64,000 bases of DNA from Bifidobacterium asteroides (GTDB lineage Bacteria > Actinomycetota > Actinomycetes > Actinomycetales > Bifidobacteriaceae): positions 310,001-374,000 of the forward strand of contig NZ_QGLL01000001.1 of NCBI RefSeq assembly GCF_003202695.1, in the 5' to 3' direction. The position numbers and the translations under genes were made by a program. The notes under the pieces are model-generated. The model saw only the letters and a program-made list of their open reading frames with translations, did no database searches and was not told where the DNA came from. Positions 1 through 64,000 of this stretch are shown piece after piece. The first letter of the stretch is position 1; each line of letters begins with the position of its first letter.

Positions 1-1
1 C

Positions 2-2251
2 AAGGTCAGCCCCGAGGATCGCCAGCAGATCCGTGGTATGGCCCTGACCGTTCAGTCCGAGATCACCGATCGCTACACCAACCCGGTCAAGATCGAAGAC
101 ATCCAGACCCTGGTCGAGCATGCCCTGGTCAATGCCCATCTTTACGAGATCGCGCGCTCCTATACCTCCTACCGTCTTGACCGCGACATTCAGCGTGCCA
201 AGGCCACTGATGTCAACGAGGCTGTTCACCGCCTGACCAGCAAGGACGAGACCTTGGTGCGTGAGAACGCCAACAAGGATGCCAACGTCTACGCCACTCA
301 GCGCGACCTGCTGGCCGGAGCGGTCTCCAAGGCCTCGGCCTTCGCCATGCTGCCCAAGGATGTCTCCAACGCCCACATGAAGGGCGATATTCACTTCCAT
401 GATGCGGACTACTCGCCCTTTACGGCCGAGACGAACTGCTCCCTGCCTGACTTCGGCGATATGCTGGCTCATGGCTTCGAGCTGGGCAACGCCATGATGG
501 ACTCGCCCAAGTCCATCGGCACGGCCGCCACACAGATCACCCAGATCATCAAGGACATCGCAGGTTCCCAGTACGGCGGCCAGACCGTCAACCGCTGCGA
601 CGAAATGCTGGACAAGTACGCCCGTCTGGACTACAAGAAGAACTATTCCATGGCTGAGGCCGTTCTGCCGGACGAGGAGCCCATCGACGTGGCCAAGGAT
701 GTCGTCCGCGGCCTCAAGGCTCGGGAGGCTGACTGGCTGCACCTGGACGATCGCGCCCCCATTGGCGAGGATGCCCCCTTCGATCTGGATGCTCCGCAGA
801 TCGTTCGCCTGCGTCAGGTCTATGCCAAGATCCTGACCCGCAAGAACATATACGATGCCATGCAGACCATGGAGTACCAGATCAACTCCAACCGTGTCAG
901 CAACGGGCAGACGCCCTTCGTCACCGTTGGCTTCGGTCTGGGCACCTCCTGGTTCGCCCGGGAGATTCAGCGGGCCATCTTCCTGATTCGCATCCGCGGA
1001 CTGGGCAAGGATCGCCACACCGCCATCTTCCCCAAGCTGGTCTTCACCATCAAGCATGGTCTGAACGCAGACGAGGGCGATCCCAACTACGACATGAAGC
1101 AGCTGGCGCTGGAGTGCTCGACTAAGCGCATGTATCCTGACGTGGTCTTCTACGAGAACCTGGTCAAGATCACCGGCTCCTTCAAGGCCCCCATGGGCTG
1201 CCGATCCTTCCTGCAGGGTTGGACCAACCCCGAGACGGGCGAGGACGAAGAGGACGGCCGCATGAATCTGGGCGTCGTCACAGTCAATATCCCGCGCATT
1301 GCTCTGGAGTCCCGCGGGGACAAGGATCGCTTCTGGAAGATCTTCGACCAGCGTATGGAGGTGGCTCACCATGCTCTGCAGTTCCGCATCATGCGCTGCA
1401 AGCAGGCCACGCCCATCAACGCCCCGACTCTCTATCAGTACGGCGCCTTCGGCAGGCTGAAGCCGACTGACAGCGTGGACACCCTCTTCCGCAACAGCCG
1501 CGCCACTGTTTCGCTGGGATACATCGGCCTTTACGAGGCCACCAGCGTCTTTTACGGCAAGGACTGGATGAAGGACCATAGCTGGGATCCGGATGGCAAG
1601 GAATTCGCGCTGAGCATCGTGCGCAGGATGAACCAGCTCTGCAAGCAGTGGGAGAAGGCCGAGGGATACCACTATTCGGTCTACTCCACGCCGGCCGAGT
1701 CGCTGACTGATCGCTTTGCTCGCATGGACAAGGAGAAGTTCGGCGTAGTCGACGGTGTGACTGACCACGACTTCTATACCAACAGCTTCCATTACCCGGT
1801 CTGGCTGCGGCCTACGCCCATGGAGAAGCTCAGCTACGAGCGGGACTTCCCCTACCTGGCTTCGGGCGGGTTCATCAACTACTGCGAGTTCCCCTCGATG
1901 CAGCAGAACCCCAAGGCCCTGGAGGCGGTCTGGGACTATGCCTACGACATCGGCATCGGCTACCTGGGCACCAACACCCCTATCGATCATTGCTTCGTCT
2001 GCGGCTATGAGGGTGATTTCGAGCCCACTGAGGAGGGCTTCAAGTGCCCCGAGTGCGGCAACGACGACCCCGATAAGTGCAACGTGACTAAGCGCACCTG
2101 CGGTTACCTGGGCAATCCCGTTCAGCGGCCCATGGTCCACGGCAGGCATGAGGAGATCGCCCACCGTGTCAAGCACATGGAGGGCGAGACCGGCCACGTG
2201 GTCCTCAAGGACGGATCCACCAAGGAGTGGTTCGACGATAAGGCCGAGTAG
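2..2251 (+). CDS. nrdD: Anaerobic ribonucleoside-triphosphate reductase (class III), 5' truncated by window edge
   Basis: Glycyl-radical enzyme that reduces ribonucleoside triphosphates to deoxyribonucleotides without oxygen. The reading frame is open to the left edge: codons before the first ATG at 38 read on without a stop, so the true start and probably an ATP-cone domain lie outside the window. The C-terminus has the four-cysteine zinc site (two CxxC pairs, CFVCG and CPECG) followed by the glycyl-radical motif RTCGYLG. A 12-bp perfect stem lies between it and nrdG, whose product activates it. Keeping this enzyme fits an organism that mainly grows without oxygen. The family call is secure; only the N-terminus is unknown. 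Confidence 0.97.
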   Translation, partial: KVSPEDRQQIRGMALTVQSEITDRYTNPVKIEDIQTLVEHALVNAHLYEIARSYTSYRLDRDIQRAKATDVNEAVHRLTSKDETLVRENANKDANVYATQRDLLAGAVSKASAFAMLPKDVSNAHMKGDIHFHDADYSPFTAETNCSLPDFGDMLAHGFELGNAMMDSPKSIGTAATQITQIIKDIAGSQYGGQTVNRCDEMLDKYARLDYKKNYSMAEAVLPDEEPIDVAKDVVRGLKAREADWLHLDDRAPIGEDAPFDLDAPQIVRLRQVYAKILTRKNIYDAMQTMEYQINSNRVSNGQTPFVTVGFGLGTSWFAREIQRAIFLIRIRGLGKDRHTAIFPKLVFTIKHGLNADEGDPNYDMKQLALECSTKRMYPDVVFYENLVKITGSFKAPMGCRSFLQGWTNPETGEDEEDGRMNLGVVTVNIPRIALESRGDKDRFWKIFDQRMEVAHHALQFRIMRCKQATPINAPTLYQYGAFGRLKPTDSVDTLFRNSRATVSLGYIGLYEATSVFYGKDWMKDHSWDPDGKEFALSIVRRMNQLCKQWEKAEGYHYSVYSTPAESLTDRFARMDKEKFGVVDGVTDHDFYTNSFHYPVWLRPTPMEKLSYERDFPYLASGGFINYCEFPSMQQNPKALEAVWDYAYDIGIGYLGTNTPIDHCFVCGYEGDFEPTEEGFKCPECGNDDPDKCNVTKRTCGYLGNPVQRPMVHGRHEEIAHRVKHMEGETGHVVLKDGSTKEWFDDKAE

Positions 2252-2270
2252 GCTCTGAAAAGACGCAACC

Positions 2271-2303
2271 AATGGCGGGCCGGGCAGTTTGCGGCCCGCC
2301 ATT
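2271..2303 (+). other. Intercistronic hairpin between nrdD and nrdG
   Basis: Positions 2271-2282 (AATGGCGGGCCG) are the exact reverse complement of 2292-2303, with a 9-nt loop. No T-run follows, and the nrdG Shine-Dalgarno GAGGA begins only a few bases downstream. It could be a processing or mRNA-stability element, or an attenuating structure that lowers nrdG relative to nrdD. Confidence 0.6.
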
Positions 2304-2320
2304 GTCATGAGGAGGACCGT

Positions 2321-3043
2321 ATGACGGACAAACAGGGGGCCATGAGGAAGACAGGCGGTCACCGTGACTTCGCGGCTGATGAGCAGGGGCGCGGTCCAGG
2401 AGTCCCCTCTGGGCTGACCATCAATCCCAAGGCAGGACAGTGGGACGGACGTCGGCTTAGTCGGGGAATCGTGGCGGACTACAAGCGACTGGTCATGACC
2501 GATGGCGAAGGCATCCGTTGCTCCCTATACGTCAGCGGCTGCCCCTTCCGTTGCCAGGGGTGCTATAACTCATCCATCTGGGATTTCAGTGCCGGACATC
2601 CCTATACCCGGCAGCTTGAGGACCGCATCATCAAGGACCTGTCGCTGTCCTATGTGCAGGGCATCACCTATCTGGGCGGGGAGCCCTTGCTCAACACACC
2701 CATGCTGCTCGGCCTTTCGGAGCGGATCCGACGTGAGTTCGGCCACGAGAAGGATATCTGGTGCTGGACCGGCTACACCTGGGAAGAGCTGAACCGGCCG
2801 GGGGAGACTCCGGACAAAGCCCAGCTGATCTCCTATCTTGACGTGCTGGTGGACGGACGTTACTTGGAGAATCGGAAGAACAGCCTGCTTCAGTTCCGAG
2901 GCTCGGACAACCAGCGGATCATCGACGTGCCACGTTCTTTGGAGCAGGGCCAAGTGGTCATCTGGCCCAAGCTGCACGACCAGACCAGGTTCATTCCGGA
3001 GACCTACAGCAAGGACCGACAGCAGGAGCAGCAGCGAGGCTAA
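2321..3043 (+). CDS. nrdG: Anaerobic ribonucleotide reductase activating protein (radical SAM)
   Basis: Radical-SAM activase that places the glycyl radical on NrdD using S-adenosylmethionine and a [4Fe-4S] cluster. The cluster ligands are visible as CPFRCQGC, Cys74, Cys78 and Cys81 (CX3CX2C), followed by an LGGEPL segment typical of the family. The protein is 240 aa, longer than the roughly 155 aa of the E. coli enzyme, mostly because of about 50 hydrophilic N-terminal residues. An AGGAGGA ribosome site precedes ATG 2321. It lies 69 bp after nrdD on the same strand and is surely co-expressed with it. Confidence 0.95.
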
Positions 3044-3086
3044 TGCCGGCCCCTGCTCTGTCTTGGCCAACGTCGCCTTGCCGGGG

Positions 3087-3092
3087 CACAAT
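3087..3092 (+). promoter_or_regulatory. Candidate -10 box for a leaderless gltX transcript
   Basis: TTGGCC at 3063-3068, an 18-bp spacer, then CACAAT at 3087-3092 places transcription start at about 3099-3100, on the ATG of gltX. No Shine-Dalgarno precedes that ATG, which agrees with leaderless expression. Both hexamers are weak matches, so this is an inference. Confidence 0.35.
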
Positions 3093-3099
3093 GGGTGTC

Positions 3100-4626
3100 A
3101 TGACTGATGAGCATGATCACGACGCTAAACCAGACCTGCCCAAGGACCTGAGGGTCCGCTTCTGCCCTTCGCCGACCGGCACCCCCCATGTGGGCATGGT
3201 CCGCACAGCCCTCTTCAATTGGGCCCAGGCCCGGCACTCGCATGGCACCTTCGTCTTCCGCATCGAGGACACCGATGCACAGCGCGACAGCGAGGAGAGC
3301 TATCAGCAGATTTTGGATGCTCTCAAGTGGCTGGGGCTTGACTGGGACGAGGGGGTCGAAGTGGGCGGTCCGGATGGCCCCTACCGGCAGTCCCAGCGCG
3401 GCGATATCTACCGTGATGTGGCCCGACAGCTGGTGGATGCCGGCTATGCCTATGAGTCTTACTCCACTGCTGAGGAGATCAAGGAGCGCAACCTGGCCGC
3501 CGGTCGTCCGGCCGCTTTCGGCTATGACGGCTATGACCGCGACCTGAGCAAGGAGCAGCGGCAGGCTTTCCGCGAGCAAGGCAGGCGCCCCGCCCTGCGC
3601 ATCCGAATGCCCGACGAGGACATCGCCTTCAGCGATCTGATCCGTGGGCGCATCGAGTTCAAGGCCGGATCCGTACCTGATTACGTGATCGTGCGTCCCA
3701 ACGGCGATCCCCTCTACACCCTGACCAACCCGGTGGACGATGCTCTGATGCGCATCAATGTAGTTCTACGTGGCGAGGATCTGCTCAGCTCCACTCCCCG
3801 GCAGATCGTCCTCTATCGGTACCTGATGAAGCTGGGCATAGCCCGAGCCATGCCCCTGTTCGGGCACCTGCCCTACGTCATGGGCCAGGGTAAGAAGAAG
3901 CTGTCCAAACGCGACCCTGAATCCAACCTCTTCCTACATCGGGAGCATGGCTTCATTCCTGAAGGACTGCTGAACTATCTGGCTCTGCTGGGCTGGTCCA
4001 TCGGCCCGGACCGTGATGTCTTCTCCATGGACGAGATGATCGAGCACTTCGATATTCGCGATGTCAAGGCCAATCCGGCTCACTTCGACCTCGACAAGGC
4101 CGTAGCCATCAACGCCGAACACATCCGCATGCTGGAGCCGCAGGACTTTCTGAACCGATCCCTGCCCTACCTCAAGCGCGACGGGCTGGTGAGCGCTGAA
4201 CGCTGGCAGGACCTGAGCGATCGGGAGCAGCGAATTCTGGCCGCTGCCGCCCCTCTGGTCCAGCCTCGTGTGCGCCTGCTGGGCGAGGTTTCCGGCATGG
4301 TTGGCAGTCTGCTCAGCCAGGAGGAGTATCTGGAACCTGAGTCGGATGCCCGCAAGCAGCTCAAGGACTCCGCCGGACAGGTCCTGGACCTGGCTATTGT
4401 CGCTCTGCAGGGTGTGCCCGACCAGGATTGGAAGACCGACCACCTGCACGATCTGCTCACTCAGGCGCTGGTGGAGGAGGGCGGCTACAAGCCTCGTCTG
4501 GCCTTCGGCCCGGTCAGGGTGGCGGTCTCAGGAAGGCGGGTCTCGCCGCCCCTGTTCGAGTCTCTGGAGATCCTGGGCAAGGATACAACACTCCGAAGGA
4601 TGACCAACTTGCGCCAAAACCTCTGA
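3100..4626 (+). CDS. gltX: Glutamyl-tRNA synthetase
   Basis: Class I aminoacyl-tRNA synthetase that charges tRNA with glutamate. The HIGH-type signature is [10 protein letters not shown] near the N-terminus and the KMSKS-type loop is [10 protein letters not shown]. The length of 508 aa from ATG 3100 is normal. A longer frame from ATG 3043 overlaps the nrdG stop (TAATG), but its extra 19 residues look non-conserved and ATG 3100 begins the expected MTDE...[15 protein letters not shown]-like N-terminus. In many actinobacteria this enzyme is non-discriminating and also charges tRNA-Gln for later amidation by GatCAB. The two tRNA genes directly downstream are Glu and Gln. Confidence 0.95.
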
Positions 4627-4694
4627 TCGGGTATATTTCTTTTTTGTTGTGCTACTGACCTGCTGAACCGGGTTCGTACGCGGCGAAAAGTGAA

Positions 4695-4767
4695 GCCCCC
4701 GTCGTCTAGCGGTCTAGGACTACGCCCTCTCACGGCGCCAACACCGGTCCAAATCCGGTCGGGGGTA
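4695..4767 (+). tRNA. tRNA-Glu (anticodon CTC)
   Basis: The acceptor arm GCCCCCG pairs with CGGGGGT, the T arm is ACCGG/CCGGT with loop TCCAAAT, and the anticodon loop CTCTCAC gives CTC, reading GAG. CCA is not encoded. It lies about 70 bp after gltX. Confidence 0.93.
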
Positions 4768-4808
4768 CGACATGTGGCAATCGTCCAAGCAATTGTCGCA
4801 GAGCCAAT

Positions 4809-4880
4809 TGGGGTATGGTGTAATTGGCAACACAGGTGATTCTGGTTCATCCATTCTTGGTTCGAGTCCAGGTACCCCAG
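4809..4880 (+). tRNA. tRNA-Gln (anticodon CTG)
   Basis: The acceptor arm TGGGGTA pairs with TACCCCA. The anticodon stem GGTGA/TCATC holds the loop TTCTGGT, giving CTG, which reads CAG. The T arm contains GGTTCGAGTCC. CCA is not encoded. It lies 41 bp after tRNA-Glu and is probably co-transcribed with it. Confidence 0.93.
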
Positions 4881-4901
4881 CGATAGAGACATAAAGTTTC
4901 G

Positions 4902-4942
4902 AGGAGCGGAACACCGACACGGTGTTCCGCTCCTTTCCGTTT
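4902..4942 (+). terminator. Rho-independent terminator after the tRNA pair
   Basis: A 15-bp perfect stem (4902-4916 with 4920-4934) has a 3-nt ACA loop and is followed by a T-rich stretch (TTCCGTTT). It ends the gltX/tRNA transcription unit. Confidence 0.88.
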
Positions 4943-5131
4943 ACGGATTATTATAGCTCCTAGGAATGCTTCCGGTTTGCAAAGCGGCGGCTGGATGCGT
5001 CCAATGGAATTGCCCGTGGTGTGAGCAAGCAAACAGAAAGAGGAGGCCCGGCAGACTGCTATGTCAGAGTTTCCGATGATGGAATCTGCTATTTTGAGCA
5101 TAGAAGCTTGAGTGGTGGACCCAATCATCGG

Positions 5132-5159
5132 TTGATCGGGCGACATCACCCGGTATAGG
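5132..5159 (+). promoter_or_regulatory. Candidate promoter of ndh
   Basis: TTGATC at 5132-5137, a 16-bp spacer and TATAGG at 5154-5159, with start near 5166 and ndh ATG at 5197. The rest of the roughly 250-bp gap 4943-5196 shows no coding signal or clear repeat. Confidence 0.45.
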
Positions 5160-5196
5160 AATCATTGTACGATTTTTTCGGTAAAGGTGTGTGATT

Positions 5197-6372
5197 ATGA
5201 CGACAATCATGGTGTTGGGAGCTGGTTATGCGGGTCTTCGCGCGGTCAAGAAGCTGGTTCGCGCAAAGACTGATGCCCGTATAGTCCTGGTCAATCAGAA
5301 TGAATACCACTACGAGTCCACCCAGTTGCATCAGGTGGCGGCGGGGACCAAGGAGCCGGCGGACATAGTCTTCGACTTGCGCAAGGCCCTGCCTGATTCG
5401 GTGGAGCTGATCGTCGACAAGGTGGTTGGCATCGATCAGGACAACCGCCGGGTCAGCCTGGAGCATCATGACCCCCTTTCCTATGATTACTTGATCAATG
5501 CCCTGGGCTTCGAGTCCGAGACCTTCGGCATCAAGGGAGCCGACGAGTACGGGTGGCCCATTATTGATGTGGATACTGCCCTGGCGGCCCGCAAAAAACT
5601 GGAGCAGACGCTGGCCCGCTACCAGACCAGCCATGATCCGCTGGATCTGAGCATTGCGGTCTGCGGCGCAGGCTTCACCAGCATCGAATACCTGGGCGAG
5701 CTGGTCTATCGGCTGCCTCAGCTATCCAAGCGTCTGGGCTTCCCCATGGATCAGGTCAAAGTGGATTGCATAGAGGCCTCGCCCAAGATTCTGCCTATGT
5801 TCAGCAAGGATCTGGTCGACTGGGCTGTGGATTACCTGCGCAAGCGGGGAGTTGCCTTCCACACCTCGACTCCTATTACCGAGGTCAGGGAAGATGCCGT
5901 TGTCTCCAATGATCAGGAGTTTAAGGCCCATACGATCATTTGGACAACGGGTGTGCGCGGCAGCCACGTTATTGCCGACTCCGGGTATAATCAGAAGCGT
6001 AACCGTGTAGTGGTCAGGGATGACTTGTCGGTGGAACAGCATCCAGAGGAGTTTCTGGTGGGTGATGTCAGCGCCGTTCCCGACCCCCAATCGGGTCGGC
6101 TCTACCCCACTACTGCACAGATTTCGATGGCCCAGGCTAATACCGCAGCCGCGAATGTCCTTGCCAGACTGCGGGGGCAGGAGCCCGAGCGGTTCACCTT
6201 CCGAAGCCTGGGGACCGTGTGCTCTCTCGGTCCCCATGACGGGGTTGCCGAAATCGACCGAATGGGTACGCTGAAGCTCAAGGGCAAGGTTGTTTCGGCT
6301 CTGAAGTGGATTGTCAACGAGCGATCGGTTCTGGAATTGGCCGATGTGCGTACCATGTTGGAGAGCAACTGA
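5197..6372 (+). CDS. ndh: Type II NADH dehydrogenase (FAD, non-proton-pumping)
   Basis: Membrane-associated flavoprotein that oxidises NADH and passes electrons to the quinone pool without pumping protons. An N-terminal FAD-binding motif VLGAGYAGL, a second dinucleotide fold CGAGFTSIEYLGEL, and the late YPTTAQISMAQA segment are typical. The product is 391 aa. ATG 5197 is chosen because AAAGG lies at proper spacing; a GTG at 5191 sits too close to it. It stands in front of the cyd genes on the same strand, so Ndh and cytochrome bd probably form a two-enzyme NADH:oxygen chain. Alternative family members are soluble NADH oxidases, but the sequence favours the quinone-linked type. Confidence 0.9.
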   Translation: MTTIMVLGAGYAGLRAVKKLVRAKTDARIVLVNQNEYHYESTQLHQVAAGTKEPADIVFDLRKALPDSVELIVDKVVGIDQDNRRVSLEHHDPLSYDYLINALGFESETFGIKGADEYGWPIIDVDTALAARKKLEQTLARYQTSHDPLDLSIAVCGAGFTSIEYLGELVYRLPQLSKRLGFPMDQVKVDCIEASPKILPMFSKDLVDWAVDYLRKRGVAFHTSTPITEVREDAVVSNDQEFKAHTIIWTTGVRGSHVIADSGYNQKRNRVVVRDDLSVEQHPEEFLVGDVSAVPDPQSGRLYPTTAQISMAQANTAAANVLARLRGQEPERFTFRSLGTVCSLGPHDGVAEIDRMGTLKLKGKVVSALKWIVNERSVLELADVRTMLESN

Positions 6373-6427
6373 ACCGCTGTTGCAAGGGGACGCAATGGGC
6401 AAGGCGATTAGGGGAAGGAGGACGGAC

Positions 6428-6676
6428 ATGGCTCATGTCATGGAGATGTTGCAGCATCGTTCTGTGATGGGAAGCATGTCCGTCCCTCTTTTGCCTCGGA
6501 TCGGCTCATTCTTGTCCACGATGGCTCTTGGCCCAGTGTTCATTAACATTATATTGACTACCTCCTGCTCTTCCTCATCCTGGCGGAAATCGTGGCCGAC
6601 TATGGCCCCCGCCAGGTTTGTGGAGATCCCCGTGCCAGCATGCGGATCGGCAGGAGCGAGAGGAGAGTGGTATTAG
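6428..6676 (+). CDS. Possible small ORF of unknown function between ndh and cydB
   Basis: An 82-aa frame starts at ATG 6428 behind a strong AAGGAGG at 6415-6421 and ends one base before the cydB start. I do not recognise the protein. It is Ser-, Met- and Pro-rich with a short hydrophobic stretch (ALGPVFINIILT) and no cydX-like character. It may be a leader peptide, or simply a chance frame in a 305-bp spacer that also carries a candidate cyd promoter. Codon use is not clearly that of a conserved gene. Confidence 0.25.
   Translation: MAHVMEMLQHRSVMGSMSVPLLPRIGSFLSTMALGPVFINIILTTSCSSSSWRKSWPTMAPARFVEIPVPACGSAGARGEWY
6528..6555 (+). promoter_or_regulatory. Candidate promoter for the cyd genes
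   Basis: TTGGCC at 6528-6533, a 16-bp spacer and TATATT at 6550-6555 give a start near 6562 and a leader of about 115 nt before cydB. The AT-rich patch stands out against its surroundings. Confidence 0.4.
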
Positions 6677-6677
6677 C

Positions 6678-7730
6678 ATGAGTTTCCTACAAGGTTTCTG
6701 GTTCTTCATCATTGGCCTGCTTTTTGCAGGGTTCCTTCTGTTGGAAGGATTCGACTTCGGCGTTGGCATGGCCACCAGATTTGTGGCTCGCGACGGTGAC
6801 GAGCGTGCCACTTTCATGAGGGCCATTGGCCCCCACTGGGACGGCAATGAGGTCTGGTTGGTCACCGCCGGCGGCGGTATGTTCGCAGCTTTCCCGCTTT
6901 GGTATGCTTCTCTCTTCTCGGGGTATTACATTCTGCTCTCGCTGGTGCTGGTCTCTCTGATCCTGCGTGGCATCTCCTTCGAATTCGCCTCCCATGCGCT
7001 GACCAGCCGTGAACGCGGCGTCTGGCAGTGGGCCAACTTCATTGGCTCCCTCTTTGCGCCCTTCTTCCTGGGCATGATGCTGACCAGCCTGATCCAGGGC
7101 ATTCCCATGGACAAGGACGGTAATGCCTGGCCCGGGTTCTTCGACGTCTTCAACTGGCTGTCTGTGGTCGGCGGCATAGCAGTCGTCTTCTTCAGCTTCG
7201 TTCATGGCCTGCACTTCCTGAGCCTGAAGTTTGGGGCTGTGGAATCTCGGCGGATGCTCAACGTCAGTGAGAAGGCCTACTGGATCGCGTATCCTGCCCT
7301 GGTTGTCTTTGTGCTTCTCGCCATCTTCAACACTGATTTCTATAAGGCCCGCCCCCTGTCTACCTGGCTGATCACTGTGATTATCCTGGCATCGGTCATA
7401 GGAGGCCATGTTGCCGACTTCAAGAAGCGCGACGGCTATGCCTTCACTTGCTCAGGCATCACCTTGATGGCTATCATCGCCTTTATTTTCAATGGGCTCT
7501 TCCCGCGCGTGATGATCGCTGACGACCCGGCCCACAGCCTGCTGATCCAGGATGCCTCGGCCTCTCCGTTGACCATGAAGATCATGACTGTAGTGCTCTG
7601 CATCTTCCTGCCCATTATGCTGGCCTACTTCATCTGGAGCTACTTCATCCAGCGCAAGCGGCTGGACACCGATGGCATCCATCTGACCTCACCTGTGGCT
7701 TCTTCGGCCACTGTGGCTGAGACCATCTGA
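6678..7730 (+). CDS. cydB: Cytochrome bd ubiquinol/menaquinol oxidase subunit II
   Basis: Membrane subunit that partners CydA in the high-affinity quinol:oxygen oxidoreductase. The N-terminal LLLEGFDFGVGM and the GPHWDGNEVWLVTAGGG segment are hallmarks of CydB. At 350 aa with about eight or nine hydrophobic segments it is full length. The frame runs upstream, but ATG 6678 has GAGAGGAGAG before it and begins the canonical MSFLQGFWFFIIG. It precedes cydDC and is separated from cydA by two genes, an unusual order. Co-transcription with cydDC is likely because the gap is 62 bp. Confidence 0.95.
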   Translation: MSFLQGFWFFIIGLLFAGFLLLEGFDFGVGMATRFVARDGDERATFMRAIGPHWDGNEVWLVTAGGGMFAAFPLWYASLFSGYYILLSLVLVSLILRGISFEFASHALTSRERGVWQWANFIGSLFAPFFLGMMLTSLIQGIPMDKDGNAWPGFFDVFNWLSVVGGIAVVFFSFVHGLHFLSLKFGAVESRRMLNVSEKAYWIAYPALVVFVLLAIFNTDFYKARPLSTWLITVIILASVIGGHVADFKKRDGYAFTCSGITLMAIIAFIFNGLFPRVMIADDPAHSLLIQDASASPLTMKIMTVVLCIFLPIMLAYFIWSYFIQRKRLDTDGIHLTSPVASSATVAETI

Positions 7731-7792
7731 AAATCTAAAAGGGGGCAAGGGACAGTGCTGGCAGGATCTGAGCGTATCCAGAGGATGATGCA

Positions 7793-9763
7793 TTGATCGA
7801 CAAGAGTCTCTTCCGTTTCGACGGTATCCGGTTCACCCTGGGCCTGCTGGCTGCCCTGTCCCTGGTCCAGGGCATCGGTGTGGTGGCTCAGGCCTATGGG
7901 CTGACCCTGGCCTTGGTGCACATTTGGAAGCTTCATAACCTGAAGGTGCTGGTGGTGCCAGTACTGATCTTCTTGGCAGCCTATACCTGTCGACAGCTCT
8001 GTGATGTGGCCAAGGATCGTCTGGCTACTGACCGGGCTGATGCCATTGTGGCTGAGTTGCGACCGCGCATCCAAGACAAGGTCTTCACGCTAGGGCCCTC
8101 TGCTCTGGCCCAGCGTGGCACAGGCTCCGCTGTCACCATGCTGGTGGATGGACTTGATGAGGTCCGCACCTACGTGTTGACTGTTCTGCCAAAAATGATG
8201 GACCTCCTTTTCATCCCCTTGATCGTCCTGGTTGCGGTCTGGACACAGGATGTGACCTCCGGCTTCATTCTCCTGTTCATGCTGCCCCTGCTTATTTTCT
8301 TTATGGTCATACTGGGGCTGGCCGCCAGAGACCGCTCCAGTCGACAGTATGCCCAGTTCCGCAAGCTCAACACCAGGTTCATGGATACGGTCCTGGGTTT
8401 GCCAACTCTGAAAATGCTGGGCATCGACAAGGAATACGAGGACGAGATCTATTCGGTCTCGGATCGCTTCCGCAAGAGGACCATGAGCGTAATCAGAGTC
8501 GCCATGACCTCCACCTTTGCCCTGGACTTTTTCGCCACCTTGGCCATTGCCATCATGGCAGTCTTCCTGGGCAATAATCTGATCAATGGCAAGGTGGAAC
8601 TCTTTCCTGCTCTGCTAGCTCTGATCCTGGCTCCTGAGTACTTTATGCCCATCCGCCAGTTCGGAGATGACTTCCACGCTACCCTCAACGGCAAGAATGC
8701 CTTGGATGACATCGTGGCTATGCTGGCACAGCCTGAGACCAGGCGCTTGGAGAAACTAGACTGGCCCGGGTGGAAGAAAGACAGCCACCTGCGTCTGGAA
8801 GGAATCGACTTCGCCTATCCCGGCCCCAAGCCGGTGGAAAGCAATGCTTCAGCTGGGGCCCAGATGGATGCCATGGCTAAGTCCGAGAATCAAAAGACCA
8901 GCAAGAAGAATAGCAAGTCAAAGACAGCCAAGGCTCATGACGGTAATGGGAAATCGGTCTCGGTTGTGTCTGGTTCTCCATCATCGCAAGGCACTGAGGT
9001 CGAGACTGTCTCGGATTCCCGCATAAGCAAGGCAGAAGGCGAACCGGAAGAACAGCCTTTAGCCCTGCATGGATTGGACTTCGATCTGAATGGTTTTTCC
9101 AAGGTGGCTGTTGTTGGCCGTTCGGGAGCCGGCAAGTCTACGTTGATGGATCTGTTGGCCGGCTTCGATCAGCCTAAAGCTGGCACCATTGACCTAGATG
9201 GTTACAAGCTAGAGCACTGCAATGTGGCTGCCTGGCAGAGGCACATCAGCTACATTCCTCAGAACCCCTTCATCTTCCACGGCAGTGTGGCCGACAACAT
9301 TCGCTTCTACAAGCAGGATGCAGACGATGCCGCAGTGGCACGGGCAGCTGACCGGGCTGGGCTGACCGACTGGCTTCGAACATTGCCTGACGGTCTGGAC
9401 ACCCGAATCGGCGAAGGCAACCGCGGCATCAGCGGCGGCCAGGCCCAGCGGATCGCTTTGGCCAGGGGCATTCTGGACCCTTCACGCGAAGTGCTGTTCT
9501 TCGATGAACCCACCGCCCACCTGGACATCGAGACGGAATATGACCTGAAGCAGACCCTGCTGCCCATCATGGAAGGGCACCTGGTCGTCCTGGCCACCCA
9601 CCGGCTGCATTGGCTGGCCAACATGGACTGGGTGATCATGCTGGAGGACGGACGAATCGTGACCCAAGGCGACCCCCACGAGCTGATAGGCCATGGCGGA
9701 CCTTTGGATACTCTGATCAATGAGATGGGAGGGAACCAGATTGCCGACTACCAGCAGGACTGA
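7793..9763 (+). CDS. cydD: ABC transporter needed for cytochrome bd assembly, CydD-type subunit, with inserted linker
   Basis: Half of the CydDC thiol (cysteine/glutathione) exporter required for cytochrome bd assembly; a fused membrane and ATPase protein of 656 aa. It has six hydrophobic segments in the first half, then Walker A GRSGAGKST, signature SGGQAQR and Walker B VLFFDEPTAHLD. The start is TTG 7793 behind AGAGGA, since the nearby ATGs run into a stop. Oddity: between the first strand of the ATPase domain (FAYPG) and Walker A lies an extra stretch of about 80 Ser/Lys/Glu-rich residues, encoded near 8835-9060, which the usual domain lacks. The CydD/CydC assignment rests on order and on resemblance. 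Confidence 0.88.
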   Translation: MIDKSLFRFDGIRFTLGLLAALSLVQGIGVVAQAYGLTLALVHIWKLHNLKVLVVPVLIFLAAYTCRQLCDVAKDRLATDRADAIVAELRPRIQDKVFTLGPSALAQRGTGSAVTMLVDGLDEVRTYVLTVLPKMMDLLFIPLIVLVAVWTQDVTSGFILLFMLPLLIFFMVILGLAARDRSSRQYAQFRKLNTRFMDTVLGLPTLKMLGIDKEYEDEIYSVSDRFRKRTMSVIRVAMTSTFALDFFATLAIAIMAVFLGNNLINGKVELFPALLALILAPEYFMPIRQFGDDFHATLNGKNALDDIVAMLAQPETRRLEKLDWPGWKKDSHLRLEGIDFAYPGPKPVESNASAGAQMDAMAKSENQKTSKKNSKSKTAKAHDGNGKSVSVVSGSPSSQGTEVETVSDSRISKAEGEPEEQPLALHGLDFDLNGFSKVAVVGRSGAGKSTLMDLLAGFDQPKAGTIDLDGYKLEHCNVAAWQRHISYIPQNPFIFHGSVADNIRFYKQDADDAAVARAADRAGLTDWLRTLPDGLDTRIGEGNRGISGGQAQRIALARGILDPSREVLFFDEPTAHLDIETEYDLKQTLLPIMEGHLVVLATHRLHWLANMDWVIMLEDGRIVTQGDPHELIGHGGPLDTLINEMGGNQIADYQQD

Positions 9764-11642
9764 AACCGTCGGAAGAGACGGCAGGGGATCGTCAAAGACG
9801 TCCCGCCGCGGCCGCGGACTGTCGGGCTACATGCATATCTGGCACCGGGACCATTGGTTCTGGCCCTACCTTCGCCAGAACAAGGGGCTGCTTGTTCTGA
9901 TCTTCTTCCTGGGGACCATTACCTTCGTTTGTGCGGCTGGACTGATGTTCACATCGGGCTTTCTGATCAGCAGGTCTGCCCGGCACCCCTACAACATCTT
10001 CGCCGTCTATGTTCCAGTGGTCCTGACCAGGGCCTTCGGCATTGGACGGCCCACATTCAAGTACTTGGAGCGCATCAAAAGCCATGACTGGGTGCTCCGG
10101 GTGGTCTCCAAGCTGCGCGTTCAGCTCTACCGCACCCTCTCAAGGGATGCGGCCTTTCTGAACGAGCATGAGCGTACAGGCACGGTTCTGGGCATGCTCT
10201 CGGACGACCTGGACCATCTGGAGAACTTCTATCTGCGCACCATCTTCCCCACGGTCGTAGCCTATATGATGTGGTTGGTGGTCACCATCGCCGTAGGCGT
10301 CTTCTCCTGGCTGACATCACTCCTGCTCTTCCTGCTTTTTGCTCTGATCCTGATCCTGGTTCCGCTGGTATCGCTGGCTTATTCAGACGGACGCTACGAT
10401 ATGGAGAAGGCACGGCGGCAGGATCAGTACACCGCAGTGACCGAGAGCTACATGGGTCTGGGAGACTGGGTGATCACCCACCGTCGTCGACGCTTCATGG
10501 ACACGGCGGCCGAAGATTTCAGCGACATCGCCAAAGGCCGCAAACAGCAGAAGCGGTTCGAGCGCTGGCGCAATTGTGGCATCCAGATGATTTTCGCTCT
10601 TATGGTGGTGGCTCTGATCGTTGGGGCGGATCTGCGTATGACCAGCTCCGAATCCATTGCGGACTTTGCGGCAGCCGTGGTCCTGGCGGTTTTCCCTCTG
10701 GTTGACTGTTTCATCGTGGTCTCCCAGGCTGTAGCTGAGGTTCCCCTTTATACAGACTCGTTGGACCACCTGAATAGTTTGACCGAGCGGGTCGAGTCTC
10801 GTCAGATTGCACCGACTGCGCAGACCAGACTGGAGGGGCCGATCAAGTCAATTGTTTTCGACCATGTCAGCTTCTCGTATGGGCCTGACGACCCCTTGTT
10901 GCTCAATGATTTCAGCCTGCGGATCGAGGGTGGGCAGCGCGTGGCCTTGCTTGGCCCCAGCGGGGAGGGCAAGACAACAGTCCTGCAGCTGCTCCTAGGC
11001 GACCTGCGTCCGACCAGTGGTCGCATTCTGATCAACGGAATGCCTGTCGAGGCACTGCAGGATCAGCGTCCGGAGCTTTTCGGCTATTTGAACCAGCAGG
11101 CCTTCCTCTTCAACACTACGATTGCCTCTAACGTGCGTCTGGGTGCCCCTCAAGCCGATGATGATCAGGTTCGCCAGGCCTTGAAAGCTGTACAGCTGGA
11201 TGAGGTTGTGGCAGACATGCCCCAGGGGATCGACACGCCGGTGGATGAGGCCGGAGGGCGTCTTTCGGGCGGCCAGCGTCAGCGTCTGGCACTGGCCAGA
11301 ATCGTGCTCAAACGCACCCCGATCATTCTTCTGGACGAGCCGACCATCGGTCTGGATCCTATAACCGAGCGTCGACTTATGTCCATGATCTTCAAAGTCA
11401 GCCAGGATCGCACCCTTCTTTGGGTCACCCACCACTTGCAGGGACTTGAGGAAGCCGACCAGATCATCTTTATGCAGGATGGCCATATAGCCATGCAGGG
11501 CCGACCCGTCGACTTGTACCATGGCAATGCTCGTTTTCGTGAACTTTATCGAATGGACGTCTCTGACGTGGACAAGGATACCTTTGGAGGGATATACTCA
11601 GAGAGGCAGTCAGATTCAGATGGACGAAATCCTGTTGAATGA
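9741..11642 (+). CDS. cydC: ABC transporter needed for cytochrome bd assembly, CydC-type subunit
   Basis: Second half of the CydDC exporter; membrane and ATPase domains are fused (633 aa from the chosen start). The early LMFTSGFLISRSA segment is typical of CydC. Walker A GPSGEGKTT, signature LSGGQRQR and Walker B IILLDEPTIGLD follow. Start choice: TTG 9741 sits about 7 bp after GGGAGGGA, while ATG 9720 is 21 bp upstream with no clear ribosome site; a third option is ATG 9831. Either early start overlaps the end of cydD, implying translational coupling. Heterodimer formation with the upstream protein is inferred from the family. Confidence 0.88.
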   Translation: MPTTSRTETVGRDGRGSSKTSRRGRGLSGYMHIWHRDHWFWPYLRQNKGLLVLIFFLGTITFVCAAGLMFTSGFLISRSARHPYNIFAVYVPVVLTRAFGIGRPTFKYLERIKSHDWVLRVVSKLRVQLYRTLSRDAAFLNEHERTGTVLGMLSDDLDHLENFYLRTIFPTVVAYMMWLVVTIAVGVFSWLTSLLLFLLFALILILVPLVSLAYSDGRYDMEKARRQDQYTAVTESYMGLGDWVITHRRRRFMDTAAEDFSDIAKGRKQQKRFERWRNCGIQMIFALMVVALIVGADLRMTSSESIADFAAAVVLAVFPLVDCFIVVSQAVAEVPLYTDSLDHLNSLTERVESRQIAPTAQTRLEGPIKSIVFDHVSFSYGPDDPLLLNDFSLRIEGGQRVALLGPSGEGKTTVLQLLLGDLRPTSGRILINGMPVEALQDQRPELFGYLNQQAFLFNTTIASNVRLGAPQADDDQVRQALKAVQLDEVVADMPQGIDTPVDEAGGRLSGGQRQRLALARIVLKRTPIILLDEPTIGLDPITERRLMSMIFKVSQDRTLLWVTHHLQGLEEADQIIFMQDGHIAMQGRPVDLYHGNARFRELYRMDVSDVDKDTFGGIYSERQSDSDGRNPVE

Positions 11643-11905
11643 TCATCAGGCTGTTTCTGTGAGCAATGGATTTTGCACGGTTGTCGGGTCGCCGATCCGA
11701 GTGGTTGGCTTTTCGGCAGGTCAGTGCATGCCGTCAGTTTGTGAATTTGATGGTATGGAAGTCGGGGCTCGGAGAAACGTCCGGGTCGCGAGGTCAGGGA
11801 GAGCCGAAAGGTTCCTGTGGGCACAAGCCTGGTCATATCTGAATCCACCAGGGTCCGGTCCGCGCGCCCACGTCCGATGGACCACTGCAGAGATTGGGAG
11901 GAACG

Positions 11906-13399
11906 ATGTTCACTGTATTGGGATTGTCTAGATTCCAGTTCGCCATGACGACGATATTCCACTTCTTTTATGTCCCCATGAGCATTGGTCTGGCCCTTGC
12001 GGTCGCGATCATGGAGACCGTCTATGTGGTGACCAAGAAGGATGTCTACAAGAAGATGACCATATTCTGGTCCAAGATCTTCCTGCTTTCCTTTGCGGTC
12101 GGCGTGGTCACCGGCCTCATCCAGGAGTTCCAGTTCGGCATGAACTGGTCCAACTATTCCAGATTCATGGGTGACATCTTTGGCGCCCCGCTGGCCATTG
12201 AGGCTCTGGTTACGTTCTTCCTGGAATCTACTTTCATCGGCGTGTGGATGTTCACTTGGAACCGGTTCAAGCCGGCTGTGCATGCATCTTTCATTTGGCT
12301 GACTTTCCTCGGTTCGACTCTGTCGGCTATCTGGATTCTGGCTGCCAACAGCTTCATGCAGCACCCGGTTGGCTTCGAGATCAGCCAAACTACCGGCCAT
12401 GTGCGTCTGACTAATTTTGGAGCTGTCATATCCAACCCTCAGCTCTGGATCGAGTTTCCCCACGTCTTCTTCGCTGCTGTCTGCACAGGGGCCTTTGTGG
12501 TCATGGGCTGCAGCGCCTTCAGTCTTCTGAGGATGCATCTGGGCAACAAGAATAAGGCCGTAGCTGTCGTTGAGGCTGATTCAGAGAAGCAGGCCAAGGT
12601 AAACCTGTTCACCAAGTCCATGCGTCTGGCCGCCTTGGTTGGGCTTATCGGATCCCTCTGCGTGATTACCTATGGTGATCTGCAGGGCAAGTACATCGTG
12701 ACCGATCAGCCCATGAAGCTGGCTGCTACTGAAGGCATTTACGAGGATACTGGCGATCCTGCTCCCTGGACGGCTGTGGCCCTGATCAACGAGAAGGATC
12801 ACAAGGTCGACGGGTCGGTCGAGATTCCTGGTGCCATGTCGATGCTGGCTTACGGTAAGAGCACCGGTGCTGTCAAGGGTATGAATACCATTAATAAGGA
12901 GCTGCACGAGAAGTATGATGCCAAATACGGCAAGGACATGAACTACTACGTGCCGGTCACCACCCTATTCTGGGTCTTCCGTCTGATGGTCGGGATCGGG
13001 TTCTCCTTCGCGCTGATATCGGCATTGGTGCTTTGGTTCACGCGTAAGAAGAAGAACACCCTGTACACTTCGCGCTGGAAGCTTTGGATCATGGGTATCT
13101 TCACCTTTGCACCCTTCGCGGCAACGACCAGCGGCTGGCTGGTGACTGAGCTGGGACGCTATCCATGGCTGGTCTATGGTTTCCAGACCATTGCCGATGG
13201 AGTTTCGCCCACTAGCACTGTGCCAAACCTGCTCTTCACCTGCATCGTGTACTTCCTGCTCTTCCTGGTTCTGGGCGGTGTCATGGTCTTCTACACCAGG
13301 CGGACTCTTCACCAAGGGCCCTTCTATAAGCCGGATGAGGGCAATGAGCCGCAGACGGACAAGGTGCACGGCGCACCGGCCAGGGTGGCCTTGGCCTGA
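11906..13399 (+). CDS. cydA: Cytochrome bd quinol oxidase subunit I, short Q-loop type
   Basis: Haem-carrying subunit that oxidises quinol and reduces oxygen to water. LSRFQFAMTTIFHFF places the haem ligand His19, and the ESTFIGVWMF and GRYPW segments match family landmarks. The loop between the central helices is short, as in Gram-positive enzymes, unlike the long E. coli Q-loop. It is 497 aa. GGGAGGAA precedes ATG 11906; the TTG 12 bases upstream lies inside that ribosome site. It comes last, 263 bp after cydC, whereas cydAB are normally adjacent. In the 263-bp spacer I find no convincing promoter or gene. Confidence 0.96.
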   Translation: MFTVLGLSRFQFAMTTIFHFFYVPMSIGLALAVAIMETVYVVTKKDVYKKMTIFWSKIFLLSFAVGVVTGLIQEFQFGMNWSNYSRFMGDIFGAPLAIEALVTFFLESTFIGVWMFTWNRFKPAVHASFIWLTFLGSTLSAIWILAANSFMQHPVGFEISQTTGHVRLTNFGAVISNPQLWIEFPHVFFAAVCTGAFVVMGCSAFSLLRMHLGNKNKAVAVVEADSEKQAKVNLFTKSMRLAALVGLIGSLCVITYGDLQGKYIVTDQPMKLAATEGIYEDTGDPAPWTAVALINEKDHKVDGSVEIPGAMSMLAYGKSTGAVKGMNTINKELHEKYDAKYGKDMNYYVPVTTLFWVFRLMVGIGFSFALISALVLWFTRKKKNTLYTSRWKLWIMGIFTFAPFAATTSGWLVTELGRYPWLVYGFQTIADGVSPTSTVPNLLFTCIVYFLLFLVLGGVMVFYTRRTLHQGPFYKPDEGNEPQTDKVHGAPARVALA

Positions 13400-13433
13400 A
13401 GGTCGACTGGCTTAAAGCTTTCCTTGCCCTTCG

Positions 13434-13479
13434 GTTAATCCCCCGCTTCGAACCTTATGGTTTGGGGCGGGGGATTAGC
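13434..13479 (+). terminator. Long hairpin between convergent cydA and the prenyl synthase gene
   Basis: Positions 13434-13454 pair along their whole length with 13459-13479 (a few G-T pairs) around a TTAT loop; the outer core is TAATCCCCCGC/GCGGGGGATTA. No strong T-run is seen on the plus side. It probably terminates transcription in both directions. Confidence 0.7.
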
Positions 13480-13623
13480 TGTCATCGGGCATTGCTGTCA
13501 GCACCGGCCAGCGATCCCGAGCATGAAGTGCATATTGTGAAGGATGTTCGGCGAACGTCTGATACCGGACTGGACTCGCCTATTTTGGTTTGACCACACA
13601 GGTTGGGGTTACAACGCTTTTGG

Positions 13624-14583
13624 TCAGACCTGAGCGATCAGCTTGGCCGTAATTCGCTGCAACAGCTCACGCAGGCTCCGGTCCATGGGGGACTCCACCA
13701 AGCTGTCTGCCGCGTGTAGCAGATAGTCCTTGGCGATTTGCCGACTGCTCTCCATCAGCTGGGGATGGGCTCTGAAGTAGTCAACTACCTGGTCGGAATC
13801 GTCCTGCTGAACCAAGGCTCTGAAGTTCTCATCTTCTTGGAATCCCAGCAGAACCGGCAGCGTGTAGATTCCGTCGCGGATATCCTCCAGCTTGGGCTTG
13901 CCGGTGTCTCGATCCAGATCGAAATCGTTGATGTCATCAATGATCTGGAAGGCCATGCCCAGATTGCTGCCGAAGTCTCTGGCAGTACGCTCCAGTGCCG
14001 GGTCCGTTGACTGGCCATCAAGGCGGATCCCGGTCAGACATGACAGGCGGAAGAGGGCTGCAGTCTTGCCCGAGATGGCTCTGTTGTAATCGTCCACAGT
14101 GATATGGGTATGATGGCGGTCGGACTCCTGGTAGAGCTCGCCTCCGACGATTTCGCAGACCGTACCGGCCTGCTCGCGGATAAAGTCCGTGTCGGGAGCG
14201 ATGGAGGCCATGATCTCCATGTAGCGCGAGAGGATCAGATCCCCCAAATATATGGCGGTCTTGTTTCCTCGTATGGTGTGGACCGTGGGTTTGTTGCGGC
14301 GGATGGATGCATTATCCAGAACGTCGTCATGGACCAGCGTGGCCAGATGAAGCATCTCGATAGCGGCAGCGCCAGTGATGACAGTATCGTCCAAGCGTCC
14401 GTCGGCGCCTGTGCCGGCTCTTGCAAAGAGGATCACCAAGGCAGCGCGGATCATCTTGCCATGGTTGTCCAGCAGTCGGCGGTAATCCTCCTGATAGGGG
14501 GCCACGTGGGTACGCTCTTGATGCAGGCGATCGACGACTCGCTCAAGATCCTTGCGTAACAGGAGCTCTTGTCCTTCTGCCAT
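13624..14583 (-). CDS. Trans-polyprenyl diphosphate synthase
   Basis: Chain-elongating prenyltransferase that condenses isopentenyl diphosphate onto allylic diphosphates. The first aspartate-rich motif is HDDVLDNA and the second is DDINDFD, with GKMIRAAL at the place of the usual GKxxRP box. At 319 aa it resembles the large subunit of heptaprenyl/octaprenyl synthases more than short-chain farnesyl synthases, but product length cannot be read from sequence by eye. It is convergent with cydA, with the hairpin between them. A role in the side chain of a respiratory quinone is attractive given the neighbours, although carrier lipid synthesis is an equally valid role. Confidence 0.85.
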   Translation of the reverse strand: MAEGQELLLRKDLERVVDRLHQERTHVAPYQEDYRRLLDNHGKMIRAALVILFARAGTGADGRLDDTVITGAAAIEMLHLATLVHDDVLDNASIRRNKPTVHTIRGNKTAIYLGDLILSRYMEIMASIAPDTDFIREQAGTVCEIVGGELYQESDRHHTHITVDDYNRAISGKTAALFRLSCLTGIRLDGQSTDPALERTARDFGSNLGMAFQIIDDINDFDLDRDTGKPKLEDIRDGIYTLPVLLGFQEDENFRALVQQDDSDQVVDYFRAHPQLMESSRQIAKDYLLHAADSLVESPMDRSLRELLQRITAKLIAQV

Positions 14584-14684
14584 GGAGGTATGCTCCCTCT
14601 AACTCGTTGAGAACCGCAACTTAACTAATATACCAAGTTCAATACCATCCGCGGAGATTGTCGGCCCTGTTCCGGCTGTTACCG

Positions 14685-14699
14685 TGGCCAATGTGGCCA
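14685..14699. promoter_or_regulatory. Repeated palindrome in the divergent promoter region
   Basis: TGGCCA ATG TGGCCA: two copies of a six-base palindrome three bases apart, in the 228-bp gap between the prenyl synthase (minus) and the metallophosphoesterase (plus). It could be an operator. The motif is short and GC-rich, so chance is possible. Nothing else notable was seen in the gap. Confidence 0.22.
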
Positions 14700-14811
14700 A
14701 GTTAACATTAGGCTGCTGTCACGATGCAGCGAAGCCTCTAGATGGGTTCTATTCGTAAGGAGGCTGCACAGATCGGCCGAGGAGCGAAGCCGGGTGAAGT
14801 AGGGTAGATGT

Positions 14812-16284
14812 ATGAGTCAGCATTACCACGCGGATCAGGTCTCCCCACAAGGCGGCGAGGGAGAACCGGATCGACCGCTGTCCGTTTCGGCCCGTCTGGG
14901 GCGGCTTCAGTTTCACTACTCGGGCAAATTCAGACTTCTGCAATTGGCCGACGTTCAGGAGGGCCCCAAGGTCTCCACGGACACAATCAGGCTGATAGGC
15001 GCGGCTTGTGATGCGGCAAAGCCTGATCTGGTGGTCTTCTCGGGCAACCAGGTGGCCGGTTATGACACCGCCTATGAGCGAACCTTTCGTAAAAGGCGTT
15101 GGAGCACCCCGTTGGACGGCATCTACTCTGCTGGTCTGAGCATGGGCGGCGCCCTGGGGCTCGGAGGAGCCTCGCTGAAGCGCTCCTCCAGGCTCCAGGA
15201 TGGCCCGGCAGCTGTGGACCGCAGGGAATCGGAGCATCAGGGTGCCAGCAGGGACGCCGAGCGTGTACGTCGGCAGAACATCAAGCACACCGAGGATTTG
15301 GTCCGCAGAACCGTTGGCCTGATTACCGGCCCACTGGTTGAGCGTGGGATTCCCTTCGTCGTCACCTATGGCAACCACGATTTTCAATGCGGTCTGGACA
15401 CCGATCAGATGGATGCTATATATCGGGAAGTGCCCGGTTGTCTGAACCCCGAGGCTACGGTCGCTCATCCTGATCGGGTCCATGCGCTGATCGGCTCGGC
15501 CCTGCCCTCTCAGACGGCCTTCGTCTGTGCTCCTGGCACCTTCGCCCTGCCTGTGGCGGATTGCGACGGTCGCGGTGTGGTGATGGGGCTGGTCCTGCTG
15601 GACTCTGGCGACTATGCCCGTGCAGGCGGCTACGGCTCGCCTTCGGCTCAGGCCTTGGACTTTTTGGCGGCTGCTCCTGATCTTTTGGGCAACCGATCCA
15701 TAGTTTTCCAGCACATGCCCATTCCCCAGTTCTATGATCTGCTCAAGCCGGTGCCAGCCACCACAGCCTATGCTGTCCAAGGCTACCGAAGTTTCGATTC
15801 CCGTTGCTACATCCTGGACGAATCGCGCACCTGTCCAGGCTCCTACTTGGGCGAAGGCGTCTCCTGCCCGGATGAAGACAGTGGCGAGTATGATCTGCTG
15901 ACCCGAAAACGCGGCTACTTCGCTCTCTTCGCCGGGCATGACCATCGCAATGGCTTCGTAGGGCGCAGTGGAGATCTGACCCTGGGCGCTACGCCCACAT
16001 GCGGATTCGGCTCGTACGGGCCGGTACCCAGTAAGCGGGCGGCCCGGCTCTTCGAGTTCGACATCCGCCATCCCCATCACCCTCGCACCCAGCTCTTGGA
16101 ATTCGGCCAATTGGTGGGGCGACCCGGTTCCCACAAGGTTTACACTTTCGCCATGAGCCACGTGCCTACATCCACCGGGGATGCAGTCAACCTCTTGCGT
16201 CGGCCTGGGTTCTTGGCGGGCGGTTTGACGGCCCTGGCGGGGCTGATCGCCTCTTGGGGCTCCACTCGACGCGGTAAGGGCTGA
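14812..16284 (+). CDS. Calcineurin-like metallophosphoesterase with altered metal-binding motifs
   Basis: A 490-aa protein with the phosphoesterase block order LLQLADVQ, VVFSGNQ, YGNHD, FQHMPI and GHDH. Canonical enzymes have DxH in the first block and GD in the second. Here they read DVQ and GN, so two metal ligands are replaced while GNHD and GHDH are kept. It could bind metal differently or have low or no hydrolase activity. A hydrophobic stretch near the C-terminus (FLAGGLTALAGLIASWG) followed by basic residues may anchor it to the membrane. No strong ribosome site precedes ATG 14812. The substrate is unknown; related Dcr2-like and purple-acid-like proteins act on phosphate esters. Confidence 0.8.
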   Translation: MSQHYHADQVSPQGGEGEPDRPLSVSARLGRLQFHYSGKFRLLQLADVQEGPKVSTDTIRLIGAACDAAKPDLVVFSGNQVAGYDTAYERTFRKRRWSTPLDGIYSAGLSMGGALGLGGASLKRSSRLQDGPAAVDRRESEHQGASRDAERVRRQNIKHTEDLVRRTVGLITGPLVERGIPFVVTYGNHDFQCGLDTDQMDAIYREVPGCLNPEATVAHPDRVHALIGSALPSQTAFVCAPGTFALPVADCDGRGVVMGLVLLDSGDYARAGGYGSPSAQALDFLAAAPDLLGNRSIVFQHMPIPQFYDLLKPVPATTAYAVQGYRSFDSRCYILDESRTCPGSYLGEGVSCPDEDSGEYDLLTRKRGYFALFAGHDHRNGFVGRSGDLTLGATPTCGFGSYGPVPSKRAARLFEFDIRHPHHPRTQLLEFGQLVGRPGSHKVYTFAMSHVPTSTGDAVNLLRRPGFLAGGLTALAGLIASWGSTRRGKG

Positions 16285-16292
16285 GAATCCGC

Positions 16293-17096
16293 TCAGGCTC
16301 TACGACGGGCGGGGGATGAGGCTCGCAGCAGAGCTTCAGTCAGGTATTTGCCTGCGGCCATGACCAGGGGGGCGTAGCGCCTTCCTGGCGTCGTGGACAT
16401 GCGGTTGACCGGTCCGGAGATGGATATGGCAGCCATGACCTGCCCGGATCCATTGCGGATGGGAGCCGAGATGGAACAGACGCCCTCTTCGCGCTCGTTG
16501 ATGGACTCGGCCCAGCCGCGCTTGCGGACCGTGGCCAGAGTCGCTGCGTTGAACTTGGCGTGTCGCAGACCCTGATGGAGGCGCTCAGGCTCCTCCCAGG
16601 CCAGCAGAATCTGCGCTGCCGACCCGGCATCCATGGACAGCAGGGCGCCTACGGGGATGGAGTCACGCAGGCCCGAGGCTCGTTCCACTGCGGCGATGCA
16701 GACCCGGACATCGCCTTGGCGGCGGAAAATCTGGGCTGATTCGCCCGAACGGTTGAGCAGTGTATGCAGAATGGGTCCTGAGGCAGTCAGCAGTCGATCC
16801 TCGCCCGCGGCGGCGGCTAACTCGGCGAAGCGGGAGCCCAGGACGAAGCGGCCATGCACGTCCCGCAGAACGAAGCGGTGACGCTCCAAGGCGATGGCCA
16901 GTCGGTGAGCCGTGGGGCGCGCCAATCCGGTGGCGTTGACCAGCTGGCCCAGGGTCATGGGTCCGGTTTCCAAGGTGTCCAGAATGCGCACCGTCTTGTC
17001 CAGAACGCCGACGCCCGAATGAATCTCCTCCTGATGCACGGTCTGATCGTTTGTTGAGGGGTATGCGTCGTCGTCATTCAAAGAAAGCGTGTTCAT
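16293..17096 (-). CDS. ltbR: IclR-family transcriptional regulator, LtbR-like
   Basis: DNA-binding regulator of 267 aa. The winged-helix N-terminus (about residues 30-90, with TLGQLVNATGLARPTAHRL as the recognition helix region) is followed by an IclR effector-binding domain with GSAAQILLAW and EGVCSISAPIR. It is divergent from leuCD with a 136-bp gap. In Corynebacterium an IclR-type regulator in the same position, LtbR, represses leucine (leuB, leuCD) and tryptophan biosynthesis genes. The name is given on that synteny; the effector is not visible from sequence. Confidence 0.87.
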   Translation of the reverse strand: MNTLSLNDDDAYPSTNDQTVHQEEIHSGVGVLDKTVRILDTLETGPMTLGQLVNATGLARPTAHRLAIALERHRFVLRDVHGRFVLGSRFAELAAAAGEDRLLTASGPILHTLLNRSGESAQIFRRQGDVRVCIAAVERASGLRDSIPVGALLSMDAGSAAQILLAWEEPERLHQGLRHAKFNAATLATVRKRGWAESINEREEGVCSISAPIRNGSGQVMAAISISGPVNRMSTTPGRRYAPLVMAAGKYLTEALLRASSPARRRA

Positions 17097-17109
17097 GGTT
17101 GAATTATGC

Positions 17110-17128
17110 CATCTCAGTATGTGAAATG
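17110..17128. promoter_or_regulatory. Candidate LtbR operator between ltbR and leuC
   Basis: CATCTCA-GTATG-TGAAATG is an inverted repeat with 7-bp arms, one mismatch and a 5-bp spacer. It lies 14 bp before the ltbR ATG. A possible leuC promoter (GTTCAT at 17134-17139, CATACT at 17156-17161, 16-bp spacer) lies just after it. The site could serve both divergent genes. Confidence 0.42.
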
Positions 17129-17232
17129 CAAAAGTTCATAACGGTTGGGCAGCTCCATACTCGGTGGTAAGAGGCCGGCGGGGTGCCGATAAGGTTGGCG
17201 CCCTGGCCGGTCGTAGACTTTCAGGAGGCGAT

Positions 17233-18636
17233 ATGGGACGCACAATGGCGGAAAAGGTCTGGACCGATCATTTGGTCAGAAAGGGCCAGGGAGGCGAGCC
17301 CGATCTGATCTACATCGATCTGCAGCTCATGCACGAGGTGACCAGTCCACAGGCCTTCGAAGGTTTGCGTCTGGCAGGTCGAAAGATCCGTCACTTGGAC
17401 CAGGTCATCGCCACTGAGGACCACAACACGCCCACGATCGACATCGATCGGCCCATTGCCGACAAGGTCTCGGCCCTGCAGATCTCCACCCTTGAACGCA
17501 ACTGCCGTGAGTTTGGTGTTCGTCTGCATCCATTGGGGGACGCGGACCAGGGCATCGTCCATGCTTTTGCACCCGTTCTGGGGCTGACCCAGCCTGGCAT
17601 GACCATCGTCTGCGGTGATTCGCATACCTCGACCCACGGGGCTTTTGGAGCCTTGGCTTTCGGCATCGGAACTTCTGAGGTGGAGCATGTTCTAGCCACG
17701 CAGACCCTGAGCCTGAAGCCGTTCAAGACCATGGCCATCACCGTCCGAGGAGAGCTTAAGCCGGGCGTGGGCGCCAAGGACGTCATCCTGGCCGTCATCG
17801 CCAAGATCGGCACTGGCGGCGGACAAGGACATGTTCTGGAGTACCGGGGCGATGCCATTCGGCGCATGTCCATGGATGCGCGCATGACCATCTGCAATAT
17901 GTCCATCGAGGCCGGGGCGCGGGCCGGGATGATCGCGCCGGACGAGACCACCTTTGCCTACTTGGAGGGCCGGCCGCACGCCCCCAAGGGAGCCATGTGG
18001 GAGCAGGCCTTGGACTACTGGAGGACCCTGCCCACCGATCCGGATGCAGTCTTCGACAAGGAAGTCATTCTGGATGCCGACCAGCTGACCCCCTACGTGA
18101 CCTGGGGCACCAACCCCGGACAGGGCCTGCCCATTGCCGCCGATGTGCCTGTGCCTGGAAAGATCGCCGATCCGGCCAAACGCCAGGCAGCCCAGGAAGC
18201 CATCGACTACATGGGTCTGCAACCGGGGATGCCCATCCGGGACATCGCCGTGGACACCGTGTTCATCGGCTCCTGCACCAACGGGCGCATTGAGGATCTT
18301 CGCGCGGCTGCGGCCATCATGAAGGGGCATCACAAGGCCAAGAATCTGCATCGCGTCCTGGTGGTTCCGGCTTCTTCGCGGGTCCGCATTCAGGCCGAAA
18401 AGGAAGGGTTGGACCGCATCTTCGAGGATTTTGGAGCCGAGTGGCGTAACGCCGGCTGCTCCATGTGCCTGGGGATGAACCCCGACCAGCTGGTGCCGGG
18501 GGAGCGTTCCCTTTCCACATCCAACCGCAACTTCCAGGGTCGTCAGGGCAAGGGCGGCAGGACGCATCTGGCCTCGCCAGAGGTGGCCGCAGCGACGGCC
18601 ATCAGGGGGACCATCTGCTCACCGGCCGATCTGTGA
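17233..18636 (+). CDS. leuC: 3-isopropylmalate dehydratase large subunit
   Basis: Aconitase-family [4Fe-4S] enzyme that isomerises 2- to 3-isopropylmalate in leucine synthesis, working as a complex with Leu[10 protein letters not shown] and [15 protein letters not shown] contain the cluster cysteines. The start at ATG 17233 has AGGAGG at 17223-17228 and gives 467 aa, the usual family length. The frame extends back to 17164, but that part lacks family sequence. leuD follows after 46 bp and the genes surely form an operon. Confidence 0.97.
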
Positions 18637-18682
18637 GCCCATCAATCATTCGTCATCGCCATCCAGCAGGCAGGAGGTCATC

Positions 18683-19369
18683 ATGGAGCCACTTTCCGTT
18701 GTCACCGGGGTCGGGGTGCCCTTGCGCCGCTCCAACGTCGATACTGATCAGATCATCCCCGCCGTATTCCTGAAGCGGGTGAAAAAGACCGGCTTCGAGG
18801 ATGCGCTTTTCTATGCCTGGCGAAGGGACCCGAATTTCGTTCTCAATCGGCCCGAATACTCAGGTGCTCGCATCCTGGTGGCCGGGCCCGACTTCGGCAT
18901 CGGCTCTTCGCGTGAGCACGCGGTCTGGGCCCTGCGGGATTACGGCTTCCGGGTGGTCATCGCCCCCCGCTTCGCTGATATCTTCTATGGAAACACCGCC
19001 AAGAATGGTGTTCTGGCTGCCATCATGCCCCAGGAATCAGTGGAGTTGCTCTGGAAGCTCCTGGAGGAGGACCCCGGCACCGAGATGACCGTGGACCTGG
19101 GCGCTCGCACGGTCGTCTGCGCTGATGTGACCCTGCCCTTCCAGGTTGATGACTATGTGCGATGGCGGCTTATGAACGGCTACGATGACATCGATCTGAC
19201 TCTGCAGCACGAGGATGACATCCGCGCCTATGAGCGTATGAGGGCCGAGCGCTTCCCCTTCAAGCCACGCACCCTGCCGGCCCAGCACCTGCCTGAGGAG
19301 CCGGTTGCTCCGGCCAGGGAGGGGCAAATCGACTGGCCTGGACCCTTGGCTGATCGCGGCATCATCTGA
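18683..19369 (+). CDS. leuD: 3-isopropylmalate dehydratase small subunit
   Basis: Small subunit of isopropylmalate isomerase, supplying the swivelling domain over the LeuC active site. [12 protein letters not shown] near the N-terminus and [17 protein letters not shown] in the middle are the family signatures. At 228 aa it is slightly longer than the 201 aa of E. coli, with a charged C-terminal tail. AGGAGG lies directly upstream of ATG 18683. It is co-transcribed with leuC. Confidence 0.97.
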
Positions 19370-19481
19370 CCGACTGGCCGGTGCCCTCATATGACAGGCT
19401 TTTACCCTTCCCTCGCTTAGCATGGACTATGACAGCCAGGTCGACCATGGCCTGCTGGCAGCGAAGAGGGGGCGGTTTATT

Positions 19482-20441
19482 ATGAGGCACGGCAAAGGTG
19501 ATGTGCACGGCTGGGGTGTCAGACGGGCGGTGAACGTTCTGAGCGCCTTCGCCTTCATTTATGTGGCCATTGAGACTCTGGCGGGCCTTTTGGGAGCCAA
19601 GGTGGTTCTGCCCGCCCTCTTCCCGCACGCTTCCAAGGCGGAGCTCAACGGTCATCTGGGGGACTGGGCAGTGGTCGCTTCTGTAGTGCTGGCCCTGCTG
19701 TTTGCTTTGATCAGTCAATGGCCGGTCATCGTGGGTCGCGAACGTCATGGCCAGGACCAGGTGCGATGGGTGACCGCTCGACGATTCAGCCTGCTGGCAC
19801 TGATCATCGCCTTGGCTTGCTTCTTCCTCAGTCAGCTGGTGGCTGGGGTAGCCGACTCCGGGCTGAGGACTGTTCTCTCCGGTACTGGGCTGCATCCGCC
19901 GGCCGCGTCCGGCGACGGCAGCCTAGACACGCCTATCATGCTCTTCTACGGCATTCTTCTGGGGCCCTTTGCCGAGGAGCTGGTCTTTCGTGGGGTCATT
20001 ATGAACGGCCTGCGTCGTTTCGGCCGGGTCTTCGCTATTATTACTTCTTCTTTGCTTTTTGGCTTCATGCATGGCTCCCTGGTCCAGGGTCTGTTCGGCT
20101 TCATTTCAGGCCTGGTTCTGGGTTATCTGGCCATGGAGTACGGGCTGGTCTGGTCCCTGTTGGTGCACATGCTCAACAATGCCTTCTCCTCTGGCCTGCT
20201 GGCCAAGTACATGCCCTTGGCACCCGAGGTGATCCGCATCGGATTGGGTCTGCTCATGATGCTGGTGCTGTTGATCGGGGTCGTCGGCCTGCTGGTCAAG
20301 CTGTGGGCCCTCCGGGATTACTGCCGCATCAATCGCGCTCCCAAGGGTATTTATGCCTCTTGGAGAGCGCCGTGGTTCCTGCTCTTCTGCCTGGCCTGCC
20401 TGCTGATGGCCCTGAGCGAATTCGTGCCGGGGCTGGGATGA
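19482..20441 (+). CDS. CPBP-family intramembrane metalloprotease (first of three)
   Basis: Polytopic membrane protein of the CPBP (Abi, CAAX protease/bacteriocin-processing) family; 319 aa with about eight hydrophobic segments. The three catalytic blocks are intact: EELVFRG (Glu165, Glu166), FGFMHG (His197) and HMLNN (His229). The start at ATG 19482 has AGAGGGGG nine bases upstream; an in-frame ATG at 19422 lacks a ribosome site. The next two genes are paralogues, and the first two proteins share a similar end, PWFLLFCLACLL here versus PWFLFYSLLCLL. Family members process prenylated or bacteriocin peptides or give self-immunity; the substrate here is unknown. Confidence 0.85.
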   Translation: MRHGKGDVHGWGVRRAVNVLSAFAFIYVAIETLAGLLGAKVVLPALFPHASKAELNGHLGDWAVVASVVLALLFALISQWPVIVGRERHGQDQVRWVTARRFSLLALIIALACFFLSQLVAGVADSGLRTVLSGTGLHPPAASGDGSLDTPIMLFYGILLGPFAEELVFRGVIMNGLRRFGRVFAIITSSLLFGFMHGSLVQGLFGFISGLVLGYLAMEYGLVWSLLVHMLNNAFSSGLLAKYMPLAPEVIRIGLGLLMMLVLLIGVVGLLVKLWALRDYCRINRAPKGIYASWRAPWFLLFCLACLLMALSEFVPGLG

Positions 20442-20609
20442 CCAGGCGGTCGATGGTGCTGGCTTATTGTCCGGATTCCGCTGGGGAGCGACAATGTTGG
20501 ACTGCATCTGGTTTGTAGCGTCAATGACGTGAACGTGGGGAGCGATTCGTGCTGCCGGGCGACCTTTATGGCCGTTCGGTAGTGCATAGGGGGGAAGGAT
20601 CGTCGACGC

Positions 20610-22661
20610 ATGATGGATGATGAGCATCGCAGCAGCGGTAGCCAGCCTGCCGATGTCCGATACAACCAGAAGCGCTGGAAGGTGTCACCTCCCTCTCTTG
20701 CCCTCAGAACCGCAAGTCGCACTGGTGGCGAGGTTTACGCCCGTTACTGGAACTATCGGGAGGAGCCTATTGACCCGCCGCAGCTGAGCCTGCCGGGGGA
20801 GGCTATGGATGACGGCGTGGCCCATCCAAGGCGTATCGCGCATCAAAAGAATACGCTTCTGCAAACTGCTGACGGGCGCAAGGGAGCCATGCCGGCCGGT
20901 CAGCAATCCTCGGCGCTCCCAGAAGCCGATGATTTTTCGACCTCGGTCACTACGACCAGACGGTTGAAGGTTCCTGCATTTACTCCGATTGATCTGTCGG
21001 TCGATGGGCGCGACCCGAACGGGTCCGGCCAAGGGCCGGTCCTGCGGCATATGGCGGTTCGCCAAGAGTCGGAGGGTTCAAAGACCATGGATATTTTAGA
21101 ACAGCCGAAGCAGCCTGTTGACAAGGCTGTCTGGTCATGGGCCGAGCCGGAGACGCACAATGCTCAGGTCTTCTCCTGGAGTATGCGCAAACGTCGTAAG
21201 CCGTCCGCAAGCAGACGCGCAGACAAGCCAGCAGCTTCCGCCGCCAAGGATTCGTCTGCTTCCGCCGCTTCTGTTGCCAAGCCGGTCAAGTCCAATTCGG
21301 TAGTCGCTAATGGGGCGCCTTCGACTTATCTTTATGAGAATTCGAGGCCTACGAAGCCTGATCGCGTGTCTTCTGCATCTGCAACCGCTGATTTGGCTGA
21401 ATCGTCCGCAGCGCCGGTTCAAACGTATCCAGCTCCTATGGGGTTTGCTGATCGGCCGGTCATCGTACCTCGTTCGGATGCCGACTGGGATTCGCTTGTC
21501 ACTGGCTTAGGGACTTCGGGCCAGGATGGCGCTCTTGCAAGATCCATTGTCGACGAAACCAATCATCGGCGGCGTTGGGCCTGTTTTGCCCCACGGGTTG
21601 TTGCCCGGCATGGGGCAGGCGTCAGCGTCGGCACCGACAGTCAGATGGCTTTATCCTCGGCTTCTGGCAGTCAGGAAAAGGTGCCCGCTCAAGTGGCTGA
21701 CAAGTCCACCACCTACACAGCCAGTGCGAGGGTGCTGCACGCCGTTAATGGTCAGGCAGCCTTTGCCTTTGCCTACCTAACCATATCCGTTCTGGTGCTC
21801 ATGCTCGGTTCAGGGATGATCCAGCCAGTCCTCATGGAGCGGATCAAGTCTCCTGAATTCGTCTTCCTCCTATCGGACGGGGTTGCCCTGATGTCGGTCC
21901 TGATAGGGCTGACCTATGCCTGCATCTCAGAATGGAGCGTTATTCGAGGTGTGGATCAGCGAGGTCAGGACGCCGTCCGCTGGCGCACCGGTCGAAGAAT
22001 GACGCCTGCGGCTCTGCTTGCTCTTGGAGCAGTGCTTCTGCTGGGCCAGGAAATGGTTCATGAACTGAATAAGTTCTTCAACTATTTCTGCCCACTGCTG
22101 CACATCCCCTCCTTGGCCTCGCGCAGCCTGCTGGCTACCGGAGCCTCCTCGCCAATGATGGTTCTATATGCCTTTCTTGTGGTTCCCCTGGCTGAGGAGC
22201 TGGTCTTTCGTGGCATCATCCTCAATGGGCTTCGCCGGTTTGGGCGGGTCTTCGCCATTCTGACTGCGTCCCTGCTCTGCGCCCTGTTGCAGAGCGACGC
22301 TGTCTCCGGGGTTTGGGTCTTCCTGCTGGGGCTGGCACTGGGGTACTGCTCTCTGGAGTATGGTCTGATCTGGGCAATAGGAGCCCGTATGGTCGGCGAT
22401 CTGCTCTTCAGCGGCCTGCCCGACCGCTATCTGATCAGCGCCCCGCGTACCGTTCGCCTGTCGGCTTTGACAGTGGCGCTGGTGCTGGTCCTGGCTGGAT
22501 TGGTTATGTTCTTTCTACATCGCATTGGCCTGTTGGACTACTTGCGGCGTTATCGAGCTCCTCAAGGAACTTACGTTTCCTGGAGGCAGCCCTGGTTCCT
22601 GTTCTATTCGCTGCTCTGCCTGCTGCTGACCGTTGTCAAGTTCGTCCCCGGCCTGCTTTAG
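20610..22661 (+). CDS. CPBP-family protein with long N-terminal extension and degenerate active site
   Basis: 683 aa. The C-terminal half (about residues 375-683) aligns with the neighbouring CPBP proteins, and EELVFRG is kept (Glu529, Glu530). The second motif reads CALLQSD, with Gln561 where the His should be. The third reads ARMVGD, with Arg593 in place of His and the Asn pair lost. Proteolysis is therefore unlikely. The first roughly 370 residues are hydrophilic, rich in Ser, Ala, Pro, Arg and Lys, with no recognised fold; they are probably cytosolic and disordered. The frame is intact and GGGGGGAAGGA precedes ATG 20610, so it is not an obvious pseudogene. A scaffold or sensor role is possible. 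Confidence 0.8.
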   Translation: MMDDEHRSSGSQPADVRYNQKRWKVSPPSLALRTASRTGGEVYARYWNYREEPIDPPQLSLPGEAMDDGVAHPRRIAHQKNTLLQTADGRKGAMPAGQQSSALPEADDFSTSVTTTRRLKVPAFTPIDLSVDGRDPNGSGQGPVLRHMAVRQESEGSKTMDILEQPKQPVDKAVWSWAEPETHNAQVFSWSMRKRRKPSASRRADKPAASAAKDSSASAASVAKPVKSNSVVANGAPSTYLYENSRPTKPDRVSSASATADLAESSAAPVQTYPAPMGFADRPVIVPRSDADWDSLVTGLGTSGQDGALARSIVDETNHRRRWACFAPRVVARHGAGVSVGTDSQMALSSASGSQEKVPAQVADKSTTYTASARVLHAVNGQAAFAFAYLTISVLVLMLGSGMIQPVLMERIKSPEFVFLLSDGVALMSVLIGLTYACISEWSVIRGVDQRGQDAVRWRTGRRMTPAALLALGAVLLLGQEMVHELNKFFNYFCPLLHIPSLASRSLLATGASSPMMVLYAFLVVPLAEELVFRGIILNGLRRFGRVFAILTASLLCALLQSDAVSGVWVFLLGLALGYCSLEYGLIWAIGARMVGDLLFSGLPDRYLISAPRTVRLSALTVALVLVLAGLVMFFLHRIGLLDYLRRYRAPQGTYVSWRQPWFLFYSLLCLLLTVVKFVPGLL

Positions 22662-22764
22662 AGCGTGTCATATTGGTGCCGCCAGTAGTGGCGTAGACTT
22701 GGACCAGTTGGAGGCCGGTACCGGATGGCCACACCTGCAGAGAAGCATGGAAGGGCATAGTGAT

Positions 22765-23814
22765 ATGGGGCAGACAGCGACGGCCGATGCGCCGGTGACC
22801 GGGCAAACTCAGAAGCCCAGGCTTGGCGTGGCGGATTACGTATGGATGAGTGCAGCCAGGATGATGCTCAACCGTCAATCCGGCTTGTTGCTAGTATACC
22901 TGCTCATCGGCAACAGCGTCGGTTATCTGTTCGGTGTCATTGCTCAGATGGAGTGGAATGCCGTCTTCGATCCGGTGCGTGCCCACTCTGGGTTCATGTA
23001 TATCATCGATCATGCCGAAGACGAATACGGAGGCATCATCAACCTGGTCGCCTCCTGCACCGCACTCTGCTTCCTGGTATTCGCACAACGTCGCCAGATC
23101 TGCGACTCCGGCCCTCTGGGCATCTTCCACACCGATCTGCATCCCATGACCTGGCAGGTTCTGCTGGGGTGTTTTGCGCTGACGCTTACCGGGCAGACCC
23201 TGGGCGGCTGGTATCAGTCAGGCATGGACTGGACTGCGGCGGGGATGGGAGTGCATCAGGCCTGGACCGCCGCCAAGCAGATTCAGCAGGCCTCAGGTAC
23301 CATGCCTATGTTCATCTACTCCGGCCTGCTGGCCCCCGTCATTGAGGAGATGGTCTTCAGAGGGGCCATCCTGCACGCATTGAAGCCCTATGGCCGTGTC
23401 TTCGCCATCGTCACCTCTGCGGTCATGTTCGGCTTCTTCCACGGTGACCTTGGCCAGGGATTCTTTGCTTTCATCATGGGTCTGGTTTTGGGCTATCTGG
23501 CTTGCGAATACTCCATATTCTGGTCCATGGCTCTGCACATGTTCAACAACTTGGTTGTCATCGACGGGCTGGATTTTCTCCTGAGTTTTATGAGCGATGA
23601 CATGTCCCTCTATATGAAAGTGCTTATGATGCTGGCAGGCATCCTGGCAGGCATCCTGGTCCCCTACCTGGGTCGTCATCGGATTGCCGCCTTCCTGCGG
23701 AACAACCGCACGTATACGAATGTCTATGGCGCCTGGGTCTGTCCCTGCTTCATCATCTTCCTGCTGATCATGGGCTTGACCATGCTCATCCCCCTTTTCT
23801 CGACGGGCAGCTGA
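22765..23814 (+). CDS. CPBP-family intramembrane metalloprotease (third of three)
   Basis: 349-aa membrane protein. The catalytic blocks are complete: EEMVFRG (Glu194, Glu195), FGFFHGD (His226) and HMFNN (His258). GGAAGGG at 22749-22755 is well spaced for ATG 22765, which is preferred over ATG 22747 and over the long frame starting at 22633. Its sequence is more divergent from the first two than they are from each other. It lies 103 bp after the degenerate copy and may share its transcript. The target peptide is unknown. Confidence 0.85.
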   Translation: MGQTATADAPVTGQTQKPRLGVADYVWMSAARMMLNRQSGLLLVYLLIGNSVGYLFGVIAQMEWNAVFDPVRAHSGFMYIIDHAEDEYGGIINLVASCTALCFLVFAQRRQICDSGPLGIFHTDLHPMTWQVLLGCFALTLTGQTLGGWYQSGMDWTAAGMGVHQAWTAAKQIQQASGTMPMFIYSGLLAPVIEEMVFRGAILHALKPYGRVFAIVTSAVMFGFFHGDLGQGFFAFIMGLVLGYLACEYSIFWSMALHMFNNLVVIDGLDFLLSFMSDDMSLYMKVLMMLAGILAGILVPYLGRHRIAAFLRNNRTYTNVYGAWVCPCFIIFLLIMGLTMLIPLFSTGS

Positions 23815-23956
23815 TCAGTGTCTGGCTGGTATGGGCGGATCTATGCCCGAGGCGACAATTCACGGTGTCCCCACACCCCCTGTGGCAGACTTGCAGATAG
23901 GGGCCGATGATGCGCCAAAGCCCGGCTCTGAGCGGATACGAGAAAGAAGCCGATGT

Positions 23957-25288
23957 ATGCCCAAGATGAATACACAGAATGATGTGCTGCATGTGGTGGG
24001 CGGCAGACCCTTGCATGGCACCATACAGGTCCGCGGAGCCAAGAACTTCGTCAGCAAGGCCATGGTGGCTGCTCTGCTGGCTCCCGATGTGTCGGTGCTC
24101 AAGAACGTGCCCGAGATCCGCGATGTCCAGGTGGTCTCGGACCTGCTGAGGCTGCATGGCGTCAAGGTTGATGTGCGTCCGCAGGAGGGCGTGGTCACCA
24201 TTGATGCCAGCCATGTGGAGCTGGCTGATGTGGCCGATGTAGACACCTTGTCGGGCTCTTCCCGCATTCCCATCCTTTTTTCTGGGCCGCTTCTGCATCG
24301 GATGGGCGAGGCGTTCATCCCCGTTCTGGGCGGTTGCCGTATCGGCAGCAGACCTATCGACTTCCATCTGGAGACTCTGCGCAAGCTGGGGGCCAATGTC
24401 GACAAGGAGCATGAGGCCGGCATCCACATCACCGCACCAGACGGTCTGCACGGAGCCAAGATTCACCTGCCCTACCCCTCGGTAGGCGCCACGGAGCAGA
24501 CCCTGCTGGCGGCCGTCCTGGCCGAAGGCCGTACCGAGCTGTCAGGGGCGGCTACTGAGCCCGAGATCATGGACCTGGTGGCGGTCCTGCAGAAGATGGG
24601 CGCCCAGATCTCGGTGGACGTGGACCGGACCATCCGCATCGAGGGGGTGCCCTCTCTGAAGGGCTTCACTCATACCTCCCTGCCTGACCGCATAGAGGCC
24701 GCCTCTTGGGCCTCAGCCGCCCTGGCCACTCATGGCGACATCATGGTCAAAGGTGCCCACCAGCCCGACATGATGACCTACCTGAATGTCTTCCGCAAAA
24801 TTGGCGGCCAGTTCGATGTACGCGATGACGGCATCCGATTCTGGCATCCAGGCGGCGACCTGCGGCCCGTGGCCATCGAGACCGACGTACACCCCGGGTT
24901 CATGACCGACTGGCAGCAGCCCCTAGTGGTGGCCCTCACTCAGGCCAAGGGCCTTTCCATTGTTCACGAGACCGTCTACGAAAATCGCTTCGGCTTCACC
25001 GAACCGCTGATTCAGATGGGCGCCACCATCCAGCTGTACAAGGAGTGCCTGGGATCCCTGCCCTGCCGCTTCCAGCAGCGCAACTTCAACCATTCGGCCG
25101 TCATCTTCGGACCCACCCCGCTGACTGGCCAGGACATCGACGTGCCCGACCTGCGTGGCGGCTTCAGCCACCTGATTGCTGCACTGACGGCATCCGGGCC
25201 CTCTACCGTCCATGGCATCTCCCTGATCGATCGCGGCTACGAGGACTTCCGCGACAAGCTGCTGGCCTTGGACGCGCAGATCGACTGA
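23957..25288 (+). CDS. murA: UDP-N-acetylglucosamine 1-carboxyvinyltransferase
   Basis: First committed enzyme of peptidoglycan synthesis; it transfers enolpyruvate from phosphoenolpyruvate to UDP-GlcNAc in the cytoplasm. RGAKNFVSKAMVAALL near the N-terminus is the UDP-GlcNAc binding region. The loop GGCRIGSRP carries the catalytic Cys127 (the residue fosfomycin attacks), so the sensitive type is expected. It is 443 aa from ATG 23957; another possible start is ATG 23966, and the frame runs open to 23831 without family resemblance. It is followed 14 bp later by plsC. Confidence 0.95.
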   Translation: MPKMNTQNDVLHVVGGRPLHGTIQVRGAKNFVSKAMVAALLAPDVSVLKNVPEIRDVQVVSDLLRLHGVKVDVRPQEGVVTIDASHVELADVADVDTLSGSSRIPILFSGPLLHRMGEAFIPVLGGCRIGSRPIDFHLETLRKLGANVDKEHEAGIHITAPDGLHGAKIHLPYPSVGATEQTLLAAVLAEGRTELSGAATEPEIMDLVAVLQKMGAQISVDVDRTIRIEGVPSLKGFTHTSLPDRIEAASWASAALATHGDIMVKGAHQPDMMTYLNVFRKIGGQFDVRDDGIRFWHPGGDLRPVAIETDVHPGFMTDWQQPLVVALTQAKGLSIVHETVYENRFGFTEPLIQMGATIQLYKECLGSLPCRFQQRNFNHSAVIFGPTPLTGQDIDVPDLRGGFSHLIAALTASGPSTVHGISLIDRGYEDFRDKLLALDAQID

Positions 25289-25302
25289 TCCGGCAGACGC
25301 TG

Positions 25303-26196
25303 ATGGCTTCCAAAGGCAAACCCTCCCCTCGGTCTGCAGTGCCTGCCCTGTCTGACCAACAGGTGGCACTGCTGGCCCGGCGGCACAGGTTGGTGGATCC
25401 GACCCGCTACTATCCCACTGGCCGCCGCACGCCGGCTCTGGATGAGATAGACGGTCAGCACCCTGTGGGCACTACCCGTCTATTGCGCGGGGTCTCCAAG
25501 GTGGTGCGTGACTCCTGCCGGGTCTATGCCTGGGGGCTGGAGCAGGTGCCGCAGACCGGCCCCTTTATCACCGCTGCCACCCATGTGACCCAGTTCGACG
25601 TTTTCATTCCCATGATGGCCCTCTTCCACCAGGGTCGTCGCCCCCGGTATATGGCCAAGGCCGAGATGGCTCATTGGCCCTTGATCGGCAGCTGGTTTCG
25701 CATGGTGGGCATGCAGCCGGTCGAGCGTAAGTCCGGCAAGGCCAGATCGATTGAGGAGGAGTCGATCAGCATCATCACATCGGGCAGGCCACTGACCATC
25801 TGGCCGGAGGGCACCGTGACCCGTGACCCTCTGAAGTGGCCCATGTCGCTCAAGCCCGGGGTCGGATTCATCGCCTTGGAGGCCTCGCGGCAGCTTGGCC
25901 GAATGGTTCCTCTTTATCCCAGCATCACCTGGGGGGCGGCTTCAATCAATCACAAGTGGCCCTGGCCTCGGAAGAACGTGGTCATGTGCTATGACGGACT
26001 CCTTGACTATTCCGACCTGCTTGAAGATATGGATCAGTGGGGAACGGAACCCCCCAAGCAGTCTGTACATGCCCTCTGCGTCCGCCTGCGTGACAGGATG
26101 GAGGAGGTCATGGCCGAGATTCGCGGCGAGGAGCCCCCTGCAGCTGGATACTTCGATTACGTGACTATGACCCGTAGGCCCAGAAGCGAGCAATAA
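25303..26196 (+). CDS. plsC: 1-acyl-glycerol-3-phosphate acyltransferase (PlsC family)
   Basis: Membrane-associated acyltransferase of phospholipid synthesis, 297 aa. The HX4D catalytic box is HVTQFD (His94, Asp99), and WPEGTVTRD supplies the EGT phosphate-binding block (Glu169). About 60 residues at the N-terminus are hydrophilic. It lies between murA and gpsA; gpsA makes glycerol 3-phosphate, the start of the same lipid pathway. Substrate preference (acyl-ACP or acyl-CoA, first or second acylation) cannot be read here. Confidence 0.88.
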   Translation: MASKGKPSPRSAVPALSDQQVALLARRHRLVDPTRYYPTGRRTPALDEIDGQHPVGTTRLLRGVSKVVRDSCRVYAWGLEQVPQTGPFITAATHVTQFDVFIPMMALFHQGRRPRYMAKAEMAHWPLIGSWFRMVGMQPVERKSGKARSIEEESISIITSGRPLTIWPEGTVTRDPLKWPMSLKPGVGFIALEASRQLGRMVPLYPSITWGAASINHKWPWPRKNVVMCYDGLLDYSDLLEDMDQWGTEPPKQSVHALCVRLRDRMEEVMAEIRGEEPPAAGYFDYVTMTRRPRSEQ

Positions 26197-26311
26197 GGCC
26201 GGAACCCACATCCAATTCCCCTGTCTGGCGGTCGTGTCATAGGATGGGAGGGACAAGAATGAGATTGCTGGTCGGCGTTCCTGTGCGTACGGCATTATGC
26301 AAAGGAGAATG

Positions 26312-27310
26312 ATGACGAAGATCGCGGTATTGGGAGCAGGCGCATGGGGAACCGCTTTTGCTCAGGTACTCGCCGATGCAGGCAACCAGGTGGTCATGTG
26401 GGACATCAACCCGGATGTCGTAGAGGAAATCAACAGTCAACATTCGAATGCTCGTCGTCTTCCGACAGTGAAGAGGCTGCCCGATGCCATCATCGCTGAG
26501 GGCGACCGGGCCAAGGCTGTTTCGGGGGCTGGAATCGTGGTTGTCGCCATAGCCGCCCAGCACGCCTGCGAGGCCTTGAAAGAATTTAAGGATCTGCTTG
26601 GTCATGATGCTCTTGCGGTTTCCCTGATGAAGGGGATTGAACGGGGCACCGACAGGCGAATGGATCAGGTGGTCTGCCAGACGCTGAATCTGGATCCTGT
26701 CAGGTTTGCAGCCGTCTCGGGCCCCAATCTGAGCAAGGAGGTAGCCGCCCGTGAGCCGAGCGCCACTGTGGTTGCCAGCGCTGATGCTGATGCTGCCATG
26801 AGAGTGGCCCGTGCCTGTACGACTGACTATTTCAAGGCCTTTGTCTCAGACGATGTGATCGGCTTGGAAATGTGCGGATCGCTGAAGAATGTCACTGCGC
26901 TGGCCGTGGGGATGTCACGGGGGGCTGGTTTCGGAGAAAACACGGCCGCCATGATCCAGGCCAGGGGTCTGGCTGAGCTCACCGCCTTAGGGGAGGCTTG
27001 CGGTGCCAAATCCAAGACTTTCGCTGGCCTTGCCGGAGTCGGCGATCTAGTGGCCACCTGCGGATCGCCCTTGAGCAGAAACTACACTTTTGGCTTTAAC
27101 CTGGGCCAGGGCAAAAGCATTGAGGAAGCCACTCGCGTCAGCAAAGGCGTAGCCGAAGGCGTACCCACCACCGATGCTGTTGTCGCCTTGGGCAAGCGTT
27201 ATCAAGTGGCGACCCCGCTGGCTACAGCTATGAGTCATGTACTGGATCAAGGACTGAGCTGCCGGGGCATGATTGACGAGCTGTTGGGCGGGCAGATCAC
27301 TGCGGAATGA
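26312..27310 (+). CDS. gpsA: Glycerol-3-phosphate dehydrogenase [NAD(P)+]
   Basis: Reduces dihydroxyacetone phosphate to glycerol 3-phosphate for phospholipids. The N-terminal VLGAGAWGTAFAQVL is the dinucleotide-binding fold; SGPNLSKEVA and KNVTALAVGMSRG match the catalytic and substrate regions. It is 332 aa. AAAGGAG precedes a double ATG (26309 and 26312); the second has better spacing. The 290-bp gap to ddl holds no recognisable gene, hairpin or strong promoter. Confidence 0.95.
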   Translation: MTKIAVLGAGAWGTAFAQVLADAGNQVVMWDINPDVVEEINSQHSNARRLPTVKRLPDAIIAEGDRAKAVSGAGIVVVAIAAQHACEALKEFKDLLGHDALAVSLMKGIERGTDRRMDQVVCQTLNLDPVRFAAVSGPNLSKEVAAREPSATVVASADADAAMRVARACTTDYFKAFVSDDVIGLEMCGSLKNVTALAVGMSRGAGFGENTAAMIQARGLAELTALGEACGAKSKTFAGLAGVGDLVATCGSPLSRNYTFGFNLGQGKSIEEATRVSKGVAEGVPTTDAVVALGKRYQVATPLATAMSHVLDQGLSCRGMIDELLGGQITAE

Positions 27311-27600
27311 GTCTGGTGGCCATCGAAAAATTCTGAGGGCTATAGGGAATGCGAAGGCTGTGGAGCCTGAGCCATCAACCTTTTGATTGGCGATAACCGG
27401 TTTTCAGATCAAGCCGCGCGTCCGGCTTGCCAGGTTCGTGTATCAGTCCTGGCATGCCTGTTCGTGCCAAGCTTGTGGATGAGCGACTGCGTCCGGGCCG
27501 TGCTGCCTTGCGAGGGGATATTCTGCTGTCTTGAATGATGCATCTGCTCGGGCAGGTGCGTGAGGTTGAAAATCATGTCCAGGATGAGGAAAGCCGAGGG

Positions 27601-28752
27601 ATGATGGTCAGGAAACGTGTTGTGGTGCTTTATGGCGGGCGTGCCGACGAACATTCCATATCCTGCGTGTCGGCGGCTGGTGTGCTCAATGCCATCGACA
27701 CCGACCGATATGAGCCCATCCCCATTGGCATCACCAAGGACGGTCGATGGACCGTAGGCGGTCAGGACCCTAAGCATTGGGGTCTGGACGATGCCAGTCT
27801 GCCAACGGTGCAGATAACCGAAGACAGCCGTCCGGTCATTCTCGACATGGCCCGCGGCAGAGAGGGTTTTCTGATCGGCGACCATGCTGATCTGATTTCT
27901 GGCGCCCAACCTTCCAGCGCAGTCGGCTCCCTGGAGCCTTTGGGACATGTTGACGCGGTTTTCCCGGTGCTCCATGGCCCTTACGGTGAGGACGGCACTC
28001 TGCAGGGTCTGCTCGAAATGATGGGTCTGCCCTACGTCGGATGCGGGGTTTTCGCCTCTGCCGCATGCATGGACAAGCACTACACCAAGATCCTGCTCAG
28101 TCAAGCCGGCATACCTGTGGCTCCTGGCATTACCATAGACTCCCGTGAACAGCGGTCCGGCTCCGACCTGCTAGCCACAGTAGAGGAGGCGGGGCTGCAT
28201 TACCCGCTCTTCGTCAAGCCTTCCCGTGCAGGATCCAGTTTTGGCGTGGTCAAGGTAGAAGAGCCCGAAGACGAGACCCTGGCTGCCGCAGTCGACGAGG
28301 CCGCAAGGCACGACTGGCGGGTCCTGATAGAGGAGGGCATCGAAGGACGGGAGATCGAGTGCGCTGTGCTCGCCTCCGGCAAGGACGGAAAGCCCCGCAC
28401 GGCCTGGCCCGGCGAAGTGGTGCTGGACAAGGCTGATCGGGATGAGGCCTTCTATGATTTCGACAGCAAGTATGTAGACTCGTCCGCCTCCCATGTGGAG
28501 GTTCCAGCGGACCTGCCAGAGGAGACTCTTCAGAAGGTTCGCGATATGGCTGCCAAGGCCTTCAGAACCGTGGACGGCGCCGGTCTGAGCCGTGTGGACT
28601 GCTTTGTAACCTCTGAGGGCAGGGTCATCGTCAACGAGATCAACACCATGCCTGGTTTCACGCCTATCTCCATGTATGCCAAGGCCTGGGAGGCCACCGG
28701 GATTACCTACACCGATCTGATTACCGATCTGATTGAGGGCGTATCGGCCTGA
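27601..28752 (+). CDS. ddl: D-alanine--D-alanine ligase
   Basis: ATP-grasp ligase that makes the D-Ala-D-Ala end of the peptidoglycan stem peptide. LYGGRADEHSISCVSA is the N-terminal signature, HGPYGEDGTLQGLLEM and KPSRAGSSFGV are the middle motifs, and VNEINTMPGFTPISMYA the C-terminal one. It is 383 aa from ATG 27601. An in-frame ATG at 27535 adds residues unlike the family. It follows murA, plsC and gpsA, so the block serves the cell envelope. Confidence 0.94.
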   Translation: MMVRKRVVVLYGGRADEHSISCVSAAGVLNAIDTDRYEPIPIGITKDGRWTVGGQDPKHWGLDDASLPTVQITEDSRPVILDMARGREGFLIGDHADLISGAQPSSAVGSLEPLGHVDAVFPVLHGPYGEDGTLQGLLEMMGLPYVGCGVFASAACMDKHYTKILLSQAGIPVAPGITIDSREQRSGSDLLATVEEAGLHYPLFVKPSRAGSSFGVVKVEEPEDETLAAAVDEAARHDWRVLIEEGIEGREIECAVLASGKDGKPRTAWPGEVVLDKADRDEAFYDFDSKYVDSSASHVEVPADLPEETLQKVRDMAAKAFRTVDGAGLSRVDCFVTSEGRVIVNEINTMPGFTPISMYAKAWEATGITYTDLITDLIEGVSA

Positions 28753-28821
28753 CTGTGACAGTGAGTGTTTCCTATAATGGAAGCGTCCGCTGTTGTACTC
28801 GCTGGTAAGGCAAGGTTCCCC

Positions 28822-31350
28822 ATGAACGCTGGTCCCGTTAAGCTGCTGAGTCTGATTGCCGATAAGAGCAAGCGTTTTATCGTCCCAGTGTATCAGCGCC
28901 CATATTCCTGGGATGAGGAACAATGCGAGCAGCTTTGGAACGATGTGCTTGATATTGAGCGTTTAAACAAAAGATCTCATTTCATGGGCTCAGTGGTATG
29001 GATTCAAGAGGGCACCATGGGTGCCGATGGGGTGACACCTGCCCTCATTATCGACGGTCAGCAGAGAATCACAACTGTCAATCTTCTCCTAGCAGCCCTT
29101 GCTGACTATGCACGCAGTCATCAAGATCAGGGCAATGAGCTGCAGTTTTCCTGCGAAAAACTCAAAAGCGAATATTTGATCGATTCCTGCAGGAAAGGCG
29201 AAGGGCATTATCGTTTGTGCCTCTCGCAGGGTGATCGTGACACATACAGGTCTATCATCCATCATTTGGAAGATCCTAAGGCTTCGATTATGGGTGAATC
29301 CCATAGGCTCATCGACAACCTCCATTGGTTCAGTCATCAATTAGAGGACATGAAAGACCCGAACAGTGTGTGGGCCGGGCTCAGGCGCTTGGAGGTGGTA
29401 TCGATCTCCTTGACCCAGGGTCAGGATGATCCACAGGCTATCTTCGAGTCCATGAACTCGACTGGCAAGGAGCTATCGACTGCAGATCTGGTTCGTAATT
29501 ATGTACTCATGAGGCAGCCCTTGGAGATGCAGGGAAAGTTGTATGAAGATCACTGGAGAAGAATCGAAATAGCGCTTGGTGCAGATGCCTATGATGACGT
29601 TTTTGATGACTTTCTCTATGACTGGCTTGCCATTATCAATGCCCCCAGACCAGTGTCTGCACGAGACGTATACCGGTTCTTTAAGGACTATACGACCAAC
29701 AATGGCTACGATAACGATGGCCAAATAATCGGACTTCTTGATCAGATGAGTAAGTTTGCCGGGTATTATTCGCGTATTACTTCGAGCTCGGGGGAAGATC
29801 CTGAAGTAGATCGATTGCTTGGCCGTATTCATGCTCTCAATATGTCCGTCATCAACCCCCTGCTCATGACCCTTTTGGATGATTACCAGGAGGGGGATGA
29901 TCTCTTTAGCCGCAGTGATTTTGTATCCATGCTGAAACTATTGGAGAGTTATCTCTTCCGCCGCATTGCCTGCCAGATATCGAGCAATGGGCTGAACAGG
30001 TTTTCGCTTTCGGTCATTGCACGTCTCAGACAGATAAAGGAAGATGGGTCACCCGGTTATCGGCAGGCTTTCGAGGCAGCCTTGCTGGGCGGTGATGGAA
30101 CAAGCCATCGGATGCCTGATGACAATGAATTTCGTCAGACTCTTCTTTCACGCGACTTCTATCCCTTTTCGCGTTGTTATTACATGTTGACAACACTGGA
30201 AAATGCGCACCATCCTAAGAATCCGATTGACTTTTCCTCAGGGAATCTCACCATTGAGCATATTCTGCCCCAGAATGCGCTCGCTCATGAACAGTGGCGG
30301 CAGATGCTGGGCTCTGATTGCGAAAGAGCCTTTGCTGAGCATGTTAATAAACTCGGAAATTTGACGCTGACCGCTTATAACTCTGAACTCTCAGATGGGC
30401 TTTTTGAAGCGAAACAGCGTCGAATTATCGGCGGGTATCAGGATGAATACCTGTCTATTTCACATGGGTTGGGTGATGCCAAGACTTGGAACGCTGAGTC
30501 CATCGAGGCCAGGACGCGCCTACTGACAGACGAGGCCTTGACAGTCTGGCCTATGCCTAAGATCGATCGAGCGACTATCGACAGGTACCGATCTGATAAG
30601 CAGTCGAAAATTCCGGCAAAGACGGTTTCTTTGCACATGTTGAGTGCCAGTGGACTGCTGAAACCCGGCGATCAACTGGAAAGTCATTCCCGCAAGTATG
30701 AGGCCAGTGCTCTCATAACTGAAGAGATGATGATTAAGGTCTCGGACGGGCGTGAATTTGACAGTCCCTCGTCAGCGGCTTCGCATGTTCTCAAATTGGC
30801 TGGGGCGAGCAGCAGCTCAATCAATGGCTGGACGTTCTGGGGACGTGGAGGCATCAGCCTTGACGATCTTCGTTCTCGTTACCGGGTCTCGCAAGGTGAT
30901 ATGGAGTCTTTGGACCGTTCGAAGTTGCGAGCCATGTTCTGGGATGGATTCGTTGACTTCTGTAAAGCCAGAGATGGCTTCATGACTACATTCGGCTCGT
31001 CCTTTACCGGAGCCGACCATACGGGATACCGGCTGAGTTTTGGATCCCCTGTTTCCGGCTGCAATCTGGCAGGTCTCATCGGCATCAGGGATGAGTACAC
31101 CACTGTTGAATTTCTCTTTCACGATCCTGTGCGATATGCAGACTTCATGGATCACAGGTCTCAGGTCGAGAGCGATCTGTCAGGACAGGAGGGTGATTTG
31201 GACTGGGATGATAAGGATGCAGACAAGAAGTCACGCCACCTGACTTTGACCAGGCATACTGATTACAAACAAGATCAATGGGATGATGTCTATCGTTGGC
31301 TGGCCGGCGCCTTGCTGAATATGAAAAGTGTCGGCAGATACGTCCGCTAG
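28822..31350 (+). CDS. DUF262-DUF1524-RAMA-DUF4268 fusion protein, probable modified-DNA restriction or defence protein
   Basis: 842 aa, intact. Residues 1-220 form a DUF262 (GmrSD N-terminal) domain with FIVPVYQRPYSW (residues 19-30) and the nucleotide-binding motif DGQQR (78-82). About residues 440-560 form a DUF1524 HNH-like nuclease region with EHILPQN (His480, Asn485) and NKLGNLT (509-515). About 606-673 match the RAMA domain (SGLLKPGD ... WTFW) that accompanies modification or restriction enzymes. About 704-835 match DUF4268. GmrSD, SspE and BrxU proteins combine the first two domains to cut modified or phage DNA with NTP hydrolysis. The gene is visibly A+T-richer than its neighbours, suggesting transfer. 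No methylase partner is adjacent. Start: TAAGGCAAGG lies 6 bp before ATG 28822. Confidence 0.82.
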   Translation: MNAGPVKLLSLIADKSKRFIVPVYQRPYSWDEEQCEQLWNDVLDIERLNKRSHFMGSVVWIQEGTMGADGVTPALIIDGQQRITTVNLLLAALADYARSHQDQGNELQFSCEKLKSEYLIDSCRKGEGHYRLCLSQGDRDTYRSIIHHLEDPKASIMGESHRLIDNLHWFSHQLEDMKDPNSVWAGLRRLEVVSISLTQGQDDPQAIFESMNSTGKELSTADLVRNYVLMRQPLEMQGKLYEDHWRRIEIALGADAYDDVFDDFLYDWLAIINAPRPVSARDVYRFFKDYTTNNGYDNDGQIIGLLDQMSKFAGYYSRITSSSGEDPEVDRLLGRIHALNMSVINPLLMTLLDDYQEGDDLFSRSDFVSMLKLLESYLFRRIACQISSNGLNRFSLSVIARLRQIKEDGSPGYRQAFEAALLGGDGTSHRMPDDNEFRQTLLSRDFYPFSRCYYMLTTLENAHHPKNPIDFSSGNLTIEHILPQNALAHEQWRQMLGSDCERAFAEHVNKLGNLTLTAYNSELSDGLFEAKQRRIIGGYQDEYLSISHGLGDAKTWNAESIEARTRLLTDEALTVWPMPKIDRATIDRYRSDKQSKIPAKTVSLHMLSASGLLKPGDQLESHSRKYEASALITEEMMIKVSDGREFDSPSSAASHVLKLAGASSSSINGWTFWGRGGISLDDLRSRYRVSQGDMESLDRSKLRAMFWDGFVDFCKARDGFMTTFGSSFTGADHTGYRLSFGSPVSGCNLAGLIGIRDEYTTVEFLFHDPVRYADFMDHRSQVESDLSGQEGDLDWDDKDADKKSRHLTLTRHTDYKQDQWDDVYRWLAGALLNMKSVGRYVR

Positions 31351-31376
31351 TTATCCGGGACAAAAACCTACAGCAA

Positions 31377-32282
31377 TCAGTTGGCTTGGTCTACACCTTT
31401 CCCCGATTGAAGCTCGGCCTCCTGGACCAGGTAATCCTGGCCGGCAAGAGCGCGGGTGGCGGCATCCTGCATGTCAGCGGCGATGATGCCCTGCTTGGCG
31501 AACATAACCACTTGGCCCTTAATGCCATAAGGGGTGAATCCCTGGAGCTGAACAATGGGCGGGTTGGCTGGCATGGCCATGTCCCTGGTCGCCTGGGACG
31601 CCACCTCTGCAATGGAACGTGAGGACCCGACTATATCGGCATCCCCCCGCAGGGTGAAGGGAACCGTGGTGGCGGCCTCGCCGGCCTCGGTGATTTTCTC
31701 AAGCGCCGTGGTGTTGAGGATGGAATTGGGGATCAGCAGCTGGTTGCCGGTCCTGTCGATGACGATGGTATGGCGCCAAGTCACGTCGCGGACAGTTCCA
31801 GTGGTGCCCTGGATGGTGATGATGTCGCCAGGTTGAACCACCTTGCTTACCATCAGTCCGAAGCCGCCGACGATATTGGCGATCGTATCCTTCAATCCGA
31901 AGGAAAGGGCCAGGCCGCTGACGCCCAGGGCGGCGACCACAGTGGAAGGGTTGATTCCGAATACGGGTTGCAGAACGGTGGCTGCTGCAAATATCCAAAT
32001 CAGGGCGCGGACGATGTTCACGAAGATGGAAACACTGGGCAGGTTGGTCCGTTCCAGGGCGCGCCGCATGGCCGCCGTAACGATCTTGGAGATCAACGCG
32101 GCGCAGACAGCCACGACGATCAGGAGGATGATCTTTCCGAAATTCTGGCGGAACCAGTAGATGACGGCATCGCTGAAGCTGGAGATGGCCTGTTCGGACC
32201 TTCCCATGGGGTCCTTGTTCGGATTGATGCTTGTGCTGGCCAGAGCTGGAATTTCACTGGCAAAATTGACGGTCAGATTCAT
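31377..32282 (-). CDS. mscS: Small-conductance mechanosensitive channel, MscS family
   Basis: Membrane channel that opens under membrane tension to release solutes on osmotic downshock; 301 aa. It has three hydrophobic helices, then the pore helix and beta domain with GLALSFGLKDTIANIVGG and VQPGDIITIQGTTGTV, as in MscS. ATG 32282 overlaps the TGA of the upstream acetyltransferase gene (ATGA), so the two are translationally coupled; the longer frame to 32351 would run into that gene. It ends 26 bp from the convergent RAMA-fusion gene, with no visible terminator. Confidence 0.9.
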   Translation of the reverse strand: MNLTVNFASEIPALASTSINPNKDPMGRSEQAISSFSDAVIYWFRQNFGKIILLIVVAVCAALISKIVTAAMRRALERTNLPSVSIFVNIVRALIWIFAAATVLQPVFGINPSTVVAALGVSGLALSFGLKDTIANIVGGFGLMVSKVVQPGDIITIQGTTGTVRDVTWRHTIVIDRTGNQLLIPNSILNTTALEKITEAGEAATTVPFTLRGDADIVGSSRSIAEVASQATRDMAMPANPPIVQLQGFTPYGIKGQVVMFAKQGIIAADMQDAATRALAGQDYLVQEAELQSGKGVDQAN

Positions 32283-32731
32283 GATGCCTGATCCTCTGAC
32301 TGGTTTCCTGTGCCTCCTGTTAGGGGCTTGTCCATCCACATGTGCGGGCATCCCTCGTCCTGGTCGTGAATGCCCATGTCGCGATACCCCAAGGACTTAT
32401 AGAAGCCCTCCACCCGTTCCTGGGCATGGAGCGTGAGCCGGTCCGCCCCCTGGTTCCGAGCGGTTTCCTCCGCCTTGCCTACCAAATCGGCACCCAGATG
32501 CTGACCTCGGTAGGGCTTCAGAACGGCCAACCGGCCAAGGGTCCATGCCTTGCCCTGGTCGGGAAAGATTCGGCATACTCCGACGGGCTTATCCCCGTCA
32601 TAGGCCACGATATGGAGACTGGCATCGTCGGTCCGGTCGAACTCGTTGTGAAAGCCCTGCTCCTTTACGAATACGGCCCTACGGATGGCCTTGGCGTCCT
32701 CGGAAATGGCCTCGCTCACCTCATATCGCAT
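32279..32731 (-). CDS. GNAT-family N-acetyltransferase
   Basis: 150-aa acetyl-CoA-dependent acetyltransferase related to the ElaA/YjcF type. AIRRAVFVKEQGF is the N-terminal helix region; LGRLAVLKPYRGQHLGADLV is the acetyl-CoA pyrophosphate-binding segment (the RGQHLG loop); GFYKSLGY closes the fold. The substrate is unknown. It is the first gene of a two-gene unit with mscS, joined by an ATGA overlap. The 193-bp gap before the divergent gene at 32925 holds the promoters of both, but no box is convincing. Confidence 0.85.
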   Translation of the reverse strand: MRYEVSEAISEDAKAIRRAVFVKEQGFHNEFDRTDDASLHIVAYDGDKPVGVCRIFPDQGKAWTLGRLAVLKPYRGQHLGADLVGKAEETARNQGADRLTLHAQERVEGFYKSLGYRDMGIHDQDEGCPHMWMDKPLTGGTGNQSEDQAS

Positions 32732-32924
32732 ACTTCCTCCTCACCACGGTTCTCCGCTGCCTCCAATGTACCAAGCCCGATCCTTGGCGGGAGCGGATGT
32801 CCGCAACCGGATGACGAATGTAATGAGGCTATCGGCTGTCTGACCCAGACGGTTACATGGATAGGGAATCTGCAGGCGGCACAAACCCGCGGCAGTGACA
32901 GTGAAGTGATGCGGGAACGATGGG

Positions 32925-33602
32925 ATGGCCATGGACAAGGACTCGAAACCGACAGGTGCGGCTGGCGGAGCCGGTAAAGGGGATCGGCGCTCGCAGAGGA
33001 AGCGGATGCTTGCTGGCGAGCTTTATGACGCTTCGGATCCCGAACTGGACCAGCTGCGAGTCAAGGCCCACGAACTTTGCCGCCTTTTCAACGCGTCTTC
33101 TGAGCAGGAACGGGACCTGCGCAGTCGGCTCTTGGACGAGCTGGTGCTCGAACATGGCCAGGACGTCGACTTTATGGGGCCCATCTACTTCGACTATGGA
33201 TGCTTCACCAAGCTCGGCTCGCGCATCTTCGCCAATTTCAACTTCACTGTTCTGGATACCTGTCCGGTACAGATCGGCGACGATGTGATGATCGGCCCCA
33301 ACGTCACCCTGGCCACGCCTCTGCATCCTCTGCGGTGGCAGGAGCGGAATCTGAGGCGCCATGAGGATGGCTCCCTTTACGACTACGAATTGGGCGCTCC
33401 GATCACCATCGGATCCAACTGCTGGCTGGCATCAAACGTGACTGTGGCCGGGGGAGTGACCATCGGCGATGGGGCGGTCATCGGGGCCGGATCCGTGGTC
33501 ACCCATGACATTGCGCCTGACTCCTTGGCCGTAGGCGTGCCTTGCCGGGCGATTCGGACCATCACCGAGGCTGATCGGATGGATCTGCCAGGGCAGGGCT
33601 GA
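32925..33602 (+). CDS. Maltose/galactoside O-acetyltransferase-like hexapeptide protein
   Basis: 225-aa left-handed beta-helix acetyltransferase of the Maa/LacA/NodL type. The N-terminal MLAGELYDASDPEL is the maltose acetyltransferase domain. Hexapeptide turns include VQIGDDVMIGPNV, ITIGSNCWLASNV and VTIGDGAVIGAGSVV. The histidine of TPLHPL is the expected catalytic residue. About 25 extra N-terminal residues are hydrophilic. Its last 41 bp overlap, tail to tail, the end of the ATPase gene on the other strand. A distant homologue lies at 60858-61517. Confidence 0.87.
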   Translation: MAMDKDSKPTGAAGGAGKGDRRSQRKRMLAGELYDASDPELDQLRVKAHELCRLFNASSEQERDLRSRLLDELVLEHGQDVDFMGPIYFDYGCFTKLGSRIFANFNFTVLDTCPVQIGDDVMIGPNVTLATPLHPLRWQERNLRRHEDGSLYDYELGAPITIGSNCWLASNVTVAGGVTIGDGAVIGAGSVVTHDIAPDSLAVGVPCRAIRTITEADRMDLPGQG

Positions 33603-34374
33603 AGGCCTCCTGCTTTGGAGCAGCATCCATGATGGCCAGCTGCTGGGCTATAGTCTGTGGGTCTCCGCCTGGGCAGACTGCCTGAATGCGCCCGTCCTGG
33701 AGGAAGATGACGCGGTGTGCGCGGGCTGCGACGTTTGGGTCGTGGGTCACCATGAGGATGGTCTGGCCGCTTCGGACGGCCAGATCGAAGAGGTCCATAA
33801 CCTCCCGTGAGCTATGGGTGTCCAAGGCGCCAGTGGGCTCGTCGGCCATGATGATCTCCGGGCTGGCGGCAAGAGAGCGGGCGATGGCCACGCGCTGCTG
33901 CTGGCCTCCGCTCATGTCGGCCGGATAGGTATTGGCGTACCCCTCCAATCCGACGTTCGACAGGGCAGACAGGGCTGCCTGGACGGGGATCCTCCTGCCG
34001 CCGAAGAGGCTGGACAGCATGGTGTTCTGCAGGCAGGTGAAGGCGTTGACCAGGTTGTAGTCCTGGAAGACGAAGCCGATATGGTCGCGCCGGAGTCGGG
34101 TCAGCTCCTTCTCTTTCATCCGCGTCAGGTTCTCTCCAGCGATGGCCACTCTGCCCTGCCTGACCCTGAGCAGCCCCGCGGCGCAATAGAGGAGGGTCGA
34201 TTTGCCAGCGCCTGAAGGACCCATGATGGCCGTCCAGGTCCCCGTCTGACATTCCAGGCTGATTTCGTCCAGCACGCTGGTGCCCTGCTTCGGCCGGGTT
34301 CCGTAGTCGTAGCAGACCTTGTCCAGAATGAGCGGGGTCTGTGCGTACGGATCATTGGTTGTCCCTTGCTGCAT
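33562..34374 (-). CDS. ABC transporter ATP-binding protein, MacB/LolD type, without adjacent permease
   Basis: 270-aa ATPase. Walker A is GPSGAGKST, the Q-loop lies in GFVFQDYNLV, the signature is MSGGQQQR, Walker B is IIMADEPTGALD, and the switch His is in VTHDP. Close relatives power FtsX-like permeases that expel antimicrobial peptides or lipoproteins. Here no permease gene lies on either side: downstream is an overlapping acetyltransferase, upstream a 439-bp gap and a divergent XRE gene. The last 40 residues are an unconserved tail overlapping the next gene, so a lost permease or a truncation is possible. Phased 11-bp repeats upstream suggest response-regulator control. Confidence 0.87.
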   Translation of the reverse strand: MQQGTTNDPYAQTPLILDKVCYDYGTRPKQGTSVLDEISLECQTGTWTAIMGPSGAGKSTLLYCAAGLLRVRQGRVAIAGENLTRMKEKELTRLRRDHIGFVFQDYNLVNAFTCLQNTMLSSLFGGRRIPVQAALSALSNVGLEGYANTYPADMSGGQQQRVAIARSLAASPEIIMADEPTGALDTHSSREVMDLFDLAVRSGQTILMVTHDPNVAARAHRVIFLQDGRIQAVCPGGDPQTIAQQLAIMDAAPKQEAFSPALADPSDQPR

Positions 34375-34455
34375 CCTTGCCTTCCTTTCGGTCGTTGCCT
34401 GCCCTGCCTTGGCTTCAATTCAGCTTGAATGAGGAACCCGGCAAGTGGCTCTTTC

Positions 34456-34486
34456 TCTATAAGACCATGGCGAGAGCACCTGTCAG
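34456..34486 (-). promoter_or_regulatory. Candidate promoter for the orphan ATPase gene
   Basis: On the minus strand, CTGACA (34486-34481) and TATAGA (34461-34456) are separated by 19 bp; shifting the -10 to TTATAG gives 18 bp. The -35 box directly abuts the 11-bp repeat array. The transcript would carry a leader of about 75 nt. Confidence 0.42.
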
Positions 34487-34526
34487 GGTGTTTTCAGGGT
34501 CGAATCGGGGACGATTCAGGGTGGGG
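34483..34526. repeat. Four phased 11-bp direct repeats (TCAGGGT core)
   Basis: Units begin at 34483, 34494, 34505 and 34516. Units 1, 2 and 4 carry exactly TCAGGGT; unit 3 is TCGGGGA. The 11-bp step keeps all copies on one face of the helix, as in PhoB/OmpR-type response-regulator boxes. The array sits just upstream of the candidate ATPase promoter. The remaining part of the 439-bp gap, 34527-34813, shows no gene. Confidence 0.6.
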
Positions 34527-34813
34527 TCCGCAGAATTCGCATTCTCTCACGAAGAGTATGTATTGTGAACGCAGAAGGGGGCATTCCTTGCTGGAGGGGA
34601 GGCGGCTGATGGGCGCTCCGTCACCAGCTTGACGGGGATTCAGCGACCACTTGCTTCCTTGGAACTGCAAGGATGCAACCATCGGTTGACGGCAAATATC
34701 GGTGTCTTTGCCGGGTGCAACCTCAAGCTGGTGGCGGTCGGAGCCCTGTGCGTTTCATCATGGTCTCGTTGCTGGTTGAATCGGCAAACTGCCGATCTGG
34801 AGAAAAGAACATT

Positions 34814-35839
34814 ATGAGTTTCAGAACCAACATGCAGTACCTGCGTTCGCAGCGCAACATGACCCAGGAGCAGCTGGCCATGCTGGTGGGGGTTTCCCGT
34901 CAGGCGGTGTCCAAGTGGGAGTCGGACAAGGCATATCCTGAGATGGACAAGCTCCTGGCCATATGCGACCTGTTCGGCTGCACCCTTGATGACCTGGTCC
35001 TGGGCGACGTTCGGCATCCGGGTTCCGGACAGCGTGCGTCCAAGCCTGACCATCAGGGTGTCGCGCAGACAACTTCGACAACCCATGCGACCATGCCTGT
35101 CCAATCGGCTGTGGAAGACGTGACCGGTTACGCCTCCTTCAGCAATGCCTACAGTCTGCGCATGGCTTCCGGCATCGCCCTTATCATGCTGGGACTGGCT
35201 TTCAGCGGTCTCTTCGCCGACGTCAGCCAACCGACCGATGCACACAATGGTCTGGCTTTCCTCACGCTGATGATGGGTATCGTCCTGGGCCTGGCCTGTC
35301 TCATGCCGGCGGTTTCCGCCAGGAGGGATTTCCGGCGCAGGCATCCCTATGTGGCGGACTTCTATACTGATGAAGAGCGCTCGCGAGTATACCGTCAGTC
35401 TGCCTGGGAGCTGGTCTGCGGCCTGGCTGTCGTGCTCTTGGATATGGGGATCAACTCTGCTGGGTTCCTGGTCTGGGGCTGGCCCGATCAGGTCAGGAGA
35501 TTCGTCTTCTTCCTCCTGCTGGCTCTGGGGGTCTTTCTGCTGGTCCATGCGGGAACAAGCCACAGAATGATGAATCTCCGGGCCTACAACAGACAGACCG
35601 ATTCCGTCGACGACGATCACGGGGATGCCTATCGTTATGAGCACCGGATAAGCAATGCCATCAGCGGAACCATCATGGGCCTTTGCACGCTGGTAGCTCT
35701 GACCATGCTTTTTTCAGGCAATTATGACAACCTCTTCGGTTGGCGCATTCCATTCTGGGCCATCTGGATCATCGGCGGGGTGTTCTGCGGAGTGCTCCAG
35801 TCTCTGATCGGCATCTTCCGCAAGCCTCCTCATGCCTGA
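34814..35839 (+). CDS. XRE-family transcriptional regulator with C-terminal membrane domain
   Basis: 341 aa. Residues 1-65 are a Cro/C1-type helix-turn-helix (LAMLVGVSRQAVSKWE) ending in LDDLVLGD, a common arrangement in Gram-positive regulators. The rest contains about six hydrophobic helices, so it is membrane-bound. ATG 34814 begins the normal HTH N-terminus; the frame continues upstream without family sequence. It is divergent from the orphan ATPase. Similar proteins often sit beside ABC exporters and sense envelope stress. Its ligand is unknown. Confidence 0.85.
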   Translation: MSFRTNMQYLRSQRNMTQEQLAMLVGVSRQAVSKWESDKAYPEMDKLLAICDLFGCTLDDLVLGDVRHPGSGQRASKPDHQGVAQTTSTTHATMPVQSAVEDVTGYASFSNAYSLRMASGIALIMLGLAFSGLFADVSQPTDAHNGLAFLTLMMGIVLGLACLMPAVSARRDFRRRHPYVADFYTDEERSRVYRQSAWELVCGLAVVLLDMGINSAGFLVWGWPDQVRRFVFFLLLALGVFLLVHAGTSHRMMNLRAYNRQTDSVDDDHGDAYRYEHRISNAISGTIMGLCTLVALTMLFSGNYDNLFGWRIPFWAIWIIGGVFCGVLQSLIGIFRKPPHA

Positions 35840-35849
35840 GACCACTGAT

Positions 35850-35878
35850 TTGCCTTCCTCCGAGGGATGTAGTAGTCT
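35850..35878 (+). promoter_or_regulatory. Candidate promoter of rpmB
   Basis: TTGCCT at 35850-35855, a 17-bp spacer and TAGTCT at 35873-35878. The transcript would have a leader of about 80 nt, and AAAGGAAG precedes the rpmB ATG. Confidence 0.4.
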
Positions 35879-35963
35879 TAACAAGTTGTGTGTTCAGCCG
35901 TAGCCTTGCGTCGCGGACAAGAACACCTGGGACGACTTGGAAAACAACGTAAAGGAAGTCATC

Positions 35964-36158
35964 ATGGCAGCTCGTTGCGCGGTGTGCGGCAAGGGCCCGC
36001 AGACCGGTTACAGTGTTTCTCATTCGCATATCCGGAACAAGCGCATCTTCCGCCCCAACCTGCAGTCGGTGCACACCACCGTTGATGGTCAGAATGTGCG
36101 GCTACGCGTCTGCGTCAAGTGCCTCAAGGCCGGCAAGGTGCAGCGCATCGCCGCCTGA
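35964..36158 (+). CDS. rpmB: 50S ribosomal protein L28, zinc-binding form
   Basis: 64-aa ribosomal protein of the large subunit. It carries two CxxC pairs (CAVC near the start, CVKC near the end), so it is the zinc-ribbon form; actinobacteria often keep a cysteine-free copy for zinc shortage elsewhere in the genome. ATG 35964 begins [13 protein letters not shown]; an in-frame ATG at 35937 has a poorer context. It is a single-gene unit with its own terminator before recG. Confidence 0.96.
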
Positions 36159-36180
36159 GTGCGGTTCGTCGGTCGTATTG

Positions 36181-36216
36181 GGACCCCCGAGGGCATAAGC
36201 TCCGGGGGTTCTTGTC
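36181..36216 (+). terminator. Terminator after rpmB
   Basis: ACCCCCG pairs with CGGGGGT across a short loop (AGGGCATAAGCTC), followed by TTCTTGT. The hairpin is short but GC-rich, with a weak T-run. Confidence 0.6.
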
Positions 36217-36259
36217 ATCCTGAGGGATCTTGGTAGGCGCTTGCGGGAGGTGATCAGGT

Positions 36260-38734
36260 ATGTCGGCAGTGGCTCGTGTTGGTCTGCACAGCACCGTGGC
36301 CTCGCTGGTGGCCAACAGGCGTCGGGTGAGCGCTCTCAAGGCTCTGGGCGTGGTCACGGTGGGGGATGCGCTGACCTATTATCCTTTCCGCATCACCGAT
36401 CCCATGCAGGTCACCACTATTGCCGGTATTCGGCTTGGCGCGCCCTGTGCCTTCGCCGCTCGGGTCGATCAGGTGCATTTGGTGCCGCTGAGCGGCCGCC
36501 GGGGCTTTCGGCTGGATGTGATGGTGGGCGACGCAGCCTTCGTCGGTAGTCGGGGCGGCACTCCGCTTACGGTCAGGCTGGTCTTCTTCTCTCATAGGAA
36601 GCCCTATATGGACTGGATGGTCCGTAGGCTTCAGGTAGGGGCGGATCTGGTCGTGGCCGGTGAGCCCGGTGTCTATATGGATCAGCTCCAGTTCACCCAT
36701 CCAGAGACCCTGGTTGTTGCTGATGCCGATCAGGAGGTTTCTGACCCTTCGCGGTCCGAGTCTGCCAGCCTTGACGAGGCTTTGGAACGCGTCAGTCGGC
36801 CGCGACCGGTCTATCATGCCAGCTCCCGCATCTCCTCGGACCATATTCACGATGTCATTCTGGGTTTTCTGCGTATGCTGGCGCATGCCGGTGGCTCAAC
36901 TGGATCCATTCCTGTGGCCGGTGCCGCCGAAGAGGGGCAGACCAGTGCCGAGGTTCGCATCGATCCAGAAGCCTTGGGCCGGGCTATACCTGATGTGTTG
37001 CCCGAGCAGATCCGTGTCGATCAGGGGCTGATGCATCGTGCTCGTGCCCTTTTGGGCATGCATGCGCCCGATAGCTCTGACGACTTTGCCGCCGCACGCA
37101 AGACCCTGCGCTACGAGGAGGCCTTCGTCTCGCAGACAGCCCTTCTGCAGACCCGCCGTCAGACTCAGCAGCAGCCCACTTATCCATGCGCGGATTCGGG
37201 AGCTGACCGTGCAGAGACTCTGCCTGCTCGTTTCATCGACTCCCTGCCATTCCAGCTGACCGATGGGCAGCGTCAGGTCATCAATGATATCGGCGTCGAC
37301 ATGGCCCAGGATCAGCCAATGCAGCGGCTTCTTCAGGGCGAGGTCGGCTCCGGCAAGACCGTGGTGGCCCTGGCGGCCATGCTCCAAGCGGTCCAGGCCG
37401 GCCATCAGGCTGTCTTGGTGGCTCCGACCCAGGTGCTGGCTGAGCAGCACTACGCCTCCATCGGCGCCATGCTCAAGGCCATGGGCACTGATGTGACCGC
37501 CACTGCTGTAGAAGGCCGCCATAAGCCTGTGGACAACGTCACCATGATTCGTATGACGGATCAGCTGGTGCTGCCTCTGGTGCTGCTGACCGGAGGCATG
37601 AGACTTGCCCAGCGCCGCTCCGCCTTGGCTGTCTCGGCCTCGGGTCGTCCCTGCATAGTCATCGCCACCCATGCGGCCTTCTCCAGGACCTTCCAGGCTC
37701 CTAATCTGGCCCTGACCGTCATAGACGAGCAGCATCGTTTCGGGGTTGAGCAGCGCGAGGAGCTGCGCCGCAAATCCGACCGGGTGCCTCATCTGCTGAT
37801 CATGACTGCCACACCCATCCCGCGCACGGCCGCCATGACCTGGTTCGGCGATCTGGACATCTCCGCCCTGACCGAGCTGCCCAGCAACCGCAAACCAGTG
37901 CGCACCCACGTCATCGCCGAGTCTGACGGAGCGACCATGGGTGCTATGTTCCTGCACCTGCGTCGACGGATCGAGGCCGGGGAACGAGCCTATGTCATCT
38001 GCGCCCGAATCGACGAGGAGGATGACCCTTCGGCTGTCTCGGACCGCCCTGCACAATCCGCCGGATCCGATTCCCAGCCCCAGTTGTTGGCTGATGGTGA
38101 CCAGGGGGGTGGCCAGCGTCCGCCCCTGCACTCGGTGGCCGAAATGAGCCAGCGTTTGGCCGCCCTGCCGCAGTTTCAGGGCATTGCCATGGCTACGCTG
38201 ACCGGGCGGGATGACGATGCTGCCAAGAATGCCGTCATGGAGGACTTCGCCTCAGGACGCACGCCCCTGCTGGTGGCTACTACTGTGGTGGAGGTGGGGG
38301 TGGATGTGCCCCAAGCCTCCTGCATTGTCATCTTCGATGCCGATCGATTCGGACTCTCCCAGCTGCATCAGCTGCGCGGCAGGGTGGGACGCGGCGGCAC
38401 TGACTCTTGGGCCTTCCTGATCTCGCGCGCTCCTGCGGATTCTCCGGCTGCCGAGCGGCTTGAGGTCATTCGCGATACCACTGACGGAGCCAAAATCGCC
38501 GAGGAGGACATTCGAATCAGGGGAGCTGGCGACGTGCTAGGTGATGCTCAGTCCGGCGGTCACTCCTCTCTGAAGCTTTTGCGGGTGGTGACCGATGCGC
38601 CTATGATCGCCTGTGCCCGTGCCCAGGCAGGCCAACTCCTGGAGTCAGACCCCGCTCTGGCCGGGCAGCCGCAGCTGGCTGGCGCCGTTCTGGACTTCAT
38701 GAGGGGCAACGAGGGTTTCCTGGTCTCCAGCTGA
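36260..38734 (+). CDS. recG: ATP-dependent DNA helicase RecG
   Basis: Helicase that remodels stalled replication forks and Holliday junctions. The N-terminal wedge (OB-like) domain includes GDALTYYPFR. The helicase core shows Walker A EVGSGKTVV, the DEQH box DEQHRFGV, MTATPIPRT and LRGRVGRGG. At 824 aa it is longer than the roughly 690 aa of E. coli RecG. The surplus includes a hydrophilic loop of about 45 residues between CARIDEED and the region before MATLTGRDDDAAKN, plus extra sequence before the core. GGGAGGTGA precedes ATG 36260. rsmD follows after 16 bp. Confidence 0.95.
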   Translation: MSAVARVGLHSTVASLVANRRRVSALKALGVVTVGDALTYYPFRITDPMQVTTIAGIRLGAPCAFAARVDQVHLVPLSGRRGFRLDVMVGDAAFVGSRGGTPLTVRLVFFSHRKPYMDWMVRRLQVGADLVVAGEPGVYMDQLQFTHPETLVVADADQEVSDPSRSESASLDEALERVSRPRPVYHASSRISSDHIHDVILGFLRMLAHAGGSTGSIPVAGAAEEGQTSAEVRIDPEALGRAIPDVLPEQIRVDQGLMHRARALLGMHAPDSSDDFAAARKTLRYEEAFVSQTALLQTRRQTQQQPTYPCADSGADRAETLPARFIDSLPFQLTDGQRQVINDIGVDMAQDQPMQRLLQGEVGSGKTVVALAAMLQAVQAGHQAVLVAPTQVLAEQHYASIGAMLKAMGTDVTATAVEGRHKPVDNVTMIRMTDQLVLPLVLLTGGMRLAQRRSALAVSASGRPCIVIATHAAFSRTFQAPNLALTVIDEQHRFGVEQREELRRKSDRVPHLLIMTATPIPRTAAMTWFGDLDISALTELPSNRKPVRTHVIAESDGATMGAMFLHLRRRIEAGERAYVICARIDEEDDPSAVSDRPAQSAGSDSQPQLLADGDQGGGQRPPLHSVAEMSQRLAALPQFQGIAMATLTGRDDDAAKNAVMEDFASGRTPLLVATTVVEVGVDVPQASCIVIFDADRFGLSQLHQLRGRVGRGGTDSWAFLISRAPADSPAAERLEVIRDTTDGAKIAEEDIRIRGAGDVLGDAQSGGHSSLKLLRVVTDAPMIACARAQAGQLLESDPALAGQPQLAGAVLDFMRGNEGFLVSS

Positions 38735-38750
38735 AAGGACAACGGACCAT

Positions 38751-39350
38751 ATGCACATCATCGCCGGCCGATTCAAGGGATTCCCCCTTCCCGCTGCCCT
38801 CAAGGGCACTCGGCCCACTACCGATCGCACCAAGGAGGCCATTTTCTCCCACTTGGAGTCCGAAGACCGGCTGTCTGGTGCTCAGGTCCTAGACCTGTTT
38901 GCTGGCACCGGGGCCTTGGGATTCGAGGCTCTTTCCCGCGGTGCCCAGAACCTGGTGGCTGTGGAGTCTTCTGGTCGTGTCGCCGGACTGCTGTCACGCT
39001 CAGCCGCTGGGTTGCGTCATCATCCGGCATGGGATTCAGACATGGATATTCGCGTCAGCAGGAGTCGTGCTGAGCGCTTTGCTCGTCCTCTCTCTTCCGG
39101 TCATGAGGATGCCGGTCTGTCCGAGGCTTGCTTCGACCTGGTTTTCATGGACCCGCCTTATGATCTGTCGACAGAAGAATGCCAAAGCATTATGACTGAC
39201 CTGACTGCCCGAGAAATGGTGGACGATGGAGGCATGATCATTCTGGAGCGATCGACACGCACCCAGCCGCCCACGGCTCCTGAAGGATGGGCCATTGATC
39301 ATGCTCGCACCTACGGGGAAACGGCAGTCTACTATATAACGGCCCGCTGA
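38751..39350 (+). CDS. rsmD: 16S rRNA (guanine(966)-N(2))-methyltransferase
   Basis: SAM-dependent methyltransferase acting on 16S rRNA guanine 966 in the 30S subunit. MHIIAGRFKG and RPTTDRTKEAIF are the N-terminal signatures; VLDLFAGTGALGFEALSRGA is the SAM-binding motif I; MDPPYDL is the catalytic NPPY-type motif. It is 199 aa, normal length. It lies 16 bp after recG, an actinobacterial pairing, and is convergent with trmD. Confidence 0.94.
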   Translation: MHIIAGRFKGFPLPAALKGTRPTTDRTKEAIFSHLESEDRLSGAQVLDLFAGTGALGFEALSRGAQNLVAVESSGRVAGLLSRSAAGLRHHPAWDSDMDIRVSRSRAERFARPLSSGHEDAGLSEACFDLVFMDPPYDLSTEECQSIMTDLTAREMVDDGGMIILERSTRTQPPTAPEGWAIDHARTYGETAVYYITAR

Positions 39351-39389
39351 TAGCCCCGCAATGTGATGGTTGATTCATTTAACAGCGGA

Positions 39390-40340
39390 TCAGTTTGATG
39401 GCTGATCCTGAGATCTCGGATGAGTTTGCCGTGTATCCCAGCCCAAGTCCTCCAGGATGCGGCGGTCATGCTTATCGAGGGTGGAGCAGTCCAAACGAGC
39501 GATCAGGTCTGGACGGATCCGACTGGTTCGCCTGATGGCCTCGTCGCGCCGGAACCTGTCCACTCTTCCATGGTCGCCGCTGGTCAGTATCTCGGGCACG
39601 GAAATGCCTCTCCAGATCGTGGGTCGCGTGTACTGGCGATATTCCAGCAGTGGTTCGTCCCCGGTGTAGGACTCCTGCACGATGGATTCAGGATTGCCCA
39701 TGAAGCCGGGCAGAAGTCGGGTGATCGCCTCCAGCATGACCGAGACAGCCACCTCGCCTCCATTGAGCACGTAGTCGCCAATGGAGTACTCTCTGACGTC
39801 AATTCCCCTGCTTCGGTAGTAGTCGGGGATGCGAGCGTCGTAGCCCTCGTAGCGGCCGCAGCCGAATATCAGCCTCTTCGTCCGTGACAGCCTGGTTGCA
39901 TCGGCCTGGGTGAACAGAGGAGCGGATGGGTTGGGGAAGATCAGAACTGGTCCGACGGGATCAGCCTGATGGCTGTCAATAGATGAATCTGCCTTGGATG
40001 CTGTGCCACAGCTTCTGCCGCTGGGACTCTTCGCTGCTTCTTGTTGTCCTTTACCATCGGCGGTATCGGCTGTCTGGTCTATAGGCGGATGTTGTACAGC
40101 TGATTCGTCTGGCAATCCCAACAGATCGTCCAGGCATTGTCCCCAGATTTCGGGTTTCATCACCATGCCTGCTCCGCCTCCTACCGGCGTATCGTCCACG
40201 GAGTGGTGCACGTCATGGGTCCAGTCGCGCAGGTTGTGGGCGTGGATGGTCACCAAGCCCTTTTCCTGGGCCTTGCCCAGGAGGCTGAGTCCGGTCACGT
40301 CAAAATACTCAGGGAAGACAGAGACGATATCGATTTGCAT
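39390..40340 (-). CDS. trmD: tRNA (guanine(37)-N(1))-methyltransferase
   Basis: Knotted SPOUT methyltransferase that makes m1G37 next to the anticodon and prevents frameshifting. MQIDIVSVFPEYF opens the protein; DDTPVGGGAGMVMKPE, CGRYEGYDARI and YSIGDYVLNGGE are the SAM and knot motifs. Oddity: about 50 hydrophilic residues (encoded roughly at 39950-40100) are inserted after LDDLLGLPDE, before VLIFPNPSAP. The chosen start ATG 40340 matches the family; ATG 40358 would add six residues. In many bacteria trmD lies next to rimM; here about 6 kb of other genes separates them. Confidence 0.94.
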   Translation of the reverse strand: MQIDIVSVFPEYFDVTGLSLLGKAQEKGLVTIHAHNLRDWTHDVHHSVDDTPVGGGAGMVMKPEIWGQCLDDLLGLPDESAVQHPPIDQTADTADGKGQQEAAKSPSGRSCGTASKADSSIDSHQADPVGPVLIFPNPSAPLFTQADATRLSRTKRLIFGCGRYEGYDARIPDYYRSRGIDVREYSIGDYVLNGGEVAVSVMLEAITRLLPGFMGNPESIVQESYTGDEPLLEYRQYTRPTIWRGISVPEILTSGDHGRVDRFRRDEAIRRTSRIRPDLIARLDCSTLDKHDRRILEDLGWDTRQTHPRSQDQPSN

Positions 40341-40620
40341 GTCATCAACTCTACCCAAGCCTGGTTCGGGCCGGGCTCGGACGCGGATTGGTATGCCTAT
40401 GGGTGTTACACTAGCTGAGTCTTCAAGTCGCAGATGAAAAACGGCACGTTATGGCACTCGGCCATCGAACCGGTATCGGCTTGAGAGATGTCATCAACGC
40501 AGCCAGAGAGCTATAACCGTTGCGCAAACAGCAATGAGAGCGGCATCGGATGATGCCATGCCGTACGGATCCGTGGTGATGGCTATGTGAACAGTCTGAT
40601 GCGTTAGGAGCGGACGGTCC

Positions 40621-42024
40621 ATGGTCGACCATGTTGATAAAAGAACAAAACTGCTGATTACCGGCACTGCCGGGCTCGCCTTCTGCGGGGTGCTTTTGGA
40701 GACCTCGCTCAACGTCACTTTTCCGGAGATGACCCAGTACTTCAAAACCGGGCTGGGCACAGTCCAATGGCTGACCACCGGCTATCTGCTGGTGGTGGCA
40801 CTGACGGTCCTGGCCGCTGCCTGGCTGGAGCATTCATTCACGACCCGCGCATTGATTCTGGTCAGCGTCGGGATATTTCTGGGCAGCGACCTGATGTGCA
40901 TCCTCGCCCCATGCTTTCCTGTCCTTATGGCGGGACGCCTCCTGCAGGGCATCAGCACTGGCATCGCTCTTCCCTTGGTGTTCTCTCTGATCATGAAAAA
41001 GGTTCCTCTTCACATCCAGGGTCGTTACGTGGGCAGCGCTGGCATGGCGGTGGCTCTGGCGCCCTCCCTGGGCCCGACCTTTGGCGGAGCTGTTATCCAG
41101 GCCTTGTCCTGGCGAGCCATCTTCCTGATCGTGCTGCCCATTGAGCTGGTCTTCGGGGTCATAGCGCTCATCTCAGTTGATAAGGAGAGCGCCCACGTCG
41201 GCCCATTCGCCTGGATTCAGTTTCTTCTTCTGGGTGTTTTTCTTACAGGACTGACCCTGGGGCTGAGCACCCTGGATGTTCATGGTCCTATTACCTGGCT
41301 GTCCCTGTTCATCAGTGTCCTGGCCCTAGCTGCGGGGATTTGGGCTCTTACCCGCCAGCACGCCAGGCTGATCAACATCGCCGTCTTCCGGAACCGTATC
41401 TTTACCCTTGCCCTGATCCTCTACTTCCTGGTCCAGTTCGTTCAGATCGGCCTGACGTTCATCCTGCCCAACATGGCCCAGTCCGTCCTGGGAGAGACCT
41501 CTACCGTCGCTGGCCTGCTTCTGCTGCCGGGGAGCCTGCTCTCCGCGCTCTGCCAGCCTGTCACGGGCGGCTATCTGGATGGCCACGGCCTGCGTGGACT
41601 GCTCGCAGCGGGAAGCATCGCCTTCTTCCTTTCAGCCTTGGGCTTCCTGGTCCTCAGCCGGCATTTGTCCGTCGCGCTGATGGTCCTTCTCTACGCCTGC
41701 TACATGGTCGGTCAGGCTTGCGTCTTCAACAACCTGCTTACGGTCGGACTGCAGCATATCCCAGCCGAACTTGTGCCTGACGGCAACGCGCTCTTCAACA
41801 CCCTTCAGCAGTATTCAGGCGCTGCCTCGACCGGCGTCCTGGCTGCCATCATCACTGGCATGCCCAAGGCCAGAGGGATCCATGCCGGAGCTCAGGCCTT
41901 CCAGTTCGGAGCCGTCTGGGCCTTCGTCTTCGTTTTTCTCATCGTCCTAGGCATCCTCCTGGTGGCATGGTTCATGGAGCGCAGCCTGGCCCGTCAGGAT
42001 AGAGATGGGGTTCAGGTTGCATGA
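40621..42024 (+). CDS. MFS transporter, DHA2 (EmrB/QacA) drug-efflux type
   Basis: 467-aa inner-membrane protein with about 14 hydrophobic segments. LETSLNVTFPEM in helix 1 and GTVQWLTTGYLLVVALTVLAA in helix 2 are typical of proton-driven DHA2 multidrug exporters, and GRLLQGISTGIALPL matches motif A/C positions. AGGAG lies 10 bp before ATG 40621. No regulator is adjacent, and the 280-bp gap before it (40341-40620) shows no other gene. The substrate cannot be inferred. Confidence 0.88.
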   Translation: MVDHVDKRTKLLITGTAGLAFCGVLLETSLNVTFPEMTQYFKTGLGTVQWLTTGYLLVVALTVLAAAWLEHSFTTRALILVSVGIFLGSDLMCILAPCFPVLMAGRLLQGISTGIALPLVFSLIMKKVPLHIQGRYVGSAGMAVALAPSLGPTFGGAVIQALSWRAIFLIVLPIELVFGVIALISVDKESAHVGPFAWIQFLLLGVFLTGLTLGLSTLDVHGPITWLSLFISVLALAAGIWALTRQHARLINIAVFRNRIFTLALILYFLVQFVQIGLTFILPNMAQSVLGETSTVAGLLLLPGSLLSALCQPVTGGYLDGHGLRGLLAAGSIAFFLSALGFLVLSRHLSVALMVLLYACYMVGQACVFNNLLTVGLQHIPAELVPDGNALFNTLQQYSGAASTGVLAAIITGMPKARGIHAGAQAFQFGAVWAFVFVFLIVLGILLVAWFMERSLARQDRDGVQVA

Positions 42025-42052
42025 CTTCTGATTCGCTCTAGGAAGTCTGGTG

Positions 42053-43069
42053 TTAGTGCAGGAGCGAAATGCCGATCCAGACGGCCCAGCCTATCGCAAG
42101 GACCAGGTAGGGCCACCAGTGCATGCGGGTGATGGCCACGAACTCCCGGATGAAGGCGGTCGGCCAGTAGTAGCCCTTGGTGTGCGAACCGATTCCGTCG
42201 GCATTCAGTCCCACCTTGCTGGCGTATTCGCTGGCTCGGAAGACATGGTAGTCGCTGGTGACCAGGGCCACCCGGTAATGCTCGGGTCCGGTTCCCGTCT
42301 CGTATCGGGCATCCAGTATCTGCTTGGAGAAGCGCAGGTTCTCCAGAGTTGTGGTCGACCTGTCCTCCATGATGATGGCCTCGGCTGGCACTCCGCAGGA
42401 GTTGCGCAAATACTGAGCCATGGCCCTTGCCTCGCTGGTGACCTCGTCGGGGCCTTGCCCGCCGGAGACTACGAAGCGTCCCAGCCGCCCCTGCCGATTC
42501 CAGAGATTTACAGCCTTATCCAGTCGTCCCTGGAGCAGCGGCGTAGGCTCTTCGCCGCGCAGACCGGCCCCGTGGATGATGATGTAGTCGTAGCGGCGCT
42601 TGCGGGGCAGCAGTCTGTAGAAGTTGGAATAGAGCAGCAGGGCCAGGAAGGAGAAGAAGAACCAGGTGGCTTCCAGGTCGACCAGCCCGGCCAGCTTCTG
42701 CAGCCAAGAGGGGGCGCCAAGTCCATCCAGTATTGGCGAAAGAATCATGTAGGCAACCACGACCAGCGCCAGCAGTCCGGGCAGCAGAGTGGTCAGGGAG
42801 GCCCCCTCGTGTCGGATGACGATGACCGTATTGGCCAGGAGGAAACAGATCACCAGCAGGGGAGCGGCGATGAGCAGGATGACCAGGGGAAGGATCAGCC
42901 AGCGCATCCCGAACTGCAGAAGAAGCGCTCCGCCGAGGGTCAGCAGCAGCAGCAGAAACCAGATGGCATTGCGGAACTGCCGAGGCTCCTTGTGCAGGTC
43001 CCAGAAGAAGAGCAGACCGAAGATGATGGCGGGTGCATAGAGCAGAAGAAGCTGCAGGTGGTTGGACAT
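42053..43069 (-). CDS. DUF218 (YdcF/SanA/ElyC-like) membrane protein
   Basis: 338 aa. The first half has about five transmembrane helices. The second half is a DUF218 domain with YDYIIIHGAGLRG, FVVSGGQGPDE, MEDRSTTTLENL and VTSDYHVFRA. Related ElyC and SanA proteins affect envelope integrity and undecaprenyl carrier metabolism; the biochemical reaction is not settled. Start ATG 43069 follows AAAGGGG, whereas ATG 43138 adds an unconserved piece. A weakly hydrophobic C-terminal helix is present. It is convergent with the MFS gene, with a 28-bp gap. Confidence 0.87.
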   Translation of the reverse strand: MSNHLQLLLLYAPAIIFGLLFFWDLHKEPRQFRNAIWFLLLLLTLGGALLLQFGMRWLILPLVILLIAAPLLVICFLLANTVIVIRHEGASLTTLLPGLLALVVVAYMILSPILDGLGAPSWLQKLAGLVDLEATWFFFSFLALLLYSNFYRLLPRKRRYDYIIIHGAGLRGEEPTPLLQGRLDKAVNLWNRQGRLGRFVVSGGQGPDEVTSEARAMAQYLRNSCGVPAEAIIMEDRSTTTLENLRFSKQILDARYETGTGPEHYRVALVTSDYHVFRASEYASKVGLNADGIGSHTKGYYWPTAFIREFVAITRMHWWPYLVLAIGWAVWIGISLLH

Positions 43070-43181
43070 GCGCCGATTGCCCCTTTCACGAGAATGACCG
43101 CACAAGGTCTGCCTCCACTGTAGCGAATCGGCCAGCAACCTCCCATCCTTGACATGCCGCGGGCTCTATGACCGCCGTGGT

Positions 43182-43209
43182 AACATACATGTGGTAGATT
43201 TCATATGTT
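43182..43209. promoter_or_regulatory. Inverted repeat upstream of lutABC, possible operator
   Basis: AACATA (43182-43187) and TATGTT (43204-43209) face each other across 16 bp in an AT-rich patch of the 357-bp gap 43070-43426. A TTGACA at 43149-43154 has no -10 at proper distance. GntR-type LldR/LutR regulators often control such operons, but none is encoded here. The rest of the gap shows nothing. Confidence 0.25.
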
Positions 43210-43426
43210 CCAAAGCTGAGGATAGGCGATTCCCGGCGGTGCGAATTCCAGGTCGATACCGTGTAATGACGGGTCCTTTCAGGATTGCGCATCGGCGTCT
43301 GCGTGGGAGTGGACAGTCGCCAGACAACGATGCGTTTGAGGGATCAGGGGTTCAAGCACTCTTCAGCTCCTCCGCGATCCGGAGATGGTTCGTACCTGGC
43401 GTACAAGGTTGTAGAGAGGCGTGGCA

Positions 43427-44245
43427 ATGAAAGTAGTGATATTCTCCACCTGCGTGGTGGACCTCATGTTTCCGAACGTGGGGAAGGCCATGGTGGAGGT
43501 GCTGGAGCGGTTCGGCTGTGACACCTATCTTCCCAAAAAGCAGATCTGCTGTGCCCAGCCCACTTTCAACAGCGGGTATGTCAAGGAGAGCATGCAGGTC
43601 ATGCGCAACGAGGTCGATGCCCTGCTGAGCGTGGATGCCGACTACATCGTGGGTCCGGCGGGCTCCTGCGTGAATATGCTCAAGGAGTTGCCCTTCCACC
43701 TCAAGAGCGACCCCGCTTATGCGGCCAAGGCTCAGACCATGGCTGACAAGACCTATGAGTTCTCGCAATTCCTTTACCGGGTGCTGGGCGTGCTGGATGC
43801 GGGCGCCGAACTGGACGCTGTGGCCACCTACCATCGCTCCTGCCACATGACTCGGCTGCTGGGGGAGCGGACCAGCCCCTTCGTTCTGCTGGACCATGTC
43901 AAGGGCCTGACCATGGTCCCCCTGCCTCATATCGAAAACTGCTGCGGGTTCGGCGGCATGTTCTCCATGAAGGAGCCTGAGATCTCCAAGCAGATGGTGG
44001 ATGAGAAGGTGAACGACGTGCTCAGCACCAATGCCAGCGTTCTCATCTCCTGCGATCCGGGCTGTCTGATGAACATCGGCGGCCGCTTCAACCGGCGCGG
44101 CGAGAAGATCACCATCATGCACCTGGCTGAAGTGCTCAATCACAAGGTGGATATGAGTCGCGTCAAGTATGTGGACGGCCGCTCTGCAGGCGATGATGCC
44201 GTGGGCTCCGTCAGGGCTGCCAAGGAAGAGGGGGCTCTGGTATGA
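43427..44245 (+). CDS. lutA: L-lactate utilisation protein LutA (CCG-domain Fe-S protein)
   Basis: Part of the LutABC complex that oxidises L-lactate to pyruvate. It has two CCG-type cysteine-rich domains: KQICCAQPTFNSGY in the first half and ENCCGFGGMFS with HRSCHM in the second. They bind iron-sulfur clusters as in heterodisulfide reductase subunit B and GlpC/GlcF. It is 272 aa. AGAGAGGC precedes ATG 43427. The stop overlaps the lutB start (ATGA), so the operon is translationally coupled. Confidence 0.94.
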   Translation: MKVVIFSTCVVDLMFPNVGKAMVEVLERFGCDTYLPKKQICCAQPTFNSGYVKESMQVMRNEVDALLSVDADYIVGPAGSCVNMLKELPFHLKSDPAYAAKAQTMADKTYEFSQFLYRVLGVLDAGAELDAVATYHRSCHMTRLLGERTSPFVLLDHVKGLTMVPLPHIENCCGFGGMFSMKEPEISKQMVDEKVNDVLSTNASVLISCDPGCLMNIGGRFNRRGEKITIMHLAEVLNHKVDMSRVKYVDGRSAGDDAVGSVRAAKEEGALV

Positions 44246-45747
44246 GCAGCATGGTCAACGGCAAGAAGGCTGCGCAGTATCTGCGGACCAGCAAGGCTCC
44301 TTTCCTGACCAGGGTCAAAGAGTCCGAGCAGGACAAATTCGCCCAACAGGCCGTGGCCAAGGCCCAGGATGCCCAGTGGGTCAAGCGGGAGGCCGCCCGC
44401 CAGGAACTGGGCAACTGGGAACAGTGGCGCGACCTGGGCGAGCAGATCCGACAGCATGTCATCCGTTACCTGCCTGACTACCTGGAGGAGTTCGCCGACA
44501 ACGTGGAGAAGCGCGGCGGCCATGTTTTCTTCGCTCAGACCGACGATGAAGCCGCTCAGTACATCAAGCAGATCGCCATCGAAAAGAAGGCCAAGCACGT
44601 CGTCAAGAGCAAGTCCATGGTGACCAGCGAGATCAACCTGGATCCCACGTTGATGACTGTGCCCGGCCTGGAGGTGCTGGAGACCGACCTGGCCGAGTTC
44701 ATCCTGGAGGAGGACGACTGGGATCAGCCCACGCATCTGGTCTTCCCTGCCCTGCACAAGAACCGCGAGCAGGTGCGTCGGATTTTCGAGAAGAAGCTGG
44801 GCTACAAGGGCGACAACGACCCTCAGCACATGGCGCGGTTCTCGCGCAAGGTTCTGCGCAAGCACTTCCTCGAGGCTGACATGGGTATCACCGGCTGCAA
44901 CTTCGCCGTAGCCGACACGGGCATGATCAACCTGGTGACCAACGAGGGCAACGCCGATCTGGCCATGTGCATCCCCAAGACACAGGTGGTGGTCATGGGC
45001 ATGGAGCGTCTGGTGCCGACCATGAAGGAGGCCGAGACCATGGACAACATGCTGGCCCGGTCAGCTGTCGGCCAGAAGCTGACCTCCTACCTGACCTACA
45101 CTGCGCCGCGCACCGGCCAGGAGTCGGACGGACCGGACGATGTCTATGTGGTCATTCTGGACAATGGGCGCTCAAACGCTCTGGGAACGGTCTTCGAGCC
45201 CATACTCCAGTGCATTCGCTGCGCTTCCTGCCTGAACGTCTGCCCCATTTACCGGCACATCGGCGGTCATGGCTATGGATCCATCTATCCGGGACCTGTG
45301 GGCTCGGTGCTTTCGCCGGTGCTGGATGGAGGCTACGACGACTTCGGAGACCTGCCATACGCCTGCAGCCTGTGCGCAGCATGTACGGCCACTTGTCCAG
45401 TCAAGATCCCTCTGCATCAGCTCATGATCGAGCACAGGAGGATCATGATGGATGACCAGTCCGAGGCCAATCTGATCGACGATACGGTCATGAGAGTCAT
45501 GGGCCTGGGAACCGGCCACTCCTCGCTCTTCCGCACGGCTCTTGGTCTGGATCACACCATGCTGACGCCCATATCCAAGAAGCAGCCGGAGACGGCCAAG
45601 AACCTTTTTGCCAGTGATCGGCATGTGGAATGGATGCCCTTCGTCTTCGGCGGTTGGACCAAGGTTCGTGATCTGCCTGATCCGCCTAAGCACGGGCAGA
45701 ACTTCCGCAGTTGGTTCGCTCATCATAAGAAGGAGCAGCAGGCATGA
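44242..45747 (+). CDS. lutB: L-lactate utilisation protein LutB (iron-sulfur protein)
   Basis: 501-aa Fe-S subunit of the lactate-oxidising complex. The first two thirds are the LUD domain (GITGCNFAVADTGMINLVTNEGN). Two ferredoxin-type [4Fe-4S] motifs follow: CIRCASCLNVCPIY and CSLCAACTATCPVKIP. In Bacillus, LutB with LutA and LutC passes electrons from lactate to the membrane chain. It overlaps lutA and lutC by four bases each (ATGA). The order and sizes match canonical lutABC. Confidence 0.95.
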   Translation: MSSMVNGKKAAQYLRTSKAPFLTRVKESEQDKFAQQAVAKAQDAQWVKREAARQELGNWEQWRDLGEQIRQHVIRYLPDYLEEFADNVEKRGGHVFFAQTDDEAAQYIKQIAIEKKAKHVVKSKSMVTSEINLDPTLMTVPGLEVLETDLAEFILEEDDWDQPTHLVFPALHKNREQVRRIFEKKLGYKGDNDPQHMARFSRKVLRKHFLEADMGITGCNFAVADTGMINLVTNEGNADLAMCIPKTQVVVMGMERLVPTMKEAETMDNMLARSAVGQKLTSYLTYTAPRTGQESDGPDDVYVVILDNGRSNALGTVFEPILQCIRCASCLNVCPIYRHIGGHGYGSIYPGPVGSVLSPVLDGGYDDFGDLPYACSLCAACTATCPVKIPLHQLMIEHRRIMMDDQSEANLIDDTVMRVMGLGTGHSSLFRTALGLDHTMLTPISKKQPETAKNLFASDRHVEWMPFVFGGWTKVRDLPDPPKHGQNFRSWFAHHKKEQQA

Positions 45748-46448
45748 CCGATCGTGAGGTATTCCTGGACTATCTGGCCAAGAAGAGCGGCAGACCCCGT
45801 CATCAGCTCAAGGATCATCCTCTGGTGCCGGTCAACGACCTGCCGGAGACTACCCTGTCAGGCCACACGCAGGATGAGCTGCTGGAGATCGCTCGGAAGA
45901 GCAGCGAGGCCGTCCATGTGGACTTCCGTACTTGCACCAAGGCTGGCCTGCCCACCGCTTTGGATGAGTTCATCGATTCGCGAAAGGATGACAGCGACCA
46001 TGTGATGCTGCCCACCTCCGACCTCTTTGCAGATTTCGGTCTGGAGGAGTGGAGAGATGGACTGAACCCGCCGGCCACTTTCTGGAAGCCGGGAGCCAGC
46101 CGCGAGGAGAACATCAAGACAGCCGACCAGTCCGGGACGGCCATCGCATTTGCGGACTTCCTGTTGGCTGAGTCGGGCACCATCGCTGTAGCCACAACTC
46201 CAGGTCAGGGTCGAGCCTTTCACTTCCTGCCGGTGCACTATCTGAGCATCATCCGCAAGTCCAAGATTCTGCCCCGAACCCGGCAGGCCATGGACTACTA
46301 CGATCCAGCCTTGGTCTCGGGCGAGCTCAAGACCTCCAACATCAACTTCATCACCGGCCCCTCCAACACGGGCGACATCGAGATGGTGATCGTGGTGGGT
46401 GTGCATGGCCCTCTGGATATGACATATCTGGTGGTTGAAGACATGTAG
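45744..46448 (+). CDS. lutC: L-lactate utilisation protein LutC (LUD domain)
   Basis: 234-aa LUD-domain protein, third subunit of LutABC. The conserved segment ADFLLAESGTIAVATTPGQGR and the C-terminal NFITGPSNTGDIEMVIVVGVHGP are family marks. It starts inside the lutB stop (ATGA). The operon ends with a strong terminator 36 bp after its stop. Lactate is usually an end product of bifidobacteria; this operon implies re-use of it, most simply with oxygen through cytochrome bd. Confidence 0.94.
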   Translation: MTDREVFLDYLAKKSGRPRHQLKDHPLVPVNDLPETTLSGHTQDELLEIARKSSEAVHVDFRTCTKAGLPTALDEFIDSRKDDSDHVMLPTSDLFADFGLEEWRDGLNPPATFWKPGASREENIKTADQSGTAIAFADFLLAESGTIAVATTPGQGRAFHFLPVHYLSIIRKSKILPRTRQAMDYYDPALVSGELKTSNINFITGPSNTGDIEMVIVVGVHGPLDMTYLVVEDM

Positions 46449-46483
46449 CTTTGCTGCATCCCCTGCTTAGGCAGGCGCATTTC

Positions 46484-46544
46484 CCGTAAGTGGGGAGTCA
46501 GCGGATCAAAAAAGGACGCTGGCTCCCCACTTACGGTTTTGCTT
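46484..46544 (+). terminator. Strong terminator after lutABC
   Basis: A 20-bp stem (46484-46503 with 46517-46536, one G-T pair) has a 13-nt A-rich loop and is followed by TTTTGCTT. It also separates the plus-strand lut operon from the convergent rimM gene. Confidence 0.92.
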
Positions 46545-46567
46545 CATGGCTTTGCTGAAAGGCGCGT

Positions 46568-47173
46568 TCAGCCCAGGCCGGGCAAAAGTCCTCCGGGTGG
46601 ATCAATGGCCACGTACCCGTTTTCAATGTCAACCTGAGGCACCAGGGCTTCGACGAAGGGTATCAGTCCCTCCACACCATCGTCGCTTTCTTCGGTGGTC
46701 ATGCGGATCTGCAGCTGCTGCTGGGCTGCACCGTCCAGTACGTCGTTGACTTGACCGACCACTCGTCCGGCAGACTCACCCAGTGAGTTGCCCGGAGCCA
46801 TGCGGACCTCGAGCCCGATCAGGTCTTCGGGGTACCAGGCATCCTCCTGCGCCAGCTCCTCGGCTGGATCAGCCTGGACATACAGTTCAACGCCGTTCAG
46901 TGCTTCGGCGGCGTTTCTGTCAGTTACTCCTTGGAAGAGGACGATCCAACGCTGTTTGAAGCGACGGGAGGAGACCACTGTGAAAACCTGTCCGTCATTG
47001 GTCTGCAACTGAGATCCGGATGCGAAGCGTCGCTCGGGCTCGTCAGTGTAGGCATATACGTTGACCTCGCCCTTGAGTCCCTGAGCGCGGCCGATACGGC
47101 AGACCCTCAGCAGTCTTCGCTGCTGAGGGTCTTGACCCTGCGGATCGTGATTGGTGGACCGGCTGGGGCTCAC
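46568..47173 (-). CDS. rimM: Ribosome maturation factor RimM
   Basis: 30S assembly factor that binds S19 and helps mature the 16S rRNA head domain. LRVCRIGRAQGLKGEVNVYAYTDEP is the RimM N-terminal barrel; WYPEDLIGLEV begins the PRC-barrel domain, which ends in VPQVDIENGYVAIDPPGGLL. It is 201 aa, with about 20 hydrophilic N-terminal residues. The start codon at 47173 is GTG and overlaps the khpA TGA (GTGA), so the two are coupled. Confidence 0.94.
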   Translation of the reverse strand: MSPSRSTNHDPQGQDPQQRRLLRVCRIGRAQGLKGEVNVYAYTDEPERRFASGSQLQTNDGQVFTVVSSRRFKQRWIVLFQGVTDRNAAEALNGVELYVQADPAEELAQEDAWYPEDLIGLEVRMAPGNSLGESAGRVVGQVNDVLDGAAQQQLQIRMTTEESDDGVEGLIPFVEALVPQVDIENGYVAIDPPGGLLPGLG

Positions 47174-47403
47174 CGGCGTACGTCCATGATGTCGACGCGA
47201 ACCTTGTGGTCGGCCAGGGCTTGGATTACGGTGCGGATGGCGTTGGCGGTCCTGCCGCCCCTGCCGATCACACGGCCAATATCCTCGGGATTGACCCGTA
47301 CCCGCAACAGCTCTCCGCGAGAGTTTTCGTGGGACTTGACCGACACGTCATCGGGGAAGTCCACGATGTTCCTGATCAGGTGCTCAACGGCCTGTGCAAG
47401 CAT
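47170..47403 (-). CDS. khpA: KH-domain RNA-binding protein KhpA
   Basis: 77-aa single KH domain; the GRVIGRGGRTANAIR loop contains the GxxG RNA-binding motif. KhpA pairs with KhpB (EloR/Jag) in Gram-positive bacteria and affects cell size and mRNA. The gene sits between rpsP and rimM, the standard position. ATG 47403 is chosen over ATG 47421, which adds six unconserved residues. Confidence 0.94.
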   Translation of the reverse strand: MLAQAVEHLIRNIVDFPDDVSVKSHENSRGELLRVRVNPEDIGRVIGRGGRTANAIRTVIQALADHKVRVDIMDVRR

Positions 47404-47438
47404 GATAGCCGGTCCTTCCAATCTTCAGTAAATGTGCC

Positions 47439-47897
47439 TTACTCAGCTGCCTGCTCGGCCTGGGCGGCATCTGCAGACTCATCGGCCTTGGGGGCTTCCT
47501 TCTCCGCCTCGGCCTTAGCCTTGGCCTCAGCCTCGGACTTAGCGGCCTTGAGCTTCTGGGCTTCGTTCTGTGCCTGCTCGATGCGGGCTTGGGCATCCGC
47601 CTCGGCCTGTGGCACCTTAAGAGTGCCTTCCTTGCCGGGCAGATCCTTGAACTTCTGCCAGTCGCCGGTAATCTTCAGAAGGTTGAAGACGGGGTCGCTG
47701 GGCTGAGCGCCTACACCCAGCCAGTACTGGGCGCGCTCGGAGTCGATCTTGATTGAAGAGGGCTGGGTGTTGGGATCGTAGGTGCCGATCTCCTCAATAA
47801 CCTTGCCATCGCGCTTCTTGCGGGAATCAACCACGACCACGCGGTAGAAGGGGTAGAACTTCTTGCCCATTCTCTTCAGACGAATTCTGGTTGCCAA
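47439..47897 (-). CDS. rpsP: 30S ribosomal protein S16 with Ala/Glu/Lys-rich tail, TTG start
   Basis: 152 aa. The core ([26 protein letters not shown] and following) is S16. The last 60 or so residues are Ala, Lys and Glu-rich and probably helical, a tail common in actinobacterial S16. No ATG fits the conserved N-terminus; AAGGAG lies seven bases before TTG 47897, which encodes the first residue of the usual (M)ATRIRL. The longer frame to 48032 would include promoter DNA. It heads the rpsP-khpA-rimM operon. Confidence 0.94.
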
Positions 47898-48020
47898 AAC
47901 GGCTCTCCTTGGTACTTGGTGTGCCCGGCGGCGTCTCCATGTGGGGCATGGCGGCGCTCCTGGCGTGTTCCTCACGGCCGTCGGAATGAGAGGGCTCCTC
48001 CGGACATGAATAACAGCAAA

Positions 48021-48026
48021 AGTATA
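48021..48026 (-). promoter_or_regulatory. Candidate -10 box of the rpsP operon
   Basis: TATACT on the minus strand in an AT-rich patch; no good -35 is visible. It predicts a leader of about 115 nt before the rpsP TTG, and the box lies within the 171-bp gap between rpsP and the next upstream gene. Confidence 0.4.
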
Positions 48027-48068
48027 CCTCACCTAGGCGATAAGCCAGTTGATGAGCCTGTTTTGTAT

Positions 48069-49031
48069 TCAGAGCCGACCAGGCAGGACCAGTTGGGCTA
48101 TCAGTGCCCGGTGGTCGCTGCCGCTGATCCGAAGAGCATGCATGGATTGTGCGGTCAGGTCATCGTCCATCAGGATATGGTCGATTTCGATCAATGGTGG
48201 CAGCAATCGTCCCGAGGGAAAGGTTGGATGGCTGCCAGCCTTCAGGGACAGGGAGGCATCGCGCAGTCCCGACTGCGCCAGCATGGCCCGGAAGGTCGGG
48301 TGTTGCAGGGTGGCGTTGCAGTCGCCCATGACGATGGTGGGGGTGGGCGGCTGGGCCAGTTTGGCCAAGGCGGCGATGCCCATGCCCCACTGTCTGGCGC
48401 CGCGTTGAGGTGATTTGGGGTGAACGCTGGCCACTCGGACCGGTCCGCAGCTGGTCTTCAGCTCGACCAGAGGCACGGCCGCCGCTGGCAGGTCCAGGGC
48501 TGAGGGATAAGCAATCGCGGGCCGGGCCGCCGAGAGGATGACATTGCGTCCGCCGTTGTCATCGGGGCCGGCAGTTCCCTGCGTCAGGTAGGGCAGGAGC
48601 TGATGTATGCCTGCGGTCTGAAGCGATTCCAGCAGATTTCCCTTCACTTCCTGCAGGGCCAGCACTTCCACTTCATAGGAGCGCACGCAACGTACGATCT
48701 CTTCAGGATCGGCTCGGCCAAAGCGGCAGTTCAGAGTCATGACGCTCAGCCCATGGTCGGAGGACGACTGGCTGGTCCGGTCTGCTTGAGGCAGCCGGTA
48801 GCGCAGGCGGTGGCAGCTGACCAGAGTAAGCTCTACAAACGCCAGCAGGCATTGAAGCCAGGCATGCATAAGAACCGTCAATATCAATATGGCCAACAGG
48901 GGAACAGCCAGTAGATCGATCAGAGCGATCAGCTCAACCAGTGGGCGATGCCAATCAGCCCCAGCCGGCAGGAAGCGCAGGGCCATCCACAAGGCGATGA
49001 GCCCCAAGAGAATCCAGAGAAAGGTGTTCAC
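48069..49031 (-). CDS. Membrane-anchored endonuclease/exonuclease/phosphatase-family protein
   Basis: 320 aa. The N-terminal 75 residues have about three hydrophobic helices; the rest is an EEP domain. Catalytic motifs are visible: TLNCRFGRAD (Asn), LALQEVK (metal-binding Glu), VMGDCNATL (Asp and Asn), EIDHILM and SDHRALIAQL (Asp and His). The domain probably faces outside, as in similar actinobacterial proteins. The substrate (nucleic acid or phosphoester) is unknown. It lies between ffh and rpsP on the same strand. Confidence 0.87.
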   Translation of the reverse strand: MNTFLWILLGLIALWMALRFLPAGADWHRPLVELIALIDLLAVPLLAILILTVLMHAWLQCLLAFVELTLVSCHRLRYRLPQADRTSQSSSDHGLSVMTLNCRFGRADPEEIVRCVRSYEVEVLALQEVKGNLLESLQTAGIHQLLPYLTQGTAGPDDNGGRNVILSAARPAIAYPSALDLPAAAVPLVELKTSCGPVRVASVHPKSPQRGARQWGMGIAALAKLAQPPTPTIVMGDCNATLQHPTFRAMLAQSGLRDASLSLKAGSHPTFPSGRLLPPLIEIDHILMDDDLTAQSMHALRISGSDHRALIAQLVLPGRL

Positions 49032-49061
49032 GTGCCACTGTCTCCTGCAGGAGATAGGGGT

Positions 49062-50678
49062 TTAGCGGCCGCCGAAGAGACCGCCCAATCCGCCGCCCAA
49101 ATTAGGGGGCAGGTCCGGCAGGCCCTCAGGCATCTGCGGAGTCTCGGGGCGCTTGGCGAAGGCCGAGCCTCCGGAGGATTTGACCTTGCCTGACAGGCGC
49201 TCGCGCAGAGCCTTCTCTTCGGCCTCCCGCTTCATGGGATTGCCTGAACGGGAACCCTTGCGGCCCTTCTTGCCTTTTTTGCCCTTCTTGCCGCCGCCAG
49301 CACCCATGCCTCCCATGCCTGGGATCGAGCGGCTGCCATTGGTCATTCGCTTCATCATCTTGGCAGCTTGCTCGAACCGCTGCAGCAGACCGTTGACGGC
49401 TGAGACCGTAGTTCCAGCGCCATAGGCGATCCGGGCCCGCCGTGAGCCATCGATGATGCTGGGGTCGCGTCGTTCCTGAGGAGTCATGGACTGGATGATG
49501 GCCTGGGTCCGGTCCACCTCCTTTTCGTCGAACTGCTCAAGCTCCTTACGATGCTGGGCCATGCCTGGAATCATGCCCAGGATGCTCTTGAAGGAGCCCA
49601 GTTTGCGGACCTGCTGGAGCTGCTCCAGAAAGTCGTCCAGGCCGAAGCTGCCCTCGGACATCTTCCCGGCGGCCTTGCGGGCCTCCTCCTCGTCGAACTG
49701 GCGTTGGGCCTGCTCGATCAGCGTCAGGATGTCGCCCATATCCAGAATGCGGGAGGCCATGCGGTCGGGGTGGAAGACCTCGAAGGCCTTGAGGCCCTCT
49801 CCGTTGGAATCGAAGAGGATGGGCTTGCCGGTCACCGAGGCTACCGACAGGGCCGCGCCGCCGCGAGCATCGCCGTCCAGCTTGGACAGGACCACGCCGG
49901 TGAAGTCCACACCCTGGTCGAAGGCCTTGGCTGTAGCGACCGCATCCTGGCCGATCATGGCATCGATGACGAAGAGAATCTCATCGGGGTGGACGGCATC
50001 GCGAATATTGCGGGCCTGCTCCATCAGCTCCTGGTCCACGCCCAGCCGACCGGCTGTATCAATAATGACCACATCGTAGAGTTTGTCCTTGGCCACTCTG
50101 ATCGAGTCGGCGGCCACCTTGACCGGATCGCCCGTGACCTGTCCTGGGGCCGCCGGCTCGGAGCCGCTGGTCTGTACGCCAGGTTCGGGGGCGTATACCG
50201 GTACTTCTGCGCGTTCGCCGACCACCTGGAGCTGGGTGACAGCGTTGGGCCTTTGCAGATCCGCCGCCACCAGCAGGGGGGTGTGGCCGGCATCCTTGAG
50301 CCAGTAGCCGAGCTTGCCTGCCAGCGTGGTCTTGCCGGCGCCCTGCAGGCCGGCCAGCATGATGACTGTAGGCGGGGTCTTGGCGAAATTGAGCGGCCGA
50401 TCCACTCCCGCGCCCAGGATGTCGGTCAGTTCTTCGTAGACGATGGAGACCACCTGCTGGGCCGGGTTCAGAGCCTTGGAGACCTCCTCGCCCAGAGCGC
50501 GTTCTCTGATGCGTCCGGTGAAGGAGCGCACCACATCCAGGGAGACATCAGCATCCAGGAGGGCGCGCCGGATCTCGCGGATTGTGCCGTCGATGTCGGC
50601 CTCGGTCAGCTTCCCCTTGGAGCGCAGATGGGTGAAGGCCTGGGAGAGCCGATCGGTCAAAGATGAAAATGCTGCCAT
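49062..50678 (-). CDS. ffh: Signal recognition particle protein Ffh
   Basis: GTPase that with 4.5S RNA targets membrane and secreted proteins to the translocon. N domain, G domain with GLQGAGKTTLAGKLG, DTAGRLGVD and SKLDGDARGG, then the methionine-rich M domain ending in GGLGGLFGGR. It is 538 aa, longer than the usual 450 or so, because of a Gly/Lys-rich tail and an insertion of about 25 residues (starting PVYAPEPGVQTSGSE) in the G domain. The 320-bp gap upstream (50679-50998) belongs to the divergent sugar operon. Confidence 0.96.
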   Translation of the reverse strand: MAAFSSLTDRLSQAFTHLRSKGKLTEADIDGTIREIRRALLDADVSLDVVRSFTGRIRERALGEEVSKALNPAQQVVSIVYEELTDILGAGVDRPLNFAKTPPTVIMLAGLQGAGKTTLAGKLGYWLKDAGHTPLLVAADLQRPNAVTQLQVVGERAEVPVYAPEPGVQTSGSEPAAPGQVTGDPVKVAADSIRVAKDKLYDVVIIDTAGRLGVDQELMEQARNIRDAVHPDEILFVIDAMIGQDAVATAKAFDQGVDFTGVVLSKLDGDARGGAALSVASVTGKPILFDSNGEGLKAFEVFHPDRMASRILDMGDILTLIEQAQRQFDEEEARKAAGKMSEGSFGLDDFLEQLQQVRKLGSFKSILGMIPGMAQHRKELEQFDEKEVDRTQAIIQSMTPQERRDPSIIDGSRRARIAYGAGTTVSAVNGLLQRFEQAAKMMKRMTNGSRSIPGMGGMGAGGGKKGKKGKKGRKGSRSGNPMKREAEEKALRERLSGKVKSSGGSAFAKRPETPQMPEGLPDLPPNLGGGLGGLFGGR

Positions 50679-50831
50679 AATGTCCCAAGTCTACCTGTCA
50701 GCCGGGAGAATGGCCGCTGGCCGCTTCTGGAATGAAATGATGGCTGAGCATGGATGCGTTCATTGCGACGAGGACAGCGCAAAGGATCGGAGAGGCTTTA
50801 TCAAGCGGATTCCGGTGTACGTTGCGTCTTC

Positions 50832-50861
50832 TTGACATCAGCCTCTGCGAGCTTCTATACT
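50832..50861 (+). promoter_or_regulatory. Promoter of the sugar ABC/GH172 operon
   Basis: TTGACA (50832-50837), an 18-bp spacer and TATACT (50856-50861): the closest match to the sigma-70 consensus found in this window. Start is expected near 50868, inside the first operator. Confidence 0.75.
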
Positions 50862-50863
50862 GA

Positions 50864-50879
50864 GTCGAAACGATTCGAC
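50864..50879. promoter_or_regulatory. LacI-type operator 1
   Basis: GTCGAAACGATTCGAC: 6-bp arms (GTCGAA/TTCGAC) around a 4-bp centre, overlapping the expected transcription start. The arms match operator 2 exactly. Confidence 0.75.
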
Positions 50880-50928
50880 ATCTCGGATGCATCGATGGAG
50901 ATGGTCAGAGGCCTGCAATACATCCGAA

Positions 50929-50944
50929 GTCGAAACATTTCGAC
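50929..50944. promoter_or_regulatory. LacI-type operator 2
   Basis: GTCGAAACATTTCGAC: same arms as operator 1, with centres 65 bp apart, about six helical turns. Located in the leader about 55 bp before the binding-protein ATG. Two sites in phase suggest a repression loop by the LacI protein encoded at 55408-56436. Confidence 0.75.
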
Positions 50945-50998
50945 ATGCTGAATCGCGGTAACTGGATGCAAGGATGCAAGAAAGTGTTAGGAGCCATC

Positions 50999-52309
50999 AT
51001 GAAGATCAGAAGAGGGATCGGAGCGGCCTTAGCCCTGGCCATGTCGATCCTGCCGCTGGCGGCCTGCGGATCGGGGGGCGATGCCCCCCAGGAAGCACAT
51101 CCGTCCAGCATCAAAATCTGGTACTACGAGGAGCCCAGCAGCGGTCAGGCCAGAGGCTGGCTGAAGGCTGCCGATATCTTTACCCGACAGACCGGCATCA
51201 AGGTGGACTTCGAGGTCAAGTCCTTTACCCAGATAGCCCAGAATGGCAGCCAGTTCCTCAACTCGGACGATGCCCCGGACGTCATGGAGTCCAATCGCGG
51301 CAATGGCTCGGCCGGGGTTCTGTCCACGCTGCAGCTGCTGACCGACCTGAAGCCCTATGTGCAGAAGTATGGCTGGGACAAGAAGGTGCGCGGCCAAGCG
51401 GCGGCAGTGGGCAAGTACGACAAGCGGGGCGTCATGGACGGGGATACCTGGTACGGGGTTTCCTCCTATGCGGAGATGCAGCGCGTCTACTACAACAAGG
51501 ACCTGTTCGCCAAGTACAGGATTCCCATCCCGCGTACCTTTGACCAGTTTGTAGCGGCGCTCAAGGCCTTCAAGAGCCACGGGGTAACGCCCATAGCGGC
51601 CGATGCCCAGGAATACGGGGTGCTTTGGCTCTGGTGGCAGCTGGCCATGACCAAGGCCGATGCCCGCTTCGTTGACGACTGGCAGCTCTACAAGCATCCG
51701 GTCAACTGGCGCAGCGAGCCGCTGACGTTCGCCACCAATACCATCCGTGACTGGATCGACAAGGGATACATCTCCAGGAACGCCACCGGCATGAAGGCCG
51801 AGGACACGACAACGGCATTCATCAAGGGGACCTATCCCATCTACCAGACCGGCACCTGGAACCAGACCCGCTTCATGGAGCAGGTGAAGACCTTCGACTG
51901 GACGGCATCCATCTTCCCGGGGGCCAAGATGGTCGAGGGCTGCGCGGGCAACCTGCTGGTCATCCCGCAGAAGTCCCGGCGCAAGGATGCCGCAGCCCGC
52001 TATATCAACGTGGTCCTGTCCAAGGAGGTTCAGAACTACATCGGCAACAAGGGCGGCGTGCCAGTGGCGGCCGATACGGAGGCCATCACCAGCCCCAAGA
52101 GCCGTGATCTGGTCAACGAATACACCAAAGCCTCGGACGCCAGCCGGATGAGCTACTACCCCGACTACCCTGCGCCCAACCTGACCGACGCCATGCCGGC
52201 CGCCTTCCAGGAGCTGGTCAACGGCACCAAGAGCCCCGACCAGGTTCTGGACACCCTGCATAAGAACTACGACGACGGCGTCGCCCAGCTCGATCTGGAT
52301 GACAACTGA
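50999..52309 (+). CDS. Sugar ABC transporter substrate-binding lipoprotein (CUT1 family)
   Basis: 436-aa extracellular binding protein. The signal peptide ends in a lipobox LAAC (LPLAACGSGG), giving a lipid-anchored mature protein. The body is a family 1 solute-binding protein (IKIWYYEEPSSGQ, then DTWYGVSSYAEMQRVYYNKDL). TTAGGAG lies 6 bp before ATG 50999; the frame is open to 50945 through operator DNA. It is followed by two permeases. No ATPase is encoded here; bifidobacteria typically share one MsiK-like ATPase among such importers. The ligand is probably an oligosaccharide matching the GH172 enzyme. Confidence 0.93.
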   Translation: MKIRRGIGAALALAMSILPLAACGSGGDAPQEAHPSSIKIWYYEEPSSGQARGWLKAADIFTRQTGIKVDFEVKSFTQIAQNGSQFLNSDDAPDVMESNRGNGSAGVLSTLQLLTDLKPYVQKYGWDKKVRGQAAAVGKYDKRGVMDGDTWYGVSSYAEMQRVYYNKDLFAKYRIPIPRTFDQFVAALKAFKSHGVTPIAADAQEYGVLWLWWQLAMTKADARFVDDWQLYKHPVNWRSEPLTFATNTIRDWIDKGYISRNATGMKAEDTTTAFIKGTYPIYQTGTWNQTRFMEQVKTFDWTASIFPGAKMVEGCAGNLLVIPQKSRRKDAAARYINVVLSKEVQNYIGNKGGVPVAADTEAITSPKSRDLVNEYTKASDASRMSYYPDYPAPNLTDAMPAAFQELVNGTKSPDQVLDTLHKNYDDGVAQLDLDDN

Positions 52310-52340
52310 GCTGCGTCAATCCGCCAAGGAGAGTACAAGC

Positions 52341-53276
52341 ATGTCTGACACACATAGCAGGAAGAAGGCGCAGTCCCGCATCCCGGGCAGTGCGCCCTCA
52401 CGGTTCGTCCCATATCTGATTCCCGGCCTGATAGGCATCGTGGCCATCGTCATCGTGCCTATTTTCTGGAACATCTATTTGAGCTTCACCCGTTGGAGGG
52501 GGGTGGGGCCGACCAGATGGGTGGGTCTGCGCAACTGGCGACGACTCATGGGCGACTCGACCTTCTGGGTCTCCTTCGGACACACCCTCTGGATCATCGT
52601 GGCCATCGTCATTATTCCCACGGTTCTGGGTCTGCTGATCTCCTCGGCCCTGACTGACGTGATCCAGAAGAAGTTCGGCCCCCACACCTCTTCGACCCTG
52701 CGGGCCCTCTATTACCTGCCCCAGGTTCTGCCTGTGGCCGTGGCCACCATCATCATGGGCTGGATCTTCCGGCCTGAGGATGGAGCCGTCAACGACCTGC
52801 TGACCAAGATCGGCCTGGGAGGACTGGCTCACAACTGGCTGGGTTCGACTACTACGGCCCTGCCCATCCTTATGGTCATCCTGATCTGGATCCAGCTGGG
52901 CTATCCCATCGTCATCTTCATGTCCGGACTGCAGCGGGTGGATCCCGAGCTCTACGAGGCGGCCAGCCTGGATGGGGCCAACTGGTGGCAGAAGTTCCGC
53001 GTCATCACCCTGCCCTCCATCATTCCCGAGCTGCTGGTGGTCATCCTCACCTCCACCATCGGCGCCCTGAAGACCTTCGCCCCGGTCTACCTGCTGACCA
53101 AGGGCGGGCCCGGCACCTCCACCATGGTTCCCTCCTACTACTCCTACAACCAGTTCTTCCAGGTGCAGCAGGTGGGCTACGGCGCCGCCATCTCGACATC
53201 CCTGACCGTGGTCATCGTCATCTTCTCCATCGTCTTCACCATCGTGCAGAAGCGCGTGCAAAAGAGCATCGCCTGA
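52341..53276 (+). CDS. Sugar ABC transporter permease 1 (MalF type)
   Basis: 311-aa membrane protein with six hydrophobic segments and the EAA loop YEAASLDGANWWQKFRVITL, which contacts the ATPase. It is typical of CUT1 carbohydrate importers. AAGGAGAG precedes ATG 52341; the open frame to 52299 overlaps the binding-protein gene. It follows that gene by 31 bp and precedes the second permease by 20 bp. Confidence 0.94.
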   Translation: MSDTHSRKKAQSRIPGSAPSRFVPYLIPGLIGIVAIVIVPIFWNIYLSFTRWRGVGPTRWVGLRNWRRLMGDSTFWVSFGHTLWIIVAIVIIPTVLGLLISSALTDVIQKKFGPHTSSTLRALYYLPQVLPVAVATIIMGWIFRPEDGAVNDLLTKIGLGGLAHNWLGSTTTALPILMVILIWIQLGYPIVIFMSGLQRVDPELYEAASLDGANWWQKFRVITLPSIIPELLVVILTSTIGALKTFAPVYLLTKGGPGTSTMVPSYYSYNQFFQVQQVGYGAAISTSLTVVIVIFSIVFTIVQKRVQKSIA

Positions 53277-53296
53277 GGAAGGCAAGGAAGCGCATC

Positions 53297-54178
53297 ATGA
53301 ATAACCAAGCTACACTGCAAGCCGACGCCCGGGTGTCCTCCCGGCACGCCCGTAGAATCCGCACCTGGGGGGACTGGGCCGGTCTGATCCTGCTGATCGC
53401 AGGAGCCCTGATCATGCTCTTCCCACTGCTGATTCTGGTTCTGAACGCCTTCAAGACCACGGCTGACTACAACGCCACGGGCCCCCTGTCCGTGCCCGCC
53501 CACTTCAGCATGGACGGCATCATCGCCTTCTGGAACAAGAGCAATTTCCCGCTCAAGCTGGGCAACTCCCTGCTGATTTCCCTGGTGGTGGCCGTGGTCG
53601 GGGTCCTGCTTTCGGTCCTCAACTCCTTCGCCCTGGGCATCGGCAGAGTCAAGGGCAACACAGTCATCCTCCTGTTCATCATGCTGGCCAACATGGTCCC
53701 CCAGGAGGCCCTGCTCTACCCGCTCTACGTCATGTTCAAATGGATGGGCTTCTATAACTCCCAGTGGTCCATCATCATCATCTTCACCATCATTCAGAGC
53801 GCCTACGGCACCTATCTGCTCTCCTCCGTCTACGGGACCTTCCCCCAGGCCATCCTGGAGGCGGCCAGCGTCGACGGAGCCTCGCGCTGGCAGATTCTGC
53901 GCAAGATCGTGCTGCCGGTGTCCTGGTCGACCATCAGCGTCCTCTTCGTCTTCTTCTTCATCTGGACCTGGAACGAGTACATGATCCCCATGGCCTTCCT
54001 GATGAGCGAGAAGACGCAGACCATCCCGCTGGCCCTGGCGACCATGCAGGGGCAGCACACCATGGCTGCCACCGACCTGGCCTCCGCCTCCCTGCTCAGC
54101 ATCATTCCCACCATCATCTTCTTCATCTTCTTCCAGAGGAAGCTCTCGCAGGGGATAGTGGCTGGCGCTGTCAAGTAA
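53297..54178 (+). CDS. Sugar ABC transporter permease 2 (MalG type)
   Basis: 293-aa membrane protein with six helices and the EAA loop LEAASVDGASRWQILRKIVL. AAGGAAG lies 6 bp before ATG 53297. The frame continues upstream to 52985 as an overlap with permease 1 and is not coding there. It forms a heterodimer channel with permease 1 by family analogy. Confidence 0.94.
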   Translation: MNNQATLQADARVSSRHARRIRTWGDWAGLILLIAGALIMLFPLLILVLNAFKTTADYNATGPLSVPAHFSMDGIIAFWNKSNFPLKLGNSLLISLVVAVVGVLLSVLNSFALGIGRVKGNTVILLFIMLANMVPQEALLYPLYVMFKWMGFYNSQWSIIIIFTIIQSAYGTYLLSSVYGTFPQAILEAASVDGASRWQILRKIVLPVSWSTISVLFVFFFIWTWNEYMIPMAFLMSEKTQTIPLALATMQGQHTMAATDLASASLLSIIPTIIFFIFFQRKLSQGIVAGAVK

Positions 54179-54271
54179 TCGCCGCTGCACAAGTACACTG
54201 AACATGGCCGCCCGCTGCAAGAAGGCAGAGGAGGGGAGCGGGCGGCCCGAACATGAAAGGCAACCACAACC

Positions 54272-55402
54272 ATGGGCATGACCATGCCGAACATCACCAA
54301 CGGTCTTGAGGCGCTGACCCGTCCATCCGGGGACCGCACCCGATGCATCAACGCCGAGAATCCTCGGGGAGGCAAGGGCGAAGCGGCCATGACGGCCAGC
54401 AATCTGGGCCCCTCAAGAAAGGGGGCTCCCTGCCTGAAGAACATTCCTCCTGGCCAAGACATGGTTCTGGCCGACCTGTCCGGCGCTGGCGAGATTCGTC
54501 ATATCTGGATGACCGTTACTGATGTCACCTCGCCCACCGGGCCCAACGTCCTGCGCAATCTGATTCTGGAATGTTACTGGGATGGTGAACAGACGCCGTC
54601 CGTCTGCGTGCCCCTGGGTGACTTCTTCTGCTGTGGTCATGCCCAGGCCTGCCGGGTCGAGTCCGTGCCTGTGGCCGTCTACCCGCGTCGGGGATTCAAC
54701 TGCTACTGGCCCATGCCTTTCCATGACGGGGCCCGGATTGTTCTGCGCAACCGGCACAACGAGCCCATCGAGGCCTTCTTCTACCAGATCGACTATGTGG
54801 AGAAGGACGAGCTGCCTGAGGAGGTCATGACCTTCCATGCCCAGTGGCGCCGTCAGCGGGTCACCGAACTTGGCCAGGACTACGTCATCCTGGATGGGGT
54901 GCATGGCCGAGGCTCCTACGTGGGCACCTATCTGGCTCTGACCGCTCTGGAGAGCCGCTGGTGGGGCGAGGGCGAGGTCAAGGTCTACCTGGACGGAGAC
55001 AAGGACTACCCCACTTGGTGCTCCACAGGCAGCGAGGACTACTTCGGCGGCGCCTGGAGCTTTGCCGGGCAGGGCGCGGATGGCCGCATGCACGAGGTCA
55101 CCTACAGCGGGGCCTACATGGGATTTCCCTTCCACTCCAGACAGCTGGACAACCGCGAATCCCAGTACTGGGATGCCGACACCCCGGTGACCAGGGGGTT
55201 CTACCGCTGGCACATCCCCGACCCCATTATTTTCGCCAGCGATATCAAGGTGACCTTGCAGCAGATAGGCGTGGACGAACAGGGCTACTTCGAACGTCAG
55301 GATGACCTGGCCAGCGTGGCCTATTGGTACCAGCAGGAGCCCCACCAGCCCTTTCCGCAAAAGGTGCTGGAGACGGGAGAGCGGGATCGCCGACCCCGTT
55401 GA
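54272..55402 (+). CDS. DUF2961 protein, glycoside hydrolase family 172
   Basis: 376 aa. The beta-jelly-roll DUF2961 fold is shown by GEIRHIWMTV, PLGDFFCCGHAQ, YWPMPFHDGARIVLRN and the acidic GSEDYFGGAW block. GH172 members known from Bifidobacterium dentium and Microbacterium act on difructose dianhydride I or on alpha-D-arabinofuranosides. No signal peptide is seen, so it works on imported sugar in the cytoplasm. It follows the ABC permeases by 93 bp and is convergent with the LacI gene. Several ATGs (54272, 54278, 54284) are possible starts. Fructose anhydrides occur in heated or acid sugar, but which substrate is used is inference. Confidence 0.88.
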   Translation: MGMTMPNITNGLEALTRPSGDRTRCINAENPRGGKGEAAMTASNLGPSRKGAPCLKNIPPGQDMVLADLSGAGEIRHIWMTVTDVTSPTGPNVLRNLILECYWDGEQTPSVCVPLGDFFCCGHAQACRVESVPVAVYPRRGFNCYWPMPFHDGARIVLRNRHNEPIEAFFYQIDYVEKDELPEEVMTFHAQWRRQRVTELGQDYVILDGVHGRGSYVGTYLALTALESRWWGEGEVKVYLDGDKDYPTWCSTGSEDYFGGAWSFAGQGADGRMHEVTYSGAYMGFPFHSRQLDNRESQYWDADTPVTRGFYRWHIPDPIIFASDIKVTLQQIGVDEQGYFERQDDLASVAYWYQQEPHQPFPQKVLETGERDRRPR

Positions 55403-55407
55403 TTGGC

Positions 55408-56436
55408 TCAGGCGGCCTTCTGCTTCCGTCGGCTGAGGGAGGCTCGATCAATCAGTGTGGGGCGCTCCAGCAGGACTTGTCCAGCCAGGGATGCCCCCTC
55501 CTCCACAGCCTGGGTCAGCAGATCCGCAGCCTTGGCGCACAACGAGCGGGGGGTAAGGGGCATCTCAGAGATGCCCTGAAGCTCAAGAGTGGGGCTGGTC
55601 TTGCCTGCGGCGCAGGACAGAACAGCCACGTCATCGGGAATGCTCATGCCGTCTGAGCGCATGCGGACCACCACGGTGTCCAGCAGGGTGGGGCGGATCT
55701 GGCCGATCAGGCCATCAATGCGGCCGTGATGGATGATGTCCAGCACTTGCTGGGTGTAGGCCAGATCGCTGCCGGTGGGGCCCGGTTCAAGCCGCAGATC
55801 TACGCCCAGACGGCGAGCCCAGGTCTTGAGACTGCGTAGCAGGATAAGGCGGAAGCCAGAGCCGCGCCGGTATTCGCCCTTCGGATCCTCCAGAAAGAGC
55901 AGGCGTTTGCGTCCCGCTCTGGCCATGGCTTCCACCGCCATGCGACCCATCAGGTCGAAGTCCAGATCCACACAGGCGCATGCTGTGTGCTGCCGAGGCA
56001 ACCCCAGTGCCACGCAGGGGCGTCCATATGAGGCGGCCTGTGTGGCGCGGATGTCATCGTCCACCAGATCCATCAGAACCACGCCGTCGGCCAGATTGCT
56101 GCGAGTGACCCGTCGGATGTCTTCGACGCCATTCTCGGCAGTCAGCAGCAGGGAGTCATAGCCACGGGCATGCTCGCAGCTGGCCATCTCGATGAAGTAG
56201 TCTGCGTAGGAGGCTAGGTTCTGCCCGGGACGCAAGGGGGCGCTCAGGGCGACGATCTGGTTGCGCTTGGCTCGCAGCATCCTGGCGCCGGCATCCGGGG
56301 CGTAATCCAGTTCGTCGGCGGCCTGCATGATCCGCTGGTAGGTTCCCGGAGAGATGGGACGCTTGCCGGAGAAAGCATAAGAGACTGTGCTGACCGAGAC
56401 ACCGGCCTTCCTGGCAACGTCGCGTATGTCGGACAT
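55408..56436 (-). CDS. LacI-family transcriptional regulator
   Basis: 342 aa. The N-terminal helix-turn-helix and hinge (IRDVARKAGVSVSTVSYAFS) is followed by a periplasmic-binding-protein-like sugar-sensing domain. It ends 5 bp from the convergent GH172 gene. The two GTCGAA/TTCGAC palindromes at the operon promoter, and the lack of other LacI genes in the window, point to local repression. The gene's own promoter region overlaps the end of cysS (4 bp gap), so it may be co-transcribed with cysS. Confidence 0.92.
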   Translation of the reverse strand: MSDIRDVARKAGVSVSTVSYAFSGKRPISPGTYQRIMQAADELDYAPDAGARMLRAKRNQIVALSAPLRPGQNLASYADYFIEMASCEHARGYDSLLLTAENGVEDIRRVTRSNLADGVVLMDLVDDDIRATQAASYGRPCVALGLPRQHTACACVDLDFDLMGRMAVEAMARAGRKRLLFLEDPKGEYRRGSGFRLILLRSLKTWARRLGVDLRLEPGPTGSDLAYTQQVLDIIHHGRIDGLIGQIRPTLLDTVVVRMRSDGMSIPDDVAVLSCAAGKTSPTLELQGISEMPLTPRSLCAKAADLLTQAVEEGASLAGQVLLERPTLIDRASLSRRKQKAA

Positions 56437-56440
56437 GGGT

Positions 56441-58018
56441 TCAGCGGCTCAGATCCCAGGTGCTGCCAGCTGGTGCATCCGCCACGGCCACACCGGCCGC
56501 TGCCAGCTGGTCCCGAATGGCATCGGCACGGGCAAAGTCGTGATCTTTTCGCGCTTGATCGCGTTCCTGCAACTGCTGGTGTACCAAGGCGTCCAAGGTG
56601 TTCATGGCTCGATTGTCACGGTCGGCTGCAGCTCCTGCCCAGTGGGGATCAAGGGGATCAAGTCCGAAGACATCCAGCATGGCTCTGACCCGGAGCAGGG
56701 CAGTGGCCAGCCACTTCCGATCCAGAGCATCCGGGTCCGCATCCATGGCCGCGTTGGCTTGACGAATCAGCGCGTACAGGGCAGCCAGACCGACTGAGAC
56801 GTTGATGTCGTCATTCATGGCCTGCACAAAATCCTCTGGCAGATCGTCCGCACCCAGTCCCGTTACCTGAGCACGCTCGGGCTGTGCTCCAAGGATTCGT
56901 CCGGCCCGGTCCACGAAGTTGCCGATGCGCTCGTAGGCGCCCTCGGCCTCCTGAAGGGACTGATCGGACCATTCCAGCATGGACCGGTACTGCACCGAGA
57001 CCAGAGCGTAGCGCACCACCCAGGCCGGATGCTGCGACAGCACCTGGTCCACGGACAGCCCGTTGCCCAGGGATTTGCTCATCTTCTCGCCCTTCTGGGT
57101 CACCCAGGCTGTGTGCATCCATCGATGGGCGAATCCCCAGCCAGCTGCGTGCGACTGGGCCATCTCGTTCTCGTGATGGGGGAATCGAAGGTCAAGACCG
57201 CCTCCGTGGATGTCGAACTCCGCGCCCAAATAACGGTGGCTCATGGCCGAGCATTCCAGATGCCAGCCCGGCCTGCCCGTGCCGAAGGGGGTTTGCCAGC
57301 GGGCTGTGGCCGGATCGGTAGGCTTCGGTGCTTTCCACAGCGCGAAATCGCGGGGGTCGCGCTTGCCGGGCTCCTCATCGGCGTAGGTATTCTGCCCATC
57401 GGTGTCGATGCTGGGTCCCAGCCGGTCGTTGGCGGCGGCCTGTTCGTCAGCGGGCTGGGTGCCGGTCTGCTGGTGGGTCAGGGCACCATATTCAGGCCAG
57501 GAGGCCACGTCGAAGTAGACGTTGCCTGATGGACGACCCTGCTCGTCGGGTACCGCATAGGCGTGGCCGCGGTCGATGATGCGCTGTATCAGGTCGATCA
57601 TCTCAGGGATGTGCCCGGTGGCTCGAGGCTCGTAAGTGGGTGGCAGGACCCCCATGGTCTCGTAGGCATGAGTGAATTCGCGCTCATAGATGTAGGCCCG
57701 CTCCCACCAGCGCTGGCCGTTTGCTGCCGCCTTGGTCAGGATCTTGTCGTCGATGTCGGTCACGTTCCGGATCAGGGTCACTTGGTATCCCAGCCTGAGC
57801 AGCCAGCGTCGGATCACGTCGAAGGCCAGGGTGGTCCTGATGTGGCCAATATGGGGCGAGCTCTGCACTGTGGCCCCGCACACGTAGATGCCGACCTTGC
57901 CCGGTTCGATGGGGCTGAAGGGGGTCACCCGGTGATCAGCCGTATCATACAGACGCAGACCTGCCGCGGCCAGACTGACTGAAGCCTTGGAATCCTGCGG
58001 TTGCGAACTCGTATCCAT
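56441..58018 (-). CDS. cysS: Cysteinyl-tRNA synthetase
   Basis: Class I synthetase for tRNA-Cys, 525 aa. VCGATVQSSPHIGHIR holds the zinc cysteine and the HIGH-type motif; GGLDLRFPHHENE gives other zinc ligands; EKMSKSLGN is the KMSKS loop. A full C-terminal DALR-type domain is present, which separates it from the shorter MshC mycothiol ligase. A hydrophilic insertion of about 35 residues (from GTQPADEQAAAND) interrupts the catalytic domain. Start ATG 58018 matches the expected N-terminus; the frame to 58141 would overlap the divergent gene. Confidence 0.93.
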   Translation of the reverse strand: MDTSSQPQDSKASVSLAAAGLRLYDTADHRVTPFSPIEPGKVGIYVCGATVQSSPHIGHIRTTLAFDVIRRWLLRLGYQVTLIRNVTDIDDKILTKAAANGQRWWERAYIYEREFTHAYETMGVLPPTYEPRATGHIPEMIDLIQRIIDRGHAYAVPDEQGRPSGNVYFDVASWPEYGALTHQQTGTQPADEQAAANDRLGPSIDTDGQNTYADEEPGKRDPRDFALWKAPKPTDPATARWQTPFGTGRPGWHLECSAMSHRYLGAEFDIHGGGLDLRFPHHENEMAQSHAAGWGFAHRWMHTAWVTQKGEKMSKSLGNGLSVDQVLSQHPAWVVRYALVSVQYRSMLEWSDQSLQEAEGAYERIGNFVDRAGRILGAQPERAQVTGLGADDLPEDFVQAMNDDINVSVGLAALYALIRQANAAMDADPDALDRKWLATALLRVRAMLDVFGLDPLDPHWAGAAADRDNRAMNTLDALVHQQLQERDQARKDHDFARADAIRDQLAAAGVAVADAPAGSTWDLSR

Positions 58019-58108
58019 ATCCTTGAGCCTACCAAGGCTTGCTGACTGTCCAAGAGAAAATACCGAGCCTGCGGACCGACCCGACGGCATATGTGCAAGA
58101 ATGGAGCC

Positions 58109-58834
58109 ATGGCGAAACCTAGGGTGCTGGTAGTTCAGCATGTGGATTGGGAGAAGCCGGGCCGTATTCTTGACAACCTCCAGGAGTGCGGACTGGACAC
58201 CGAAATCATCAATATCGTGGATGAGAAGAATCCCAAGCTGCCTCGCTCACGAGAGCTTGCAGGACTGGTCATCATGGGCGGTCCTATGTCGGCTGACGAC
58301 TACTCACATCACCCCGGACTCAAGGCGGAGACCAAGCTTGCCAAGGCGGCGATGGCTGCCAACAAACCCATTCTGGGGATCTGCCTGGGCCATCAGATTC
58401 TGGCGCGGGCACTGGGAGGCACCCTGATGCGGAACCAGGAACCCGAATACGGCATGGGACCCATCCGCTGGGTGGGGCAGGACGACGATGTGGCCATGTG
58501 GAGCAAGAACACTGATGTGCTGCACTGGCATGCCGACCAAGTGACCCTGCCGCCGGAGGCTAAGCTCCTGGCACGCTCCCGCGCCACCAAGGTCCAGGCT
58601 TTTAGACTTGGGTCGGCATTGGGCCTCCAGTTCCACCTGGAGGTGACAGCGCCCATCTTTGAGGAATGGATGCAGGTGCCGAGCATGATCGGCACGATGA
58701 AGAAGTCCAGGATCGCTCGGATGCGCGACGAATTCATGGAGGGGATGCCTCAGATGCAGCCTCTGGCCGACGCAATCTTCTCGGCCTTTGCGGCCCGATG
58801 CTCGACCCAGGCCGCCCAGCTGGCTGCCGCCTGA
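58109..58834 (+). CDS. Class I glutamine amidotransferase-like protein
   Basis: 241 aa, one GATase domain: nucleophile Cys in ILGICLGHQILARALGG, and the His-Glu pair in LQFHLEV. It resembles GuaA-amidotransferase-like single-domain proteins, which may act in purine or gamma-glutamyl metabolism, but no synthetase partner is encoded nearby. ATG 58109 starts the conserved part. No clear ribosome site precedes it. It ends 2 bp from the convergent ABC-F gene. Function unproven. Confidence 0.85.
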   Translation: MAKPRVLVVQHVDWEKPGRILDNLQECGLDTEIINIVDEKNPKLPRSRELAGLVIMGGPMSADDYSHHPGLKAETKLAKAAMAANKPILGICLGHQILARALGGTLMRNQEPEYGMGPIRWVGQDDDVAMWSKNTDVLHWHADQVTLPPEAKLLARSRATKVQAFRLGSALGLQFHLEVTAPIFEEWMQVPSMIGTMKKSRIARMRDEFMEGMPQMQPLADAIFSAFAARCSTQAAQLAAA

Positions 58835-58836
58835 GA

Positions 58837-60801
58837 TTATTCCAGCTCCTCCCCGATGGTCAGCCACTTCTCCTCAAGCTGGTCCGACTGCCCGGTCAGA
58901 TCCTTGAGCTTGCTGTTGAGCTCGTTAAGACCCTGGTAGTCGCCCGGGTCGTGCTCGGCCATCTGCCGTTCGAGATCCTTGCGCTGATCGGCCAGCTTAG
59001 CCAGCTTGCGTTCGATGGCAGAGGCCTGCTTGCTCAGATTTCGTTTGGCAACACGTTCAGCCTTGGCCTGATTGGAATCCCCGGCCTCTTTGGCTGATGC
59101 ACGGCCCGGCGCATCCGCATCCTCCCGATCAGCCGATTCGACCATATCCAGGTAGTCTTGGACGCCGCCCGGCAGATGAACCACCTTGCCGTTGACCAGC
59201 GCGAACTGCTGGTCGGTCACCCGCTCCAGCAGGTATCGATCATGGGAGACCACGATCAAGGTGCCTGGCCATGAGTCCAGCATGTCCTCCATGACGGCCA
59301 GCATGTCGGTATCCAGATCGTTGCCTGGCTCGTCCATGATCAGTACGTTGGGCTCGTCCAGCAGGATGAGCAGGAGCTGCATGCGGCGCTTTTGTCCGCC
59401 AGACAGGTCGCTGATCCTGGTCATCAGCTGGGAGCTTTCGAAGCCCAGACGCTCCATCAGCTGACCCGGTGACACCTCTTTGCCTTCCACCAGATAGGTG
59501 GGCTTGTAGCGGCTGAGGACCTCCTTGATCCGATAGCGGCCGAGTTTCTCCAGCTCATCCAGACGCTGGGTCAGCACCGCGAAGCGGACGGTCTTGCCCA
59601 CCTTGACGTATCCTGCCGTGGGAGCCACGCTGCCGTCGATCAGACCCAGCAGGGTGGACTTGCCCGCTCCGTTGGCGCCTACGATGCCGAATCGGTCGCC
59701 AGGGCCGATCAGCCAGGTCACGTCGTCCAGGACCTTGTGTCCGCTGATGGTGAGGGTGTCGGCTGCCGCAGTGCCTGGGCGGTCCTGGCTGTCCCCATCT
59801 TCCCTGCCAGGATCGGCGGCCACGGTCACCGAGCCCATCAGAGGGCGCTCGGCATGAGGGGAGGGGACCCGGTCGTCCTTGCTGCCACTGGCGTCAGAGT
59901 CGGACCTTGGGTAGATCTTGGTCACGTCGACCAGGTCCACCACCTGCTTGCCCAGGCGTGATGTGGCCATCCGCTTGAGTTCCAGGCTGTTGCGCATGGG
60001 CGGCACGTCGGCGATCAGCTCCTGCGCGGCCTTGACATGGAATTTCTGCTTGGTCGAGCGGGCACGTGCTCCTCGGGTCAGCCAAGCCAGTTCCTTGCGG
60101 GCCAGGTTGCGGCGCTTGGTCTCAGCCAGATCCGCTTGGCGCTCGCGCTCCACACGTTGGAGCATGTAAGCGCTGTAGCCGCCCTCGAAGGGGTCGATGG
60201 TTCCATCATGCACCTCCCACATGGAGGTGCAGACCTCGTCCAGGAACCAGCGGTCGTGGGTGACCAGCAGGAGGGCTCCGGAATTCTTGGCCCAGCGGTT
60301 CTTCAGATGCTCGGCCAGCCAGTGGATGGTGAGCAGGTCGAGATGATTGGTCGGCTCATCCAGGGCCAGGATGTCCCAATCCTGAAGCAGCAGCCGTGCC
60401 AGGTCCACTCTGCGGCGCTGACCGCCTGACAGGGTGCCCACCTTGGCCTCCAGCTCCATGCCGCCCAGAAGGGACTCGACGATTTCGCGGGATCTGGGGT
60501 CGGCAGCCCATTCGTAGTCTTGACGATTCTCCAAGGCTGCCTTGCGGACCGTGTCCTCGTCATGCAAAGGATCACGCTGGTCCAGCATGCCGAAGGTGAG
60601 TCCATTGCGCATGGTCACCCGGCCCTGATCGGGTTCCTGGGTGCCTTTCAGCAGGTGCAGCAGGGTGGACTTGCCGTCGCCGTTTCGACCCACGATGCCG
60701 ATCCGATCACCCTCGAAGATGCCCTGCGTCACATCCGTAAAGATGGTTTTGGTGGCGAAGGATAGAGCGACGTGTTCCAGACCGAGATCATAGATGGGCA
60801 T
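58837..60801 (-). CDS. ABC-F family ATPase, Uup-like
   Basis: 654-aa soluble protein with two ATPase domains and no membrane part. Domain 1: GRNGDGKST, LSGGQRRR, ALDEPTNHLD. Domain 2: GANGAGKST, LSGGQKRR, and EPGNDLD where EPTNHLD is usual, a known variant in Uup-like proteins. A C-terminal coiled coil follows (LSKQASAIERKLAKLADQ). A hydrophilic insertion of about 55 residues sits before domain 2. ABC-F proteins act on ribosomes or, for Uup, on DNA intermediates; the exact role is unknown. Confidence 0.92.
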   Translation of the reverse strand: MPIYDLGLEHVALSFATKTIFTDVTQGIFEGDRIGIVGRNGDGKSTLLHLLKGTQEPDQGRVTMRNGLTFGMLDQRDPLHDEDTVRKAALENRQDYEWAADPRSREIVESLLGGMELEAKVGTLSGGQRRRVDLARLLLQDWDILALDEPTNHLDLLTIHWLAEHLKNRWAKNSGALLLVTHDRWFLDEVCTSMWEVHDGTIDPFEGGYSAYMLQRVERERQADLAETKRRNLARKELAWLTRGARARSTKQKFHVKAAQELIADVPPMRNSLELKRMATSRLGKQVVDLVDVTKIYPRSDSDASGSKDDRVPSPHAERPLMGSVTVAADPGREDGDSQDRPGTAAADTLTISGHKVLDDVTWLIGPGDRFGIVGANGAGKSTLLGLIDGSVAPTAGYVKVGKTVRFAVLTQRLDELEKLGRYRIKEVLSRYKPTYLVEGKEVSPGQLMERLGFESSQLMTRISDLSGGQKRRMQLLLILLDEPNVLIMDEPGNDLDTDMLAVMEDMLDSWPGTLIVVSHDRYLLERVTDQQFALVNGKVVHLPGGVQDYLDMVESADREDADAPGRASAKEAGDSNQAKAERVAKRNLSKQASAIERKLAKLADQRKDLERQMAEHDPGDYQGLNELNSKLKDLTGQSDQLEEKWLTIGEELE

Positions 60802-60857
60802 GATTCCTCAATTTACCGCCAGCCTTGGATGGAATGAGCTGCGGGCTTTTCAGATGC

Positions 60858-61517
60858 TTATTGGTCTTGGCCGGTCTCCTGGTCCCGCTGACGAATTCTG
60901 TCCAGATAACCGGTTCTGTCCGCACCGGTGATAGGCCGCAGGATAGTGCAAGGGTTGCCGACCGCGACTACCTGATCCGGTATGTCATGGGTCACGACAG
61001 ACCCTGCTCCGATGACGGCTCCAAGGCCAATCCGCACTCCTCCCAGGACGACTACGTGTCCGCCCAGCCAGGCACCCTGGCATATCTCGATGGGTCGGGC
61101 CTGGCAGGCTCCAGCCTTTCGCTCCTCATAGTCCAGAGCATGGTTGGTGCAGAAGAGTCCTGCGCTGGGGCCTATCCACACGTTCCTGCCTATGGTGATC
61201 GGAGCGTTGTCCAACATGACAGCACCGTAGTTGATGAGCGTCTGGCTGCCGATCCGTATGTTGCAGCCCACCTCGCATCTGAAGTCCGGATTGATGACGA
61301 CGTCCTGCCCCATCTGACCGAGCAGGTCTTCCAGGATCCGTCGGCGTTCCTGCTTCTGCCCAGGGCCCGTACTGTTATATGCCAGAAAGAGGTTTTCAGC
61401 CCGTTCCCTTTGGCGATCGATGTCGGGATGGGTGTCCTGATAGACCTGGCCGGATACCATCCGCTCCCATTCGACCCTGCCTGTTCGGCTCATTCCCGCC
61501 GTCACATCGTCAGTCAT
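60858..61517 (-). CDS. Hexapeptide-repeat O-acetyltransferase, Maa/LacA type
   Basis: 219 aa with the maltose acetyltransferase N-terminal domain (MVSGQVYQDTHPDI) and a left-handed helix (ITIGRNVWIGPSAG, VRIGLGAVIGAGSVV). The catalytic histidine lies in TNHALDY. It is distant from the copy at 32925-33602. ATG 61517 or ATG 61493 could be the start. It lies 30 bp after ilvN on the same strand, but its function seems unrelated. Confidence 0.88.
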   Translation of the reverse strand: MTDDVTAGMSRTGRVEWERMVSGQVYQDTHPDIDRQRERAENLFLAYNSTGPGQKQERRRILEDLLGQMGQDVVINPDFRCEVGCNIRIGSQTLINYGAVMLDNAPITIGRNVWIGPSAGLFCTNHALDYEERKAGACQARPIEICQGAWLGGHVVVLGGVRIGLGAVIGAGSVVTHDIPDQVVAVGNPCTILRPITGADRTGYLDRIRQRDQETGQDQ

Positions 61518-61547
61518 GCGTACCGCTTTCCATGATTTAAAAATTCG

Positions 61548-62102
61548 TCAGCGGCCAGTGATCTGGGAGCCTAGCACCTTCTCGCTCAGGGCCCGGGGAC
61601 CCCGCGTGACAGCCACGGCGCCCGAACGGACTAGTTCGATGATTCCAAAGGGATGCAGCAGTCTCAGAAGGGCTTCCAGCTTGCCCTCGGCCCCGGTGGC
61701 CTCGATCGTCAGGGACTCGGGGTGTACGTCGACTACGCGCACGCGGAAGAGCTTGACGATCTCCAGTACATCGGACCGGTTGTGTTCATTGGCCTTGACC
61801 TTGATCATGACCAGCTCGCGTTCCACGGCCTCGTCGCCCTTGAGCTCGACGATCTTGAGCACATGCAGAAGCTTGTTGAGCTGCTTGATGATCTGCTCCA
61901 GGGGCACGGCCTCCACGTCTGCCGTGACCGTGATTCTGGAGATGTCGTCCCGTTCGGTGGATGAGACGGATAGAGAGTTGATGTTGAAGGCGCGTCGAGC
62001 GAACAGACCGGCCACCCTGGCCAGAACGCCGGGGCGGTTCTCAACCAGAACGGAAAGGGTGTGCCTTTCGGAGCCGGGCTTGGATGCTGGATAATTGGCC
62101 AT
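61548..62102 (-). CDS. ilvN: Acetolactate synthase small (regulatory) subunit
   Basis: 184 aa. The N-terminal ACT domain (HTLSVLVENRPGVLARVAGLFARR) binds valine for feedback control, and the C-terminal half matches the ALS small-subunit domain. It activates the large subunit encoded 14 bp upstream. It is of normal length for actinobacteria. Confidence 0.96.
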   Translation of the reverse strand: MANYPASKPGSERHTLSVLVENRPGVLARVAGLFARRAFNINSLSVSSTERDDISRITVTADVEAVPLEQIIKQLNKLLHVLKIVELKGDEAVERELVMIKVKANEHNRSDVLEIVKLFRVRVVDVHPESLTIEATGAEGKLEALLRLLHPFGIIELVRSGAVAVTRGPRALSEKVLGSQITGR

Positions 62103-62116
62103 GTGCTGCCCCTTTT

Positions 62117-64000
62117 CTACTTGTTCATGCGACCGGCGGCGTCGTTGGCCATGGCTGCCCGGTCGGCTCCGGTCTGCTCATGCGGCTCCGGCTGTTCCTG
62201 CTCCGGACGGATGCCCGCCAGGGGTTGCACGCCTGGCTTGTAGATGATGGTGTCGTTGGATGCGCCAGCAGGGACCATGGGCCAGACCATGGCGTCCTTC
62301 CAGACGCGGAAATCGATCAGGACTGGTCGGTCGGTCACTGCGTTGGCCTGGTCGATGGCCTCCAGGGCCTGCTCCTGTGTAAAGGCTCGCAGTCCTATGC
62401 AGCCATAGGCCTCGGCAAGCTTGACGAAGTCGGGGACGCCGTTGCCGTCTGTGGGCTTTGCGCCGCCGTCCTCCAGGCTGGTCTGGGAGTAGTGGCTGCC
62501 ATAGAAGAGAGTTTGCCACTGGCGGACCATGCCGTAGACCGAGTTGTTGAGTATGGCGATGCGGATAGGCAGTCCCGCCTGTCTGGCCGTGGCCAGTTCC
62601 TCGGAGGTCATCTGGAAGGAGCCGTCCCCGTCGATCAGCCAGACGGACCTCGGATCCTCCTGTTCTCTGGTGCCGATGGCCGTGCCGATGGCGGCGGGAA
62701 GACCGTAGCCCATGGTCCCTAGCCCGCAGGAGGAGACCCAGGAGCGGGTGCGTTCGAAGTCGATGAACTGACTGGCCCACATCTGGTGCTGACCTACGCC
62801 GGATACCCAGATCGTGTTGGGATCGGCCTTGTTGCTCAGGGTCTGGACCACCCACTGGGGGGCCAGGGTGCCGTCCGGGCTGGGCTCGAAGGTGGTGGGG
62901 TAGTCGTGCCGCCAGCCGTCGATCAGCCGCCACCAGGGCTTGAGGTCGGGCTTGCCCAAGGTGCGCTGGGCTGCCTTGAGCGCTGGGATCAGATCGTCCA
63001 GCACCTGGCCCACGTCACCGACGATGGGCACGTCCGCCTGTCGGTTCTTGCCGATCTCAGCCGGATCGATGTCGATGTGGATGACTCGGGCCACCGGGGC
63101 GAAGTCCTCCAGGCTGCCGGTCACTCTGTCGTCGAAACGCGCGCCCACGGCCACCAGCAGGTCGGAGTGCTGGATGGCTCCGTTGGCGGCTACCGTGCCG
63201 TGCATGCCGGGCATTCCGAGAACAGCTGGATCGGAGTCAGGCACGATGCCTCGTGCCGGCAGCGTGGTGACCATGGGGGCACCAGTAGCTCGAACTAGTT
63301 CCTGGACCTGCCGACGGGCGTCTGACCGGACTGCGCCGCCGCCCACATAGAGGACGGGCCTGTGCGACTGGACCAGGAGCCGGGCGGCATCGTCCAGGAC
63401 GTGCCCGTGTGCCCGCGTCACCGGGTTGTAGCCGGGCAGGATCATCTCCTGCGGCCAGGAGTAGAGCATTTTGCCGTTCTGGGCTGTCTTGCTCAGGTCC
63501 ACCACCACCGGGCCGGGTCTTCCCGAGCTGGCGATGTGGTAGGCCTCGGTCATGACCCGGGGGATGTCCTGGGCCTTGGTCACCAGATAGGAGTGTTTGG
63601 CCACCGGATAGGTGATGCCCACGATGTCGGCCTCCTGGAAGGCGTCGGTGCCGATGGAGTCCACGCCCACCTGTCCGGTCACCACTACCAGGGGGACCGA
63701 GTCCATCATGGCATCGGCTATGGGGGTGACCATGTTGGTCGCTCCGGGTCCTGAGGTCACCAGGCAGACTCCGACCTTGCCCGTGGAGACGGCGTAGCCC
63801 TCGGCTGCGTGGCCAGCGGCCTGCTCGTGGCGGACTAATGTGAAGTTGAAGCGCACCTGGTCGTCGATGGCGTCGTAGGTGGGCAGAATGGCCCCTCCCG
63901 GAACCCCGAAGACCTGGGTGACCCCAAGATCCTCCAGGGACCGAATCAGTGCCTGGGCTCCCGTCATGGATTCGCCCTGGGCAGGGACATCCTTGTCGTC
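62117..64000 (-). CDS. ilvB: Acetolactate synthase large subunit, probably 5' truncated by window edge
   Basis: Thiamine diphosphate enzyme that makes acetolactate or acetohydroxybutyrate, first step of branched-chain amino acid synthesis. GVPGGAILPTYDAI and VRHEQAAGHAAEGYA (catalytic Glu) open it; DGDGSFQMTSEELATA is the diphosphate/Mg motif. ATG 63967 gives 616 aa, but the frame stays open for 11 codons to the edge (DDKDVPAQGES), so the true start may lie outside the window. It has the valine-synthesis type tail with about 40 hydrophilic residues. Forms an operon with ilvN. Confidence 0.95.
   Translation of the reverse strand, partial: DDKDVPAQGESMTGAQALIRSLEDLGVTQVFGVPGGAILPTYDAIDDQVRFNFTLVRHEQAAGHAAEGYAVSTGKVGVCLVTSGPGATNMVTPIADAMMDSVPLVVVTGQVGVDSIGTDAFQEADIVGITYPVAKHSYLVTKAQDIPRVMTEAYHIASSGRPGPVVVDLSKTAQNGKMLYSWPQEMILPGYNPVTRAHGHVLDDAARLLVQSHRPVLYVGGGAVRSDARRQVQELVRATGAPMVTTLPARGIVPDSDPAVLGMPGMHGTVAANGAIQHSDLLVAVGARFDDRVTGSLEDFAPVARVIHIDIDPAEIGKNRQADVPIVGDVGQVLDDLIPALKAAQRTLGKPDLKPWWRLIDGWRHDYPTTFEPSPDGTLAPQWVVQTLSNKADPNTIWVSGVGQHQMWASQFIDFERTRSWVSSCGLGTMGYGLPAAIGTAIGTREQEDPRSVWLIDGDGSFQMTSEELATARQAGLPIRIAILNNSVYGMVRQWQTLFYGSHYSQTSLEDGGAKPTDGNGVPDFVKLAEAYGCIGLRAFTQEQALEAIDQANAVTDRPVLIDFRVWKDAMVWPMVPAGASNDTIIYKPGVQPLAGIRPEQEQPEPHEQTGADRAAMANDAAGRMNK

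What the first reader, a model, noticed from the sequence alone, without database searches (positions are those of the whole stretch)
28822..31350. Four-domain DUF262-DUF1524-RAMA-DUF4268 fusion: a probable stand-alone defence gene
GmrSD-type domains (DGQQR at residues 78-82, HxxP...N nuclease-like residues His480-Asn485 and Asn513) are joined to a RAMA domain and a DUF4268 domain in one protein. RAMA often marks proteins tied to modified or methylated DNA. The gene is A+T-richer than the housekeeping genes on both sides and lies between ddl and mscS with no methylase, suggesting a modification-dependent (type IV) system needing no partner. The full four-domain order may not have been studied.
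Basis: partly seen in the sequence, partly recalled or inferred. Interest (0 to 1): 0.75.

Follow-up and report, generated by a model that had tools for sequence, protein, structure and literature searches.

The report
Stand-alone four-domain bee-gut bacterial DNA cutter
A Bifidobacterium related to bee-gut species carries a single gene that looks like an energy-driven DNA-cutting defence enzyme with two extra domains at its tail, and this gene comes and goes at one spot in related genomes, as defence genes do.

Summary
Window 28822-31350 (+) encodes 842 aa with GmrSD_N (DUF262), GmrSD_C (DUF1524), RAMA and DUF4268 in that order. The NTPase (DGQQR 78-82) and HNH (E479-H480, N513, N520) residues are intact and invariant in 30 aligned rows. 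The gene is the lowest-GC stretch sampled in the window. It sits between ddl and mscS in 5 of 27 congeneric genomes; 7 close relatives have a short spacer there, one an unrelated operon. Carriers are not a clade, and two copies are more alike than all nine flanking genes compared: the gene is exchanged at this site and kept under purifying selection. The model matches DndI and SspE best, then MPND/CcrM RAMA and BrxU. Best reading: a stand-alone DUF262-DUF1524 restriction nuclease. The hint that RAMA means methylated-DNA dependence is only partly supported: three of five carriers own type I adenine methylases, two match none of three methylase families, none matches DndC. The layout was not found in the papers searched: a new variant of a known kind. 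Target and DUF4268 function remain unknown.

The parts
28822..31350 (+). 842-aa DUF262-DUF1524-RAMA-DUF4268 protein gene, stop included
28749..28778 (+). promoter-like site CTGACT-18-TATAAT overlapping the ddl stop; TATAAT is present in all five carriers' spacers
   Evidence: 4 sites found against 2.8 expected in shuffles, so the scan alone is no evidence
28855..29505 (+). GmrSD_N / DUF262 domain (residues 12-228)
29053..29067 (+). DGQQR NTPase motif (residues 78-82)
   Evidence: invariant in 30 rows
30112..30528 (+). GmrSD_C / DUF1524 HNH nuclease domain (residues 431-569)
30256..30270 (+). EHILP nuclease motif (residues 479-483)
   Evidence: E479, H480, P483 invariant
30358..30381 (+). N513 and N520 of the HNH motif
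   Evidence: invariant
30592..30891 (+). RAMA domain (residues 591-690)
30925..31332 (+). DUF4268 domain (residues 702-837)
27535..28752 (+). ddl (left edge of the insertion site)
   Evidence: name by recognition
31377..32351 (-). mscS (right edge of the insertion site, convergent)
   Evidence: name by recognition

Best explanation
A stand-alone DUF262-DUF1524 restriction nuclease. Shown: four domains, intact NTPase and HNH residues, patchy presence at one chromosomal site with exchange between species, purifying selection on every domain. Inferred: the DUF262 domain binds and hydrolyses NTP at DGQQR; NTP turnover changes the protein's state on DNA, as reported for BrxU, DndI and SspE; the DUF1524 HNH site then nicks or cuts foreign DNA. 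RAMA acts mainly as a DNA-gripping module in a slot after the nuclease that relatives fill with other domains, and DUF4268 adds a second contact or control module at the tail. The most likely trigger is a phage base modification that the hosts lack, read by the DUF262-DUF1524 core together with RAMA. That last step is the least certain.
Against: No activity, expression or phage data. The trigger is not identified by any search. DndI and SspE, the closest structures, are not classical type IV enzymes. C5-methylases are absent from all 5 carriers and present in 3 of 8 close non-carriers, which would fit a cytosine-modification target, but that is weak (one-sided exact probability about 0.20, by hand), and across the class 26 of 45 genomes with GmrSD relatives have a C5-methylase match against 212 of 394 overall. 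The DUF4268 part of the model is poor (pLDDT about 40-59) and pTM is only 0.64, so the arrangement of domains is uncertain.
Confidence: 0.6

Rival explanations
1. RAMA reads N6-methyladenine and the enzyme is a 6mA-dependent type IV nuclease.
For: RAMA's name and its suggested role as 6mA reader, with an earlier pull-down for MPND (PMC11037411 and PMC9963953, passages); confident RAMA fold.
Against: 3 of 5 carriers hold type I HsdM plus HsdS, the window's own genome also HsdR, so 6mA at those sites seems tolerated. MPND RAMA showed no 6mA preference in PMC9963953 (passages). A context-specific 6mA site is not excluded.
Confidence: 0.12
2. A phosphorothioate-linked enzyme like DndI or SspE, guided by host PT marks.
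For: DndI and SspE are the best structural matches; Y24-Q25-R26 looks like the Y30-Q31-R32 patch of SspE (PMC9646914, passages; matched by eye, not by a call).
Against: DndC profile TIGR03183 finds 0 of 27 genomes in the genus; no other gene in the ddl-mscS interval. The profile may miss SspD; in control genomes it gave only matches under its cut-off. Other dnd/ssp families were not searched.
Confidence: 0.04
3. A nuclease triggered by a phage protein, a DNA end or a replication intermediate through RAMA/DUF4268, without any base modification.
For: RAMA contacts backbone in CcrM and binds DNA without sequence preference in MPND (PMC9963953, passages); carriers with and without methylases have it; DUF4268 also occurs in short proteins behind a nuclease-like N-terminus (the nuclease reading is recalled).
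Against: Studied single-chain GmrSD and BrxU act on modified cytosines (PMC12707154, PMC8565348, passages); no direct support here.
Confidence: 0.2
4. A non-defence nuclease (repair, competence control or similar).
For: Purifying selection, about as strong as in mscS and weaker than in murA, gpsA and ddl; chromosomal housekeeping surroundings.
Against: No full-length copy in 22 of 27 congeners, one of which has a decayed copy; exchanged between species; PADLOC models of known and candidate defence proteins score up to 463 bits.
Confidence: 0.04

Closest known systems
DndI (PDB 9JFL), IscS-DndBCDE-DndI system (PMC11662687, passages)
   Same: DUF262-DUF1524 core, DGQQR, best sequence and fold match
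   Different: 596 aa without RAMA or DUF4268; works with host phosphorothioation, for which no DndC match was found in the genus
SspE (PDB 7DRS, 7DRI; PMC9646914, passages)
   Different: Needs SspABCD phosphorothioation; RAMA/DUF4268 not reported
GmrSD / BrxU type IV restriction enzymes (PDB 7P9K; PMC8565348, PMC12409352)
   Same: Single-chain DUF262-DUF1524, stand-alone, E/D-H-N-N nuclease motif
GmrSD-DUF4268, -DUF4357 and -DNA_binding_1 fusions listed by Machnicka et al. 2015 (PMC4619093, passages)
   Same: GmrSD core with extra C-terminal domains, DUF4268 among them
   Different: RAMA is not named in that paper (0 occurrences); four-domain order not described in the passages read
Three-domain GmrSD-RAMA proteins (L055, L125, L131; L114, 39% identity, cut at its N-terminus by the contig end)
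   Same: Core plus RAMA in the same place
   Different: No DUF4268 match
G323 protein (L057): GmrSD_N-GmrSD_C-DNA_binding_1-DUF4268
   Same: Same layout and length (843 aa), DUF4268 at the tail
   Different: An MGMT-like DNA-binding domain (27.1 bits, cut-off 27) fills the RAMA slot; about 26% identity

Membership tests
GmrSD family (DUF262+DUF1524) | Both Pfam domains over their cut-offs in one chain | tested here: met
GmrSD family (DUF262+DUF1524) | DGQQR and E/D-H-N-N motifs intact | tested here: met
   against motifs in PMC4619093 (passages)
Type IV modification-dependent restriction enzyme | Cuts modified and spares unmodified DNA | not testable with these tools
   needs biochemistry
Type IV modification-dependent restriction enzyme | No cognate methylase | tested here: met
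   none in the ddl-mscS interval; carriers G008 and G022 have no match to PF02384, PF01555, PF00145 anywhere; other methylase families not searched
6mA-reading RAMA nuclease | RAMA domain present | tested here: met
6mA-reading RAMA nuclease | Conflict with host adenine methylation | tested here: inconclusive
   3 of 5 carriers have type I HsdM plus HsdS, against a general conflict; other sequence contexts and expression unknown
PT-dependent DndI/SspE | Host dndC | tested here: not met
   TIGR03183 0 of 27
PT-dependent DndI/SspE | Host sspABCD | not tested
   the DndC profile may miss SspD; no ssp family was searched
PT-dependent DndI/SspE | Fold of the two-domain core | tested here: met
DUF4268 family | Score over Pfam cut-off | tested here: inconclusive
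   26.8 of 27 bits, 30.1

The most novel reading that the evidence does not exclude
The DUF262-DUF1524 nuclease has a plug-in slot after the HNH domain (RAMA, MGMT-like, DUF5655, DUF4357), with DUF4268 as a separate tail module. In this version RAMA plus DUF4268 reads a phage DNA feature other than type I 6mA or phosphorothioate, so RAMA would be a reader of something new, in an enzyme compatible with both methylated and unmethylated hosts.
Probability: 0.2. Interest if true: 0.65.

Novelty: new variant of a known kind. Interest (0 to 1): 0.45.

Why it matters
RAMA has been proposed as a methyladenine reader, but that is unsettled. A single-gene nuclease that carries RAMA, lives in hosts with and without type I adenine methylases, and has a natural swap partner (MGMT-like domain in the same slot) makes the question testable by domain swaps. 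It is also a compact defence-like gene with clean natural presence/absence in bifidobacteria of the B. asteroides group, useful for phage work there.

Tried and rejected
C5-methylase conflict as a clue to the target: suggestive in the clade (0 of 5 carriers against 3 of 8 close non-carriers; the empty sister species G003 and G019 both have one), but no exclusion for GmrSD relatives in the class (26 of 45 against 212 of 394; the overlap was counted by hand from the lists, taking the two samples of 394 to be the same). Not used as support. For comparison, PF02384 matches 3 of 5 carriers and 5 of 8 close non-carriers (two of the five weakly), PF01555 1 of 5 and 3 of 8.

Linked adenine methylases near GmrSD-RAMA relatives: in 8 neighbourhoods of about 18 kb (7 RAMA-bearing, of which 3 by Pfam and 4 by alignment only; 1 DUF4268-bearing), 0 had an HsdM or HsdS hit by phmmer with my ten queries and 3 had an HsdR/helicase hit. 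Viral-contig locus L125 does have HsdR and HsdS beside it, and Ruegeria L067 has annotated type I genes beside a relative that aligns with the DUF5655 versions.

RAMA+DUF4268 elsewhere: 0 of 15 scanned relatives; plasmid tblastn with the 260-aa tail found nothing at 1e-3; of 29 viral loci none matched beyond residue 687; 15 phage records matched the full protein, none over 80% of it; genome contigs gave 4 orthologues plus two distant partial matches. DUF4268 itself is in 8 of 394 class genomes; in a GmrSD chain in G000 and G323. The other six lie in frames of 253-376 aa, too short for a GmrSD; three of them were scanned.

In one search one flanking gene (plsC) was read in a wrong frame; it gave absurd dN/dS values and was dropped; the tree was redone without it.

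Full report
What is there. The window lies in a Bifidobacterium close to B. asteroides (orthologous loci are titled B. asteroides, B. choladohabitans and B. polysaccharolyticum; that these live in the bee gut is recalled). The gene at 28822-31350 encodes 842 aa with Pfam GmrSD_N, GmrSD_C, RAMA and DUF4268 in order. The DUF4268 score is marginal by hmmscan (26.8 of 27 bits) and over the cut-off in the genome search (30.1 bits). The start at ATG 28822 is supported by four orthologues and by six relatives with annotated starts. In an alignment of 30 rows (the window, three of its four orthologues, 26 relatives) D78-G79-Q80-Q81-R82, E479, H480, P483, N513, N520 and K531 are invariant, matching the motifs that PMC4619093 gives for the NTPase and the HNH nuclease (passages).

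Site and history. The gene was found at full length in 5 of 27 congeneric genomes (G000, G008, G009, G011, G022), always between ddl and mscS, always with 2630 nt between the aligned ends of the two. Seven close relatives (G003, G004, G007, G018, G019, G020, G025) and three further species (G013, G014, G017) have 87-110 nt there, measured between the aligned ends of ddl and mscS (the last few codons of mscS differ between filled and empty sites and are partly counted in). By coordinates G005, G006 and G012 also have ddl and mscS within 400 nt of each other. G010 has a 6.1-kb operon there that reads as a LacI-type regulator and ribose ABC transporter (names by recognition). In the other eight genomes ddl and mscS are 6 to 23 kb apart. 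One of these, G026, has a decayed relative elsewhere, matching residues 1-762 in broken frames. On a tree of nine flanking genes the carriers are not a clade (AU p 0.0007; at least three changes; G009 pairs with empty G003 at 92/94 support, G011 with empty G019 at 100/100). The G009 and G011 copies differ by dS 0.03, their nine flanking genes by 0.06-0.33, so the gene has moved between these lineages. The gene tree also separates G008 from G022, which the flanks join at full support; that test is weak (AU p 0.044). dN/dS is 0.14-0.19 in nine of ten pairs and 0.40 in the closest pair, and 0.12-0.20 for each of the four domains. The highest dN is in residues 81-160 of the DUF262 domain; the highest ratio of any 40-codon stretch, 0.47, is at 761-800 in DUF4268. 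All four domains are therefore being kept.

Composition. The gene has GC 0.497 in a 0.596 window and is the lowest sampled stretch of its length. The four orthologues show the same (0.502-0.508), so the difference is old and shared.

Family context. Relatives at E 1e-30 or better are in 45 of 394 sampled genomes of the class. Fifteen relatives, picked for variety out of 65 fetched (29 from the class, 7 from plasmid and phage records, 29 viral), were scanned with Pfam. At E 0.01 they carry different C-terminal domains: DUF5655 (4), RAMA (4), RAMA plus DNA_binding_1 (2), DNA_binding_1 (3), DUF4357 (1), none (1); three of the five DNA_binding_1 matches are under the curated cut-off. One of the DNA_binding_1 proteins, in G323, has DUF4268 at the tail as here, with the MGMT-like domain in place of RAMA. 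The best viral-contig relative, L114 (39% identity, N-terminus cut off by the contig end), is GmrSD-RAMA without DUF4268. This supports an exchangeable slot behind the nuclease.

What it senses. Type I adenine methylases: N6_Mtase PF02384 matches in 16 of 27 genomes, carriers G000, G009 and G011 among them. HsdS was confirmed in all three, HsdR in G000 and G009 (G011 not looked at for HsdR). G008 and G022 have no match to PF02384, PF01555 or PF00145. Thus the gene occurs in hosts that do and do not carry such methylases, which argues against 6mA at type I sites as trigger and against a self-mark of these kinds that protects the host. Other methylase families were not searched. DndC is absent in 27 of 27, against a Dnd-type phosphorothioate partner; Ssp genes were not searched. 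C5-methylases match in 8 of 27, in 0 of 5 carriers and 3 of 8 close non-carriers; this hint of a cytosine target is not significant and the class-wide control shows no such pattern. BrxU and single-chain GmrSD act on modified cytosines (PMC12409352, section 4; PMC8565348 and PMC12707154, passages), so a phage cytosine modification remains the default guess.

Literature. Searches for DUF262 with 'RAMA domain', DUF262+DUF1524+DUF4268, GmrSD+DUF4268, DUF4268, DUF262+phage+nuclease+fused from 2022, GmrSD+RAMA and GmrSD+Bifidobacterium listed no paper that, from its listing or the passages I read, describes the four-domain protein. The library holds only open-licence PMC papers, and I read passages or single sections, no paper whole. 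PMC12707154 mentions in an author note work on RAMA-HNH fusions (passage), so unpublished work on such proteins may exist.

Verdict. A real, intact, horizontally exchanged DUF262-DUF1524 nuclease in a four-domain form: a new variant of a known kind. Modification dependence is plausible but unproven, and RAMA by itself should not be taken as proof of it.

Noticed in passing
L019 (G010:C1:449000-458200), about 1618-7734: The same ddl-mscS site in G010 holds a 6.1-kb operon that reads as LacI-type regulator, RbsA-like ATPase, permease, binding protein and RbsD-like protein: a shared insertion site for unrelated cargo (names by recognition).
   Followed up: partly
L036 (G026:C12:138000-147000), about 3900-6200: A decayed, many-times broken relative of the four-domain gene lies beside a 644-aa gene with a weak AAA_23 match (under the cut-off) and a 174-aa gene without Pfam match, possibly another defence pair.
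   Followed up: partly
window 29062-29301 (residues 81-160): The stretch with the highest dN among the five orthologues is in the DUF262 domain, not in RAMA; possibly a contact with phage inhibitors or target.
   Followed up: partly
L103 976-1962, L108 1453-2424: Short proteins of about 325 aa join DUF4268 to an N-terminal region with an IVENQ motif in both, which looks (recalled) like a PD-(D/E)XK-type nuclease.
   Followed up: partly
L067 (Ruegeria TM1040 megaplasmid) and L125 (viral contig): GmrSD relatives lie beside type I restriction genes: annotated ones in L067, HsdR and HsdS in L125.
   Followed up: partly
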